From positions 65,001 through 129,000 of the forward strand of contig KV908518.1 of NCBI GenBank assembly GCA_002005505.1: a stretch of 64,000 nucleotides of DNA. Direction: 5' to 3'. The position numbers and the translations under genes were made by a program. The notes under the pieces were generated by a model, which was not told where the DNA came from, ran no database searches, and saw only the letters and a list, made by a program, of their open reading frames with translations. This DNA comes from Botryococcus braunii. Its lineage: Eukaryota; Chlorophyta; Trebouxiophyceae. This document shows positions 1 through 64,000 of this stretch, piece after piece. Position 1 is the first letter of the stretch, and each line of letters starts with the position of its first letter.

Positions 1-2491
1 CCACGACAGCCCAGGGTCCTGCCCCTCACCCGAGACAGCAACAGAGGCAGCCCCTCACCAGCCCCAAATACATTCACTCCCACACACTCAGCTGGACAAT
101 CTGAAGCCGAAGGTGTCTGCAACTACTGCAGCAAAATGGGGCACTATTGGAAGGACTGTCGAAAGAGGCGCAGGGATGGTTGTAGCAGCAGTGCAGCAGC
201 TACAAGGAATGTGGCCACAAGGGCAGATGCCAACGGGAGGACCTCATCCACCTGTTGCTCAGATGGCACAGCTCCATGCTGAGCGCTTCCCTGAATGGTT
301 CCAACCTCCAGCACCTCCCTCTCCCCCTCCAGAAGGTATGAACTACACAGTGTCCCATAATATCCTGGATAGAGCTGGCAGTTCACACCCCCAGCACTCT
401 TGGTTGGTTGACAGTGGAGCCTCAGTTCAGCTTGTCAATGATTCAGCATTGCTGCACAACCCCACAATTCACTCCAAGCCACTCCCTCTGCATTTAGCAA
501 CGTTTGATGCAACTGGTTGCATAACTGCTTCAGGATCAGTATGTATTCTAAGTCCTCAGCGCATCCCTCTTTGGATTCACCACGTGCAGTGTGTCCCCAC
601 AGCAACCACTAATATCCTGTCAGTCTCTGCAGCACTAAGAGATGGTGCAGTGTTCCAAACAGACAGAGTAGGAGCATTTTCATTCATCTCTGGACCAAAC
701 AGCTGGAGAGTCCCAGTGGTTGCTGAAATGGGCCTATATTATGTTCACCACGTGGTTGCAGTAAGAAGCAGCAGTCACCTGAAGCAGGCCCTCAATGTCT
801 CCAAAACCCCAAATACCCACAGGATATCCCATAATTGTGCTAGACGGTACCTGTGGCACAGCAGGATGGGTCACCCTGGAGAACCTTGGATGCAGAGGCT
901 GGCTAAGGAGGAGCTGGTGACTGGGCTCGACACCTCCTTGACTCCCTGTGCTGACTGTCCCGTGCATTGTGAAGCCTGCATAGAGGGGAAGACATCCAAA
1001 CCATCTTTTGGAACCAACAGTAGACCTGCTGTAGAACCTTTGGACAGAGTGCACATTGACACTGTGGGCCCCATCACCCCAGCCGCCATCACTGGGGAAC
1101 GCCTGTGGGTGACTGTGGCCGACGAATCATCCCGGTGGAAGGCAGTCATTCCAGTGAAGTCAAAAGATACCATTGGGGCAGCTGTCAGAGACCTGTTGGT
1201 GTACTGGCAGACTCAGCGGAAAACAACAGTGAAGTGCATCAGATGTGACCGGGGAACTGAATTTATTAATGCACGATTCAAGGAATTTTGTGCTTCCCAG
1301 GGGACTAAGCTGGAGACCTCGGCTCCCTACACTCCACAGCAGAATGGAGTGGCAGAACGAGCCAACCGCACCCTGAAGGAACGTACTCGGACTATCTTGG
1401 CATTTGCAGCTGCCAGCCCTACCCTCTGGAAGGAAGCGCTCGAAACAGCTTGTACCCTCCTCAACATGGGCCCTTGTTCAGGCAGGAACCTTACACCTCC
1501 TGAACACTTTTGGGGTTACAAGCCTGATGTTTCTCTTCTGCGCACATGGGGGTGCCTGGCTTATGTCCATGTTCTAGACGTTCAGAGGCCAGTATTTGCT
1601 CCTAAGGCAGTCCCGGGTATGTTTACTGGATACTCTGCGTCTTCCAAAGCATACCGGATATACATGGGTGGGGGAGTATGGAGAGAAAGCAGGGATGTGG
1701 TGTTTGTTGAGCATCTCAGGGGAGCTCCCAGAGTGGATATGACTGCCAATCCCACACAGTCACTGGAGTTTCAGTATCCAAGCCCTCAGGAGAACCGCAC
1801 CCCCAGTCAGTTTCCAGCATCAGGGCCCTCACACAGCCAGAACCCAGCCGAGTCAGATACCCTGGAGTCAGAAGGTGAAGTTAACTCACACACCAGCCCA
1901 CAGAAGACCTCAGCACCAGACTGTCCAGGACACCCTGAGAGAGCTGAGCCCAGCCTTGACCCCCGGGGAGAAGTGGACCCAGTGGACCTCCGAAGGACCA
2001 TTGAAGCGGCGCAGGATCTGGCTCGGGGCACTCAACCTGACAATGGTCTGCAGCCTCAATTGATACGGGTCCAGGAGCTGCTGAGACCAGCTGCACAAGA
2101 AATCTCTGGCCTACAATCTGATGGGCTGACTCGGGCCCAACGACATGAGCAACGAACGTTGGCCAAAGAACTCCTGCTGTCACAGGAGGTGGGAGAGAGC
2201 AAGGGAGAAGTGGGGACTACTGAAAGTGACACACAGTCACTGGGACCAGGGGAAGTGCAGATAGGTGGATGTCACTCTGAGAGCAATGTACTGAATGTGA
2301 GTGATGTGAGTGGAACAGCCACTGCAATGGCTGTAAATGGTCCCAGGGAGCTGAGTTGCATGGGTGGGCCCTGTTCAGTGAATGAGGAGAATGTAAGGGA
2401 TGAGACTGACATGAGAAAGTCTGGCTCCCTCCCTCAGCAAAGGGAACGAGTGAGGGAACGTGGTGACAGCCACATGCCTGAGAAGAGCCAC
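1..2491 (+). pseudogene. Element A gag C-terminus, protease and integrase (broken Copia polyprotein)
   Basis: Left half of the element A polyprotein. Frame 1 from base 1 gives a Pro/Ser-rich gag tail and a CCHC zinc knuckle (C-N-Y-C, then H and C, about 118-159). The frame changes near 175-180: the intact copies in element C have about six more codons (RDAETQRN) where A reads RRD and then VVAAV in frame 2, so a short deletion shifted the frame. Frame 2 is then open to 2491. It shows the protease motif DSGA (from 410), the GAG-pre-integrase H/C region (YLWHSRMGHPG, then CxxC) and the integrase triad D (HIDTVGP), D (RCDRGTEF), E (NGVAERANR). A long Ser/Pro/Glu linker follows. The protein breaks where B inserted; the tail after 2491 is B LTR. 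Confidence 0.9.
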
Positions 2492-2604
2492 TGTAAAAAG
2501 TTATGGGCAGTGGCGTATCCTGTAAGCAAGCAGACAGGTCGTAAGTTCGTGCCTCTCCAGCTACAGACCTTGACGACTGTCTGCTCTTTAGACACATGCA
2601 ACTG
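2492..2604 (-). repeat. Element B 3' LTR, distal part
   Basis: Terminal part of B's 3' LTR. It starts TGTAAAAAGTTATGGGC, matches 34136 onward, and is cut at 2604 by element C. The target duplication of C is AACTG at 2600-2604, repeated at 23051-23055. The LTR continues at 23056. Confidence 0.9.
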
Positions 2605-3333
2605 TGTACAATTCTGGGCGTAATGTTCCCTGTATGTCCCGGCACGAAGGGTGTTAAGCTCGGTCGGGTCTCTTGCTGTGTGTAGGAGAGCAAGCAGAGC
2701 CCGACTGTGTGTTGACACTTGTGGCAACTGATCAGAGATAAGCACCCGGAGTGCTCTTTCAGTCCCAAACAAGTCATTACATTGCTTCTTGCTCTCTCTC
2801 AACGCCAAGGAATTCAAACTACCTCTTCTAAACATCGACCGATAGTTCGCATTACCATTGTTCGATGAGCCAAGCATTAGCAACATTCTAATACACTTAT
2901 CTAGACCTCTTCCTAATCAATTGTCCATGCAAGTTACACTGAGATGCAGCACTTCACCTGTATGTCCCGGCACGAAGGGTGTTAAGCTCGGTCGGGTCTC
3001 TTGCTGTGTGTAGGAGAGCAAGCAGAGCCCGACTGTGTGTTGACACTTGTGGCAACTGATCAGAGATAAGCACCCGGAGTGCTCTTTCAGTCCCAAACAA
3101 GTGCCGAGCCCTTCATGCCTGCTGCCTATATCCTTTCTCGCAAGAACGCGTCAAATTGCATTACTCTCTCTCTCCAAAACGGAATCAGTCCAGATCAATT
3201 ATGGCAGAACTCTAGAGTTCTGCCATCCATTACTCTACCTCTAAGATTGTTCACATTGATTGCTTTAGGGAAGCCTGGCCACTATTACTCTTCTGAGGGA
3301 AAGTCACTAATTTGTTCTTTCACTATTATAACA
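2605..3333 (-). repeat. LTR1 of the C array (3' LTR of copy 1)
   Basis: 729 bp, TG...CA. It contains two copies of a 146-bp unit about 330 bp apart (from about 2629 and 2958). A perfect 24-bp palindrome with half-site TGGCAGAACTCT lies at 3202-3225. The adjoining bases 3334-3352 are the complement of the polypurine tract (AAGGGGAAG on the - strand), which marks this as a 3' LTR. Confidence 0.92.
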
Positions 3334-3351
3334 CTTCCCCTTGACTTTTCC

Positions 3352-6300
3352 TCACAAAAACTTGGCCAGTCCTAGAGCCTCACGATGGCCCTGAAATACC
3401 TGCCTTGTCAACGGCTTGGTAAATATATCTGCCACATTCCTAGCAGAAGGAACGTATTTCACATCCACCTGTCCCAATGCAATAGCTTCCCGAGCAAAAT
3501 GAAAGCTGATTGCAATGTGCTTGGTATGCTTTGAGAACACTGGATTTCTGAGATGATTGATGCATCCCTGATTATCACAGTGGATCTTCACAATCCAAGG
3601 AGAAATACCAATTTCTTCCAGGAATCCCTTCATCCAATTTGCCTCTTTGACAGCTGCACTTGCCGCCATGAACTCAGCCTCTACAGTGGATGTGGCCACT
3701 GCAGACTGCTTCTTGCTTCCCCAAACTACAGCTCCTCCAAACACACGAATTACGTAACCAGTAGTGGAAAACCTGTGATCCTGATCACCACCATAATCTG
3801 CATCCACAAAGCCCTCCAGCTCTGTGTCCTTCCCCCCAAGTACTAACACAAGATCCCTGGTAGCCATCAGATACTTCAACACTCTGATGGCTTCATTCTA
3901 GTGAGCAGTGGTGGGAGTAATCCTGTACCTGGAAAGCACTCCCACAGCCTGGGAAATATCAGGCCTTGTGGTGTTTGCAATGTACAACAGTGACCCAACC
4001 AGCTCACAATATCTGTGTCCTGGTGGTAAGGGACTCCCAGCTCCAATGCTGGCACTGTTGTCCTTGGACATCGGTCGCTGTGTGGCCACAAAATCCTTAG
4101 TCATAGGGGTGTCAGGCCCCACAGACTCCAGATCCAGCCCAAATTTCTCAACTAAGGCATCAATCTTTGGGATGCAACTCAAAGAAATCAACCCTTTCTC
4201 TCTATCTCTCATCACTTGGCAGCCCAAGAAATCTTTCACCTCTCCTAGATCATGAATGGTGAACTCCTGCTTCAACAACCCTTTCACTCTCTCAATCTCA
4301 CTCATGCCCTTCGAAACTATTAATAGATCATCAACATAAATTAGCACAAAGGATTTCCCTCCATCCACAGAACATTTCACATAGACCCCAGCATCACTCT
4401 TGCACACCTCATACCCCATGGTATGTAGCTTCTCATTAAGGGTCTTATGCCATGCCCTTGGAGCTTGCTTCAGGCCATACAGTGCCTTCTTCAAGCGACA
4501 CACAGTGTTCCCATCCCCATTCTCAAACCCAGGAGGTTGTGTGACATAGACCTCCTCCTCTAATTCACCATTTAAAAACGCAGTCTTGACATCCACCTGG
4601 TGAATTTCAAGACCCTCCTGTGCAGCCACTGACAGTAAAGCTCTTCTAGACCCATAACTGCTGGTGGGAGCAAATACCTCCATCACATCCACTCCTGGAA
4701 TTTGCCTACACCCTTGAGCCACCAGCCTGGCCTTGAACCTAAGCACATTGCCGTGTGCATCCATTTTCACTGAGAAAATCCAGTGAACTGGGATAACTTT
4801 GTGCCCACGAGGTCTAGGAACAAACTCCATCACCTCATGAGCATCTAAGGAGTTTTGCTCCTCCTGCATTGCAGCCTTCCAGTATTCCCACTGTGGGGAC
4901 TGCTGGGCCTCCTTTAGACTTGAAGGCACACTAATCTTCCCAAAACGCACCCCAGTGTGCTTCCCCTGATCTTGCTTACTCTTACTCTCACTCTCATCCA
5001 CTACTCTTTCGCTGAATGTCGCCGCACTGCATGTGGGGACTGTGGGTAAAGATCCAGATCTCTCCCTCTGCTCTTTCTCTCTCTTAGACTCACAGCTTGC
5101 CCTCTCAAGCTTGCTGCCAGCCACTCTCACATCATCCTCCCAAACACAGGTACCTCTCGGAAAGCTCTTGTAATTGGGGGAGTTCTCACACTGTCTTGGC
5201 TTCCGATTCACCTCCTCAGACACACTCTCACATGGCTGACGGTTTGCAGTCCCGTCAGGACTCTCACAGACATGTGAACCACTCTGCATTGCATGAGCTC
5301 TTGGTCTATCTTGCTGCTGTGCCCATGTCTCTCTCTCTCTCTCTGTCTGCTCCCTACTAGACATGAGCGCTGGGGCGCAGGCCCAGCAGCACACTCCCAT
5401 GCATGGCCCACACTTGCGTGGCTGGCACCACATTGTCGTTGGGCATCACTGATAGAGTTCTCACCGCTAACATTTCTCTCAGGCACTGAGCAGGTCCCAC
5501 CCATACATCTCAGCTCACTTGGACCATCTGCAGTCTGATCAGAGACTGCCCCCCTCTCATCTCTTACAAGTGAAGCAGGTCTCTCGGTGTCCTGCCCCAA
5601 TTCCTGCGCTTCCCCTGGTCCCTGTGACTCTGTGTCACCTTCAGTCATCCCCTCTCGCTCACAGCTCTCTCCCTTATCCTGTGCCAGCAGGATATCTCGA
5701 GCCGCAGTTCGTTGCTCATAGCGTTGAGCCCGCGACAGTCCGTCCGGAGGCGGGATGGTAGTAGCCGGATGCGTGTTACGCAGTGACTGCTGTATTCGCT
5801 CTAATGTCTGATGATGTTGTCCGCTGTCTGCACTTCCTCGCGCCAGTCGTTGAATAGCGTCCAGAGCCCCGGACTGATCCAGGTCCGGCTGCTGCTCTCC
5901 CGTGCTTGCTTCGGGAGACACAATGAGAATGCCCTCCTCTTGGGAAGGCTTCCCCTGACTATCAGGCTCAGTTGCAGCCTGGTCAGAGGGTACCGGGAAG
6001 GAGCTGTCAGGTCTACTGCTGGAGCATGGGCTGCTGACAGTCTGATTCTGCATACTGCGCTGTGACAATGGCACCACTGGGTTGCTGCTGTGCAATTGCC
6101 CTGATAAGTCTTCAGGGTATGAGAACTGCTGAGGCTGGTCAGGGAGAACAGCCATTCCCACCCGAGTAGCTCCTCGAATGTGTTCCACAAATTGAACATC
6201 TCTGCTCTCTCTCCAGATCCCCCCCCCCCCCCATATAGATACGATATGCCTTTGACACTGGAGAGTAACCAGTGAACATCCCAGCCACAGCCTTTGGTGC

Positions 6301-8600
6301 AAAGGCCCCCCTCTGCTGGTCAGGAACGTGCACAAATGCAAGGCATCCCCATGTGCGCAGCAAGGATACATCTGGCTTATATCCCATGAACATTTCGCAG
6401 GGAGATAGGGGCCTGCCTGTGCTGGGTCCCATATTTAGGAGGGTGCAGGCTGTCTCCAGGGCTTCCTTCCACATAACAGGGCTTGCTGCAGCAAAATTGA
6501 GGAGGGTCCTGGTGCGCTCCTTGAGGGTTCTGTTGGCTCTCTCAGCAACTCCATTCTGCTGAGGGGTATATGGGGCAGATGTCTCCAGCTTAGTGCCCTG
6601 GGATGCACAAAATTCCTTGAACTTGGCATTTAAGAACTCTGTCCCTCTGTCACTGCGGATGCACTTCACTGTAGTTTCCTTCTCAGTTTGCCAATACAAA
6701 ATTAGGTCTCTGACAACAGCTCCAATTACATCTTTTGACTTCACTGGCAGCACTGCCTTCCACCCAGATGCCTCATCAGTTACGGTTACCCAAAAACGTT
6801 CCCCAGTAATGGCTGCTGGTGATATGGGACCCACAGTGTCAATGTGGATTCTGTCAAGGGGTTTCTCAGCAGGTCTAGAGCTTTCACCAAATGGGGGACG
6901 TGCATGCTTCCCCTCAATGCATGCTTCACAGTACTTAGGACACTTTTCACAGGGGGACATCAAGGTGTCTAGGCCAGTAACCAGTTGCTCACTGCTCAGG
7001 CGTTTCATCCAGGGGTCTCCTGGGTGTCCCAATCTTCTGTGCCACAGGAAACGTTTGGCACAGTCATGGCTTAGACCTTTGGAGCATTTCTTCTTCAGGG
7101 CAGCAGTCACTGAATAATGATCCTTCACTGGCGGTACTGGGAGGCAGTTGTGGATATAATAGAGACCATTCTCTGGTTTCACAGGCATCTGCCAACCACT
7201 CGGTCCTGAGACAGCAGTGAATGCTCCCAGTCTATCTGTACTGAACCGGATTCCATCGCGCAGAGCAGCAGATACTGAGAGAATATTGGTGGTGGCTGAG
7301 GGAACACACTGGACATGATGCAGCCACACAGGAATATGCTGAGAGGACATGAGACACACTGACCCAGTAGCAACAATACCCCCAGTGGCATCAGATGTAG
7401 CTAGCAGCAGTGGAATAGGGTGGTCATGTACTGTAGGGGCATGCAGCAGGGAAAGGTTGTTCACAAGATGTACAGACGCTCCACTGTCCACAAGCCACGA
7501 CTGTTTGGACTATTGGTGCTTACTGCCATCCAGCACATTATAAGATACCACGTATGGCATACCTTCTGAGGGAGGAGAAGGTGGGCCTGGAGGAGGGTGC
7601 AGTAGTGGGAACGCTCCAGTGCCTGGGAATGCATGCTGCACGCTTGGAGGTGGCTGGGGTGCACCAGGAAACTGTCCTTGGGGCCACATGGCAGCAAGTT
7701 GCTGTACAGCTGCCACCACATTGCGTTGTGTCTCTGCATCCCTTTGACGTTTGCGGCAGTCTCTCCAAAAATGGCCTTTCCTGTGGCAGTAGTTGCACGT
7801 GCCTCTCACTTCTCCCCTTGATTCTGAGTCTGCTGGCTGTTTGGAGGGATTGGCCCCGCTAGTGGAAGGGGCTGGAGCAGTCTCTCGTTGAGCAGGCATT
7901 GCCTTCATCACCATGGCAGGCTGTTCTCCATCATCGTTGTAGCCAGAAGCCTCTGCAGTGGTGGAAATGAGAGCTGCCAGATCATCCAGGGGGTAAGCTA
8001 CTGCGGTGGGCAACAGCCCGGGAGGATTAGCTGCTGCTGGCAGTCCCTGCACGATCTGGGTGGCCACATGACCATCCAAGAGGTCATGTCCATTGCGTTT
8101 CAAGCAGCTTTTGAGATTTATCATTCTAGACACATACTGAGAGATCGTTTCTCCACGTCTCATCCCTTTGGACATTTCCTTCAGCCAGTCTGCATTTGCT
8201 TGAGTGTTGTAACCACCACAAATTTCTTGCAAATAAACAGATATGCATACGGCTTACTTGACACTTCTCCTAGCCATTCCTCTGGAACTGACTCATACAG
8301 CAGAAGCATTGCAGCCGCATTATGGATAGTTCCAGGCATGGCTGACTGAATGGCAGGAAAAGAACCCTTAGCACTATTGGCAGCAGTGAAGGCATTGTCC
8401 CATACCACAAAATTTGTGCCATGACGATCCAGTTTAATATGCACTTTGACTTGGGTGGCTATGACCTTGGGAAGTACATCTCCCTCGCCCTTTGATGTGC
8501 TGGGTGTACACGGCTGTCGTGTGGGAGACGATGTAGATGCTTCCTCTGTGGTGGGCTCCTCCTCAGGTGGCTCCCTTGATTTAGATCTCTTTCTCGCCAT
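3352..8600 (-). pseudogene. C copy 1 gag-pol polyprotein, broken
   Basis: Copia polyprotein with gag (start MARKRSK at 8600), CCHC knuckle (CNYCHRKGHFWRDC), protease DSGA (near 7490), integrase (D/D/E with ERANRTLKERT), a Ser/Glu-rich linker, reverse transcriptase with YVDD (near 4325) and RNase H, ending in KFL at 3352. Visible lesions: a frameshift and 9-nt deletion near 8215-8255; a CAG to TAG stop before the protease (near 7512); a frameshift at a run of 14 C (6219-6232); and TGG to TAG at 3898-3900 in the reverse transcriptase/RNase H connection. The region 3898-5433 (511 codons) is otherwise open. The same CAG to TAG stop occurs in copy 3, so it predates the separation of those copies. 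Confidence 0.9.
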
Positions 8601-8607
8601 GCTGATG

Positions 8608-9134
8608 TCACTCAGTCTGCGTTAGGTTCTGACGCTGCGAGTCCCCGTCTTCGCCTCCGTCGTCTGTGTCCGTGCACCACTCCTCTGGGCTGAATCCTTT
8701 TCTGCTGCCCAGAAGGGAAAGTAGGAAGTCCTCGTCAAGAGTAGCGAGAGCACACTCCACTGCTGTGTAGGCTGCCCTTTCTTCCCAATACTCGGGTTTG
8801 CTGGGTCCTCCGAGCTGTTGTAGATGTCGTTCAAATAATGCTCGCGTGACGAAGCCTGGGTCCGCGTTGATGAATGAACACTCCCACGCAGTTACTTTGT
8901 ATGCTGGGTAACAGAAAATCGTCGTCTGAACCACAGAGGCTGCTCGAGTTTGCCCAGTCCGTACGCGCGGCTGACAAAATCCTTCACTATAAATGCTCGT
9001 TCTTCTGGTGTTCTCGGTCCCGTATCTCCTCCAGCTCGCCTCAGGCTATCATATGTAGGTGGTGAAGGAGGTGGGGGAATAAAAGGTCTTTTACCGCCGG
9101 TCGACATCCTTCCGCTCTGCTTCGTTCGTCCCAT
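8608..9134 (-). pseudogene. C copy 1 ORF0, frameshifted
   Basis: Copy of the small ORF upstream of gag. It starts MGRTKQSGRM at 9134, as in copies 2 and 3. One A is missing near 8909 (GGTAACAG against GGTAAACAG in copy 3) and one C near 8632, so the frame is lost twice. Otherwise it is almost identical to the intact version at 21768-22292. Its function is unknown. Confidence 0.8.
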
Positions 9135-9178
9135 CGTAGGCTCGGAACATACTTTCAGTTGCCCAGCTCAAGAGTTGG

Positions 9179-9191
9179 TGGGCCCATAACC
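9179..9191 (-). other. Primer-binding site of C copy 1 (half-tRNA type)
   Basis: The + strand reads TGGGCCCATAACC directly before the LTR. On the element strand GGTTATGGGCCCA directly follows the 5' LTR. It is complementary to the anticodon arm of eukaryotic initiator tRNA-Met, not to a tRNA 3' CCA end. Drosophila copia is known to prime from a 5' half of this tRNA. Confidence 0.8.
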
Positions 9192-9916
9192 TGTACAATT
9201 CTGGGCGTAATGTTCCCTGTATGTCCCGGCACGAAGGGTGTTAAGCTCGGTCGGGTCTCTTGCTGTGTGTAGGAGAGCAAGCAGAGCCCGACTGTGTGTT
9301 GACACTTGTGGCAACTGATCAGAGATAAGCACCCGGAGTGCTCTTTCAGTCCCAAACAAGTCATTACATTGCTTCTTGCTCTCTCTCAACGCCAAGGAAT
9401 TCAAACTACCTCTTCTAACATCGACCGATAGTTCGCATTACCATTGTTCGATGAGCCAAGCATTAGCAACATTCTAATACACTTATCTAGACCTCTTCCT
9501 AATCAATTGTCCATGCAAGTTACACTGAGATGCAGCACTTCACCTGTATGTCCCGGCACGAAGGGTGTTAAGCTCGGTCGGGTCTCTTGCTGTGTGTAGG
9601 AGAGCAAGCAGAGCCCGACTGTGTGTTGACACTTGTGGCAACTGATCAGAGATAAGCACCCGGAGTGCTCTTTCAGTCCCAAACAAGTGCCGAGCCCTTC
9701 ATGCCTGCTGCCTATATCCTTTCTCGCAAGAACGCGTCAAATTGCATTACTCTCTCTCTCCAAATGGAATCAGTCCAGATCAATTATGGCAGAACTCTAG
9801 AGTTCTGCCATCCATTACTCTACCTCTAAGATTGTTCACATGATTGCTTTAGGGAAGCCTGGCCACTATTACTCTTCTGAGGGAAAGTCACTAATTGTTC
9901 TTTCACTATTATAACA
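9192..9916 (-). repeat. LTR2 of the C array (5' LTR of copy 1 and 3' LTR of copy 2)
   Basis: 725 bp, TG...CA. The 146-bp internal units lie at 9216-9361 and 9543-9688 and look identical by eye. The palindrome is at 9787-9810. It is flanked on the left by a primer-binding site and on the right by a polypurine tract complement, so one LTR serves two internal regions. Confidence 0.92.
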
Positions 9917-9934
9917 CTTCCCCTTGACTTTTCC

Positions 9935-12900
9935 TCACAAAAACTTGGCCAGTCCTAGAGCCTCACGATGGCCCTGAAATACCTGCCTTGTCAACGGCTT
10001 GGTAAATATATCTGCCACATTCCTAGCAGAAGGAACGTATTTCACATCCACTGCCCAATGCAATAGCTTCCCGAGCAAAATGAAAGCTGATTGCAATGTG
10101 CTTGGTATGCTTGAGAACACTGGATTTCTGAGATGATTGATGCATCCCTGATTATCACAGTGGATCTTCACAATCCAGGAGAAATACCAATTTCTTCCAG
10201 GAATCCCTTCATCCAATTGGCCTCTTTGACAGCTGCACTTGCCGCCATAACTCAGCCTCTACAGTGGAGTGGCACTGCAGACTGCTTCTTGCTTCCCCAA
10301 ACTACAGCTCCTCCAACACACGAATTACGTAACCAGTAGTGGAAAACCGTGATCCTGATCACCACCATAATCTGCATCACAAAGCCCTCCAGCTCTGTGT
10401 CCTTCCCCCAAGTACCAAAACAAGATCCCTGGTAGCCTTCAGATATTTCACACTCTGATGGCTTCATTCCAGTGAGCAGTGTGGGAGTAATCTGTACCTG
10501 GAAAGCACTCCCACAGCCTGGGAAATATCAGGCCTGTGGTGTTGGCAATGTACAACAGTGACCCAACCAGTTCACAATATCTGTGTCCTGGTGGCAAGGG
10601 ACTCCCAGCTCCAATGCTGGCACTGTTGTCCTTAGACATCGGTCGCTGTGTGGCCACAAAATCCTTAGTCATAGGGGTGTCAGGCCCCACAGACTCCAGA
10701 TCCAGCCCAAATTTCTCAACTAGGCATCAATCTTGGGGATGCACTCAATGAAATCAACCCTTTCTCTCTATCTCTCATCACTTGGCAGCCCAAGAAATCT
10801 TTCACCTCTCCTAGATCATGAATGGTGAACTCCTGCTTAACAACCCTTTCACTCTCTCAATCTCACCCATGCCCTTGGAAACTATCAATAGATCATCAAC
10901 ATAAATCAGCACAAAGGATTTCCTCCATCCACAGAACATTTCACATAGACACCAGCATCACTCTTGCACACCTCATACCCCATGGTATGTAGCTTCTCAT
11001 TAAGGGTCTTATGCCATGCCCTTGGAGCTTGCTTCAGGCCATACAGTGCCTTCTTCAAGCGACACACTGTGTTACCATCCCCATTTTCAAACCCAGGAGG
11101 TTGTGTGACATAGACCTCCTCCTCTAATTCACCATTTAAAAATGCAGTCTTGACATCCACCTGGTGAATTTCAAGACCCTCTTGTGCGGCCACTGACAGC
11201 AAAGCTCTCCTAGACCCATAACTGCTGGTGGGAGCAAATACCTCCATTACATCCACTCCTGGAATTTGCCTACACCCTTGAGCCACCAGCCTAGCCTTGA
11301 ACCTCAGCACATTACCATGAGCATCCATTTTCAATGAAAAAATCCAGTGAACTGGGATTACTTTGTGACCACGAGGTCTTGGAACAAACTCCATCACCTC
11401 ATGAGCATCTAAGAATTTTGCTCTTCCTGCATAGCAGCCTTCCAGTATTCCCACTGTGGGGACTGCTGGGCCTCCTTTAGACTGGTAGACACACTAATCT
11501 TCCCAAATCTCACCCCAGTGTGCTTCCCCTGATCTTGCTTACTCTCACCCTCACTGTCACCCACTACTCTTCCGCTGAATGTCGCCGCACTCCACGTGGG
11601 GACTGTGGGCAAAGATCTAGATCTCCCCCTCTGCTCTTTCTCTCTCTTAGACTCACATCTTGCCCTCTCAAGCTTGCTGCCAGACACTCTCACATCATCC
11701 TCCCAAACACAGGTACCTCTCGGAAAGCTCTTGTAATTGGGGGAATTCTCACACTGTCCAGGCTTCCGATTCACCTCCTCAGACACACTCTCACATGGCT
11801 GACGGTTTGCAGTCCCGTCTGGACTCTCACAGGCATTTGAACCACTCTGCATTGCATGAGCTCTTGGTCTGTCTTGAGGCTGTGCCCATGTCTCTCTCTC
11901 TCTCTCTGTCTGCTCCCTACTAGACATGAGCGCTGGGGCGCAGGCCCAGCAGCACACTCCCATGCATGGCCCACACTTGCGTGGCTGGCACCACATTGTC
12001 CTTGGGCATCACAGATTGAGTTCCCATCTCTAACATGTCTCTCAGGCACTGAGCAGGTCCCACCCATACAGCTCAGCTCGCTTGGACCATCTACAGTCTG
12101 ATCAGAGACTGCCCCCCTCTCATCTCTTACAAACGAAGCAGGTCTCTCGGTGTCCTGACCCAATTCCTGCACTTCCCCTGGTCCCTGTGACTCTGTGTCA
12201 CCTTCAGTCATCCCCTCTCGCTCACAGCTCTCTCCCTTATCCTGTGCCAGCAGGATATCTCGAGCCGCAGTTCGTTGCTCATAGCGTTGAGCCCGCGACA
12301 GTCCGTCCGGAGGCGGAATGGTCGTTGCCGGATGAGTGTTACGCAGTGACTGCTGTGCTCGCTCTAGTATCCGTTGGTGTTGCCCGCTGTCCGAACTTCC
12401 TCGCGCCAGTCGTTGAATTGCGTCCAGAGCCCCGGACTGATCCAAGTCCGGCTGCTGTTCTCCCGTGCTTTATTCAGGTTGTCACATTGGGAATGCCCTC
12501 CTCTTGGGAAGGCTTCCCCTGACTAGCAGGCTCAGTTGCAGCCTGGTCAGAGGGTACTGGGAAGGAGCTGTCAGGTCTAATGCTGGAGCATGGGCTGCTG
12601 ACAGTCTGATTCTGCGTGCTCCACTGTGGCAATGACACCACTGGCCAGCACACCCATGGGTTGCTGCTGTGCATTTGCCCTGGTAAGTCTTCAGGGTATG
12701 AGAACTGCTGAGGCTGGTCAGGGAGAACTGCCATTCCCACCCGAGTAGCTCCTCGAATGTGTTCCACAAATTGGACATCTCTGCTCTCTCTCCAGATCCC
12801 CCCTCCCATATAGACACGGTATGCCTTTGACACTGGAGAGTAACCAGTGAACATCCCAGCCACAGCCTTTGGTGCAAATGCCCCCCTCTGCTGATCAGGA

Positions 12901-15183
12901 ACGTGCACAAATGTAAGGCATCCCCATGTGCGCAGCAAGGATACATCTGGTTTATATCCCATGAACATTTCACAGGGAGATAGGGGCCTGCCTGTGCTGG
13001 GTCCCATATTTAGGAGGGTGCAGGCTGTCTCCAGGGCTTCCTTCCACATAACAGGGCTTGATGCAGCAAAATTGAGGAGGGTTCTGGTGCGCTCCTTGAT
13101 GGTTCTGTTCGCTCTCTCAGCAACTCCATTCTGCTGAGGGGTATATGGGGCAGATGTCTCCAGCTTAGTGCCCAGGGATGCACAAAATTCCTTGAACTTG
13201 GCATTTAAGAACTCTGTGCCTCTGTCACAGCGGATGCACTTCACTGTAGTTTCCTTCTCAGTTTGCCAATACAAAATTAGGTCTCTGACAACAGCTCCAA
13301 TTACATCTTTTGACTTCACTGGCAGCACTGCCTTCCACCCAGATGCCTCATCAGTTACAGTTACCCAAAAGCGTTCCCCAGTAATGGCTACTGGTGATAT
13401 GGGGCCCACAGTGTCAATGTGGATTCTGTCAAGGGGTTTCTCAGCAGGTCTAGAGCTTTCACCAAATGGGGGACGTGCATGCTTCCCCTCAATGCAAGCT
13501 TCACAGTACTTAGGACACTTTTCACAAGGGGACAATAAGGTGTCTAGGCCAGTAACCAGTTGCTCACTGCTCAGGCGTTTCATCCATGGATCTCCTGGGT
13601 GTCCCAATCTGCTGTGCCACAGGAAACGTTTGGCACAGTCATGGCTTTGAGCTTTGGAGCATTTCTTCTTCAGAGCAGCTGTTACTGAATAAGGAACCTT
13701 CACTGGTGCTACTGGGAGGCAGTTATGGATATAATACAGGCCATTCTCTGGTTTCACAGGCATCTGCCACCACTCGGTCCTGAGACAGCAGTGAATGCTC
13801 CCAGTCTATCTGTAAGAACCGGATTCCATCACGCAGAGCAGCAGATACTGATAAAATATTGGTGGTGGCTGAGGGAACACACTGGACATGATGCAGCCAC
13901 ACTGGAACATGCTGAGAGGACATGAGACATGCTGACCCAGTAGCAACAATACCCCCAGTGGCATCAGATGTAGCGAGCAGCAGTGGAATAGGGTGGTCAT
14001 GTACTGTAGGGGCATGCAGCAGGGAAAGGTTGTTCACAAGATGTACAGACGCTCCACTGTCCACAAGCCACGACTGTTTGGACTGTTGGTGTCTACTGCC
14101 ATCCAGCACATTATATGATACCACGTATGGCATACCTTCTGAGGGAGGAGAAGGTGGGCCTGGAGGAGGGTGCAGCAGTGGGAACGCTCCAGTGCCTGGG
14201 AATGCATGCTGCACGCTTGGAGGTGGCTGAGGTGCTCCAGGAAACTGCCCTTGGGGCCACATGGCAGCCAGTTGTTGTACAGCTGCAACCACATTGCGTT
14301 GTGTCTCTGCATCCCTTTGGCGTTTGCGGCAGTCTCTCCAAAAATGGCCTTTCCTGTGGCAGTAGTTGCACGTGCCTCTCACTTCTCCCCTTGATTCTGT
14401 GTCTGCTGGCCGTCTGGAGGGAATGGCTCCGCTAGTAGAAGGGGCTGGGGCTGCCTCTAGTTGAGCAGGCATTGCTTTCATCACCATGGCAGGCTGTTCT
14501 CCATCATCGTTGTAGCCAGATGCCTCTACTGTGGTGGAAATGAGAGCTGCCAGCTCATCCAGGGGGTAAGCTACTGCAGTGGGTAGCAGCCCGGGAGGAT
14601 TGGCTGCAGCTGGCAGTCCCTGCACTATCTGAGTGGCCACATGACCATCCAAGAGGTCATGTCCATTGCGTTTCAAGCAGCTTTTGAGATTTATCATTCT
14701 GGACACATACTGAGAGATTGTTTCTCCACGTCTCATCCCTCTTGACATTTCCTTCAGCCAGTCTGCATTGGCTTGAGTGTTGTAACCACCAACAAATTTC
14801 TTGCAAATGAACAGATATGCATCATATGCCGACGGCTTACTTGACACTTCCCCTAACCATTCCTCTGGAACTGACTCATACAGCAGAAGCATTGCAGCCG
14901 CATTATGGATAGTCCCAGGCATGGCTGACTGAATGGCAGGAAAAGAACCCTTAGCACTATTGGCCGCAGTAAAGGCATTGTCCCATACCACAAAATTTGT
15001 GCCATGACGATCCAGCTTAATATGCACCTTGACTTGGGTGGCTATGACCTTGGGAAGTACATCTCCCTCACCCTTTGATGTACTGGGTGTACATGGCTGT
15101 CGTGTGGGGGACGATGTAGACGCCTCCTCTGTTGTGGGCTCCTCCTCTGATGGCTCCCTTGATTTAGATCTCTTCCTCGCCAT
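9935..15183 (-). pseudogene. C copy 2 gag-pol polyprotein, broken mainly in reverse transcriptase
   Basis: Gag starts at 15183 (MARKRSKSREPSEEE). The frame is open through gag, the CCHC knuckle, protease (DSGA) and into the gag-integrase spacer at about 13810, where a frameshift occurs. It is open again over integrase (12474-13763) and in blocks to 10906. From about 11450 to 9935 (reverse transcriptase C-terminus and RNase H) single-base losses come every 50-150 bases, mostly in short homopolymers. That pattern looks more like uncorrected long-read errors than mutation. This copy has CAA-CAG (Gln-Gln) where copies 1 and 3 have a stop before the protease, and it has no long C run at the integrase end. 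Confidence 0.9.
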
Positions 15184-15199
15184 GTTGCTCGAATGTCAC

Positions 15200-15724
15200 T
15201 CAGTCTTCGTTAGGTTCTGAACGCTGCGAGTCCCCGTCTTCGTCTCCGTTATCTGGGTCCGTGCACCACTCCTCTGGGCTGAATCCTTTTCTGCTGCCCA
15301 AAAGGGAAAGTAGGAAGTCCTCGTCAAGAGTGGCGAGAGCACACTCCACTGCTGTGTAGGCTGCCCTTTCTTCCCAGTATTCGGGTTTGCTGGGTCCTCC
15401 GATCTGTTGTAGATGCCGTTCAAATAATGCTCGCGTGACGAAGCCTGGATCCGCGTTGATGAATGAACACTCCCACGCAGTTACTATGTAGGCTGGGTAT
15501 GCAGAGAATCGTCGTCTGAACCACTGAGGCTGTTCGACTTTACCCAGTCCGTACGCGCGGCTGACAAAATCCTTCACCAGGAATGCTCGTTCTTCTGGTG
15601 TTCTCGGTCCCGTGTCTCCTCCAGCTCGCCTCAGGCTATCGTATGTAGGTGGTGAAGGAGGTGGGGGTCTAAAAGGTCTTTTACCGCCGGTCGACATCCT
15701 TCCGCTCTGCTTCGTTCGTCCCAT
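15200..15724 (-). CDS. C copy 2 ORF0, intact small protein of unknown function upstream of gag
   Basis: 174 codons, start MGRTKQSGRM, stop 16 nt before the gag ATG at 15183. The N-terminus is basic and proline-rich (PPPPSPPTYD, about residues 20-30). A central block (EERAFLVKDFV, then WFRRRF, YPAY, SFIN, GGPS) is followed by a predicted helical part and an acidic tail (DNGDEDGD). No zinc knuckle, protease or membrane segment is visible. An equally long homologue lies at 54621-55145 in family F, with about half of the positions the same, so the frame is evidently maintained by selection. It is not in the gag frame: the offset differs among copies. I do not recognise the family. Confidence 0.75.
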   Translation of the reverse strand: MGRTKQSGRMSTGGKRPFRPPPPSPPTYDSLRRAGGDTGPRTPEERAFLVKDFVSRAYGLGKVEQPQWFRRRFSAYPAYIVTAWECSFINADPGFVTRALFERHLQQIGGPSKPEYWEERAAYTAVECALATLDEDFLLSLLGSRKGFSPEEWCTDPDNGDEDGDSQRSEPNED

Positions 15725-15768
15725 CGTAGGCTCGGAACATGCTTTCAGTTGCCCAGCTCAAGAGTTGG

Positions 15769-15781
15769 TGGGCCCATAACC
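15769..15781 (-). other. Primer-binding site of C copy 2 (half-tRNA type)
   Basis: TGGGCCCATAACC on the + strand, immediately left of LTR3. The same 13 bases and position occur in the other C copies and in B and F. Confidence 0.8.
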
Positions 15782-16508
15782 TGTACAATTCTGGGCGTAA
15801 TGATCCCTGTATGTCCCGGCACGAAGGGTGTTAAGCTCGGTCGGGTCTCTTGCTGTGTGTAGGAGAGCAAGCAGAGCCCGACTATGTGTTGACACTTGTG
15901 GCAACTGATCAGAGATAAGCACCCGGAGTGCTCTTTCAGTCCCAAACAAGTCATTACATTGCTTCTTGCTCTCTCTCAATGCCAAGGAATCCAAACTCCT
16001 CTTCTACGCATCGACAGATAGTCCGCATTACCATTGTTCGATGAGCCAAGCATTAGCAACATTCTAATACTCTTATCTAGACCTCTTCCTAATCAATTGT
16101 TCATACAAGTCACACTAAGATGCAGCACTTTACCTGTATGTCCCGGCACGAAGGGTGTTAAGCTCGGTCGGGTCTCTTGCTGTGTGTAGGAGAGCAAGCA
16201 GAGCCCGACTATGTGTTGACACTTGTGGCAACTGATCAGAGATAAGCACCCGGAGTGCTCTTTCAGTCCCAAACAAGTGCCGAGCCCTTCATGCCTGCTG
16301 CCTATATCCTTTCTAGCAAGAACGCGTCAAATTGCATTACTCTCTTTCTCCTAAGTGGAATCAGTCCAGATCAATTATGGCAGAACTCTAGAGTTCTGCC
16401 ATCCATTACTCAACCTCTGAGATTGTTCACAGTGATTGCTTTAGAGAAGCCTGGCCACTATTACTCTTCTGAGGGAAAGTCACTAATTGTTCTTTCACTA
16501 TTATAACA
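15782..16508 (-). repeat. LTR3 of the C array (diverged copy)
   Basis: 727 bp, TG...CA. It differs from LTR1, 2 and 4 at many sites (for example AATGCCAAGGAATCC against AACGCCAAGGAATTC). Both internal units carry the same private change (CGACTATGTG instead of CGACTGTGTG), which shows that the two units inside one LTR are homogenised. The palindrome is at 16378-16401. Confidence 0.9.
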
Positions 16509-16526
16509 CTTCCCCTTGACTTTTCC

Positions 16527-19500
16527 TCACAAAAACTTGGCCAGTCCTAGAGCCTCACGATGGCCCTGAAATACCTGCCTTGTCAAAGGCTTGGTAAATA
16601 TATCTGCCACATTTCTAGCAGAAGGAACGTATTTCACATCAACTTGCCCAATGCAATAGCTTCCCGAGCAAAATGAAAGCTGATTGCAATGTGCTTGGTA
16701 TGCTAGAGAACACTGGATTTCTGAGATGATTGATGCATCCCTGATTATCACAGTGGATCTTCACAATCCATGGAGAAATACCAATTTCTTCCAGGAATCC
16801 CTTCATCCAATTGGCCTCTTTGACAGCTGCACTTGCCGCCATAAACTCAGCCTCTACAGTGGACGTGGCAACTGCTGACTGCTTCTTGCTTCCCCAAACT
16901 ACAGCTCCTCCGAACACACGAATTACGTAACCAGTAGTGGAAAACCGATGATCCTGATCACCACCATAATCTGCATCACAAAGCCCTCCAGCTCTGTGTC
17001 CTTCCCTCCAAGTACAAACAAGATCCCTGGTAGCCTTCAGATATTTCAGCACTCTGATGGCTTCATTCCAGTGAGCAGTAGTGGGAGTAATCCTGTACCT
17101 GGAAAGCACTCCCACAGCCTGGGAAATATCAGGCCTAGTGGTGTTGGCAATGTACAACAGTGACCCAACCAGTTCACAATATCTGTGTCCTGGTGGCAAG
17201 GGACTCCCAGCTCCAATGCTGGCACTGTTGTCCTTAGACACAGGTTGCTGTGTGGCCACAAAATCCTTAGTCATAGGGGTGTCAGGCCCCACAGACTCCA
17301 GATCCAGCCCAAATTTCTCAACTAGTGCATCAATCTTGGGATGCAGCTCAATGAAATCAACCCTTTCTCTCTATCTCTCATCACTTGGCAGCCCAAGAAA
17401 TCTTTCACCTCTCCTAGATCATGAATGGTGAACTCCTGCTTAAGCAACCCTTTACTCTCTCAATCTCACCATGCCCTTGGAAACTATCAATAGATCATCA
17501 ACATAAATCAGCACAAAGGATTTCCTCCATCCACAGAACATTTCACATAGACACCAGCATCACTCTTGCACACCTCATACCCCATGGTATGTAGCTTCTC
17601 ATTAAGGGTCTTATGCCATGCCCTTGGAGCTTGCTTCAGGCCATACAGTGCCTTCTTCAAGCGACACACTGTGTTACCATCCCCATTTCAAACCCAGGAG
17701 GTTGTGTGACATAGACCTCCTCCTCTAATTCACCATTTAAAAATGCAGTCTTGACATCCACCTGGTGAATTTCAAGACCCTCTTGTGCGGCCACTGACAG
17801 CAAAGCTCTCTAGACCCATAACTGCTGGTGGGAGCAAATACCTCCGTACATCCACTCCTGGAATTTGCCTACACCCTTGAGCCACCAGCCTAGCCTTGAA
17901 CCTCAGCACATTCCATGAGCATCCATTTTCATGAAAAATCCAGTGAACTGGGATTACTTTGTGACCACGAGGTCTGGAACAAACTCCATCACCTCATGAG
18001 CATCTAAGGATTTTGCTCCTCCTGCATAGCAGCCTTCCAGTATTCCCACTGTGGGGACTGCTGGGCCTCCTTTAGACTGGAAGCACACTAATCTTCCCAA
18101 ACGCACCCCAGTGTGCTTCCCCTGATCTTGCTTACTCTCACCTCACTGTCACCCACTACTCTTTCCGCTGAATGTCGCCGCACTCACGTGGGGACTGTGG
18201 GCAAAGATCCAGATCTCTCCCTCTGCTCTTTCTCTCTCTTAGACTCACATCTTGCCCTCTCAAGCTTGCTGCCAGCCACTCTCACATCATCCTCCCAAAC
18301 ACAGGTACCTCTCGGAAAGCTCTTGTAATTGGGGGATTCTCACACTGTCTGGCTTCCGATTCACCTCCTCAGACACACTCTCACATGGCTGACGGTTTGC
18401 AGTCCCGTCAGGACTCTCACAGACATGTGAACCACTCTGCATTGCATGAGCTCTTGGTCTGTCTTGCTGCTGTGCCCATGTCTCTCTCTCTCTCTCTGTC
18501 TGCTCCCTACTAGACATGAGCGCTGGGGCGCAGGCCCAGCAGCACACTCCCATGCATGGCCCACACTTGCGTGGCTGGCACCACATTGTCTTGGGCATCA
18601 CGATAGAGTTCTCACCGCTAACATTCTCTCAGGCACTGAGCAGGTCCCACCCATACAGCTCAGCTCACTTGGACCATCTGCAGTCTGATCAGAGACTGCC
18701 CCCCTCTCATCTCTTACAAGTGAAGCAGGTCTCTCGGTGTCCTGCCCCAATTCCTGCGCTTCCCCTGGTCCCTGTGACTCTGTGTCACCTTCAGTCATCC
18801 CCTCTCGCTCACAGCTCTCTCCCTTATCCTGTGCCAGCAGGATATCTCGAGCCGCAGTTCGTTGCTCATAGCGTTGAGCCCGCGACAGTCCGTCCGGAGG
18901 CGGGATGGTAGTAGCCGGATGCGTGTTACGCAGTGACTGCTGTATTCGCTCTAATGTCTGATGATGTTGCCCGCTGTCTGCACTTCCTCGCGCCAGTCGT
19001 TGAATAGCGTCCAGAGCCCCGGACTGATCCAGGTCCGGCTGCTGCTCTCCCGTGCTTGCTTCGGGAGACACAATGAGAATGCCCTCCTCTTGGGAAGGCT
19101 TCCCCTGACTATCAGGCTCAGTTGCAGCCTGGTCAGAGGGTACCGGGAAGGAGCTGTCAGGTCTACTGCTGGAGCATGGGCTGCTGACAGTCTGATTCTG
19201 CATACTGCGCTGTGACAATGGCACCACTGGGTTGCTGCTGTGCAATTGCCCTGATAAGTCTTCAGGGTATGAGAACTGCTGAGGCTGGTCAGGGAGAACA
19301 GCCATTCCCACCCGAGTAGCTCCTCGAATGTGTTCCACAAATTGAACATCTCTGCTCTCTCTCCAGATCCCCCCCCCCCCATATAGATACGATATGCCTT
19401 TGACACTGGAGAGTAACCAGTGAACATCCCAGCCACAGCCTTTGGTGCAAAGGCCCCCCTCTGCTGGTCAGGAACGTGCACAAATGCAAGGCATCCCCAT

Positions 19501-21756
19501 GTGCGCAGCAAGGATACATCTGGCTTATATCCCATGAACATTTCGCAGGGAGATAGGGGCCTGCCTGTGCTGGGTCCCATATTTAGGAGGGTGCAGGCTG
19601 TCTCCAGGGCTTCCTTCCACATAACAGGGCTTGCTGCAGCAAAATTGAGGAGGGTCCTGGTGCGCTCCTTGAGGGTTCTGTTGGCTCTCTCAGCAACTCC
19701 ATTCTGCTGAGGGGTATATGGGGCAGATGTCTCCAGCTTAGTGCCCTGGGATGCACAAAATTCCTTGAACTTGGCATTTAAGAACTCTGTCCCTCTGTCA
19801 CTGCGGATGCACTTCACTGTAGTTTCCTTCTCAGTTTGCCAATACAAAATTAGGTCTCTGACAACAGCTCCAATTACATCTTTTGACTTCACTGGCAGCA
19901 CTGCCTTCCACCCAGATGCCTCATCAGTTACGGTTACCCAAAACGTTCCCCAGTAATGGCTGCTGGTGATATGGGACCCACAGTGTCAATGTGGATTCTG
20001 TCAAGGGGTTTCTCAGCAGGTCTAGAGCTTTCACCAAATGGGGGACGTGCATGCTTCCCCTCAATGCATGCTTCACAGTACTTAGGACACTTTTCACAGG
20101 GGGACATCAAGGTGTCTAGGCCAGTAACCAGTTGCTCACTGCTCAGGCGTTTCATCCAGGGGTCTCCTGGGTGTCCCAATCTTCTGTGCCACAGGAAACG
20201 TTTGGCACAGTCATGGCTTAGACCTTTGGAGCATTTCTTCTTCAGGGCAGCAGTCACTGAATAATGATCCTTCACTGGCGGTACTGGGAGGCAGTTGTGG
20301 ATATAATAGAGACCATTCTCTGGTTTCACAGGCATCTGCCAACCACTCGGTCCTGAGACAGCAGTGAATGCTCCCAGTCTATCTGTACTGAACCGGATTC
20401 CATCGCGCAGAGCGCGGATACTGAGAGAATATTGGTGGTGGCTGAGGGAACACACTGGACATGATGCAGCCACACAGGAATATGCTGAGAGGACATGAGA
20501 CACACTGACCCAGTAGCAACAATACCCCCAGTGGCATCAGATGTAGCTAGCAGCAGTGGAATAGGGTGGTCATGTACTGTAGGGGCATGCAGCAGGGAAA
20601 GGTTGTTCACAAGATGTACAGACGCTCCACTGTCCACAAGCCACGACTGTTTGGACTATTGGTGCTTACTGCCATCCAGCACATTATAAGATACCACGTA
20701 TGGCATACCTTCTGAGGGAGGAGAAGGTGGGCCTGGAGGAGGGTGCAGTAGTGGGAACGCTCCAGTGCCTGGGAATGCATGCTGCACGCTTGGAGGTGGC
20801 TGGGGTGCACCAGGAAACTGTCCTTGGGGCCACATGGCAGCAAGTTGCTGTACAGCTGCCACCACATTGCGTTGTGTCTCTGCATCCCTTTGACGTTTGC
20901 GGCAGTCTCTCCAAAAATGGCCTTTCCTGTGGCAGTAGTTGCACGTGCCTCTCACTTCTCCCCTTGATTCTGAGTCTGCTGGCTGTTTGGAGGGATTGGC
21001 CCCGCTAGTGGAAGGGGCTGGAGCAGTCTCTCGTTGAGCAGGCATTGCCTTCATCACCATGGCAGGCTGTTCTCCATCATCGTTGTAGCCAGAAGCCTCT
21101 GCAGTGGTGGAAATGAGAGCTGCCAGATCATCCAGGGGGTAAGCTACTGCGGTGGGCAACAGCCCGGGAGGATTAGCTGCTGCTGGCAGTCCCTGCACGA
21201 TCTGGGTGGCCACATGACCATCCAAGAGGTCATGTCCATTGCGTTTCAAGCAGCTTTTGAGATTTATCATTCTAGACACATACTGAGAGATCGTTTCTCC
21301 ACGTCTCATCCCTTTGGACATTTCCTTCAGCCAGTCTGCATTTGCTTGAGTGTTGTAACCACCCACAAATTTCTTGCAAATAAACAGATATGCATCATAT
21401 GCTGACGGCTTACTTGACACTTCTCCTAGCCATTCCTCTGGAACTGACTCATACAGCAGAAGCATTGCAGCCGCATTATGGATAGTTCCAGGCATGGCTG
21501 ACTGAATGGCAGGAAAAGAACCCTTAGCACTATTGGCAGCAGTGAAGGCATTGTCCCATACCACAAAATTTGTGCCATGACGATCCAGTTTAATATGCAC
21601 TTTGACTTGGGTGGCTATGACCTTGGGAAGTACATCTCCCTCGCCCTTTGATGTGCTGGGTGTACACGGCTGTCGTGTGGGAGACGATGTAGATGCTTCC
21701 TCTGTGGTGGGCTCCTCCTCAGGTGGCTCCCTTGATTTAGATCTCTTTCTCGCCAT
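16527..21756 (-). pseudogene. C copy 3 gag-pol polyprotein, broken
   Basis: Gag starts at 21756 and is open for 366 codons through the knuckle to a TAG before the protease, shared with copy 1. Protease (DSGA near 20637), integrase and linker follow, with frameshifts near 20410, near 19940 (AAAACG against AAAAACG) and at a run of 12 C (19369-19380). The reverse transcriptase and RNase H part (16527-18600) has frequent single-base losses and resembles copy 2 at variable sites, whereas gag to integrase is nearly identical to copy 1. The copy is therefore a mosaic. Confidence 0.9.
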
Positions 21757-21767
21757 GCTGATGTCAC

Positions 21768-22292
21768 TCAGTCTGCGTTAGGTTCTGACCGCTGCGAGTC
21801 CCCGTCTTCGCCTCCGTCGTCTGTGTCCGTGCACCACTCCTCTGGGCTGAATCCTTTTCTGCTGCCCAGAAGGGAAAGTAGGAAGTCCTCGTCAAGAGTA
21901 GCGAGAGCACACTCCACTGCTGTGTAGGCTGCCCTTTCTTCCCAATACTCGGGTTTGCTGGGTCCTCCGAGCTGTTGTAGATGTCGTTCAAATAATGCTC
22001 GCGTGACGAAGCCTGGGTCCGCGTTGATGAATGAACACTCCCACGCAGTTACTTTGTATGCTGGGTAAACAGAAAATCGTCGTCTGAACCACAGAGGCTG
22101 CTCGAGTTTGCCCAGTCCGTACGCGCGGCTGACAAAATCCTTCACTATAAATGCTCGTTCTTCTGGTGTTCTCGGTCCCGTATCTCCTCCAGCTCGCCTC
22201 AGGCTATCATATGTAGGTGGTGAAGGAGGTGGGGGAATAAAAGGTCTTTTACCGCCGGTCGACATCCTTCCGCTCTGCTTCGTTCGTCCCAT
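21768..22292 (-). CDS. C copy 3 ORF0, intact small protein of unknown function upstream of gag
   Basis: 174 codons with the same start, length and layout as the ORF at 15200-15724: basic N-terminus, proline stretch, central EERAFIVKDFVSRAYG and SFIN/GGPS blocks, acidic tail. It stops 11 nt before the gag ATG at 21756, against 16 nt in copy 2, so the two frames differ. The messenger would be bicistronic, with gag reached by reinitiation, leaky scanning or splicing. The 57 bases between its ATG and the LTR hold the primer site and no other visible signal. Confidence 0.75.
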   Translation of the reverse strand: MGRTKQSGRMSTGGKRPFIPPPPSPPTYDSLRRAGGDTGPRTPEERAFIVKDFVSRAYGLGKLEQPLWFRRRFSVYPAYKVTAWECSFINADPGFVTRALFERHLQQLGGPSKPEYWEERAAYTAVECALATLDEDFLLSLLGSRKGFSPEEWCTDTDDGGEDGDSQRSEPNAD

Positions 22293-22336
22293 CGTAGGCT
22301 CGGAACATACTTTCAGTTGCCCAGCTCAAGAGTTGG

Positions 22337-22349
22337 TGGGCCCATAACC
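22337..22349 (-). other. Primer-binding site of C copy 3 (half-tRNA type)
   Basis: TGGGCCCATAACC on the + strand, directly beside LTR4; complementary on the element strand to the initiator tRNA-Met anticodon arm. Confidence 0.8.
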
Positions 22350-23050
22350 TGTACAATTCTGGGCGTAATGTTCCCTGTATGTCCCGGCACGAAGGGTGTT
22401 AAGCTCGGTCGGGTCTCTTGCTGTGTGTAGGAGAGCAAGCAGAGCCCGACTGTGTGTTGACACTTGTGGCAACTGATCAGAGATAAGCACCCGGAGTGCT
22501 CTTTCAGTCCCAAACAAGTCATTACATTGCTTCTTGCTCTCTCTCAACGCCAAGGAATTCAAACTACCTCTTCTAAACATCGACCGATAGTTCGCATTAC
22601 CATTGTTCGATGAGCCAAGCATTAGCAACATTCTAATACACTTATCTAGACCTCTTCCTAATCAATTGTCCATGCAAGTTACACTGAGATGCAGCACTTC
22701 ACCTGTATGTCCCGGCACGAAGGGTGTTAAGCTCGGTCGGGTCTCTTGCTGTGTGTAGGAGAGCAAGCAGAGCCCGACTGTGTGTTGACACTTGTGGCAA
22801 CTGATCAGAGATAAGCACCCGGAGTGCTCTTTCAGTCCCAAACAAGTGCCGAGCCCTTCATGCCTGCTGCCTATATCCTTTCTCGCAAGAACGCGTCAAA
22901 TTGCATTACTCTCTCTCTCCAAAACGGAATCAGTCCAGATCATCCATTACTCTACCTCTAAGATTGTTCACATTGATTGCTTTAGGGAAGCCTGGCCACT
23001 ATTACTCTTCTGAGGGAAAGTCACTAATTTGTTCTTTCACTATTATAACA
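22350..23050 (-). repeat. LTR4 of the C array (5' LTR of copy 3)
   Basis: 701 bp, nearly identical to LTR1. It has lost 28 bp around 22940, including most of the 24-bp palindrome. It ends in CA at 23050, followed by the array's duplication AACTG (23051-23055). Confidence 0.92.
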
Positions 23051-23055
23051 AACTG

Positions 23056-23311
23056 CATGAACAAGACTGGCATCCTTATGTGCCCAGTATCTTTCCAAAC
23101 CAGTTGCTCGACTATGCGGTGATCGCAGCTTTAATAGTCCTTTCACACTAACGCGTAATCTAAATCAGATTGTACCTTATGTTCGAAATAGACCTCATCC
23201 GAACGTGTCTTGAGGTACCTTATGTGGATAGTGGACCCGTATCCTAATAATGTACATTTGAAGATCACCTAAAGCACAAGCCATTCTATAATGTATGTTC
23301 ACAACTCAACA
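23056..23311 (-). repeat. Element B 3' LTR, proximal part
   Basis: Continuation of the LTR interrupted at 2604. It ends ACAACTCAACA at 23311, next to the polypurine tract complement CTTCCCCTTG. Joined with 2492-2604 the LTR is about 369 bp and has one internal unit; the 5' LTR is about 701 bp with two units. Upstream and downstream edges match the 5' LTR exactly, so one unit plus the spacer is missing. Confidence 0.88.
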
Positions 23312-23331
23312 CTTCCCCTTGCCTGCATGCT

Positions 23332-26274
23332 TTATGTGTATCTTCTCAAACCTAGTGAATCACGATGACCAACAAACACGGGCTTAGCAAGTGGCTTGGT
23401 CATAATGTCAGCCACATTTCGAGCAGATTCTACATAGAGGATATCTACCTGCCCAAGTGCCATAGCTTCCCCAGCATAGTGGAAGCTTACTGCAACATGC
23501 TTTGTGAATTTGGAATAAAGGGGGTTCCGTAAATTGGAAATGCATCCTTGGTTGTCACAGAAAATTTTGACTCTCCAAGGTGCAGCTCCAATCTCTTCCA
23601 AGAAGCCCCTAAGCCAGTTGGCTTCCTTCACAATATGGCCGGCTGCCATAAACTCGGCTTGCACAGTTGAGGTAACAACTGAGCTCTGCTTCTTGCTTCC
23701 CCAAACCACGGCACTACCATAGACAGATAGAACATAGCCACTGGTGGAATACCTGTGGTCCAGGTCCCCAGCATAGTCGGCATCAACATAGCCTTCTAGC
23801 TCAGGTCCCTTTCCACCCAGAGTAAGAGCTAGTTCTCTCGTATCTCTCAAGTACTTCAGCACTCGAATGGCCTCATTCCAGTGTGAGGTAGTGGGTGTCA
23901 TTCTATACCTTGACAACACTCCAAAAGCCTGAGAAATGTCAGGCCGGGTCGTATTGGCAATATATAGCAACGATCCAATCAACTCACAGTACCGATGACC
24001 AGGTGGCAGTGGGGTACCTGCCCCATGTGACAAACCATCTGAGGACTCGGGTCTGCTGCTAGCAACGAAGTCCTTGGACATGGGGGTATCAACCACACGC
24101 CCATCATCAGCAACACCAAACTTTTCCACAAGAGCATCAATCTTGGGAGTGCAACTCATGGAAATAGTGCTCTGAACTCTATTGCGTAGGACCTGACACC
24201 CCAGGAAATCATTCACCTCTCCCAAATCATGGATGGTGAAGTCTTCTTCAACAACTCTTTCCCCCACTCAATCTCTGCAACCAATCTGGCAACTATGAGA
24301 AGATCATCAACATAAACAAGAATAAAGGACAGGTTGCCATCAGGGGCCCTCCTGATGTATACACCCGCATCACTCTTGCACACACTATACCCCATCACGC
24401 TCAACTTGTCGGTCAAGGTCTTGTGCCAACCCCGTGGGGCTTGTTTTAGACCGTATAGTGCCTTCCTGAGCTTGCACACAACCCTCGTGTTGCCATTCTC
24501 AAATCCTGGTGGTTGGGTCACATAGACCTCTTCCTCCAACTCTCCATTGAGAAAAGCCGTCTTGATATCCACTTGGTGGATCTCAAGATTCTGTGTGGCA
24601 GCCACTGCCAGCACAGCCCTCCTTGCCCCATAGCTGCTGGTGGGTGCAAATACCTCCCCAACATCTATCCCAGGGATCTGTCTACACCCTTGGGCAACTA
24701 ACCTCGCTTTAAAGCGAGTAACATTCCCATGTGCATCAATTTTAGTGGAGAATATCCAATGGACAGGAATAACTTTTTGTCCATGTGGTCTGTCCACATA
24801 CTCTAGAACCTCATGGGTATCAAGGGAATCCATCTCTTCCCTCATTGCTTGTTGCCAAAAATCCCACTGAGGGGAATCCCACTTGGGCTTCCTCAGGTTA
24901 GATGGCACGTGAACCTTTCCCAGCTTGACATTTTGTACCTTATGCTGAGACTCTGCAGTACTGTCAGCACTCCTGGGACTGTTGTCTTTTATATCCCTCT
25001 GATCCTGGTTCCCAGAATAAGGTACATTTTGTACCTTATGTTGAGATCTTGCAGTACAGCCAGAACTGCCAGAGCCCTCCCCAACTCTCTCTCTTGAACT
25101 GTCAGACTCATGCGCTCCACCATTACAATCTCTCACCTTTCTCAATGCAGGTGGAAGCAGCAGCTCTCTCTCCTCCTGGACTCACACCTAGGTACACTAC
25201 TCTTACTTTCCTGAGCTGCGCCTACTGTGTCAGGCTGCACCCCATAAGCATGACTGGTTCCCAGCTCAACTTGGCTACGTGCTTCCCCTGCTGCTGGCAC
25301 TTCTAGCCCACTACTCTTCTCGCTAACATCTTCTCCAAGCATAGCCTCCCCTGTCTCAACCTGCCTCTGCAAATCAGGGAGACCTACCAAGGGTGGCTCA
25401 CTCACAAGTACCTGGCCTGAGCCAGGGTCATGCATGGGGACCCCTACTGAGTCCCTCCTAGCCTGGCGCTGTTCATAACGCTGATCCCTTGTGAGGGTGG
25501 TTCCTGGTGGAAGTCTATGTTGAGACTTCCCCTGGAACCTGACCCCCTCCTGCATCTTCTGCAGTTTGTCCAGCTGCGAGTGCGCTTCAGCACCCCCCCG
25601 AGCTAAATTTTGAAGATGGCCCAGCACTGACCATGACTGCTGTGAGGTCTCTGAAGTGGCAGGGGAACCATCCTGGCTGCTGGGGGCTCCAGCCACAGGT
25701 CCGACTGAGATCCTCAGCCTGCTGTGATCCTCTGGAGAGCTGGCAGTGGTAGCAGGAGATCCAGTGGGCTTGCACTCCACCACTGGGTCATCCTCTGCTT
25801 CCCAAAAATTCACGGGAATGGCTGTTGGTGAGCTGGGGACATTGGAATTGCCTCCCCTGCCCTGCGAGGACGCTCCTGGGAGCCATTGAGAGGATCCAAG
25901 TTGCACCTTAGACATACCCACTCTCTCCCCTCCTCTCAAATGCTCAAGGAATGTAACATCCCTGCTCTCTTTCCATACACCATTGCCTACGTACACTCTA
26001 TAGGCCTTGGACTGTGGGCAATACCCAGTGAACATGCCTGGAATGGTCTTTGGTCCAAATACAGACCGCTGACCTGGGGGAATGTGAACATGTGCCACAC
26101 AGCCCCATGTGCGCAAGGAAGCAACATCAGGCTTTACCCCATCGAACATCTCAGTAGGGGTCAGAGGCCTGCCTGTAGTGGGGCCCACGTTGTACAGCAG
26201 GGTGGCAGACTCCAGTGCCTTCCACAAGGAAGGGTCTGCTGCAGCGTGCACCAACAGGGTCCTTGTGCGCTCCT
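23332..26274 (-). pseudogene. Element B integrase C-terminus, reverse transcriptase and RNase H
   Basis: Right part of the B polyprotein, entered at 26274 where D interrupts it. It runs through the integrase C-terminus (KERTRTLLVHAA), a Gln/Ser-rich linker, reverse transcriptase (KARLVAQGCRQIPG, YGLKQAPRGWH, YVDDLLIVA near 24310) and RNase H (VDADYAGD, WGSKKQS, CDNQGCISNLRN), ending near 23332 about 20 nt from the 3' LTR. Frameshifts lie near 25150-25180 and at 24213-24267. The protein differs clearly from family C, so B is a separate Copia lineage. Confidence 0.9.
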
Positions 26275-26724
26275 TGTAGTGAGGTGCCGCGTCAGCGCGA
26301 CGCGTCTCACGTAGGATGTGCGCGTAGTTCATGTTTCTTCGTGCCCTTTGGGATACGAGTAGATCTCGTTGTCCTTGTGTGTAGGAAAATGACTGTAATA
26401 TCCTAGTGGGTCTCCTCTCGTCATCCATATCGTTATGCTCGCGAGAGCATCTCGTAGAGGGACGACGTAGCCGGATCCGCGCATAGGTGGACTAGGAACT
26501 CGGGTGGTTATCATTGTCTTTGGGTTTGCTGCTACGAGTGAGACATCTAGCATTCTCTACATTGTTCATTATATATTGTTCTTTGGAGACTCGGACGACC
26601 TGCGTGAGGAGGGCTGCGAACTTGTAACGGATTGGAACTTCGATTCCTACCTTCGGTGTCACCCTTGCCTGAAACCCTTGCTTAGCTTGTCATAAATCTT
26701 AGTTACACGTCTCACTTCGTTAAA
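26275..26724 (+). repeat. Element D 5' LTR
   Basis: 450 bp, matching 30995-31444 along its length. It starts TGTAGTGAGG. It ends CTTCGTTAAA rather than in CA, which is atypical, but the end is fixed by the primer site on one side and the duplication on the other. Confidence 0.88.
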
Positions 26725-26725
26725 T

Positions 26726-26742
26726 TGGTATCGGCGAGGCGG
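26726..26742 (+). other. Primer-binding site of D
   Basis: TGGTATCGGCGAGGCGG, one base after the LTR. The leading TGG pairs with a tRNA 3' CCA. The first 12 bases (TGGTATCGGCGA) recur at the primer sites of E and G. The tRNA would end in CGCCGATACCA; I cannot name it. Confidence 0.75.
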
Positions 26743-26803
26743 TTAGAGCCTCGAACCGAAGGGAGACGTAGGGAAGGTTGTAATTGCATTGTTCCATTGC
26801 AAC

Positions 26804-28000
26804 ATGATGGCGGTTAAACGGAAAGGAAACAAGTACTCCGGTCTCCCCCTTAAAGAGAAAGAAATTTTGGAAGGTTTGGAAAAGGAAGGTATTGAAGTCG
26901 ATGATCTTTTGGAAGAGTCCGAAACGGAATTGCATCTGGCCCCATCGCCCAAACCGACCACACCCAAAACGAAACCCAAACCCACTCCTTTGAAGACACC
27001 CTTGAAGAAAAATAAGACTAAATCCCTAATTCTACGGTTATTGAAGCGGATTGAGGCCTTGGAGGGAGAACGAGCATCCAAGCGGACGTCATCCACCACT
27101 AACGTCGTGCGTGTGCCTACACCAGCCATGTTTACAGGAAAAAGAGGAAGCTTCCAATTCTTTGCTAGTAAGGTGGAATCATATGTGAACATTTCAAATG
27201 TGTCAAGGGACAAGTGGGTGGCAGTCGCGCTGCAATGTATGGAGGAGCGACCTACAAAGGTTTGGGGGACATACCTCAAAAGGAAGGAAAGGGAAGGAGG
27301 TCAAACAGAGCCAACATGGGAAGACTTTAAAAATTTTATGGGAAATCGATACGACTCTACAGATTTGGTTATGGCTGCCCGGCAAAAATTAGACCATGTT
27401 TATCAAGGGCAAGAAAGCGTTGAAAGATACATAGAAAGGTTTATTTCCTTGTTGAGTGATGTAGAAACCGAATATGACATCTGCGAAAATGATAAAATAT
27501 ATATGTTCCTCAAAGGCCTGAATGCTCCTATTAGAGTTGCTTGCACAGTTAACCCTCAAACTGGTGTCAGGTTCACAAGCCTCGACTCATTGTGCACTTA
27601 TGTGGTGCAATATGAAAGCAACTTAAAATCAGGGGGGATGCTGAGGGGACCGGAAGGAAGGAAGGTTCTCAACGTTGTGAAGAGGACTCCAACAAGCACG
27701 CCGGCATACTTTCCGGGATTCACCCAGGGGCCTGTGCTTGGAGCCGTCGGACACACCGTTGGTGGGAAGTTAGATTCTCGGACAAGCGTCCCCTCCGAGC
27801 GCCAGTGTTATTTCTGCAAAAACTTTGGTCACGAGCAATGGCAATGTCAGGCCAAGCGGGACTACTTGCAAAGGAAGAGCAGGCTGAACTGGTGGACATC
27901 ACCGGGGAGGACGCCTCAAGTGAGGCCGACTTGGCGGACACCGACAAATCTATGGACGACACCCCCGTCGTCACAAAACCCCCCAGTAGTACCGGTATGA
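26804..28000 (+). CDS. Element D gag
   Basis: About 398 codons from ATG at 26804 (MMAVKRKGNK); an in-frame TTG lies upstream. The N-terminal third is charged, with a Lys/Pro-rich stretch (KPTTPKTKPKPTP). The centre matches the Retrotrans_gag layout (FTGKRGSFQFF, then a W-x-DF-x2-FMGNRYDS helix region and VERYIERFISLL). Near the end lies a zinc knuckle, CYFCKNFGHEQWQC. The frame closes at 27998-28000. The pol frame lies one base back (-1) and overlaps it, so the original junction may have used -1 frameshifting. The capsid protein appears intact. Confidence 0.85.
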   Translation: MMAVKRKGNKYSGLPLKEKEILEGLEKEGIEVDDLLEESETELHLAPSPKPTTPKTKPKPTPLKTPLKKNKTKSLILRLLKRIEALEGERASKRTSSTTNVVRVPTPAMFTGKRGSFQFFASKVESYVNISNVSRDKWVAVALQCMEERPTKVWGTYLKRKEREGGQTEPTWEDFKNFMGNRYDSTDLVMAARQKLDHVYQGQESVERYIERFISLLSDVETEYDICENDKIYMFLKGLNAPIRVACTVNPQTGVRFTSLDSLCTYVVQYESNLKSGGMLRGPEGRKVLNVVKRTPTSTPAYFPGFTQGPVLGAVGHTVGGKLDSRTSVPSERQCYFCKNFGHEQWQCQAKRDYLQRKSRLNWWTSPGRTPQVRPTWRTPTNLWTTPPSSQNPPVVPV

Positions 28001-30207
28001 CTTTCACTCATCAAATAAATGACATGTTGGAAGGCAAGCCACAGGCCCTGAAAGACTTGTTACTTGCAAATGAGGACTTGTTTGCAAAACAACTCCCGGG
28101 GTTACCCCCGGAGCGGGAAGTGTTTCACACAATAAATTTGGAAGAAGGACATCGGCCCCCCAATAGGCCCGCGTACCGTCTTGCTCCAAGTGAGCTTGCG
28201 GAATGCGAAAAAACGGTTGATGAGTTGTTAAAATTGGGATTGATCAGGCCAAGTTGCTCACCACTTGCATCACCTGTTTTGTTTGTTAGAAAGAAGGATG
28301 GAAGTTTGCGTATGGTAATAGACTACCGTCCCCTGAATAAAATTACCATCTCGGATAGGTACCCTCTCCCCAGAATTGACGATCTGTTGGATAGGCTTAA
28401 GGGAGCCAAGGTGTTTTCGAGCTTGGACTTGTTGTCTGGGTACCATCAAGTGCGACTTCGCAAGGAGGATGTGCCTAAAACTGCCTTCAGGACCCCTTTT
28501 GGCTTGTACGAATTTCTTGTACTTCCCTTTGGTTTGACCAACGCGCCCGCGACATTTCAACGGCTTATGAATGAGGTTTTTCACGACTTTATAAGGGAAG
28601 GCTTTTTGGTTGTATACTTGGATGATGTGCTCATTTATAGCAAAACGGAAGAGGAACACCTTCTGCAGTTGGACAGAGTTTTCACCCGTCTACGCGAACA
28701 CCAACTCCTGGCAAAACTTGTCAAATGCTCTTTCTTTGAGAAACAATTGAAATACTTGGGACACATCATTGGGGAAAATGGGTTGGAAGTGGATATGGAT
28801 AAAGTCAAGGTGGTGCAGGAGTGGCCTACGCCCACAAACGTAACGGAAGTTAGGAGGTTTCTTGGGTTGTCTAATTACTTTCGAAAGTTTATTCAGAACT
28901 ACAGTATCCTGGCAACCCCATTGACAGCTCTCTCTGGGGCAAAAGCACCTTGGAAGTGGGGACGGGAACAACAGGAAGCATTTGACAACATAAAGGAAGC
29001 TTTGGTAAGTGCCCCTATCTTAACACTCCCGGACGTACGTCGGCCATTTAAGGTAGTGTGCGACGCATGCGATTACGGCGTGGGAGCTGTACTGTTTCAA
29101 GATGGGAAGGTTTGTGCGTATTTCAGTAAAAAGTTGGGAGCAAGCGAGAGGAACTACAGTGCCACGGAACGGGAGTTATTGGCTGTAGTGTATGCTCTCA
29201 CGGAATGGAGATGTTATTTGTGAGGTAAGCCAGTAACGGTGGTGACGGATCACAAGTGCAACACCTTCTTGGGTCAACAGGTGGGGCTTAGTCCTCTGAG
29301 GGCTCGGTGGGCCGAGCGCCTGCAGGAGTTTGAGATTGAATGGGTATGGGAACCGGGCAAGACCAACATTGCGGATCCGCTCTCCAGGTGTCACTTCACT
29401 CAACACCCTGGACCTGGGGGGAGGGACGATGGGGCCGCTGTGGCCGGGGCTGCCCTCTGGCGCAAGCGTCGGCGCACCAGTCCGGACTCCCTCACCCCCT
29501 CCAGCCGGGATGTCGAGGGTACCCTCACAGCTCGGGTCCGCAAGGTCCCCAAGGTCACGCTCCCGGGGCCCGCTCACGAGACCCCAAGCTCCCTCGGCAC
29601 GATGGAGCAAATCGGGTTGGCCAGCCCGAGTGAGCTTACCCGCGAGACCGATGGGTACGAATCCCTACTTGGCAAACTTGAGAAGGCTTACACATACGAT
29701 CCGTGGTTGGCAGCGCGTGCGAATAGAAGGAAGGTTAGTCTAAAGGGAGGCTTTTGGGAGAGGAATGGACGGAAATATGTTCCTGCATTGTTTGAGGAAA
29801 GGAAAGATGGGGAACTTGTCGTGGAGAACCTACGACGTGGAATTTTGGAAGCTTTACATGATCCACCTCATGTTGGTCACCCTGGAGTAACTCGCATGTA
29901 CGAGCTTGTAACAAGGGAATGGTACTGGCCGGGAATGTATGAGGATGTCAAAGCCTATGTTGCTCATTGTGACTCTTGTCAACGAGTCAAGGCTCGGAAT
30001 ACTTTGCCTGCTGGTCTTCTTCACCCCTTACAAATACCAGCAAGGAAGTGGCAAAGTGTGTCTATGGACTTTATTAGCAACCTCCCACAGACCCCAAGTG
30101 GAAATGATGCTATTTGATTTGTCGTGGATAGGCTTAACAAGTGTGCTCATTTTGCTGCTACAACAATGAATGCTGATGCTTATACTCTAGCACAATTGTT
30201 AAGGACA
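27850..30207 (+). pseudogene. Element D pol: reverse transcriptase, RNase H and partial integrase, no protease
   Basis: About 45 acidic residues follow the gag knuckle and lead directly into the region before reverse transcriptase, so the usual DSGA/DTGA protease is absent. Reverse transcriptase shows VIDYRPLNKIT, LDLLSGYHQVRL, LPFGLTNAPATFQ and YLDD (28615-28626); RNase H shows VVCDACDYGVGAVL and TERELLAVVYALTEW. A TGA at 29221-29223 interrupts RNase H, then the same frame continues (VVTDHK, ADPLSR). Integrase has the zinc-binding part (HVGHPG, CDSCQRVK) and the first Asp (SMDFI). A second TGA at 30115-30117 follows, and homology ends near 30207 before the second Asp and the Glu. Confidence 0.88.
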
Positions 30208-30994
30208 TGGGTGTGGATGTATCGTGGATCCCGGGTGTGGTGGCATTGTAGATCACAAGCCACTCACTGGCGAACGCGGCCGCACTCTGTACGATCCGAA
30301 CGAGCCAAATGAGGATAGCTGGAAATAACTTGCACAGGTCACGCGTTGTTGCCACAAGAAAGTGGAAGAATACAGAGAGAGTCACGGGCTCCCGCCATTG
30401 CCTCCCAAGGGCACGACTCCTAGGGTCCACCCTTAGGGTCCCGTCGACCGGTTGGCCCTCCTTGGAGGGGTCTCTCTGTATGGCCATATGGACTTTGGAT
30501 AGGCTAGGGTAAGGCTGCCTTACCCGGTAGGGTTGACCATGGGTCCCTTACCTGGATAGATTTTTGTGCACATTAGGTGTATGGCCTTTTCACTTCACTA
30601 CCACACCTGATCAATATGGTGCAATACTGGCGTAATACTGGACTATATGTGGAAATTGGACTCCCCTTGGACTCTGGACTTTTGGACATCTGGACTTTTA
30701 CCTCTGCCCTTGTGTCTCATTTTGGCTGTTCATCATGTGGACTTTCGTTTTTCTTTCAGTGTTTTGTCTTTTGTTCTGTTAGTCATGCCTGATCCTTGTT
30801 CTTATTGCATTATGGTGGGGACCCCGATACGCAGCATTCGGCTGGGGTCTGGCAACACGGGAGGCGGGTTGCCCGTAGGTCTAAGTCTGAGTCTCCGCAT
30901 GTTGGAAGGTCTTTCTGTTCCTTTGTTTGCCTTGTCTGTTTGTTGTTGCGCTCTGCCTTCTGCGCGGGGACGCACAGGAATAAGGGGGGGAGTA
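30208..30994 (+). other. Element D 3' internal region without recognisable coding
   Basis: Follows the break in integrase. I see no integrase core, chromodomain or long reading frame here. It ends in a polypurine tract (AATAAGGGGGGGAG, about 30979-30992) just before the 3' LTR. It may be rearranged 3' untranslated sequence. Confidence 0.6.
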
Positions 30995-31444
30995 TGTAGT
31001 GAGGTGCCGCGTCAGCGCGACGCGTCTCACGTAGGATGTGCGCGTAGTTCATGTTTCTTCGTGCCCTTTGGGATACGAGTAGATCTCGTTGTCCTTGTGT
31101 GTAGGAAAATGACTGTAATATCCTAGTGGGTCTCCTCTCGTCATCCATATCGTTATGCTCGCGAGAGCATCTCGTAGAGGGACGACGTAGCCGGATCCGC
31201 GCATAGGTGGACTAGGAACTCGGGTGGTTATCATTGTCTTTGGGTTTGCTGCTACGAGTGAGACATCTAGCATTCTCTACATTGTTCATTATATATTGTT
31301 CTTTGGAGACTCGGACGACCTGCGTGAGGAGGGCTGCGAACTTGTAACGGATTGGAACTTCGATTCCTACCTTCGGTGTCACCCTTGCCTGAAACCCTTG
31401 CTTAGCTTGTCATAAATCTTAGTTACACGTCTCACTTCGTTAAA
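30995..31444 (+). repeat. Element D 3' LTR
   Basis: 450 bp, apparently identical to 26275-26724. It is preceded by the polypurine tract and followed by the duplication CTCCT. Confidence 0.9.
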
Positions 31445-33723
31445 CTCCTTCAGAGTCCGATTCATGCGCTCAGCAAGTCCATTTTGCTGAGGCGTGGATG
31501 GAGCTGAGGTCTCCATTTTAGTAACCTGCTGAGCACAAAATTCTTTGAACTGCTGATTCAGAAATTCTGTCCCTCTATCAGATCTCACACACTTCACCAC
31601 TTTCTCATGAAATGTCTGCCAGTACTTCAAGAGCTCAATGAGGGCCTTGGGAATGGCTTCTTTCGACTTCACTGCCAATACGGCTATCAGGTGAAATTTT
31701 TCATCCACCACAGTAACCCAAAAACGCTCTCCCGTGATTGCAGCTGGTGAAATGGGACCCACAGTGTCCACATGCACTCTATCTAACACACTCTCTGCAG
31801 GCCTAGAGGAAGCTGGAAAGGGGGGGCGAGAATGTTTCCCTTGTATACATGACTCACACTGGGGAGAACACTCTGAGCATGGAGCAAGGGACACATTGAT
31901 CCCAGTGACCAGGTCTTCGTTGTCCAACCTTGTCATACTCTTAACCCCAGGATGCCCCAACCTTGCATGCCACAGTAGTCGATCTGTACACACGTGCCCT
32001 TTCCTGGCATGATACGAGGCCACATGAGGACTGGACTGTGGCTGCGCATCATGCTGGCTCTTGACGGGACACACCCTTTCTAAAAAAAACAGCCCTCGCT
32101 CTCTGGCTGTCTTACCAGACCAGCCTGCTGGGCCTTTCATGGTCGTGTACCCACCTGCACTGTCAGTGAGGAATGATGCTCCATCCTGAATGGCTCCTGT
32201 GACAGAAATCAGATTAGTGTGTGCAGTGGGCACACACTGCACATTATGCAGCCAAAACACCTCTTGTCTGGCATTGACCAGACACACAGACCCAGTTGCA
32301 ACTATCCCTCCTTTGGCGTCAGAAGTGGCCAAATGAAGAGGGAGGGGTTGGGCATGCTTGACTGGGTTGTGTAGTAAAGACAGATCATTTACAAGGTGCA
32401 CCGATGCACCACTATCTATCAGCCACGAGGTACTGCAAGCCCCACGAGACGTAGGGGTAAGCACATTCAACGAAACGAACATAGGCTCACCAGCACCTGG
32501 AGGAGGTGGTGGTGGGAGATGCCAGCCTGGGAAGAAGGGGAAGATAGTGGACACAGATCCAGGAGCATGTGAGGGTGACACGGGAGGGCCTCCTCTGGAC
32601 TGGCCAGCATCCCACCAGCTGGCTTGTTGATGAGGAGCTCCAGTGCCCCACCACGCAGCTGGGCCCGCACTTGCAGCTTGCATTGTGCCACGTAGAGCTT
32701 GCAGCCTCTTCAGTTCCAGGCACTCCCTCCAGAAATGTCCCGTCCCGTTGCAGAAGCGACACGCCAGTTCCTCCTTTGGCCTCCTGCCACGTCCAGACCC
32801 TCGCCCCCTGCCTCCAGCGTTGTGAGCAGAAGGGCCATAGGGGGCCTGACCATCAGCAGGTACTCCAGCTCCCACTCCTGGTGCTGCTCCAGCGCCCGGT
32901 GCAGCTCCAACGCCTTGGGGAGGCCCAGGGATTCACCCTGAGCTGGCACGGCTGCTGCTGCTGCTGCCATAACTGCTGCAGCTGATGCTGTGACTTGCAC
33001 TGACTCTGCCAGCGGGATATCCTGGTACTCCAAGTTCTTAATGGCAGTGAGGATCGTCTCCAGCATGTTGTAGGGGTCTGACTTGGCGGAGGTAATTGCC
33101 CAAGCGTCGTTCTGCAAGACTGCAGGTAGTCCCTTATACATATACCTGCAGATCTGGCGGTCGCTCAGCTGATGGTTATTGGCCTCCAGGGAGGCGGCAA
33201 TACTGATGACTCGGTGGCACCATTCTTGCACTGTCTCTCCCTTTACCATGCCTTGTTTGAGCCCCTTGATCCACTTCTCGTTGATTTCCCTGTCCTTCCC
33301 TCCAGTGCAGCGGTCTGCCATCCACTGAATGAAGTCAAAAGCGCTCCCCCGCTATTTGACTTCGTCGTGCCACATGGACGGGACAGACTGCAAAATGAAA
33401 TGTTTTACTGCGGCGTTCTCTGCGGTCTTAGGCATAGCTGTCTCCAACGCTCCCATTGCTCCTTTTTGCATTGCGCAGGACTCCAGCTCTTCACGCCAGG
33501 CCCTGAAATTAGTGCGATCAGCCTTCAGCTGCGTAGACATCTTGGGATTGGAGGAGTTCATGGTGTATGCATACGAGCTGGCTGCAGTGCCTCCAGTGGT
33601 CTGTCCTGACTGTCCAGCTCCTGAGGAGGCCGTGCTGCCTCCTGCTGGTGTTGCCATAGTCTCTGTACTGCTGGGATTACTTTCAGAAACCTTGCTTTGG
33701 GAACGAGTTTGAGGTCTGGTCAT
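31445..33723 (-). pseudogene. Element B gag, protease and integrase N-terminus, broken
   Basis: Left part of the B polyprotein in coding order. Gag starts MTRPQTRSQS at 33723; the longer open frame from 33732 begins with GTG. A TAG near 33352 interrupts gag (HDEVK, then RGSAFDF in the same frame) and a frameshift follows near 32860. Then come a Gly/Arg-rich stretch and the knuckle CRFCNGTGHFWREC, protease DSGA (near 32420), the GAG-pre-integrase H/C region (LLWHARLGHPG) and integrase D (HVDTVGP), D (RSDRGTEF) and E (NGLAERMNR). The frame stops at the D insertion, which falls within TLKE of integrase. Confidence 0.9.
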
Positions 33724-34122
33724 ACACTTCACTTGCTCTCACAGCGTTCAGCCTGACACAGCTGGTTTAAGTATACCCTTCCGGCGTACACCACAGCACT
33801 TTCAAGTATTCCACCCTTTCGAGGTCTAGCATGTACCCTTAATATGCAAGATATGCAAAATATTCTTCAGCAATTCAATTGCCTGACCACCCAGACCTAC
33901 TGACGGTCTCACGACAACGACGACGGGTGATAATCTCAGGTCACTTCACGGAAATAAACTTCCCAAGATATTGAAGACTCTGTCGGTAGGCCTTCTGAGT
34001 GAATATCCAGTTGTTCCTTTTTTACTTCTTCTTGCCGTCAGGCGAGTCCGTGGAAAACCCAGTACAGATGCATCCGATGATGCCATGCACTCCTGTCTGC
34101 CCTTGGCTCAGCTGGAAGGGCG
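33724..34122 (-). other. Element B leader between primer site and gag
   Basis: About 400 bases with no convincing reading frame. Unlike C and F, B has no recognisable ORF0 here. Packaging or dimerisation signals would be expected in such a leader, but I can point to none. Confidence 0.6.
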
Positions 34123-34135
34123 TGGGCCCATAACC
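34123..34135 (-). other. Primer-binding site of B (half-tRNA type)
   Basis: TGGGCCCATAACC on the + strand, directly before the LTR at 34136. On the element strand the LTR end reads CCCATAACTTTTTACA and is followed by GGTTATGGGC, so the last LTR bases can pair with the primer site. Confidence 0.82.
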
Positions 34136-34365
34136 TGTAAAAAGTTATGGGCAGTGGCGTATCCTGTAAGCAAGCAGACAGGTCGTAAGTTCGTGCCTCT
34201 CCAGCTACAGTCCTTGACGACTGTCTGCTCTTTAGACACATGCAACTGCATGAACAAGACTGGCATCCTTATGTGCCCAGTATCTTTCCAAACCAGTTTC
34301 GTTACATGTTGATCTGTCAATGAGCATCTACACACGGATAAGCTCCTGACGGCTGAAAGCAAGTA
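34136..34365 (-). repeat. Element B 5' LTR, proximal part
   Basis: Starts TGTAAAAAGTTATGGGC as in the 3' LTR. It includes the second 136-bp unit (34163-34298) and part of the spacer, then is cut by E. E's duplication AAGTA is at 34361-34365. The LTR continues at 40380. Confidence 0.88.
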
Positions 34366-34694
34366 TGTTGTGAATTAAACTCCGAACAGAGGTTCAGTAA
34401 TTCGAAACTGGATATTGTGGACTCGACGGCGAGGCCGTCCCAGGGCACCCATCGGCCCTGCCAGCCTTTCGGGATCCTTTGGGATCCCTTAGGCTGGTCT
34501 CACAGCTCATCCTGATTTATAGGACATGCTGTCCACCTCAACCGCCACCTGGCAGGGGTGTCCAAGGTTCCGCCACTTGCAGCAGAGCCGCACCGTGGCA
34601 CCTCCTTTGTGCCGGTGGTACCTTACCGGCTGATCAGATACCGCAGTACCCTTTCGGGGTACCGCCTGATCAGATCGGTACCCACCGCACAACA
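34366..34694 (-). repeat. Element E 3' LTR
   Basis: 329 bp, TGTTGTGAATT...GCACAACA. It is rich in short palindromes (GGGATCC twice; GGTACC). The next bases (TCCCTCCCCACTTAG) are the complement of the polypurine tract. K's LTR at 62924 is related. Confidence 0.92.
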
Positions 34695-35303
34695 TCCCTC
34701 CCCACTTAGTTCGTTGCCATCCTCGGCAACACTAAAAGAGGCCACCCTTCTGTAGAGGAGGAATTCTACCGAAGCCAACCCAACGGTCTAACCGTTGCAA
34801 GCACAAAGTTTGCACTCCATCTTTATCCAAAGACACAACCTTTTACAAGGTCACAGCACCCCTCAAAGGTAAGGTCCCCCGGTGCTCTGCGAACCCAGAC
34901 TTCGCCAAGGAATCAACAAATCAACATGTTGACCTTCCGTGTTCATGATAGGTTTAGGGTCCAGCCGGCCAGGCGATGTGCGCTCTTTTACGCAGTAAAG
35001 CTACGACACTGGTTTTGAGGGTCGCCACGCCCCCCGTCCACCCACATGAACTCCCCAGTTTTAGTGCAGTGTGCATGCACTCAGCCACAGGGAGGAAGCC
35101 CGCGAACAACCGTCACATCCCTCGTCCAACCAGTTGTACCCAACGCAGGGCGTCCCCCACGTCTGAGATGATCACGGACAATATGCAAAGCCGCGCCCCG
35201 CAAAGCTTTGCCTGTGGATTTAGATGTTTTCACTGTCAGAAACATCCCACGTTACAGATCAATCCTCACAGCCCCCACCCGGGACCCATCGTAGGTGACT
35301 GAT
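34695..35303 (-). other. Element E 3' untranslated region with stem-loops
   Basis: About 600 bases between the pol stop and the 3' LTR, without a reading frame. Two clean hairpins lie near the LTR: GTTGCC/GGCAAC at 34713-34730 and CAACGGT-CTA-ACCGTTG at 34781-34797. Both recur in the same order in K (63279-63295 and 63340-63356). Confidence 0.7.
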
Positions 35304-38300
35304 TCAACTGGAAGAATGGGGTTTTGACCGCGCAGCGTCCGAGGTAACGCGCCTCGCTCTGCCTGGTCGGGCCCTTGACTGTCCCCAATATGCATTGACC
35401 AATTCTTCACAGTTTTCAAGGATGACCTCAGCTGGCTCCCAAGAATTGTGTTCCTGGGCAAAACCTTTCCAGGCCACGAGGAACTCCAGCTGTGTTTGCC
35501 GCACCCTATGTTGCAAAATATGGGCAACCTCGTACTCCGGCTCACCATTTACAATGTCAGGCATTGGAGGTGGTTGCACACGTCCTCCCGCCACGTACTT
35601 CTTCAGCAAAGAACAATGGAAAGCATTGTGCCATCGGAGGTTATTGGGGAGATCCAACTGATACGTTGTTTCATTAATGATACCCGTCACAGTAAATGGC
35701 CCCATGAACCTTGGCAATAGCTTCTTTCCCAAAACAGTCTTTGGCTGAGCGTACCTCGTCGCTAGAAGCACTTTCTCCCCCACGACGAAAGTCACCAAGG
35801 TCCGGTGCGCATCCGCGTCCGCCTTGGCCCGGCTGGCAGCTGCTTCTAGGCAAAGCTTTGCCCTCTTCCACAGCTCTTGTAGCCTGCACTCAACCCCTTG
35901 TGCGCGTGGGACCTTGCTTCGGAATTCTGGGTGACCGGGAACTCGTGGGTGTCTACCATAATTCAGAAAGAATGGCGTCGATTGAATCGACTCATGGTAG
36001 GCATTGTTCACTGCGAATTCCGCCATAGAGAGATGTGTGTCCCAGTCTTTGCCATCCGGCGCAACATAGTGTCTCAACACATCTTGCATCACCCTGTTGG
36101 TCCTCTCCGTCTGCCCATCCGTTTGCGGATGATACGCAGAAGAGAAAGCTTGCTTGATACCCAACAATTTGCACAAGTCCAGAATTTGCCAGTGAACCGA
36201 GGATCTCTATCAGAAACAATTGTTTTAGGCATGCCAAACACTTTAAACACATGATCAAGGAACAGCCGAGCTGCCCCTTCCGCTGTGATAGTGTTTGTTG
36301 TCGGCACGAACTTAACCATTTTAGAGAACCTATCCAATACCACCAACACTGCATCATTGCTCTGCTGAGTACATGGGAGGGCCATCACAAAATCCATTGA
36401 AATGTGCTCCCATGGAACTTCTGCGATGGGCAAAGGTAAGAGCAGACCGTGTGGCTTACCAGACAACGGCTTGTTTCGCTGACATGAATCGCAGGATTTA
36501 ACATACCTGCAAACATCAGCATACAAGGTAGGCCAATAAAAACCACGCTGTACTAGCTTCGCGGTCTTGCGTTGCCCGAAGTGTCCTGCATACGCTCCAT
36601 CATGGCACGATGCCACAACATGGTCTCGTAACCCAGGCACATTTGGCACAAACACACTCTTAGTTTCGTCACTGGTGTCACACCAAAATACACCATCCAC
36701 TTTGTCCACCCTAGTCAGCCTGCCCATTTGCCGTACCTCGTCTAAGGTTAGTCGACTTTCACTCGCATCTTTGACGTCTTTCACTTGCATCTTTGACGTC
36801 TTTCACTTGCACAAGACGTCTTTCACTCGCATCTTTGATCTTGGCAAGCAAGTCCGACGATCCCTCCGTCCACAGCCTGGTAAAAGCATCTGGTCCTAAG
36901 CTACGTTCAACATTAGGCCTATCAGGAACACCAGAAAAAGCTGGAGATCCGTCCCCCCCCCCCAACAGGAGATCGCGATGCCGAACGCAGGGCAGCGCGA
37001 ATAGAATTAAGGACAGCAGATGGGCGACGGGACAAGGGATCTGCACAATTTGTGCGTCCTGGACGATACTCCCAAACAAAATCAAAGCGCTGCAAGAATT
37101 CCGACCACCTAGCCTGGCGAGTGGACAGGTTGCGCATGGTAGGCAAATATGTGTTTGGATTGTGATCCGTAACAACAGTGAACTTTACACCTTCAAGATA
37201 GCATCGCCAAGTTTGCAGAGCATGAACAACAGCAAGCAATTCCTGCTCACCCACAGGGTAGTTTCGTTCCGCAGGACTAAGCACCCTTGACTCGAAAGCC
37301 ACAGGGCGACCAGCCTGCATCAAAATTGCCCCCAATGCGACCCCAGACGCGTCGGCCACAACTTCAAAAGGACAAGAAAAATCTGGTATCTGGAGTACCG
37401 GTGCAGAGGTTAGAGCCATTTTCAGGTTCCTGAACGCCTCTTCTTGCACCTGGTTCCATGCCCAAACAGCCTGGTCCTTTAGTAAGTCCATTAGGGGCCG
37501 TGCAATTGAGGAGTATCCAAGGATGAACTTACGAAAATAATTCGTCAGGCCTAAAAAACAGCGCACATCGTGGACATTCAAAGGCGGTGGCCAACTGTTA
37601 ACCGCATCTACTTTGCGGGGATCAGCTCGCACGCCTTCACCACTAACCATGTGCCCTAGGAATGCAACCTCAGCCTGAAAGAATGAGCACTTCTTTAGCT
37701 TACAATACAGCTTATGCTCACGCAACAATTGTAAGACCAAGCGCAAGTGCTCTTCGTGCTCCTCTGCATTCCTACTGTAGACCAAGATATCATCCATGTA
37801 TACCAAAGCACATTTCCCTATCAATGATTTCAGCACGTCATTCATGACCTTCTGAAATGTAGCGGGCGCATTTGTGAGTCCGAAGGGCAATACCCGAAAC
37901 TGATACAAACCTTGTGGCGTGATGAATGCCGTTTTGGGGACGTCCTCGGGTGTGATCCGCACTTGATGATATCCTGACATCAAGTCTAATGAAGAAAACA
38001 CCTTGGCCCCATTTAGTTGGTCTAGAAGATCATCCACTCTTGGCAAAGGGTATTGGTTTCTCTCTGTAATTTTGTTCACTCCCCTATAATCCACCACCAT
38101 TCGCAACGTGCCTTCCTTCTTGCGGACAAAGAGGATAGGAGACGCAAAAGGAGAGCTGCTGGGCTCAATGAAACCTTTGGCAAGCAAATCCTGTAGGGTC
38201 CTAGTCACCTCCTCACGCTCAACTGGGGAGAGACGATACATTCCACGAACAGGGGGCACTGGATTATTGCCGGTGGGAATTGCGTGCGCAACACTCCTCT

Positions 38301-39335
38301 CAGGAGGGAGAGAGTTTGGCAACTCATCAGGGAAGCAATCACAGAATTCTGTTACAATGGCTTTCACGCGAGGGTTCTCAATCCCCCCCGAGTTTAGCCC
38401 CATTTTCACATCCCCGCCATTCTCAGAAGAATCCACCGCTGAGAGTTCTTCCTGGGACACTACTACCGCAAAGCCTGTACCTCCGTCCTTGAGAATGCGT
38501 CTAGCCTGTACAGCAGTGATTGTTTCGCACCCTGGCGTGGGCGCTTCATCCATTGCCACTCTGACACGCATGTTCCCTACCGTGAAGTGTGCAATTCGTG
38601 TACGCCAGGACAAATCTGCATCTGTCAAAGCTAAAAATGTGTCTCCGAGAATAATCTCATGCGAGCTCAAATTAGCCACCAGACAGGGAACAGAAACATC
38701 ATGTCCATGTACTCGCAAAGGCACATTACAAAAAGCAGTTGTTTCTTCTTCCGTCCCATCAGGCATTACTATCCCTCGTGGAGCCATGTCGACTTCTCGC
38801 AGCCCAAATTTCTTTACAGCCGCACGTGAGATGAAACATGAAGTTGCACCACTGTCGAGGAGACATCTCACGCGGCCTGTCCGTCCTTGGATCCCTGCGA
38901 GCATCACAAAGGTCAGTTTCCCGACCTTTGGAGGCTCGTCTGACCCAGATGCACGGAAAGCCAACGCAGCCATAGAGCATGTAAACAACAACTCACGGGA
39001 ACCGTGTTGCATTGTAGATAATGTGCGCTTCACCCCAGACAAACGACTGCGAGGCACCGAGCACTCATGCACAGGAATGGAGGGAGCTACCTTCTTTGGG
39101 CAGTTCTTGGCGATATGACCAATCTGACCACATTTATAGCAGCGTGGGCCCTTAGGCCTTGGCTCGTCAGGTTTATCGCTGGATGGCGCAGCCTTGCCCT
39201 TCCCTTTATGCACTCCTGCATTTTTAGGACCCAGGTCGGCCTGCTTCGCCTTATGCGAACTGTCCTGCTCACGGTCTGGCAATGCACATAGGGCGTCACT
39301 ATACGATTGCACAGGAGCCTGTGTGCCCGCAAACT
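35304..39335 (-). pseudogene. Element E gag C-terminus and pol with chromodomain, broken
   Basis: The long frame from 39312 to 36922 carries the knuckle CYKCGQIGHIAKNC, protease DSGAT (residue 153 of this frame), reverse transcriptase with YMDD (residues 505-508) and RNase H (VVADASGVALGAIL, ADPLSRRPS). It ends at a run of 11 C (36953-36963). Integrase continues in another frame from 36790: zinc-binding part, D (SMDFVM), D (SDRDPRF), a frameshift near 36180, then E (ERTNRV) and a GPF-type module. The end has a chromodomain signature (EFLVAWKGF, EHNSWEP), typical of chromoviruses, where it guides integration to marked chromatin. A 22-bp tandem repeat (about 36770-36835) lies between RNase H and integrase. 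Confidence 0.9.
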
Positions 39336-39974
39336 TTAAGCGTAACTGGTTAGCAATTGCGTTGGGTAGCCCACGGATAATCTGTGCACGTCGTCGGCGA
39401 CTGAGCGCACTGGCCCCAGCCTCGCCAAAAGTGTCTGAAAACGACTAACATATGCTGTTATACTCCCTGAGGAGTCAAGGGTAAGGGCATCGAACTTGGG
39501 AAGTATGAATTCCGGAGACTCCAGCCGTCCAAAATGGGCGTGCATGAAGGCTTCCAGCGTTTCCCACGACAACAACACCCCCACCTCCAGCGTATTCACA
39601 AAGGACAACCACAAAGTAAGCGCAGGCCCCACAAAGCTTGCCACCGCACGTCGAACATGCGCATCCTGTTGGATATCTGTCAACGGAACCGGAAACTTCG
39701 CTCTGGCTTGCGCAATCCATTCTCGTGGAGCCAACTGTGATTCATAGCCTTGAAATTCAACAATTTTGGACACTGCAGGCATATAGGCTTTAGACGACTC
39801 ACCTTGCGCACGTTGCGCTCGCACCTCCTCCGTCAGATTGTTGGCTGCCTCAACCTGCTGCTGTACCACATTTACCAAAGCTTGAACAGCATTTACAAGG
39901 GTCCGTTCTTCCACAATCGCATTCTGCACCTCACGCACAGGACTGCCGTCCGCCATCGGCACATCGTCCGACAT
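39336..39974 (-). pseudogene. Element E gag N-terminal part
   Basis: Starts MSDDVPMADGS at 39974. A coiled-coil-like stretch (VNAVQALVNVVQQQVEAANNL) precedes the capsid-type region (LAPREWIAQARAKF, LTLWLSFVNTL, FMHAHFGRL). The frame runs to 39336, but homology leaves it near 39380-39420, where the reading moves to the frame that continues into the knuckle and pol. That break falls inside capsid sequence, so it is a lesion and not a programmed shift. Confidence 0.85.
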
Positions 39975-40030
39975 GATCGTTATGCGCAGCGGAATAAAAT
40001 AGCAAAGCTCAACGACAGGCAAGAAATCCA

Positions 40031-40043
40031 CTCGCCGATACCA
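40031..40043 (-). other. Primer-binding site of E
   Basis: On the element strand TGGTATCGGCGAG, two bases after the 5' LTR. It is the same site as in D and G, and pairs with a tRNA 3' CCA end. Confidence 0.78.
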
Positions 40044-40045
40044 GA

Positions 40046-40374
40046 TGTTGTGAATTAAACTCCGAACAGAGGTTCAGTAATTCGAAATTGGATATTGTGG
40101 ACTCGACGGCGAGGCCGTCCCAGGGCACCCATCGGCTCTGCCAGCCTTTCGGGATCCTTTGGGATCCCTTAGGCTGGTCTCACAGCTCATCCTGAATTAT
40201 AGGACATGCTGTCCACCTCAACCGCCACCTGGCAGGGGTGTCCAAGGTTCCGCCACTTGCAGCAGAGCCGCACCGTGGCACCTCCTTTGTGCCGGTGGTA
40301 CCTTACCGGCTGATCAGATACCGCAGTACCCTTTCGGGGTACTGCCTGATCAGATCGGTACCCACCGCACAACA
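40046..40374 (-). repeat. Element E 5' LTR
   Basis: 329 bp, matching 34366-34694 with a few substitutions (for example AAATTGG against AAACTGG). It is followed by the duplication AAGTA at 40375-40379. Confidence 0.92.
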
Positions 40375-40379
40375 AAGTA

Positions 40380-40850
40380 CCTTCCTATACTCAATCAAGA
40401 CTCCGTCCCTTAGCTGTTTGGGAGACTTGATTGTACACTAAGATGGTTCACTTACAAACAAGCAATCAAACATGAACACATTACCAATACACACCCTGCG
40501 TCACCGCACCTGTAAGCAAGCAGACAGGTCGTAAGTTCGTGCCTCTCCAGCTACAGTCCTTGACGACTGTCTGCTCTTTAGACACATGCAACTGCATGAA
40601 CAAGACTGGCATCCTTATGTGCCCAGTATCTTTCCAAACCAGTTGCTCGACTATGCGGTGATCGCAGCTTTAATAGTCCTTTCACACTAACGCGTAATCT
40701 AAATCAGATTGTACCTTATGTTCGAAATAGACCTCATCCGAACGTGTCTTGAGGTACCTTATGTGGATAGTGGACCCGTATCCTAATAGTGTACATTTGA
40801 AGATCACCTAAAGCACAAGGCATTCTATAATGTATGTTCACAACTCAACA
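40380..40850 (-). repeat. Element B 5' LTR, distal part
   Basis: Remaining part of B's 5' LTR with the first 136-bp unit (40509-40644). It ends CAACTCAACA at 40850, followed by GCCAC, the duplication made when B entered A. The stretch 40645-40850 matches the 3' LTR at 23105-23311 with very few changes. Confidence 0.9.
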
Positions 40851-40855
40851 GCCAC

Positions 40856-43065
40856 ACTGCTGTCTCAGGACCTGCCAGAATTGCTTGTGAGAGCAGTACC
40901 GGGACTGCATCCCAGTACATATGTAAGAGGCAAGATGTGGAGGTGAATCAGCTGCACAAACAATGAGAGGATTTGCCTAACTACCAGTGCAGACTGAGAG
41001 GTACCTGTGCATGGGAAGAAGATGTGAGAGTAGAGAGGTCACTTCCTATTGTGACTACGTGGGGGAGGCCTGGACACTCAGGTCAAGAGAGTGAGGGGAA
41101 GTCTGGTACCAGCCAAAACTCCCAGATCCTTGCATGTGAGGGCCCTTTGAAGCCTGAGCTTCAGAAGGAATGTAAGGGTGTGAATGAGGAGGTGAACCGG
41201 AAGCCAAAACATTGTATGAATTCTCCTGATTATAGTAGCTTCCCGGGAGGTACCTGTGCTTGGGAGGATGATGTGAGCGTGCGGAGCACCAAACTGAGTG
41301 GCACAAATTGTGAGTCCAGGCGAGAGAAAGCAATGAGAGAGAATTCTGAGCTCAACGAGAGAGTGGCTAGCTGCAGTGCGGCAAGTGTCAGCGGAAGAGT
41401 AGTGGGTTCAGATGTTGCTGATAGCAAGGCTCCTAAGAGCTCAGTTGAAGAGGGGAAGCACACTGGTGTAAGGTTTTGTAAAATCCATGTTCCGTCTAAT
41501 CTAAAAGAGGCTCAGATGTCCCCTCAATGGGAGTATTGGAAAGCTGCCATGCAAGAAGAGCAAAATTCTCTAGATGCTCATGAGGTTATGGAATATGTCC
41601 CAAGGCCTCATGGGTACAAGGTAATCCCTGTGCATTGGATTTTCTCAGCCAAGACTGAGGCACATGGTAATGTGTTAAAGTTCAAGGCAAGGTTGGTTGC
41701 CCAAGGGTGTAGGCAAATTCCCGGGATAGATGTCACAGAGGTTTTTGCTCCAACCAGCAGCTATGGTGCTAGAAGGGCTCTGCTGGCTTTTGCTGCACAA
41801 GAGGGTTATGAGATACACCAGGTGGATGTAAAAACAGCTTTCCTCAATGGAGAGTTGGAAGAAGAGGTATATGTGACTCAACCACCTGGGTTTGAAAACG
41901 GTGACAGCAACACCGTGTGCCTACTGAAGAAGGCATTGTATGGGCTGAAACAGGCCCCACGTGCTTGGCACAAAACCCTAAATGACAAGCTAGAGGTCAT
42001 GGGGTATGAGGTTTGTAAGAGTGATGCTGGTGTCTATGTGAGATGCACCGAGGATGGAGGAAAATCATATGTTCTTATCTATGTAGATGATCTCCTAATA
42101 GTATCCAAGGGAATCTCAGAGATTGACAGGGTGAAAGGACTTCTCAAGAAAGAATTCACTATCCATGATTTGGGAGAAGTGAAGGACTTCTTGGGATGTC
42201 AAGTCATGAGAGATAGAGAGAAAGGATTGATTTCTCTGAGCTGCATCCCCAAGATAGATGCACTGGTGGAGAAATTTGGCTTAGATCTGGAGTCAGTTGG
42301 GCCTGACACCCCAATGACAAAAGATTTTGTGATGTCACAGCGTCCTGCTCCTAAGGACGGGAGTGATAGTATTGGTGCTGGAAGTCTACTTCCACCTGGT
42401 CACCGATACTGTGAGCTAGTAGGTTCACTGCTCTACATAGCTAACACCACCCGCACTGATATAGCACAGGCAGTAGGAGTGTTATCTAGATATCGTATGT
42501 CTCACACAACAGCTCACTGGAATGAAGCCATTCGTGTGCTGAAATATCTCAAAGGAACCCGAGACCTGGTTCTGATCCTTGGTGGAAAGGAAACAGAGTT
42601 GGAGGGGTTTGTAGATGCTGATTACGGTGGTGATCAGGACCATCGGTTCTCCACTACTGGGTTTGTCTTAACAGTCTTTGGAGGGGCTGTAGTGTGGGGA
42701 AGCAAGAAGCAGTCCGCTATGGCTACTTCCACAGTGGAGGCTGAATTCATGGCTGCAAGCTCAGTGGTGAAGGAAGCCAATTGGTTGCGTGGATTTCTGG
42801 AGGAGTTAGAGTCAGCCCCTGGACTGTTAAAATTCATTGCGATAACCAGGGCTGCATCAATCACCTTAGAAATCTAGTGTACTCCAAACACACAAAGCAC
42901 ATTGCAATCAGCTGTCACTTTGCTCGTGAAGCTATTGCAAAGGGGCAGGTTGACTTCAAATATGTCCAATCTGCTAGGAATGTTGCTGATATTTTCACCA
43001 AACCACTTGTAAGATTGGTATTCCAGAGTCATCATAACTCTCTGGGTCTTGCCAAGTTTCTGTGA
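40856..43065 (+). pseudogene. Element A reverse transcriptase and RNase H, broken
   Basis: Continues the A polyprotein in the same frame as 2491. An in-frame TGA lies at 40964-40966, then the frame is open to 42877. It shows reverse transcriptase motifs [55 protein letters not shown] and YVDDLLIV (from 42080), then RNase H (VDADYGGD, WGSKKQS, STVEAEFMA). A frameshift near 42805-42812 moves the last part (CDNQGCINHLRN, ADIFTKPL) to another frame, ending at 43063-43065. Damage is limited to these two lesions plus the gag shift, so A is not very old. Confidence 0.9.
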
Positions 43066-43083
43066 GGAAAAGGCAAGGGGAAG
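43066..43083 (+). other. Polypurine tract of A
   Basis: GGAAAAGGCAAGGGGAAG follows the pol stop and touches the 3' LTR. AAGGGGAAG in this position is shared by A, B, C, F and I, and would prime plus-strand synthesis. Confidence 0.85.
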
Positions 43084-43774
43084 TGTTGAGTTATATTAAT
43101 ATTTGGTGCCTTTCCCTCATTGGAGTAATAGTGGCAAATCCGCCAGAGACAATAACACAAGACAAATAGGGCAGAAACGTGACTCAGCACTAGGTTGCGT
43201 ACATTTGAATGTGGATAGCAATAACGCAAGTTACACACACGTTTGTTGCAAGAAGGTAGTGGTGGCTGCGCAGCAAGGCAAGGCACTTGATTGGGACTAT
43301 CACAACACTTCGGGTGCTTCTCTCACGTTGCCAATCAGTCCTGGATTGTCCGTGTCTCCTTCTCTACTTCTCTTCGCACAGTAGAGCCGACACTGGTCTA
43401 ACACCCTCCGTGCTGCCACCACACAGGTAACGAGTTTGTTGATAGTATGGCTTGTTTGAGGCTCTGGACACCTTTGGTTTAGCATGGTAGGTGTTTGTGC
43501 TTGACTTTCTACTCATCGGACACGAAGACTGCCGGTAGCTGAGTGATAATAGGCTAGGGTAGTTTGAATTCCGTTGTTACGAGAGTGCAAGAGAGCATAT
43601 TGTAAGACTTGATTGGGACTATCACAGCACTTCGGGTGCTTCTCTCACGTTGCCAATCAGTCCTGGATTGTCCGTGTCTCCTTCTCTACTTCTCTTCGCA
43701 CAGTAGAGCCGACACTGGTCTAACACCCTCCGTGCTGCCACCACACAGGAATACGCCAAGCCCATAACCTAACA
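43084..43774 (+). repeat. Element A 3' LTR
   Basis: 691 bp, TGTTGAG...CCTAACA. Internal units of 143 bp at 43285-43427 and 43607-43749 differ at about one base. The first is followed by GTAACG (CAG|GTAACG), the second by GAATAC. The last bases, GCCCATAACCTAACA, contain a copy of the tRNA-Met anticodon-loop sequence. Confidence 0.88.
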
Positions 43775-43779
43775 CATAT

Positions 43780-43871
43780 ATGTCTCTATGGGACAGTTCA
43801 CTCTTCTCACCATTGCCTAGAGGGAATAAGTTGCTGTCACCAATGTTCCCAATTGTTCACAATATTCAACA
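43780..43871 (-). repeat. Element I 3' LTR, remnant
   Basis: About 92 bases ending CAATATTCAACA, directly before the polypurine tract complement CTTCCCCTTGAC of element I. It is probably the part of I's LTR left to the right of the A insertion. Bases 43775-43779 (CATAT) would be A's target duplication, whose partner is outside the window. Confidence 0.7.
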
Positions 43872-43897
43872 CTTCCCCTTGACAGCACCTTTTTCAC

Positions 43898-45660
43898 CTA
43901 ACACATTGTCACCAGTCCAAAGGCACGCCTATGTAGCTGAAACACAGGGTGTGCCAGAGGTTTGGTCAGCATGTCTGCCTTGTTCTTGGCAGACTCCACA
44001 TAACAGAGAGAGACCTGGCCCATTGCAATGGCCTCCCGAGCAAAATGGAAGCACACTGCAATGTGCTTAGTATACTTGATGTACAGTGGATTTTTCAGAT
44101 TTGCGATGCAGCCCTGATTATCACAGTACAGATTCACTGACCAAGGAGGAGTGCAAATTTCCTCCAAGAATCCACGCAGCCAGTTGAGTTCTTTGATGGC
44201 TAGACTGGTAGCCATCAACTCAGCCTCAACATTGGAGGTAGCAACAGAGTGTTGCTTCTTGCTCCCCCATACAACAGCACTACCAAACACTGATAGCACA
44301 AACCCAGACGTTGAGCGTCTGCTGTCAATATCACCAGCATAATTCGCATCAACATATCCCTCCAGCACATGACCCTTTCCTCCTCACACCAGCACACACT
44401 CTCGAGTAGACTGAAGATATCGCAATACCCTTAAGCCCTCAATCATGTGGGCTGTGGTTGGGGCATTCCTGTACCGAGACAAGACCCCCACAGCCTGAGC
44501 AATATCTGGTCTCGTTGTATGAGCAATGTACAACAGAGACCCGACAAGCTCACAATAGCGATGCCCAGGTGGCACAGGAGTCCCAAAGCCAAAACTGGTA
44601 TCTCCCACTGTAACCTATGGTAGTGCAGACACCACAAAGTCTTTACTCATAGGAGTATCGACTGATCGTGACTCTGCACTCACACCAAACTTCTCACACA
44701 GTGCGTCTATCTTTGGGACGCAGCTAAGGGAGAGGCACAGATTCTCTCTATCTCTCTGAATCTGGCAGCCCAAGAAATCCTTGACTTCACCAAGGTCATG
44801 GATTTTGAAGCTTGCCAGCAGCTCTCTCTTCACCCACACTACCTCTTCCGCTCCCATAGCCACTATCAATAAATCATCCACATACACTAACATGTAGGAC
44901 AACTCACCATCCTCATGTCTCTTGATGTAGACACCTGCATCGCTCTTGCTCACCTCAAAGCCCATACTCAGCAGCTTCTCATTAAGGACCTTGTGCCAGG
45001 CCCTTGGAGCCTGCTTCAGGCCATAAAGGGCCCTGTGCAGTCTGCATACAATGTTTGGGTCCCCATTATCGAACCCAGGAGGCTGTGTAACGTACACTTC
45101 CTCCTCCAATTCACCATTCAAAAAGGCGGTCTTAATGTCCACCTGGTGAATTTCAATGTTCCTTGCTGCAGCACTTGCGAGCAAAGTCCTCCTGGACCCA
45201 TACCTACTAGTAGGAGCAAATACCTCATCTACATCTACAACTGGAATTTGCCGACAGCCCTGAGCCACTAGCCTAGCCTTAAATCTCAGGACATTTCCAT
45301 GCGCATCAGTCTTCACTGAGAAGATCCAATGCACAGGAATCACTTTGTGCCCCCTGGGTCTCTCTACATACTCCATCACTTCTTGCGCATCTAGGGAGTC
45401 TTGCTCCTCTTGCATTGCCTGGCGCCAGAACTCCCGTTGTGGAGATCTCTGCGCCTCCCTGAGATTCTCAGGGACAGGGACCTTAGACCACCTCACCCCA
45501 GGTATCTGACCCTTTCCAAGATTCAGATTGAAGTCATGCACCAGATGACTATTCTCCCTTGGCTCACACGCGGATGACTCCACTACTCTTTCGCTCGAGG
45601 CTACTGCATTACACACCTCTCTGACTTGCTCCCACTCTGCAGGTGCCTGCAACTTCCTTT
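43898..45660 (-). pseudogene. Element I reverse transcriptase and RNase H, 5'-truncated
   Basis: Copia pol on the - strand. It begins in the linker near 45660, with no gag, protease or integrase left. Motifs are [47 protein letters not shown] (near 44890), VDANYAGD, WGSKKQH and CDNQGCIANLKN. One frame runs throughout with only two nonsense codons, TAG near 44615 and TGA near 44384. The protein is distinct from A, B, C and F. The truncation point adjoins an A+T-rich stretch. It is the oldest layer of the left nest by position. Confidence 0.88.
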
Positions 45661-45779
45661 CCTCTCAATATATATACCGTACCGTCGCTAATTATTGTTC
45701 ATTATAATTTATTTGAACATCCAAAAAGGCCAGATATTAATTTAATATATTAATAATGAGAAAATTTAATGAGGGTGAA
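45661..45779. other. A+T-rich spacer between I and G
   Basis: About 119 bases (TATATATA, TAATTTAATATATTAATAATG) with a composition unlike either neighbour. It holds no gene. It is the only stretch in the window that may be non-retroelement DNA, although it could be the end of another, unrecognised element. Confidence 0.5.
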
Positions 45780-46422
45780 TGTAACACCAGCGGAAGTCAA
45801 TTAAACAATTAAAGTAATCAATAAGCAATCGAAGTCACTCTCTTAATCATATTATGATAGGTTCAGCAAGGTATGACCCTTCGCCTAGGGATTTCTCTTT
45901 ATATAGCTCGGCCTCCAGCCTCGAGCCCTCCGGAAATCCCCTCGAGAGCTCCGCTATGCCTCGCACTCCGCCAAATAAATAAGTACAATCGATTTTTCAA
46001 CCGCGGATTGTACCTCTTGAAAGGCGTTGCCCGGACCTGGCAGTATCATCACGTGTAGTCCACGTGGGGTACTTTTAGAACAAAAACTTAGCTCGATGCC
46101 CTGAAAAAATTTCGCGCCTTGGCACATACAGGAGTGGTGAAGACGCAAGCCGCAGAGAAGGGTAGTGTAGCATTTCCTAGGGTGTAATTCTCTAGTATGG
46201 TCCTTGGCATTGCTCTGTGACTTGCCATGTGATCTAGGTCCGCAGTACAACCTCGCTCAGGTAGTTCCCTCGGTTGCCCGACTACTTGTCTGTGGCAGTA
46301 CGGTGTACATCCAATCCTGGATGGGACTTAACAGTGGACCTGCGAATCAATCATGTAACACTCTTTCCGTGCACACCACAAATTGTCTGATTCCAAAACC
46401 TCTTCCGCTGAGTTATACTACA
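45780..46422 (+). repeat. Element G 5' LTR (assigned from one end only)
   Basis: 643 bp, TGTAACACC...ATACTACA. The right end is fixed by the primer site one base later. The left end is the TG after GGGTGAA. No 3' LTR remains for comparison. Confidence 0.7.
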
Positions 46423-46423
46423 T

Positions 46424-46436
46424 TGGTATCGGCGAC
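46424..46436 (+). other. Primer-binding site of G
   Basis: TGGTATCGGCGAC, one base after the LTR. The first 12 bases match the sites of D and E. Confidence 0.75.
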
Positions 46437-46489
46437 AAGGCTAGTTCCTTGCCGTTCGTTGTGGTGAGTTCTTTCTTTAGTGCTTCGAG

Positions 46490-47507
46490 ATGTCACGGCA
46501 GCCCCGTTCCGGGTCTAGAGCCCGCGCACATAGAGCAGGTCGTGTTGACCCAGATCCTCCTGTAGATCCCTCTGTTGATGAGGATATAGATCTTTCGGAT
46601 GTAGATCCAGCTCTCATGATTAGGCATTTAGTGTCCATCGGTGCTCTACCCCCAGAGGTTGCTACGGCAGGATCTAGTGTTCCGTCGCGTGCTCCACCTG
46701 ATACCACGACCCAGAACCTCTTGGATGGATTTGCTGAAATCATTCAGCGGGCTTTAGCGCAGCCTATTCCTGTTGTCACGACTCAGCCTTTGCCAACGGC
46801 TACTGCGGCACCGGCTTCCGTCTCAACGGGTTCAGGGAAGCCCTCCCTGAAGTTTCCTGATCCACCTGTATTTGAAGGGGATGCAATGAAGCTAGATGCT
46901 TGGATAATGCAGTGCGAGATGTACTTGAGGGCATATGGGATACATCTTGCATCTACTCGTGCAGTGGAGGTTGCATCGATGTTCTCACGGGGCAAGGCTC
47001 TTGATTGGTGGACAGGGCAATTCCATTTGATTGCTTCTGGCAGCTTGTCAGAAGCAAGCTTTGACAGTGGCATTTAGGCCTGTAGAGTTGCACAAACGTC
47101 ATTTGGAGCAGCTGCTGAATATTTCGTAGGGCAAACAGGACATGAGGACATACCTAGCCACTTTTAATGCTTTACGTGCAAAGGTTCCAAGTGCATTTGC
47201 TGAGGACACTCTGTGCCACTTGTTTTTGCAGGGCTGCAGGGCAGATTTGCAAAAACCCATCTCGCTACAGTATCCCAAGACACTTGCCGACCTTTTCAAA
47301 CATACAGTGACTATTTCTGATATCCCCAGTCATTCCAGGACGCCGCACCACCCTCCAAAAGGCCCAAGCGACTCCAAGAGCCCTGGTGCTGCCAAACCAG
47401 CTGCGCAGACTTGCGCGCATTGTGGGAAGGTTGGGCACCGTGTCGACCGGTGCTTCAAGCTACACCCAGAACTCAAAAGGGATCGTAACAAGTCCAAGGC
47501 GACTTGA
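46490..47507 (+). pseudogene. Element G gag, frameshifted
   Basis: Starts MSRQPRSGSRARAH at 46490. Proline/Asp-rich N-terminus, then a capsid-type region (PPVFEGDAMKLDAWIMQCEMYL, split here as PPVFEGDAMK and LDAWIMQ). The frame is lost near 47050-47140, with an added TAG, and resumes at 47142 (TYLATFNALRAKVP) to the knuckle CAHCGKVGHRVDRC, ending at 47507. It is an ordinary Gypsy gag with one zinc knuckle. Confidence 0.82.
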
Positions 47508-48617
47508 TTTGGGTTTCCTTCTTTATTTTTCAACAGTGTGGGCCCTGGTTTGATATGGTTTTCACCTGTTCTGCGGTGCAGTATGGGATCCCTGTATTGT
47601 ATGACGTGGCAAACCTCCAGGACTTCTTGTATAGCTGTTGTCATAATTTCATGACCCATATTGTGGATGGGCATGGTGTATGTAGGACGTTTCAGACATC
47701 ACCCCCTGACAGTGACCTGGCCAGTCCTGATGTTCAGTGTAAAAGAGTGATGCAGCCTCCTCGTTTCCTGCAAATACCTCTCATGTTGCATTGTTTTGTC
47801 AGAGTAGTGACAAAGCGTCTGCTGTCAGCCAATTGATAACTCAGTTATTACCAGGTACCAGATTGACTGTGCTCTCTTGCCTAAGTGACTGTGGACAGGT
47901 GTTGGAAGGGACTACTGAACAGCAATCCCATGATGTTTTGCTCTCGGGCCCTATTTTGAATGCACTGGGTATTACTTCCACCGTCTAGGATCCGCCCCAT
48001 TGCTACTCATCAGGCTTGCCCTTGTTTCGTTGCTTTGTCCAGACTGGTTTGCTTAGTGTGAAGGAGAAACCCCTGGCAGCAACATGTTTTGACTCCTTTA
48101 TGCTTAACACTAGTTAGATTGTGAATGGTCTTGACCTTTCTGCTACCTGTATTGAACTTGAGGGGGTTCTATCTGGTAGACCTGTCAGGATTTTGTTGGA
48201 CAGTGGAGCTCTGCTAATTTTGTTGATGTTCAACTAGTGCAGGAGCTATCCCTACCCACTGTGCCTATAAGTTCACCTGTTTCTGTACGTGTTGCTGATG
48301 GTAGGACTTCTGTAGTAGGAAACAGTGTGTCAATTGACCTGACTGTGGGGTCTTTGGATTTTGGAGTCACCTGTCTCCCCACTGAGTTGGCCTACTATGA
48401 CCTTGTCTTAGGGAAACCATGGTTAACTATGTTTAATCCCGTTGTTAATTGGAAACTGAATGTAGCTTCATTGGTTCATGCTGGTAAAACACATGTATTG
48501 TTGGGATGCCAAAGGTCAGGTGTCCCGGCATATGTGGTCTCTTCCATGGAGGTGGAAGAATTAGTTAAGCTGGGTGATCCAATGTACCTTATTCAGTTAA
48601 ATGCAGCTACTGAAACC
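47508..48617 (+). pseudogene. Element G protease region, decayed
   Basis: Degenerate stretch with several stops. Aspartic protease is recognisable at 48199-48210 (DSGA), then in another frame from 48237 (VSVRVADG, then YDLVLGKPWL, the second conserved part of retropepsins). The frame continues to the F insertion at 48617 (QLNAATET). Confidence 0.75.
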
Positions 48618-49346
48618 TGTAAACTTCTGAGTTTGGCGTTCCCTGTATGACCCGGCACGAGGGTGTTTAGCCCGGCGACACTCTTGTTGTATGTCGAGTA
48701 ACAAGCAGTGGCGACTGTGAATGAGATGACTTGATTGGCAACAGTTAAGTAGCAAACACCCGAAGTGCTTTTGATGTCCCAATCAAGTGTTACAATGCTT
48801 ATTGCTCTCTCTCATCACTCAGCAATTCAAACTACTCTATCTACGAAGTTACTGATAGTCTGCATTACCGATGTCCGATGAGCTAAGCAGTAGCACCTTT
48901 CTATTACACATTATCTAGACCCTTTCCTAATCCATTGTTCTTGTGCATGTGATGTCCTGACAACAGTTTACCTGTATGACCCGGCACGAGGGTGTTTAGC
49001 CCGGCGACACTCTTGTTGTATGTCGAGTAACAAGCAGTGGCGACTGTGAATGAGATGACTTGATTGGCAACAGTTAAGTAGCAAACACCCGAAGTGCTTT
49101 TGATGTCCCAATCAAGTGCCTCATTCCTTCGAGCCAGGAGCATATCGCCTTTCGAGCAAACCGTGTCTGATTACCTCATCCTCCCTTATCAACGTACAAT
49201 TGGTCTAGATTGGTTCTAGCAGAACTCCTAGGTTCTGCCACCTATTACTCATTCTAATAAATGTTCTCACTGGTAATTGGAGCTGATCTGGCCACTATTA
49301 CTCTTCTGAGGGAAAGGCACCAAAATGTTCTGTCACTATTATAACA
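48618..49346 (-). repeat. Element F 3' LTR
   Basis: 729 bp, TGTAAACTTCTG...ATTATAACA, the same length as C's LTR1 and similar to it over its last 60 or so bases. Two 147-bp units begin at about 48642 and 48971. The U3 palindrome is damaged here (TTCTAGCAGAAC) but complete in the other LTR. Confidence 0.92.
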
Positions 49347-49364
49347 CTTCCCCTTGCCTTTTCC

Positions 49365-52300
49365 TCACAAAAACTTGGCCAAACCCAGAGCCTCACGATG
49401 TCCCTGAAATACCTGCCTTGTTAAAGGCTTTGTGAATATATCTGCCACATTCCTTGCAGAAGGAACGTATTTCACATCAACTTGACCCAATGCAATAGCT
49501 TCCCGTGCAAAGTGGAAGCTGATAGCAATATGCTTAGTATGCTTAGAGAACACTAGATTTCTGAGATGATTGATGCATCCCTGATTATCACAGTGAATCT
49601 TGACAATCCATGGAGAAATCCCAATTTCCTCAAGGAATCCCTTCATCCAATTGGCCTCTTTGACATCTGCACTTGCTGCCATGAACTCAGCTTCTACAGT
49701 GGATGTGGCAACTGCAGACTGCTTCTTGCTCCCCCAAACTACAGCTCCACCAAACACTCTGATGACATACCCTGTAGTGGAAAATCGATGATCTTGATCC
49801 CCACCATAGTCTGCATCTACAAAACCCTCAAGCTCTGTGTCCTTCCCTCCAAGGACCAAAACGAGATCTCTGGTTGCCCTCAGATATTTCAACACTCTGA
49901 TGGCTTCATTCCAGTGAGCAGTAGTAGAGGTAATCCTGTACCTGGAAAGCACTCCCACAGCCTGTGAAATATCAGGCCTGGTGGTATTTGCAATGTACAA
50001 CAGTGACCCAACCAGTTCACAGTACCTGTGTCCTGGTGGAAGGGGGCTCCCAGCACCAATGCTGTCACTGTTGTCCTTGGACATAGGCCGCTGTGTGGCT
50101 ACGAAATCTTTGGTCATAGGGGTGTCGGGCCCCACAGACTCCAGATCCAGCCCAAATTTCTCAACCAGTGCATCAATCTTAGGGATGCAGCTTAATGAAA
50201 TTAGCCCTTTATCCCTATCTCTCATCACTTGACAGCCCAGGAAATCCTTTACCTCTCCTAAATCATGAATGGTGAACTCTTGCTTGAGTAACCCCTTCAC
50301 TCTCTCAATCTCTCCCATTCCCTTGGAAACTATCAGTAGATCATCTACATAAATCAACACAAAAGATTTTCCTCCATCTACTGAACACTTCACATAGACA
50401 CCAGCATCACTCTTGCACACTTCATAGCCCATGGTATGCAGCTTCTCATTAAGGGTCTTATGCCATGCCCTTGGAGCTTGCTTTAGGCCATACAATGCCT
50501 TCTTCAAGCGACACACTGTGTTACAATCCCCATTTTCAAACCCAGGGGGTTGAGTGACATACACCTCCTCCTCTAATTCCCCATTCAGGAAAGCAGTCTT
50601 GACATCCACCTGGTGAATTTCAAGACCCTCTTGTGCAGCCACTGACAGTAAGGCTCTCCTGGATCCATAACTGCTAGTTGGGGCAAAGACTTCCATGACA
50701 TCTACTCCAGGAATTTGCCTGCATCCTTGAGCTACCAGCCTAGCCTTGAACCTCAGCACATTGCCATGGGCATCCATTTTCACGGAAAAGATCCAATGAA
50801 CTGGAATTACTTTATGGCCACGAGGTCTAGGGACATACTCCATGACCTCGTGGGCATCCAAAGAATTCTGCTCTTCTTGCACAGCAGCCTTCCAATATTC
50901 CCACTGAGGGGACTTTTGTGCCTCCCTCAAGCTGGAAGGCACACTAATCTTCCCAAACCGTACCCCTGTGTGCTTCCCCTGATCTGGCTTGCTCTCACTC
51001 TCTCTTTCACCCACTACTCTTTCGCTGAATGTCGCCGCACTGCACCTGGGTGCAGGTTGTGAGGATTCTGACTTTCCTTGCTGCTCTCTCTCTCTTTTCG
51101 ACTCACAGTTTGCCCTTTCGAGCTTACTGCTTCGCACTCTCACATCATCCTCCCAGACACAAGTATCTCTCGGAAAGCTCTTGTAATTGGGCAAATTCTC
51201 ACACTGTCCAAGCTTCCGATTCACCTCCTCATCCACACTCTTACATGTCTGACGTGCTTCAGCCTCGTCAGAGCTCTCATAGGCAGTTGAACCACTCTGC
51301 ACAGCTTGGACACTTGGTTTGTATAGGTGTTGTGCCCATGTCTCTCTCTCTCTCTGTCTGCTCCCCACCAAACATGAGCGCTGGGGCGCAGGCCCAGCAG
51401 CACACTCACAAGCATAGCCCACACTTGTGTGGCTGGCACCACATTGTCTTTGGGCATTACAGACAGAACTCACATCTCTAACAATTCCCTCAGGCACTGA
51501 ACAGGTCCCACCCATGCATCTCAACTCGCTTGGACCATTTTCAGTCTGATCAGAGACTGTCCCCCTCTCTTCACTCACAGTTGAAACAGGTCTCTCTTGC
51601 ACCTGACTCAAATCCTGCGCTTCCCCTGGTCCCTGTGACTTTGTGTCACCATCAGTCAGCCCCTCTCTCTCACAACTCTCTCCCTTATCCTGTGCCAGCA
51701 GGATTTCTCGAGCAGCAGCTCGTTGCTCATAACGTTGAGCCCGAGATGGTCCATTCAAAGGCGGAGTTGCAGTGGCAGGAGGAGTATTCCGGAGGGACTG
51801 CTGTGCTCGCTCCAAGGTCCGTTGATGCTGCCCACTGTCAGAGCCTCCTCGCGCCAGTCGCTGAAGTGTATCCAGTAACCCGGACTGGTCCAGATCCAGC
51901 TGAGGTGGTTTCTCACTTGGTCCATGAACAATTTCTGGAGTGCCCTCCTCTTGGGAAGGCTTCCCCGACATGCAGGCTCGGTTGCAGCGTGGTCATGGGG
52001 TCCTGGGAGGGTGCTGTTAGGTCTGTTGCTGGGGCAGGGAGCGCTGATAGCCTGATTCTGAGTGCTGCACGGAGGTGAGGAGACTGTCGGGTTGCTGAGG
52101 TGCTGCTGAGCTGGCAAACCTTCCGGATACGAGAACTGCAGTGGCTGGTCAAGGAGGGTGGACATTCCCACCCGAGAGGCTCCTCGGATGTGTTCCACAA
52201 ATTGGACATCTCTGCTCTCTCTCCAGACCCCCCCTCCCAGATAGATACGATATGCCTTGGACACTGGGGAATACCCAGTGAACATGCCAGACACAGCCTT

Positions 52301-54605
52301 TGGTGCAAATACCCCCCTCTGCTGATCGGGCACATGCACAAATGCCAGGCATCCCCACGTATGAAGAAGTGATACATCTGGCTTGTATCCCATGAATAAT
52401 TCACAAGGAGTGAGAGGCCTGCCTGTACTGGGTCCCATATTCAGGAGGATGCAGGCTGTTTCTAGGGCCTCTTTCCACATGACTGGACTGGCACCTGCAA
52501 AATTGAGGAGGGTTCGAGTTCGTTCCTTCAAGGTCCTGTTGGCTCGCTTTGCTATCCCGTTCTGCTGGGGAGTGTAGGGTGCAGACATCTCCAGCTTAGT
52601 GCCCTGAGACGCACAGAACTCCTTGAATCTGGAATTAATAAATTCTGTGCCTCTGTCACACCGAATGCATTTGACAGTGGTCCCTCTTTCTGTTTGCCAA
52701 AATAGAATCAGGTCCCTGACAACTGAGGCAATTACATCCTTTGACTTTACTGGTAGGACAGCCTTCCATCCAGATGCCTCATCAGCTACAGTCACCCAAA
52801 AGCGTTCCCGAGAAATGGCTGCTGGTGAAATGGGGCCCACAGTGTCAATATGGATTCTGTTAAGAGGATTTATTGCAGGCCTGGAACTTTCACCAAAGGG
52901 GGACGGGTGTGCTTCCCCTCAATACATGCTTCACAATATTTTGGACAGTTCTCACAGGATGACAGGGAGGTATCAATGCCTGTGACCAGCTGTTCATTGC
53001 TCAGGCGCTGCATCCATGGTTCACCCGGATGTCCCATTCTGCTGTGCCACAGAAATCTTTTTGCACAATCATGCTGCAGGTTCTTCATGGATTTTCTCTT
53101 CACTGCAGCTGCCAGTGGTAACACCCGTTGCACTGGGGGAACAGATAAGCAGTCATGTACATAATAAAGACCTTTCTCTGCTTTAATGGGCATCTTCCAG
53201 CCATTCGGGCCAGAGACTATGGTAAAGGCACCCATGCTGTCTGTGGTAAAGCAAGCTCCATCACGAAGGGCAGCAGAGACAGACAAGATGTTCATCGTTG
53301 CAGAGGGAACACACTGGACATGATGCAGCCACAGTGGGATAGATTGCTGGTTCAATAGGCAGATTGATCCAGTGGCAGTAATTCCTCCTGTTGCATCAGA
53401 CGTGGCCAGCTGCAGAGGGATGGGAGCAGCATGTAGTGTGGGAGCATGTAGCAGTGACAGATCATTGACAAGATGGACTGACGCTCCACTGTCTACCAAC
53501 CAAGACTGTTTGGAAATTCTCCCCTTGCATGGTTTGAGAACATTATAGGATACCACGTGTGGCATACCTTCAGGTGGGGGAGAAGGTGGACCAGGTGGTG
53601 GATGCAGCAGTGGGAATGCTCCTGCTGCAGGGAAGACATGCTGGACTGCTGGTGGAGGCTGGGGTCCTCCAGGAAACTGACCTTGGGGCCACATGCCTGC
53701 CAGTTGCTGCACTGCTGCTACCACATTCCTCTGGGTTTCTGCGTCCCTCTGTCTCTTGCGGCAGTCTCTCCAGAAGTGCCCCTTTTTGTGGCAGTAGTTG
53801 CACGTACCACGTACCTCCACCTTGGTCTCTGTGTCTGCCGGCTGTCTGGTCTGAGTCAAAGCACATGCAGTAGGGGCAGGGACTGCTGCAGCCAGCATTG
53901 GTTGTGCAGTCATGACCACTGGAGGCAGATCTGGGTCATCATCGTAGCCCGTTGCTTCTGCTGTGGTGGAGATGAGGTCTGCCAGCTGGTCCAAGGGATA
54001 AGCCACGGCTGTAGGCAGTAGTCCAGGGGGGTTGGCAGCTGCTGGCAGGCCCTGCACAATCTGTGTGGCCACGTGCCCATCCAGGAGATCATGGCCGTTT
54101 CTCTTCAAGCAACCTTTCAGATTGATCATCCTATTGACGTACTGGGAAATGGTTTCACCTTGTTTCATCCCACGGGACATCTCCTTTAGCCAGTCAGCAT
54201 TGGCCTGAGTATTGTAGCCTCCCACAAACTTCCTACAAATATACACATATGCATCATATGCCGATGGCCTACTTGATAGCTCCCCCAACCAGTCTTCTGG
54301 AACTGATTCATACAGCAACAACAATGCTGCGGCATTGTGGGTGGTCCCAGGCGTAGCTTGTTGGATGGCTGGCAAAGAACCCTTGGCATCGTTTGCTGCA
54401 GTGAAAGCATTGTCCCACACCACAAAGTTCTGGCCTTTACGTTGCAGTTTTATATGTACCTTGACCTGTGTGGCGATGACCTTGGGAAGGGTGTCTCCTT
54501 CCCCCTTGAGGTACTGGGAGTGCAAGGTTCCCTGGTAGGAGTTGATGTGGACTCCTCTCCTGCTGACTTAGATTCAGAGCTGGTGCTGGTACCCTTCTTC
54601 TTCAT
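49365..54605 (-). pseudogene. Element F gag-pol polyprotein, nearly intact
   Basis: Gag ATG at 54605 (MKKKGTSTSSES). A one-base loss at the C5 run 54501-54505 (G5 on the coding strand) shifts the frame, which is then open through gag, knuckle CNYCHKKGHFWRDC and protease DSGA (near 53500) to about 52900. There a second shift leads to the integrase frame (51755-52840: HIDTVGP is partly altered, CDRGTEF, NGIAKRANR). A third near 51970 leads to an 868-codon frame (51971 to 49365) with linker, reverse transcriptase (YVDDLLIV near 50340) and complete RNase H, ending KFL. The integrase reads NGIAKRANR where A and C have NGVAERANR, so its catalytic Glu appears replaced by Lys. Confidence 0.9.
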
Positions 54606-54620
54606 GCTGTTTGGAACTGG

Positions 54621-55145
54621 TCAGTCGTCGCTCCTTTCTGACAGTCTGGAGTCTCCGTCCTCGTCCTCACTGTCGTCCTCTGTGACCCACTCGTCCACGT
54701 GGAATTCGCCCTCGCCGCAGAGAATTAGATTATCAATGAAGTCGTCTCCCAGGCTGCTCAAAGCTAGCTCAATAGCTGCGTAGGCTGCCTTCTCTGTCCA
54801 ATAAGTTTCGTGTGACGGACCGCCCGTTTGCTGTAGGCACCTCTCAAAAATTGCTCGTGTTAGATATCCAGGCTCTCCGTTTATGAATGAGATTTCCCAA
54901 ACAGTGAATTTATAAGCTGGATATATCGGAAAGCGTTCTCGGAACCACCGAGGAGGCGTGAGTGCTCCCCGTCCGTGAGCTTCGTGGACGAAGTCCTTCA
55001 CCAGGAATGCTCGTTCTTCTATCGTCCGTGGTCCTTTCTCTCCTCCTGCCTTTCTTCGCTCGTTATATGTTGGAGGAGGAGGTGGAGGTGGAGGAGGTCT
55101 ACGTCCGCCCGTGCTCATGCGTCCGGTTGGTCTCTTTCGCGCCAT
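54621..55145 (-). CDS. Element F ORF0, intact small protein of unknown function upstream of gag
   Basis: 174 codons from ATG at 55145 (MARKRPTGRMSTGG) to TGA at 54621-54623, exactly as long as the family C version. It has a basic N-terminus, a run of nine prolines followed by TYN, conserved blocks EERAFLVKDFV, YPAY, SFINGEPG, GGPS and YW, a helical stretch (AAYAAIELAL) and an acidic tail (DSEDEDGD). An open frame extends upstream into the LTR, but the ATG is set by alignment with C. Gag starts 15 nt after the stop, here in the same frame, unlike both intact C copies. No known domain is recognised. Confidence 0.78.
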   Translation of the reverse strand: MARKRPTGRMSTGGRRPPPPPPPPPTYNERRKAGGEKGPRTIEERAFLVKDFVHEAHGRGALTPPRWFRERFPIYPAYKFTVWEISFINGEPGYLTRAIFERCLQQTGGPSHETYWTEKAAYAAIELALSSLGDDFIDNLILCGEGEFHVDEWVTEDDSEDEDGDSRLSERSDD

Positions 55146-55198
55146 AGCAGAATACTTTGCCCAAGTCATACATTTTACATGCCCCAGTGGAAGAGTTG

Positions 55199-55211
55199 TG
55201 GGCCCATAACC
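55199..55211 (-). other. Primer-binding site of F (half-tRNA type)
   Basis: TGGGCCCATAACC on the + strand, directly before the LTR at 55212. It is the same 13 bases as in B and C. Confidence 0.8.
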
Positions 55212-55928
55212 TGTAAACTTCTGAGTTTGGCTTTCCCTGTATGACCCGGCACGAGGGTGTTTAGCCCGGCGACACTCTTGTTGTATGTCGAGTAACAAGC
55301 AGTGGCGACTGTGAATGAGATGACTTGATTGGCAACAGTTAAGTAGCAAACACCCGAAGTGCTTTTGATGTCCCAATCAAGTGTTACAATGCTTATTTCT
55401 CTCTCTCATCACTCAGCAATTCAAACTACTCTATCTACGAAGTTACTGATAGTCTGCATTACCGATGTCCGATGAGCTAAGCAGTAGCACCTTTCTATTA
55501 CACATTATCTAGACCCTTTCCTAATCCATTGTTCTTGTGCATGTGATGTCCTGACAACAGTTTACCTGTATGACCCGGCACGAGGGTGTTTAGCCCGGCG
55601 ACACTCTTGTTGTATGTCGAGTAACAAGCAGTGGCGACTGTGAATGAGATGACTTGATTGGCAACAGTTAAGTAGCAAACACCCGAAGTGCTTTTGATGT
55701 CCCAATCAAGTGCCTCATTCCTTCGAGCCAGGAGCATATCGCCTTTCGAGCAAACCGTGTCTGATTACCTCATCCTCCCTTATCAACGTACAATTGGTCT
55801 AGATTGGTTATGGCAGAACTCCTAGGTTCTGCCACCTATTACTCATTCTAATAAATGTTCTCACTGGTAATTGGAGCTGATCTGGCCACTATTACTCTTC
55901 TGAGGGAAAGGCACCAAAATGTTCTGTC
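55212..55928 (-). repeat. Element F 5' LTR, clipped at its outer end
   Basis: 717 bp. The 147-bp units at 55236-55382 and 55565-55711 look identical. A near-perfect 24-bp palindrome lies at 55811-55834. The sequence stops after GTTCTGTC, about 12 bases before the expected end ACTATTATAACA, and runs straight into G. Confidence 0.9.
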
Positions 55929-56910
55929 CCAAGATACTAATGCATATGATGTGCCAGAGCTGGAGCAGCTTTTACAGGAGTTTAAAGACGTTCTGTCAGG
56001 ACTACCTCAAGGCCTGCCTCCTTCTCGTGCTAGTGACCACCAAATCAGATTGGAGCCGGACGCAACTCCACCAGCCTCCCGCATCTACCCGTTGTCCGGA
56101 GCCCAGCTTGCTGAGCTACGTGCGGATGAAAGGGGATTCATCCGCCCATCAACTTCTCCTTTCGGTGCACCCATTCTCTTTGTCCCAAAGAAGGATGGTG
56201 ATTGGCGTTTATGTATTGTCTATAGAGCCCTGAACAGGATTACCGTGAGAAACCAACACCCACTCCCTCGGATTGATGAAATGTTTGAGCAGTTGCATGG
56301 CAGTTGTGAATTTTCTAAGCTTGACCTTGCATCAGGTTATCATCAAATTAGGATGCATGAAGACAGTGTGGAAAAAACTGCTTTTAATACCAGATATGGC
56401 CATTATGAGTTTACAGTGATGCGTTTTGGATTGACTAATGCTCCTGCAACGTTCCAATCTGTCATGAATACTATCCTGGCTCCCTTTCTGGATAGGTTTG
56501 TGTTGGTGTACCTGGATGATATCCTAATATATTCTAAGTCTCTGGAAGAACACATGGAGCACTTAAGAATTATCCTGTCAGTGTTACGGGAAAACAAATT
56601 CTATTGTAAAAGATCTAAATGTGAGTTTGTGACTAAGCAAGTGGAATACTTAGGACACTTGTTGACACCCCAAGGGATTATGGTGGATCCAAGGAAGGTT
56701 GCAGCCATCCAGGAATAGCCCACTCCCCTGAATGTGTAACAGTTGAGAGGGTTCCTGGGCTTGACACAATACTATGACACATTCATGGATCATTTTGCAG
56801 ATGTTGCTTTTCCCCTTACTGAGTTGTTGAAAAAGGATATGCCTTGGACTTGGGAGGGACCTCAAATCCAAGCTTTCACTGCACTGAAGGATCTTGTCTC
56901 TTCCCCTCTG
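55929..56910 (+). pseudogene. Element G reverse transcriptase, decayed and 3'-truncated
   Basis: Frame from QDTNAYDVPELEQLLQEF, through VPKKDGDWRLC, LDLASGYHQIRMH, RFGLTNAPATFQ and YLDD (near 56506), to a TAG at 56716-56718. The same frame continues with another stop (LTQYYDTF) to SSPL near 56910, where it ends abruptly against J. The first motif has IVYRALN where IDYRxLN is usual; loss of that Asp may also harm activity. Confidence 0.85.
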
Positions 56911-56913
56911 TCG

Positions 56914-59176
56914 TGAACTGGAGTGTGACCGTGTACATTGGTGACCATCCGATTGATTTAAACTGACAATGTGTGTATTTGGCGTAGCCATAAAAGTGAT
57001 TAGTAAACGACCCTCAATCGGACTTGTACAGCTTTTATTATGGCTCTTATTTGACGTTTCATAAAGTCGTGGAAAAATGGCGCTTGTCTTTACCCTTTTG
57101 TACCTGGACTGGGGTATTTGTCCCTGATTTAGGTCCTAAGGGCAAAATTGTGTATTCCGGTGCTTTCATTCGAAGCAACGGTTGGAATTGAATGTTCGCG
57201 GAGACTTTGGTACTCGGTAGGTGCCATGCAGCTCGGCACGAAGAACTTTGACTTTTAGCCGTCCGCTGATCGATGTGTTGGCAGTGTTTTAGCCGCCCTT
57301 GATCATGTGAGGGCATGTGTTAATACGGCTTGGGAAGCTGTACGTATTACTAGAGGGGAGTGTATATTAGGGGCTCAGCCTCCGGCCCACAAGTAACAGT
57401 ATAATTCGGAAAGTTGCGTGTAAAGCATAGCGCCCCAACTCCGTGTCTGTCCGCGGCCCCCGGCGATTTAGGGATGTTGATTGTTTGACCTGTTATTTGA
57501 ACTGTATTTGAGACACTTTACTTGCAGTGTTATTGTGTTTTGTGACACTACTAACTTGCCGGGTTAGGCCGGACGATCGTACGAGTAACAGTACTTGATT
57601 TGCAAGGTAACACGTGAATTTGTATTAATTGTGAAAGGATATTGATATAATTGACCTGCCATAGTGATAGACCTGCGTGAACAATAAAATAGCAAAGTAG
57701 TTTAGGCCGAGAAACTACCCTGTCCGTAAAACTTCTTCATAACACTTCGGAAACAACCCGCGCACCCCTTGAAATTAACCAAGAACTTTAAGCAACTCAC
57801 ATTCTAGGCACCCGTACGAAATGAGCAATATCTGAAAAGTAAGTAAGGAGCCAGAACGACGCCGCCGGACTACCGATCCCACACCCACGTAGACACTAAA
57901 GGAATTACAACAGGAAGAAAATCCACACCCCAGAGATCGAAACACCTTTAAGAATACGTATAGTACAAAGAAAACCTCACGATTACTAGGCACCGAATGA
58001 GTCCAGCCCCACCAGTCAGAGCCGTGCTAGCCTAACCGTGATCGAAGCCATCCTCCGGATATCGTCCGAAAGACCGGTCGCAAGACCGTGAGTAATCCGG
58101 TAAGTCCCTCCTAAGTGCTAGGTCCCGGGGCCTCACAAACCCGGGTGGCGATCCGACCAATCGATTCGAACCTACATTTATAACCCCGCAGCCCGACTGA
58201 ATCTCGCTAACTAACCGAAAAATTTTGTGGGGGTACCGTTGGGCACGGAACCCTGTATGGCTGCACCGTCCAGGGAGTTTTAGCGCGTTAACTTTGTTAA
58301 CCCTAGGCTCTCCGAATCTGGTCCTTCTGCGCAGAAGTTTGCCGTGTTTCTTGTACAAAGTTGTACCGTAACTTGAATCAGTTGAGCTTTGTCTGCATAT
58401 AGGGCTGGGTATACCCCTTTAGGAGGGGCTTGAATACATTCCGTTTGTCGCAGGAGTTGACAGCAGAAGCATCAGCATCAACCGTTTGAAGCGAAACCAT
58501 ACTTTTGGAAAGTTCAGTTTATAGCACATCATCGTCTGTACTGCACGGTTAGTTGAGACAATTTGATTGATTGCAGCACTTGATTTCTGTTTGTGTGAAT
58601 TTTATCAACAGTAAAGACCTTAATTTCATAGCCGCGATTGCTTGATTGTTTGGTTATCGAAATCTTTGCAGCCCCAAAGACCGCGGTAGTTGGATACGCA
58701 TCAGGAAGAATATATATTTGATCGATCTAAGAAATTGTAGTAGCAGTTGTTGTAGTATTTAAAGATCATTCACAGTACCTTTGTAAGGATTGCCTTTATC
58801 TTCTGGAAGTCCAAGGTTGATAGTGAGACCTTGTTTAGGTTGAAGATACTGCAACCTTAGTAATACGATTCGTTAATTTTATAACTGCAGTGAATGTAAC
58901 AAGCAGAAAGAAACCTTGTAATACCAAATTTACAATAGACTAGCATTGCACGATTGCAATTGGGTTCACGGGATGCCCCTTTAGGAGGGGTCTGATTACA
59001 CTCCGTTTGTTGAACAAACACCCCTGCAGCCAGCTTAAACAGCAGAATCAGCAATACAGTTAGTAGCAGTACCAGCCATATCTGACATTAATTTGTGTCG
59101 TGAACACACGAGCGTAATCTCTAATAGTGTGTTAGGCCATCTAGAGCGCAAGGCCTTGTTTGATTAAACAACTAGA
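56914..59176 (+). other. Element J 5' LTR and leader (boundaries unresolved)
   Basis: About 2.3 kb without a convincing gene; the short open frames on the - strand look accidental. The hairpin CCCCTTTAGGAGGGG occurs twice (58414-58428 and 58976-58990), each followed by similar sequence (a C/TTGA-TTACA or TGAATACA motif, CCGTTTGT, then CAGCAGAA and ATCAGCA). So a unit is repeated about 562 bp apart. A TGG-led primer site such as TTGGATACGC near 58687 is possible but unproven. No TGGTATCGGCG site is seen. Confidence 0.5.
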
Positions 59177-62100
59177 ATGGCAGACGTACAAACTCCTGTT
59201 CGTTTAGAATTTTTCTATGGAAAGCCCACAGAAGACTCTTTTCAGTGGCTTGAGTCCTTTGAGTTGTTTATTGAGATCAACCATGTTGTGGGCGATCGAG
59301 TTTTACGATTTGTCAAACACGCAATGCGTGAAGATGCATATTCCTGGTTTCGTGCAAATCAAGATGACTTTAATGACTGGGATGAATGCAAGGAGGCTTT
59401 TCTCGAAAGATTTGGCCTCGACGAGGACACCCTTATGGTGAAACTAGACACATGCACACAACAATCCAATGAGACTGTTAGGAGTTATGCTGACAGATTT
59501 AGGAAATTAGTGGGTTACTTGCAGAACTCTCTGCCACCCAGAATGATAACACAGCTATTTGTTAAAGGTCTAGTACCACATCTACGTGAGAGGGTTCAAA
59601 TGACCTACCCCGGCAAAGGAGCGTTAGCCGACATTATAAAATTGGCAGCTGATTATGAACAAACATTCGGACACGCGCCTTTAGGGGGCATGTATTCAAA
59701 CCAGACCATAGAAGTGCCGGTGCGCGAGAGGATTGAGCAATGGAATCGCCGCGCCGATGACAATGTGGATCAGCGTGCAGCACGCCCGCCGCCGCAGCAA
59801 AATCAGAGAGAGAACAATAGAGACAACAGAAATTGGCAGCGTCAGCGAGACTTTCCGGAGCGACGCAACCAGCAGCCAGCAGTACCGCCTAGACAGATTG
59901 CTCCAATCAACCCACCAAGGGAGGCACCTGCGCCAACCCCAATTAATGACATTGACACCCTCACAAGGGAGATGGAGAGACTACGAATTCAAATCGCAGA
60001 ACTACAGCGACAGCCCACAGCCAACTTCACCAAGTTTGTGGAGCATGAACAGCAACCCGAGCAACCGCCCCCGGAGCACGCCACAATAATGTATGATGGA
60101 TTTACGGATCCTTTTCCCGTGTATCCTATATATGCCACTAAGAGGCCAGCAGAAAGTCCACCTGAAGCAAACCAACCGCTGCTTCGGCGCCGCCCCAACA
60201 ACCTGGAGGACACTACAGTTGACCCAAGAAACATACCAAGGCCTGCCGCCCCTCGGCCTGCACCAGCTCAGAGACAACCAGTAGAACCTACAACACCAGC
60301 AGCACCCCCGCCTGCACCTGCAAGGGAGCCAGCAGCGCGTCCACACGTGGACCTTGGAGGATTGCCTCCCCTACCTAATGCCGCACGTCCCGCCGCCTAC
60401 AGGAGACCAGTGGCCATCGCACCAGCTACGGCAGAACCCATTCAGCAGATTAAAGGGCTTCCCATGAAGCTCACCGTACAAACCTACCTGAACCACATCA
60501 GCGAGGAGGAGTTCAACAAGTCAATCAAGGAGCTAAAGGAGTCCCGTGAGGAATTTCTGCGTAACAGACAGCGAGACCCGCCGCCAGCGAGAGCTACCAT
60601 TGCGGAAGTTATCTACGTTTCTGGAGGGACCACCTCAACTAGCAGGACTGACAACGAGGAGTCACCTTCAACGCAAATGCCACAATCAAACCTGCAAAGG
60701 AATCCGGTGAACACCACTGTTGCCACCGTACCTATAATCATTAATGACTTAGTATTTGAGGATGGCATCATTGATACTGGTGCCACAAACACAATGATTT
60801 CACAACCAGCCGCACGACAGTTAAATTTAATTGATCAGATTGAGCCTTCACGTCTTAGATACTCGTGTGCAGATGGGAAAATGTCCACTCCTTGGGGCAT
60901 TATTCGCAAGCTCCCTGTAGGAGTTGAGGGCTTAGTAATACCAATTGACGTATTTGTTAGTGGAGCGACTTCTTATGATGTACTTCTTGGAACAGATTGG
61001 CTTACTCAGGCTCACGCCGAGATAAGCTTCGCCAAGCAAGAGATGTCTTTTCGAATAGAACCACAAATTATGGGGAGAGTTCCCATGACTGTCATGCCTG
61101 CCAGTAAAAGCAGCAACCGATATTGCGTCGCGAGAGTCCCAGGAATAGATTTCGATGGTCCCGCGGGTCATCCCGCCGACCCAGGGGTACCTGGGGTACC
61201 CGGCCTACTAGACGAAATTATAAACATTGAGAACGATCTGTCAGAAGAATCCCAGGAAGAAACAGACCTTTATTCCGGGAGTGAGGGAGAAATTCCTAGT
61301 ACTGAACCCTCCGAGGAGGAGGAAGAGTATTCGGAGGAGCATGAGGCTTTCTCTTCCGAAAGTGAGATTGAGATTTACAATGCGACAGTAAGCAACGAGG
61401 GTCGAGAGCTTGAGTTAGCAGCCCATCCTTACATGACTGAAGATTGGATGTTGGAAACTAATGTTTTTAGAGAAATTGAAACACAGTGGGGTCCTTTTGA
61501 CCTCGACGCATGTTGTGATCTCCAAGGTCACAACTCTCAGTTACCTTTGTATTGGTCCGCTGAGGACGATTGTTTACAGCAGAGCTGGACCCATTTGAGT
61601 ATATATTGCAACCCACCTTTTTCGATAATTGACAGAGTTGTGAATCACTGCCTCGCGTGTTTCACCAGTAGTCCCTTTACCACTAGTGCAGTACTTGTGC
61701 TACCATGGTGGCCTTCTGCCCCTTGGTTTCCTACAGTAATGGAGCAATTTGAGATCATCAAACAATACCCTCCTGGTGTGCAGCTTTTCACAGCCCCGGG
61801 AGAGGACCCTGCAGGTCCGCGACGTCGTTATGGCCCTACCAGATGGCCTGTCATAATTGTTCGTGTCCCCACCTCCCTTATAAAGGAAGATCCTGGTATG
61901 CAGAAGTTGAGAGAGATAACAAATACTGAAAAGATGAAACAGGACCCCGATCCCATGTTAAAAATCACCACCGGGATGCGAAAATTGGGTCCTAAGAGAG
62001 AAGAAGAGATTGAGAGATTATTACAGGAGTACAAGGACGTATTTACCCCAGGTATAGTACAGGAAAGAACCACCTTAATGCACCACCGCATAGACACTGG

Positions 62101-62923
62101 GGATGCGGTCCCCATCAAAACACGCCCTTATCGCTTGTCCCGTTCGGAGGATCAGGTGATCGAGGAAGAAGTTCACAAAATGCTAGAGGCTGGAGTGATA
62201 GTGCCTTCCAACTCTCCTTGGTCTAGTTCGCCTGTGTTAGTAGGCAAGCCGGATGGCTCTGTCCGGTTTTGTATTGACTACCGTCCATTAAATGCAGTTA
62301 CCAGACGTGACAATTACCCCATGCCTAGGATAGATGAGACCCTAGATTCCTTAGGTCAGGGGGTGGAATACTTGAGTAAGATTGATTGCAAGTCAGCCTT
62401 CTGGTTGATACCAGTACCCCCAGAGGACCGTGCAAAAACCGCTTTTACTACCAAAGAAGGTTTATTCGAGTTTGTATCAATGCCGTTCGGCTTGCGTAAC
62501 GCCCCGGCTACGCTACAGAGATTTGTTAACACTCTGTTGCAAGACTTAATAGGAAAGTGTTGTGTCATTTATCTAGATGACTGTTTGATATACAGCCGCA
62601 CATTTGAGGACCACCTCACACATCTGAAATTAGTGCTTGAACGCTTCCGTGCGGTGGGCTTTAGAGCCAACCCAGCCAAGTGTGAGTTATGTTGCAGTGA
62701 AGTGTTGTACTTAGGATACATTATCACGCCCCAAGGCATAAAGCCCAACCCTTCCAAGGTTGAGGCAGTTCTTAACGCAGCACCGCCGACGAACGTGACC
62801 GAAGTCAGGTCCTTTTTGGGACTTGCAAACTACTACCGGAGATTTCTGCACAACATGGCCGCCATATCTGCCCCTTTGACGCGGCTCACGAAAAAGGGGG
62901 TTGTTTTCAACTGGACCACTGAC
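59177..62923 (+). CDS. Element J gag-pol with Dam-like methyltransferase domain, 3'-truncated
   Basis: About 1249 codons before K interrupts it; the frame runs on to 62965 in K's LTR. Residues about 1-170 are a Retrotrans_gag capsid domain (FFYGKPTEDSFQWLESF, SYADRFRKLVGYL). The next 350 residues are Arg/Pro/Gln-rich, with no zinc knuckle and no Cys that I can see. Protease: IDTGATNTMI (DTGA at 533-536) and YDVLLGTDWL. Then an acidic Ser/Glu linker, and at about 755-870 a domain resembling phage-type and DIRS N6-adenine methyltransferases: GPFDLDACC (FDLD 774-777), NPPF (812-815), LPWWPSAPWF (842-851). Reverse transcriptase follows (FCIDYRPLNAVT, FGLRNAPATLQ, YLDD 1132-1135). RNase H and integrase are lost beyond K. 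Gag, protease and reverse transcriptase are sure; the methyltransferase is a motif-based call. Confidence 0.85.
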
Positions 62924-63260
62924 TGTTGTGTTTGGTATCAGTACAGAACGGAATCCGAAGATTAAAGTTGGAATTAGTGAGCTAGACGGCTCCCTGCCGT
63001 CCCAAGGCCTTCGGCCTTGGCGTCCTTTGGGATCCTTTAGGACAGGCGTCCAGTAGGATCCTACTTACGGGATCCTTTGGACTAGTCCGATAACCCCTCC
63101 TGAGTTTCAGGACATGCACGCCAGCTGTCCGCCAGCTGGAGAGATGCTTCAAGACTAGGCCATGGCCACGTCAGCCTTGGATTCGCTGATCGATCGCACC
63201 CTCGAGATCGTGGTTCCCAAATCGGGTACCCACAATCTCGCTGGTACCCACAGCACAACA
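62924..63260 (-). repeat. Element K 3' LTR
   Basis: 337 bp, TGTTGTGTTTGG...GCACAACA, homologous to E's 329-bp LTR but diverged (shared TGTTGTG start, CCTTTGGGATCC, AGGACATGC, GGTACCCAC and GCACAACA end). The next bases TCCCTCCCCACTTAAG are the polypurine tract complement. Confidence 0.88.
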
Positions 63261-63824
63261 TCCCTCCCCACTTAAGCAGTTGCCCTCCTGGCAACTCCAG
63301 TGGCACCTACTGGCGGTGGGAGACCACCAGAGACCAACCCAACGGTCGCACCGTTGTCAGCGTATCCCGTACGCTCGATCTCGCCATGAGACCTAGCCTT
63401 CCCAAAGGCTAACGCATTGCTTGCTACCTGCCATTGACAGCCACAAGCCCCCCAATGCACAAGAACCCAGATTAATGCCCAAGAAACTGGAGACTCTGCT
63501 CCAGCCACAGTGGCCAAGCCGAATGATGGTGGGTCAGGCGCTAGGAGCGAGGCGGCCAGCATGACCCTGATTTCAGGCGGTACTATACCTCCGTTAATGC
63601 CCCCAGCACACATTCGCAAGACCGGTCCAGCCCACGAGCGAGACAACGCAAAGGCTTTTCTAGGGCGTCGCAGGGCGTCCCCCGCGTTGGGACGCCAGGC
63701 TACAAGAGCACCCCGCAATTGCCGGACAAGTGGGTATGGGTATACAAACTACACACTTGCAATCTGACACCCGCATTTCGTTCATTCTCACAGTGTTCAT
63801 CGTTTGACAGGCATGACACACTGT
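63261..63824 (-). other. Element K 3' untranslated region with stem-loops
   Basis: About 560 bases without a gene; short frames on both strands look accidental. Hairpins are GTTGCC-CTCCT-GGCAAC (63279-63295), CAACGGT-CGC-ACCGTTG (63340-63356), AGCGTA/TACGCT (about 63359-63375) and TAGCCTT/AAGGCTA (near 63393-63410). The first two also occur in E, in the same order and at similar distances from the LTR. Confidence 0.65.
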
Positions 63825-64000
63825 CTACCGTTGAGGTTTGGATTTTGCACGCACAGGTTTTCTACCCCTGCTCTGCGTATGGGCTCTTGGCTGACCCCAA
63901 TATTCATTCACCAAATCCTCGCAATGCTCGAGAAGGGCTTCAGCTGGCTCCCAGCTATTGTGCTCTTGTGAGTATCCTTTCCAATGGACAAGGAACTCCA
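63825..64000 (-). CDS. Element K pol C-terminus with chromodomain, partial
   Basis: Coding sequence enters at the window edge and stops at TAG 63825-63827. The readable part (EFLVHWKGYSQEHNSWEP, then ALLEHCEDLVNEYWG) is the second half of a chromodomain, aligning with E's EFLVAWKGFAQEHNSWEP. It ends in a basic tail. Chromodomains at the integrase end of Gypsy elements bind modified histones and steer integration. Nothing in the visible part is broken. Confidence 0.85.
   Translation of the reverse strand, partial: EFLVHWKGYSQEHNSWEPAEALLEHCEDLVNEYWGQPRAHTQSRGRKPVRAKSKPQR

Follow-up and report, generated by a model that had tools for sequence, protein, structure and literature searches.

A Dam-type adenine methyltransferase domain between protease and reverse transcriptase in a Ty3/Gypsy family of the green alga Botryococcus braunii

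A Ty3/Gypsy retrotransposon family in the genome of Botryococcus braunii encodes, within its Gag-Pol polyprotein and between the protease and the reverse transcriptase (RT), a genuine and selected domain that belongs to the adenine-N6 methyltransferases (MT) of phage Dam type (PF05869). The copy from which this was recognized lies in a window of 64,000 nt, the whole stretch of DNA analysed here (assembly GCA_002005505.1, contig KV908518.1, positions 65,001-129,000, forward strand). The original prediction for this DNA described an uninterrupted frame with DTGA, FDLDACC, NPPF, LPWWPSAPWF, a basic segment and then RT, and all of these are present in a single frame (Table 1), the basic segment being PRRRYGPTRW, between LPWWPSAPWF and RT. 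The domain had been placed at 61420-61880, in close agreement with the boundaries adopted here, and the Pfam matches follow one another in the order gag, protease, Dam and RVT_1, which confirms its position between protease and RT.

Table 1. Features of the window copy and of related loci in the host genome (unprefixed coordinates are window positions)
Feature	Location	Strand	Basis or remarks
5' LTR of window copy	56909..58257	+	1349 bp, 99.4% identity to 3' partner
Gag-Pol open frame	59177..62965	+	1262 codons; gag, protease, acidic linker, methyltransferase, RT; without RNase H or integrase
Gag (PF03732)	59309..59572	+	residues 45-132, E=6.2e-13 (Pfam)
Aspartic protease, DTGA active site (residue 533)	60728..61054	+	PF13975/PF08284/PF13650, residues 518-626
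Acidic linker, protease to methyltransferase	61094..61441	+	sequence; fast evolving (identity to B copy)
Dam-type adenine methyltransferase domain	61424..61891	+	PF05869, PHROG 111, predicted fold
FDLDACC motif (residue 774)	61496..61516	+	alignment of 27 retroelement domains
NPPF catalytic motif (residue 812)	61610..61621	+	inside PF05869 match
LPWWPSAPWF motif	61700..61729	+	P94, W96 and W101 invariant in 22 rows of alignment A1
FTAP...GPTRWPVIIV C-terminal motif	61787..61861	+	common to most aligned retroelement domains; missing in P0004, P0005
Reverse transcriptase, PF00078 (RVT_1)	62243..62725	+	residues 1023-1183, E=1.2e-34; YLDD at 1132
Break of window copy	62925..62926	.	homology to copy L031 stops
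3' LTR partner, outside window	C193:142125-143473		1349 bp match, 99.4%
RT-less multi-copy derivative (gag-protease-MT-X)	L032:1761-5612, loci L033-L052		RT cut after ~25 residues in 15/20
Region X	L032:4758-5609; L072:3716-4177		no Pfam match

The Dam-type identity of the domain, for which a profile search had been proposed as the check, is borne out by two libraries of profiles. PF05869 matches residues 756-858 of the whole frame with 50.4 bits and the piece 61379-61888 alone with 54.7 bits (E=1.3e-14), against a curated cut-off of 28.1. The same piece matches PHROG 111, a family of phage DNA methyltransferases, with E=2.5e-15, and this family is matched by 22 of 22 aligned domains. The catalytic motif of the PF05869 family, (D/N)PP(Y/F/W), is found here as NPPF, whose asparagine is invariant in alignment A1 (22 rows); D28, A29 and C30 of FDLDACC, a motif that we take to have a role in AdoMet binding, are nearly invariant there. 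A search of the window frame for a cytosine DNMT domain gave no Pfam match at E values up to 10. The structural check agrees: the model of the domain is confident (pLDDT 92.1) and has the AdoMet-methyltransferase fold that was expected, its best match in a viral library is a phage methyltransferase (E 1.9e-10), and the next ones are phage proteins named DNA N-6-adenine-methyltransferase (E 2.6e-10 and following ranks).

The window copy is not intact, being interrupted behind its RT. It is 97.0% identical to the genomic copy L031 over 4810 bp, up to window position 62925, and its integrase end, a region X (described below) and its 3' LTR were found about 13-16 kb beyond the break, reading to the window end and then on from C193:137500. 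The claim therefore rests on the family and not on this copy. Membership in Ty3/Gypsy is indicated by the LTR pair (1349 bp, 99.4% identity) and by the order protease-RT-RNase H-DDE integrase, which is found in the relative P0003 and also in L031, there with a frame break before integrase; the window frame stops after RT. The LTR pair ends in TG...TA. At the two outer LTR ends of the broken window copy, the single copy inspected for this, no target-site duplication was seen, and because its flanks are without one, an age of the copy derived from the LTR identity was discarded. Elsewhere in the window (positions 1-55000) there are long frames whose sequence motifs presumably mark them as resembling Copia elements, together with MT-less Gypsy elements.

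A green-algal host agrees with the RuBisCO small-subunit matches of the host assembly (176 Mb, 989 contigs), which are divided among exons on one contig; one exon is closest to chloroplast small subunits, with green-algal entries ranking first. The domain is repeated many times in this assembly, which yields at least 84 matches, some being parts of a single copy. PF05869 finds 72, every one of them above the cut-off and at a site already among the 84. With fragments set aside, the copies form three groups by identity to the window domain, namely A (mostly 95-100%, one at 90%), B (76-79%) and C (62-68%); one decayed copy stands at 69%. The NPPF of the window copy is intact, as originally stated, and other copies keep the domain, the motif being exact in 43 of the 51 distinct genomic places read, which are mostly the best-scoring matches and hence biased to intact copies. 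The other eight places read NPPC (2), NPPL (2), TPPF, NPTF, NPRF and NPLF, which counts against an active enzyme.

Comparison of the window (A) with one B copy gave a dN/dS of 0.11 for the domain (39 non-synonymous and 57 synonymous differences), and the other parts of the same pair have values of 0.02 (protease), 0.14 (acidic linker) and 0.08 (RT); amino-acid identity in this pair is 0.61 for the linker and 0.98 for the protease. Against C the dN of the domain is 0.28, with synonymous sites saturated, and two A copies differ from each other at too few positions (4 and 2) to judge selection; L005 and L031, both used in these comparisons, are one genomic copy. Judging from these substitution patterns, with the A-B figure coming from one pair, the domain is under purifying selection. 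Synonymous divergence between A and B amounts to 1.1-1.8 through the end of the domain and 0.12-0.14 beyond it, the two subfamilies sharing nearly the same RT and having very different gag-protease-MT parts (window 61892 onward vs L029). This drop suggests that recombination has shaped A and B, the exchange point lying directly downstream of the methyltransferase.

Subfamily C includes multi-copy derivatives that are RT-less. Among 20 C loci read with 1.5-kb flanks, a full RT match (300 aa) is present in three, the first 25 residues of RT only in 15, and none in two; this count would not register an RT displaced past the flank by an insertion, and an RT piece does lie about 7 kb behind one of the last two loci. 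In L032, a frame of 1283 codons encodes gag, protease, MT and region X, and Pfam finds neither RT nor RNase H nor integrase in it. None of the 20 C loci has a stop codon in its methyltransferase piece. Pooled pN/pS among RT-less copies is 0.23 for the MT (12 copies, 66 pairs), 0.13 for the protease (55 pairs of 11 copies, one of which carries a stop in this region) and 0.68 for region X, the last indicating weak constraint. Pooling makes use of pairs that depend on one another, and some of the constraint may be older than the RT loss. These derivatives would need RT in trans, and they could retain the domain by hitchhiking. Region X follows in 14 of the 20 C loci, with fewer than 100 residues in two, and its C-terminal ~170 residues recur downstream of RT, at a distance of 1.35 or 2.3 kb where this was worked out, in numerous copies of A and B and not in L031. 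Region X, considered as an envelope or accessory gene, has no Pfam match and shows weak constraint. Two metagenome proteins, P0004 and P0005, have a similar make-up (gag-protease-MT or protease-MT, no RT match behind) and share X-like sequence with L032. They keep NPPF and have lost the FTAP and GPTRW motifs, and this loss speaks against a strict need for the domain there.

Three protein searches yielded 24 different proteins (P0002-P0025) from other sources. Full-length relatives with the order of the window, for which the original prediction had suggested a search, do exist: P0003, P0006 and P0009, when scanned, contain gag, protease, Dam, RT, RNase H, PHD finger and integrase in this order. 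The other window-type relatives, whose domains were taken from the source's precomputed lists, show the order protease, MT, RT and PHD by motif positions where the pieces are present, and a PHD finger was not seen in P0010 and P0020. P0020 has an RNase H-like domain (residues 520-615) between protease and methyltransferase. In a second arrangement, found in the chromodomain Gypsy relatives P0012 and P0021 (scanned) and, by motifs, in P0022 and P0023, Dam stands before the protease, and RT, RNase H, integrase and a chromodomain follow. Where the active site of the protease probably lies, P0012 (residue 222) and P0022 (residue 206) have DGGA instead of D(S/T)GA. The third arrangement is that of P0013, P0024 and P0025, which are DIRS-like by motif order and have Dam behind RT, as in DIRS; their NPDW in place of NPPW may mean an inactive or altered enzyme. 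Outside the RT-less derivatives, the domain is part of an RT-bearing polyprotein, in one of three arrangements.

In ordinary Gypsy elements the protease had been described as directly followed by RT, and two MT-less host elements (L070 and L071, taken from 127 scored among 2076 RT candidates) show this ordinary arrangement. Their RTs are 46% identical relatives of that in the window, and their order is protease, linker (acidic in L070), RT, RNase H, integrase and chromodomain, with no Dam. In the tree of the methyltransferase domain, 27 retroelement domains lie on one side of a branch and five phage enzymes on the other (100/99); because the phage rows are few, the branches long and canonical animal and fungal DIRS domains left out, a single origin of the retroelement domains is at most suggested. 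The RT tree (25 rows) joins 17 rows of the window lineage (14 relatives, two A copies and one C copy; 100/100), and its other side holds four MT-bearing chromodomain elements and four MT-less Gypsy sequences from host genome and window, in an unresolved inner order. Since the domain also occupies differing places in the polyprotein, this split points to gains that occurred separately or to a transfer among Gypsy elements; the alternative would be one old gain in Gypsy followed by losses.

As to function, our preferred reading, which we hold at slightly better than an even chance, is that the domain is enzymatically active and methylates adenines in the cDNA of the element or in its new copy. 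The choice of cDNA as the substrate is based on the kinship with Dam and on the company of RT in all three arrangements. As part of Gag-Pol, the methyltransferase would travel with RT in the virus-like particle, where it would be cut free by the protease or would work as an MT-RT unit. It would then carry out AdoMet-dependent N6-methylation of adenines in the cDNA or in the freshly integrated copy, and this methylation may protect the cDNA or new copy from nucleases, or may mark it as permissive chromatin and in this way allow its expression. A search for a target motif among 12 palindromic tetramers, by observed/expected ratios in three MT-bearing sequences, two MT-less Gypsy loci and 50 kb of the window, had low power and gave nothing consistent (e.g., GATC: 0.96 in the window frame, 0.68 in L031, 1.21 in L032, 0.87 and 0.88 in the MT-less loci and 0.96 in the 50 kb). 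MT-A70 matches on two contigs of the host genome count against this reading; since the host has them, endogenous adenine methylation is possible and would need to be told apart from that of the element.

A serious rival, although we regard it as unlikely, is that the active enzyme methylates RNA, placing m6A or cap-adjacent m6Am on the element's genomic transcript, e.g., for stability, packaging or escape from sensing. The closest solved structure is PCIF1, an mRNA-cap adenosine methyltransferase and thus an RNA enzyme, the predicted structure has the fold of the PCIF1 catalytic domain, and the viral library also includes PCIF1-like giant-virus proteins (E 4.1e-05 and weaker), all of which weighs against DNA as the substrate. 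PCIF1 may however win by default, as there are perhaps few phage Dam structures in the PDB, and the nearest family by sequence is that of the phage DNA methylases. Membership of the domain in the PCIF1 family was tried and rejected: PF12237 scores 13.5 bits against a cut-off of 31.1, and weak sequence matches (E 0.054 and 0.13) disappear with a profile of 22 relatives, so that the relation stays one of fold only. A PF12237 search of the host genome gave 0 matches, the search controls likewise giving no signal.

A further reading, in our assessment rather improbable, is that the domain has little or no catalytic activity and is kept as a binder of nucleic acid with a structural role, such as a spacer or a template-binding module of RT. 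Such a role would agree with the NPDW of the three DIRS-like proteins, with NCPY in the chromodomain relative P0023 and HPPF in P0002, with the altered NPPF in eight of 51 host places, and with the lost C-terminal motifs of the RT-less metagenome proteins. But apart from the DIRS-like three and P0023, NPP[FWY] is kept in 19 of 20 relatives (P0002 being the exception), although those of the 20 that are in A1 are 37-63% identical to the window domain, and both dN/dS and pN/pS indicate purifying selection. Chance similarity, or an artefact of assembly or annotation, found no support beyond the fact that a broken window copy cannot alone prove function, and is already refuted, its probability being negligible, by the 72 host matches above cut-off, the relatives in other data sets and the confident fold.

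Methylation of the element's own cDNA or new copy can be taken one step further if the PHD finger of the window lineage is considered. Members of the PHD fold often read H3K4. One study places eukaryotic 6mA preferentially at permissive, H3K4me3-marked regions (PMC12695648), which makes a loop of self-marking and targeting thinkable, as a matter of speculation. We put forward, as a tentative and rather doubtful extension, a write-and-read kit of Gypsy elements, in which the MT would mark the cDNA or new copy with 6mA and the PHD finger before the integrase would steer integration to permissive, H3K4-marked chromatin; adenine MTs would have been taken up more than once in Gypsy (in the PHD and chromodomain lineages), in parallel to DIRS, and the RT-less derivatives would be served by the MT in trans.

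The domain suggests that elements may mark their own DNA or RNA chemically, and it bears on whether mobile elements can write eukaryotic 6mA, as well as on the kinship of Dam-type enzymes with PCIF1. The same domain in a different class of retroelements and at another position, with many near-identical copies in a single genome and RT-less derivatives that retain it, amounts to a set of independent natural replicates, for which a green alga may serve as a practical system. PCIF1/CAPAM, a cellular RNA enzyme with further domains (a WW domain among them), shares with the Gypsy domain the closest solved fold and the NPPF motif and differs from it in its sequence family, PF12237. Phage Dam enzymes (PF05869, PHROG 111) are alike in sequence profile, fold and motif layout; unlike the Gypsy domain they are stand-alone proteins, annotated as DNA or adenine methyltransferase or methylase in most of those listed, separate in the tree, and 21-29% identical over the aligned part (40 listed of 576 records). 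In viral contigs, scanned twice with a single domain as query, no relatives turned up.

Among retroelements, the nearest known case is that of the DIRS1-type retrotransposons, for which two papers give the order RT-RNase H-Dam methyltransferase PF05869 (PMC3783388, PMC3266345), in agreement with the earlier remark that the domain follows RT/RNase H there. Their polyprotein likewise combines RT with a methyltransferase of this family, and our three DIRS-like relatives group with the Gypsy domains in the domain tree, apart from the phage enzymes. DIRS elements have a tyrosine recombinase, no protease, and the MT after RNase H, whereas the Gypsy family has LTRs, an aspartic protease in the window frame, a DDE integrase in relatives and L031, and the MT between protease and RT; no tyrosine recombinase is among the Pfam matches of the scanned frames. 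Capture of cytosine methyltransferases by retrotransposons, which had also been cited as known, is exemplified by KnitGypsy-Dnmt3 of Klebsormidium. This Gypsy element, also from the green lineage, has within Pol a DNA methyltransferase that is under purifying selection; its Dnmt3 is a C5-cytosine enzyme that is called structurally unrelated to Dam-like enzymes (PMC5890265). In the alga Ectocarpus, too, a Gypsy lineage carries an extra enzyme domain, which there is NADAR and stands where Pol begins, and the methyltransferase of that report, a predicted N4-cytosine or N6-adenine enzyme, belongs to algal DNA transposons (PMC12477816). The open-PMC matches listed held no report of a Dam or adenine methyltransferase in Gypsy. 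The novelty claimed for an adenine-type domain in this position concerns the kind of element and its position, and not Dam domains in retrotransposons as such, since Dam in DIRS and Dnmt3 in Gypsy were already published.
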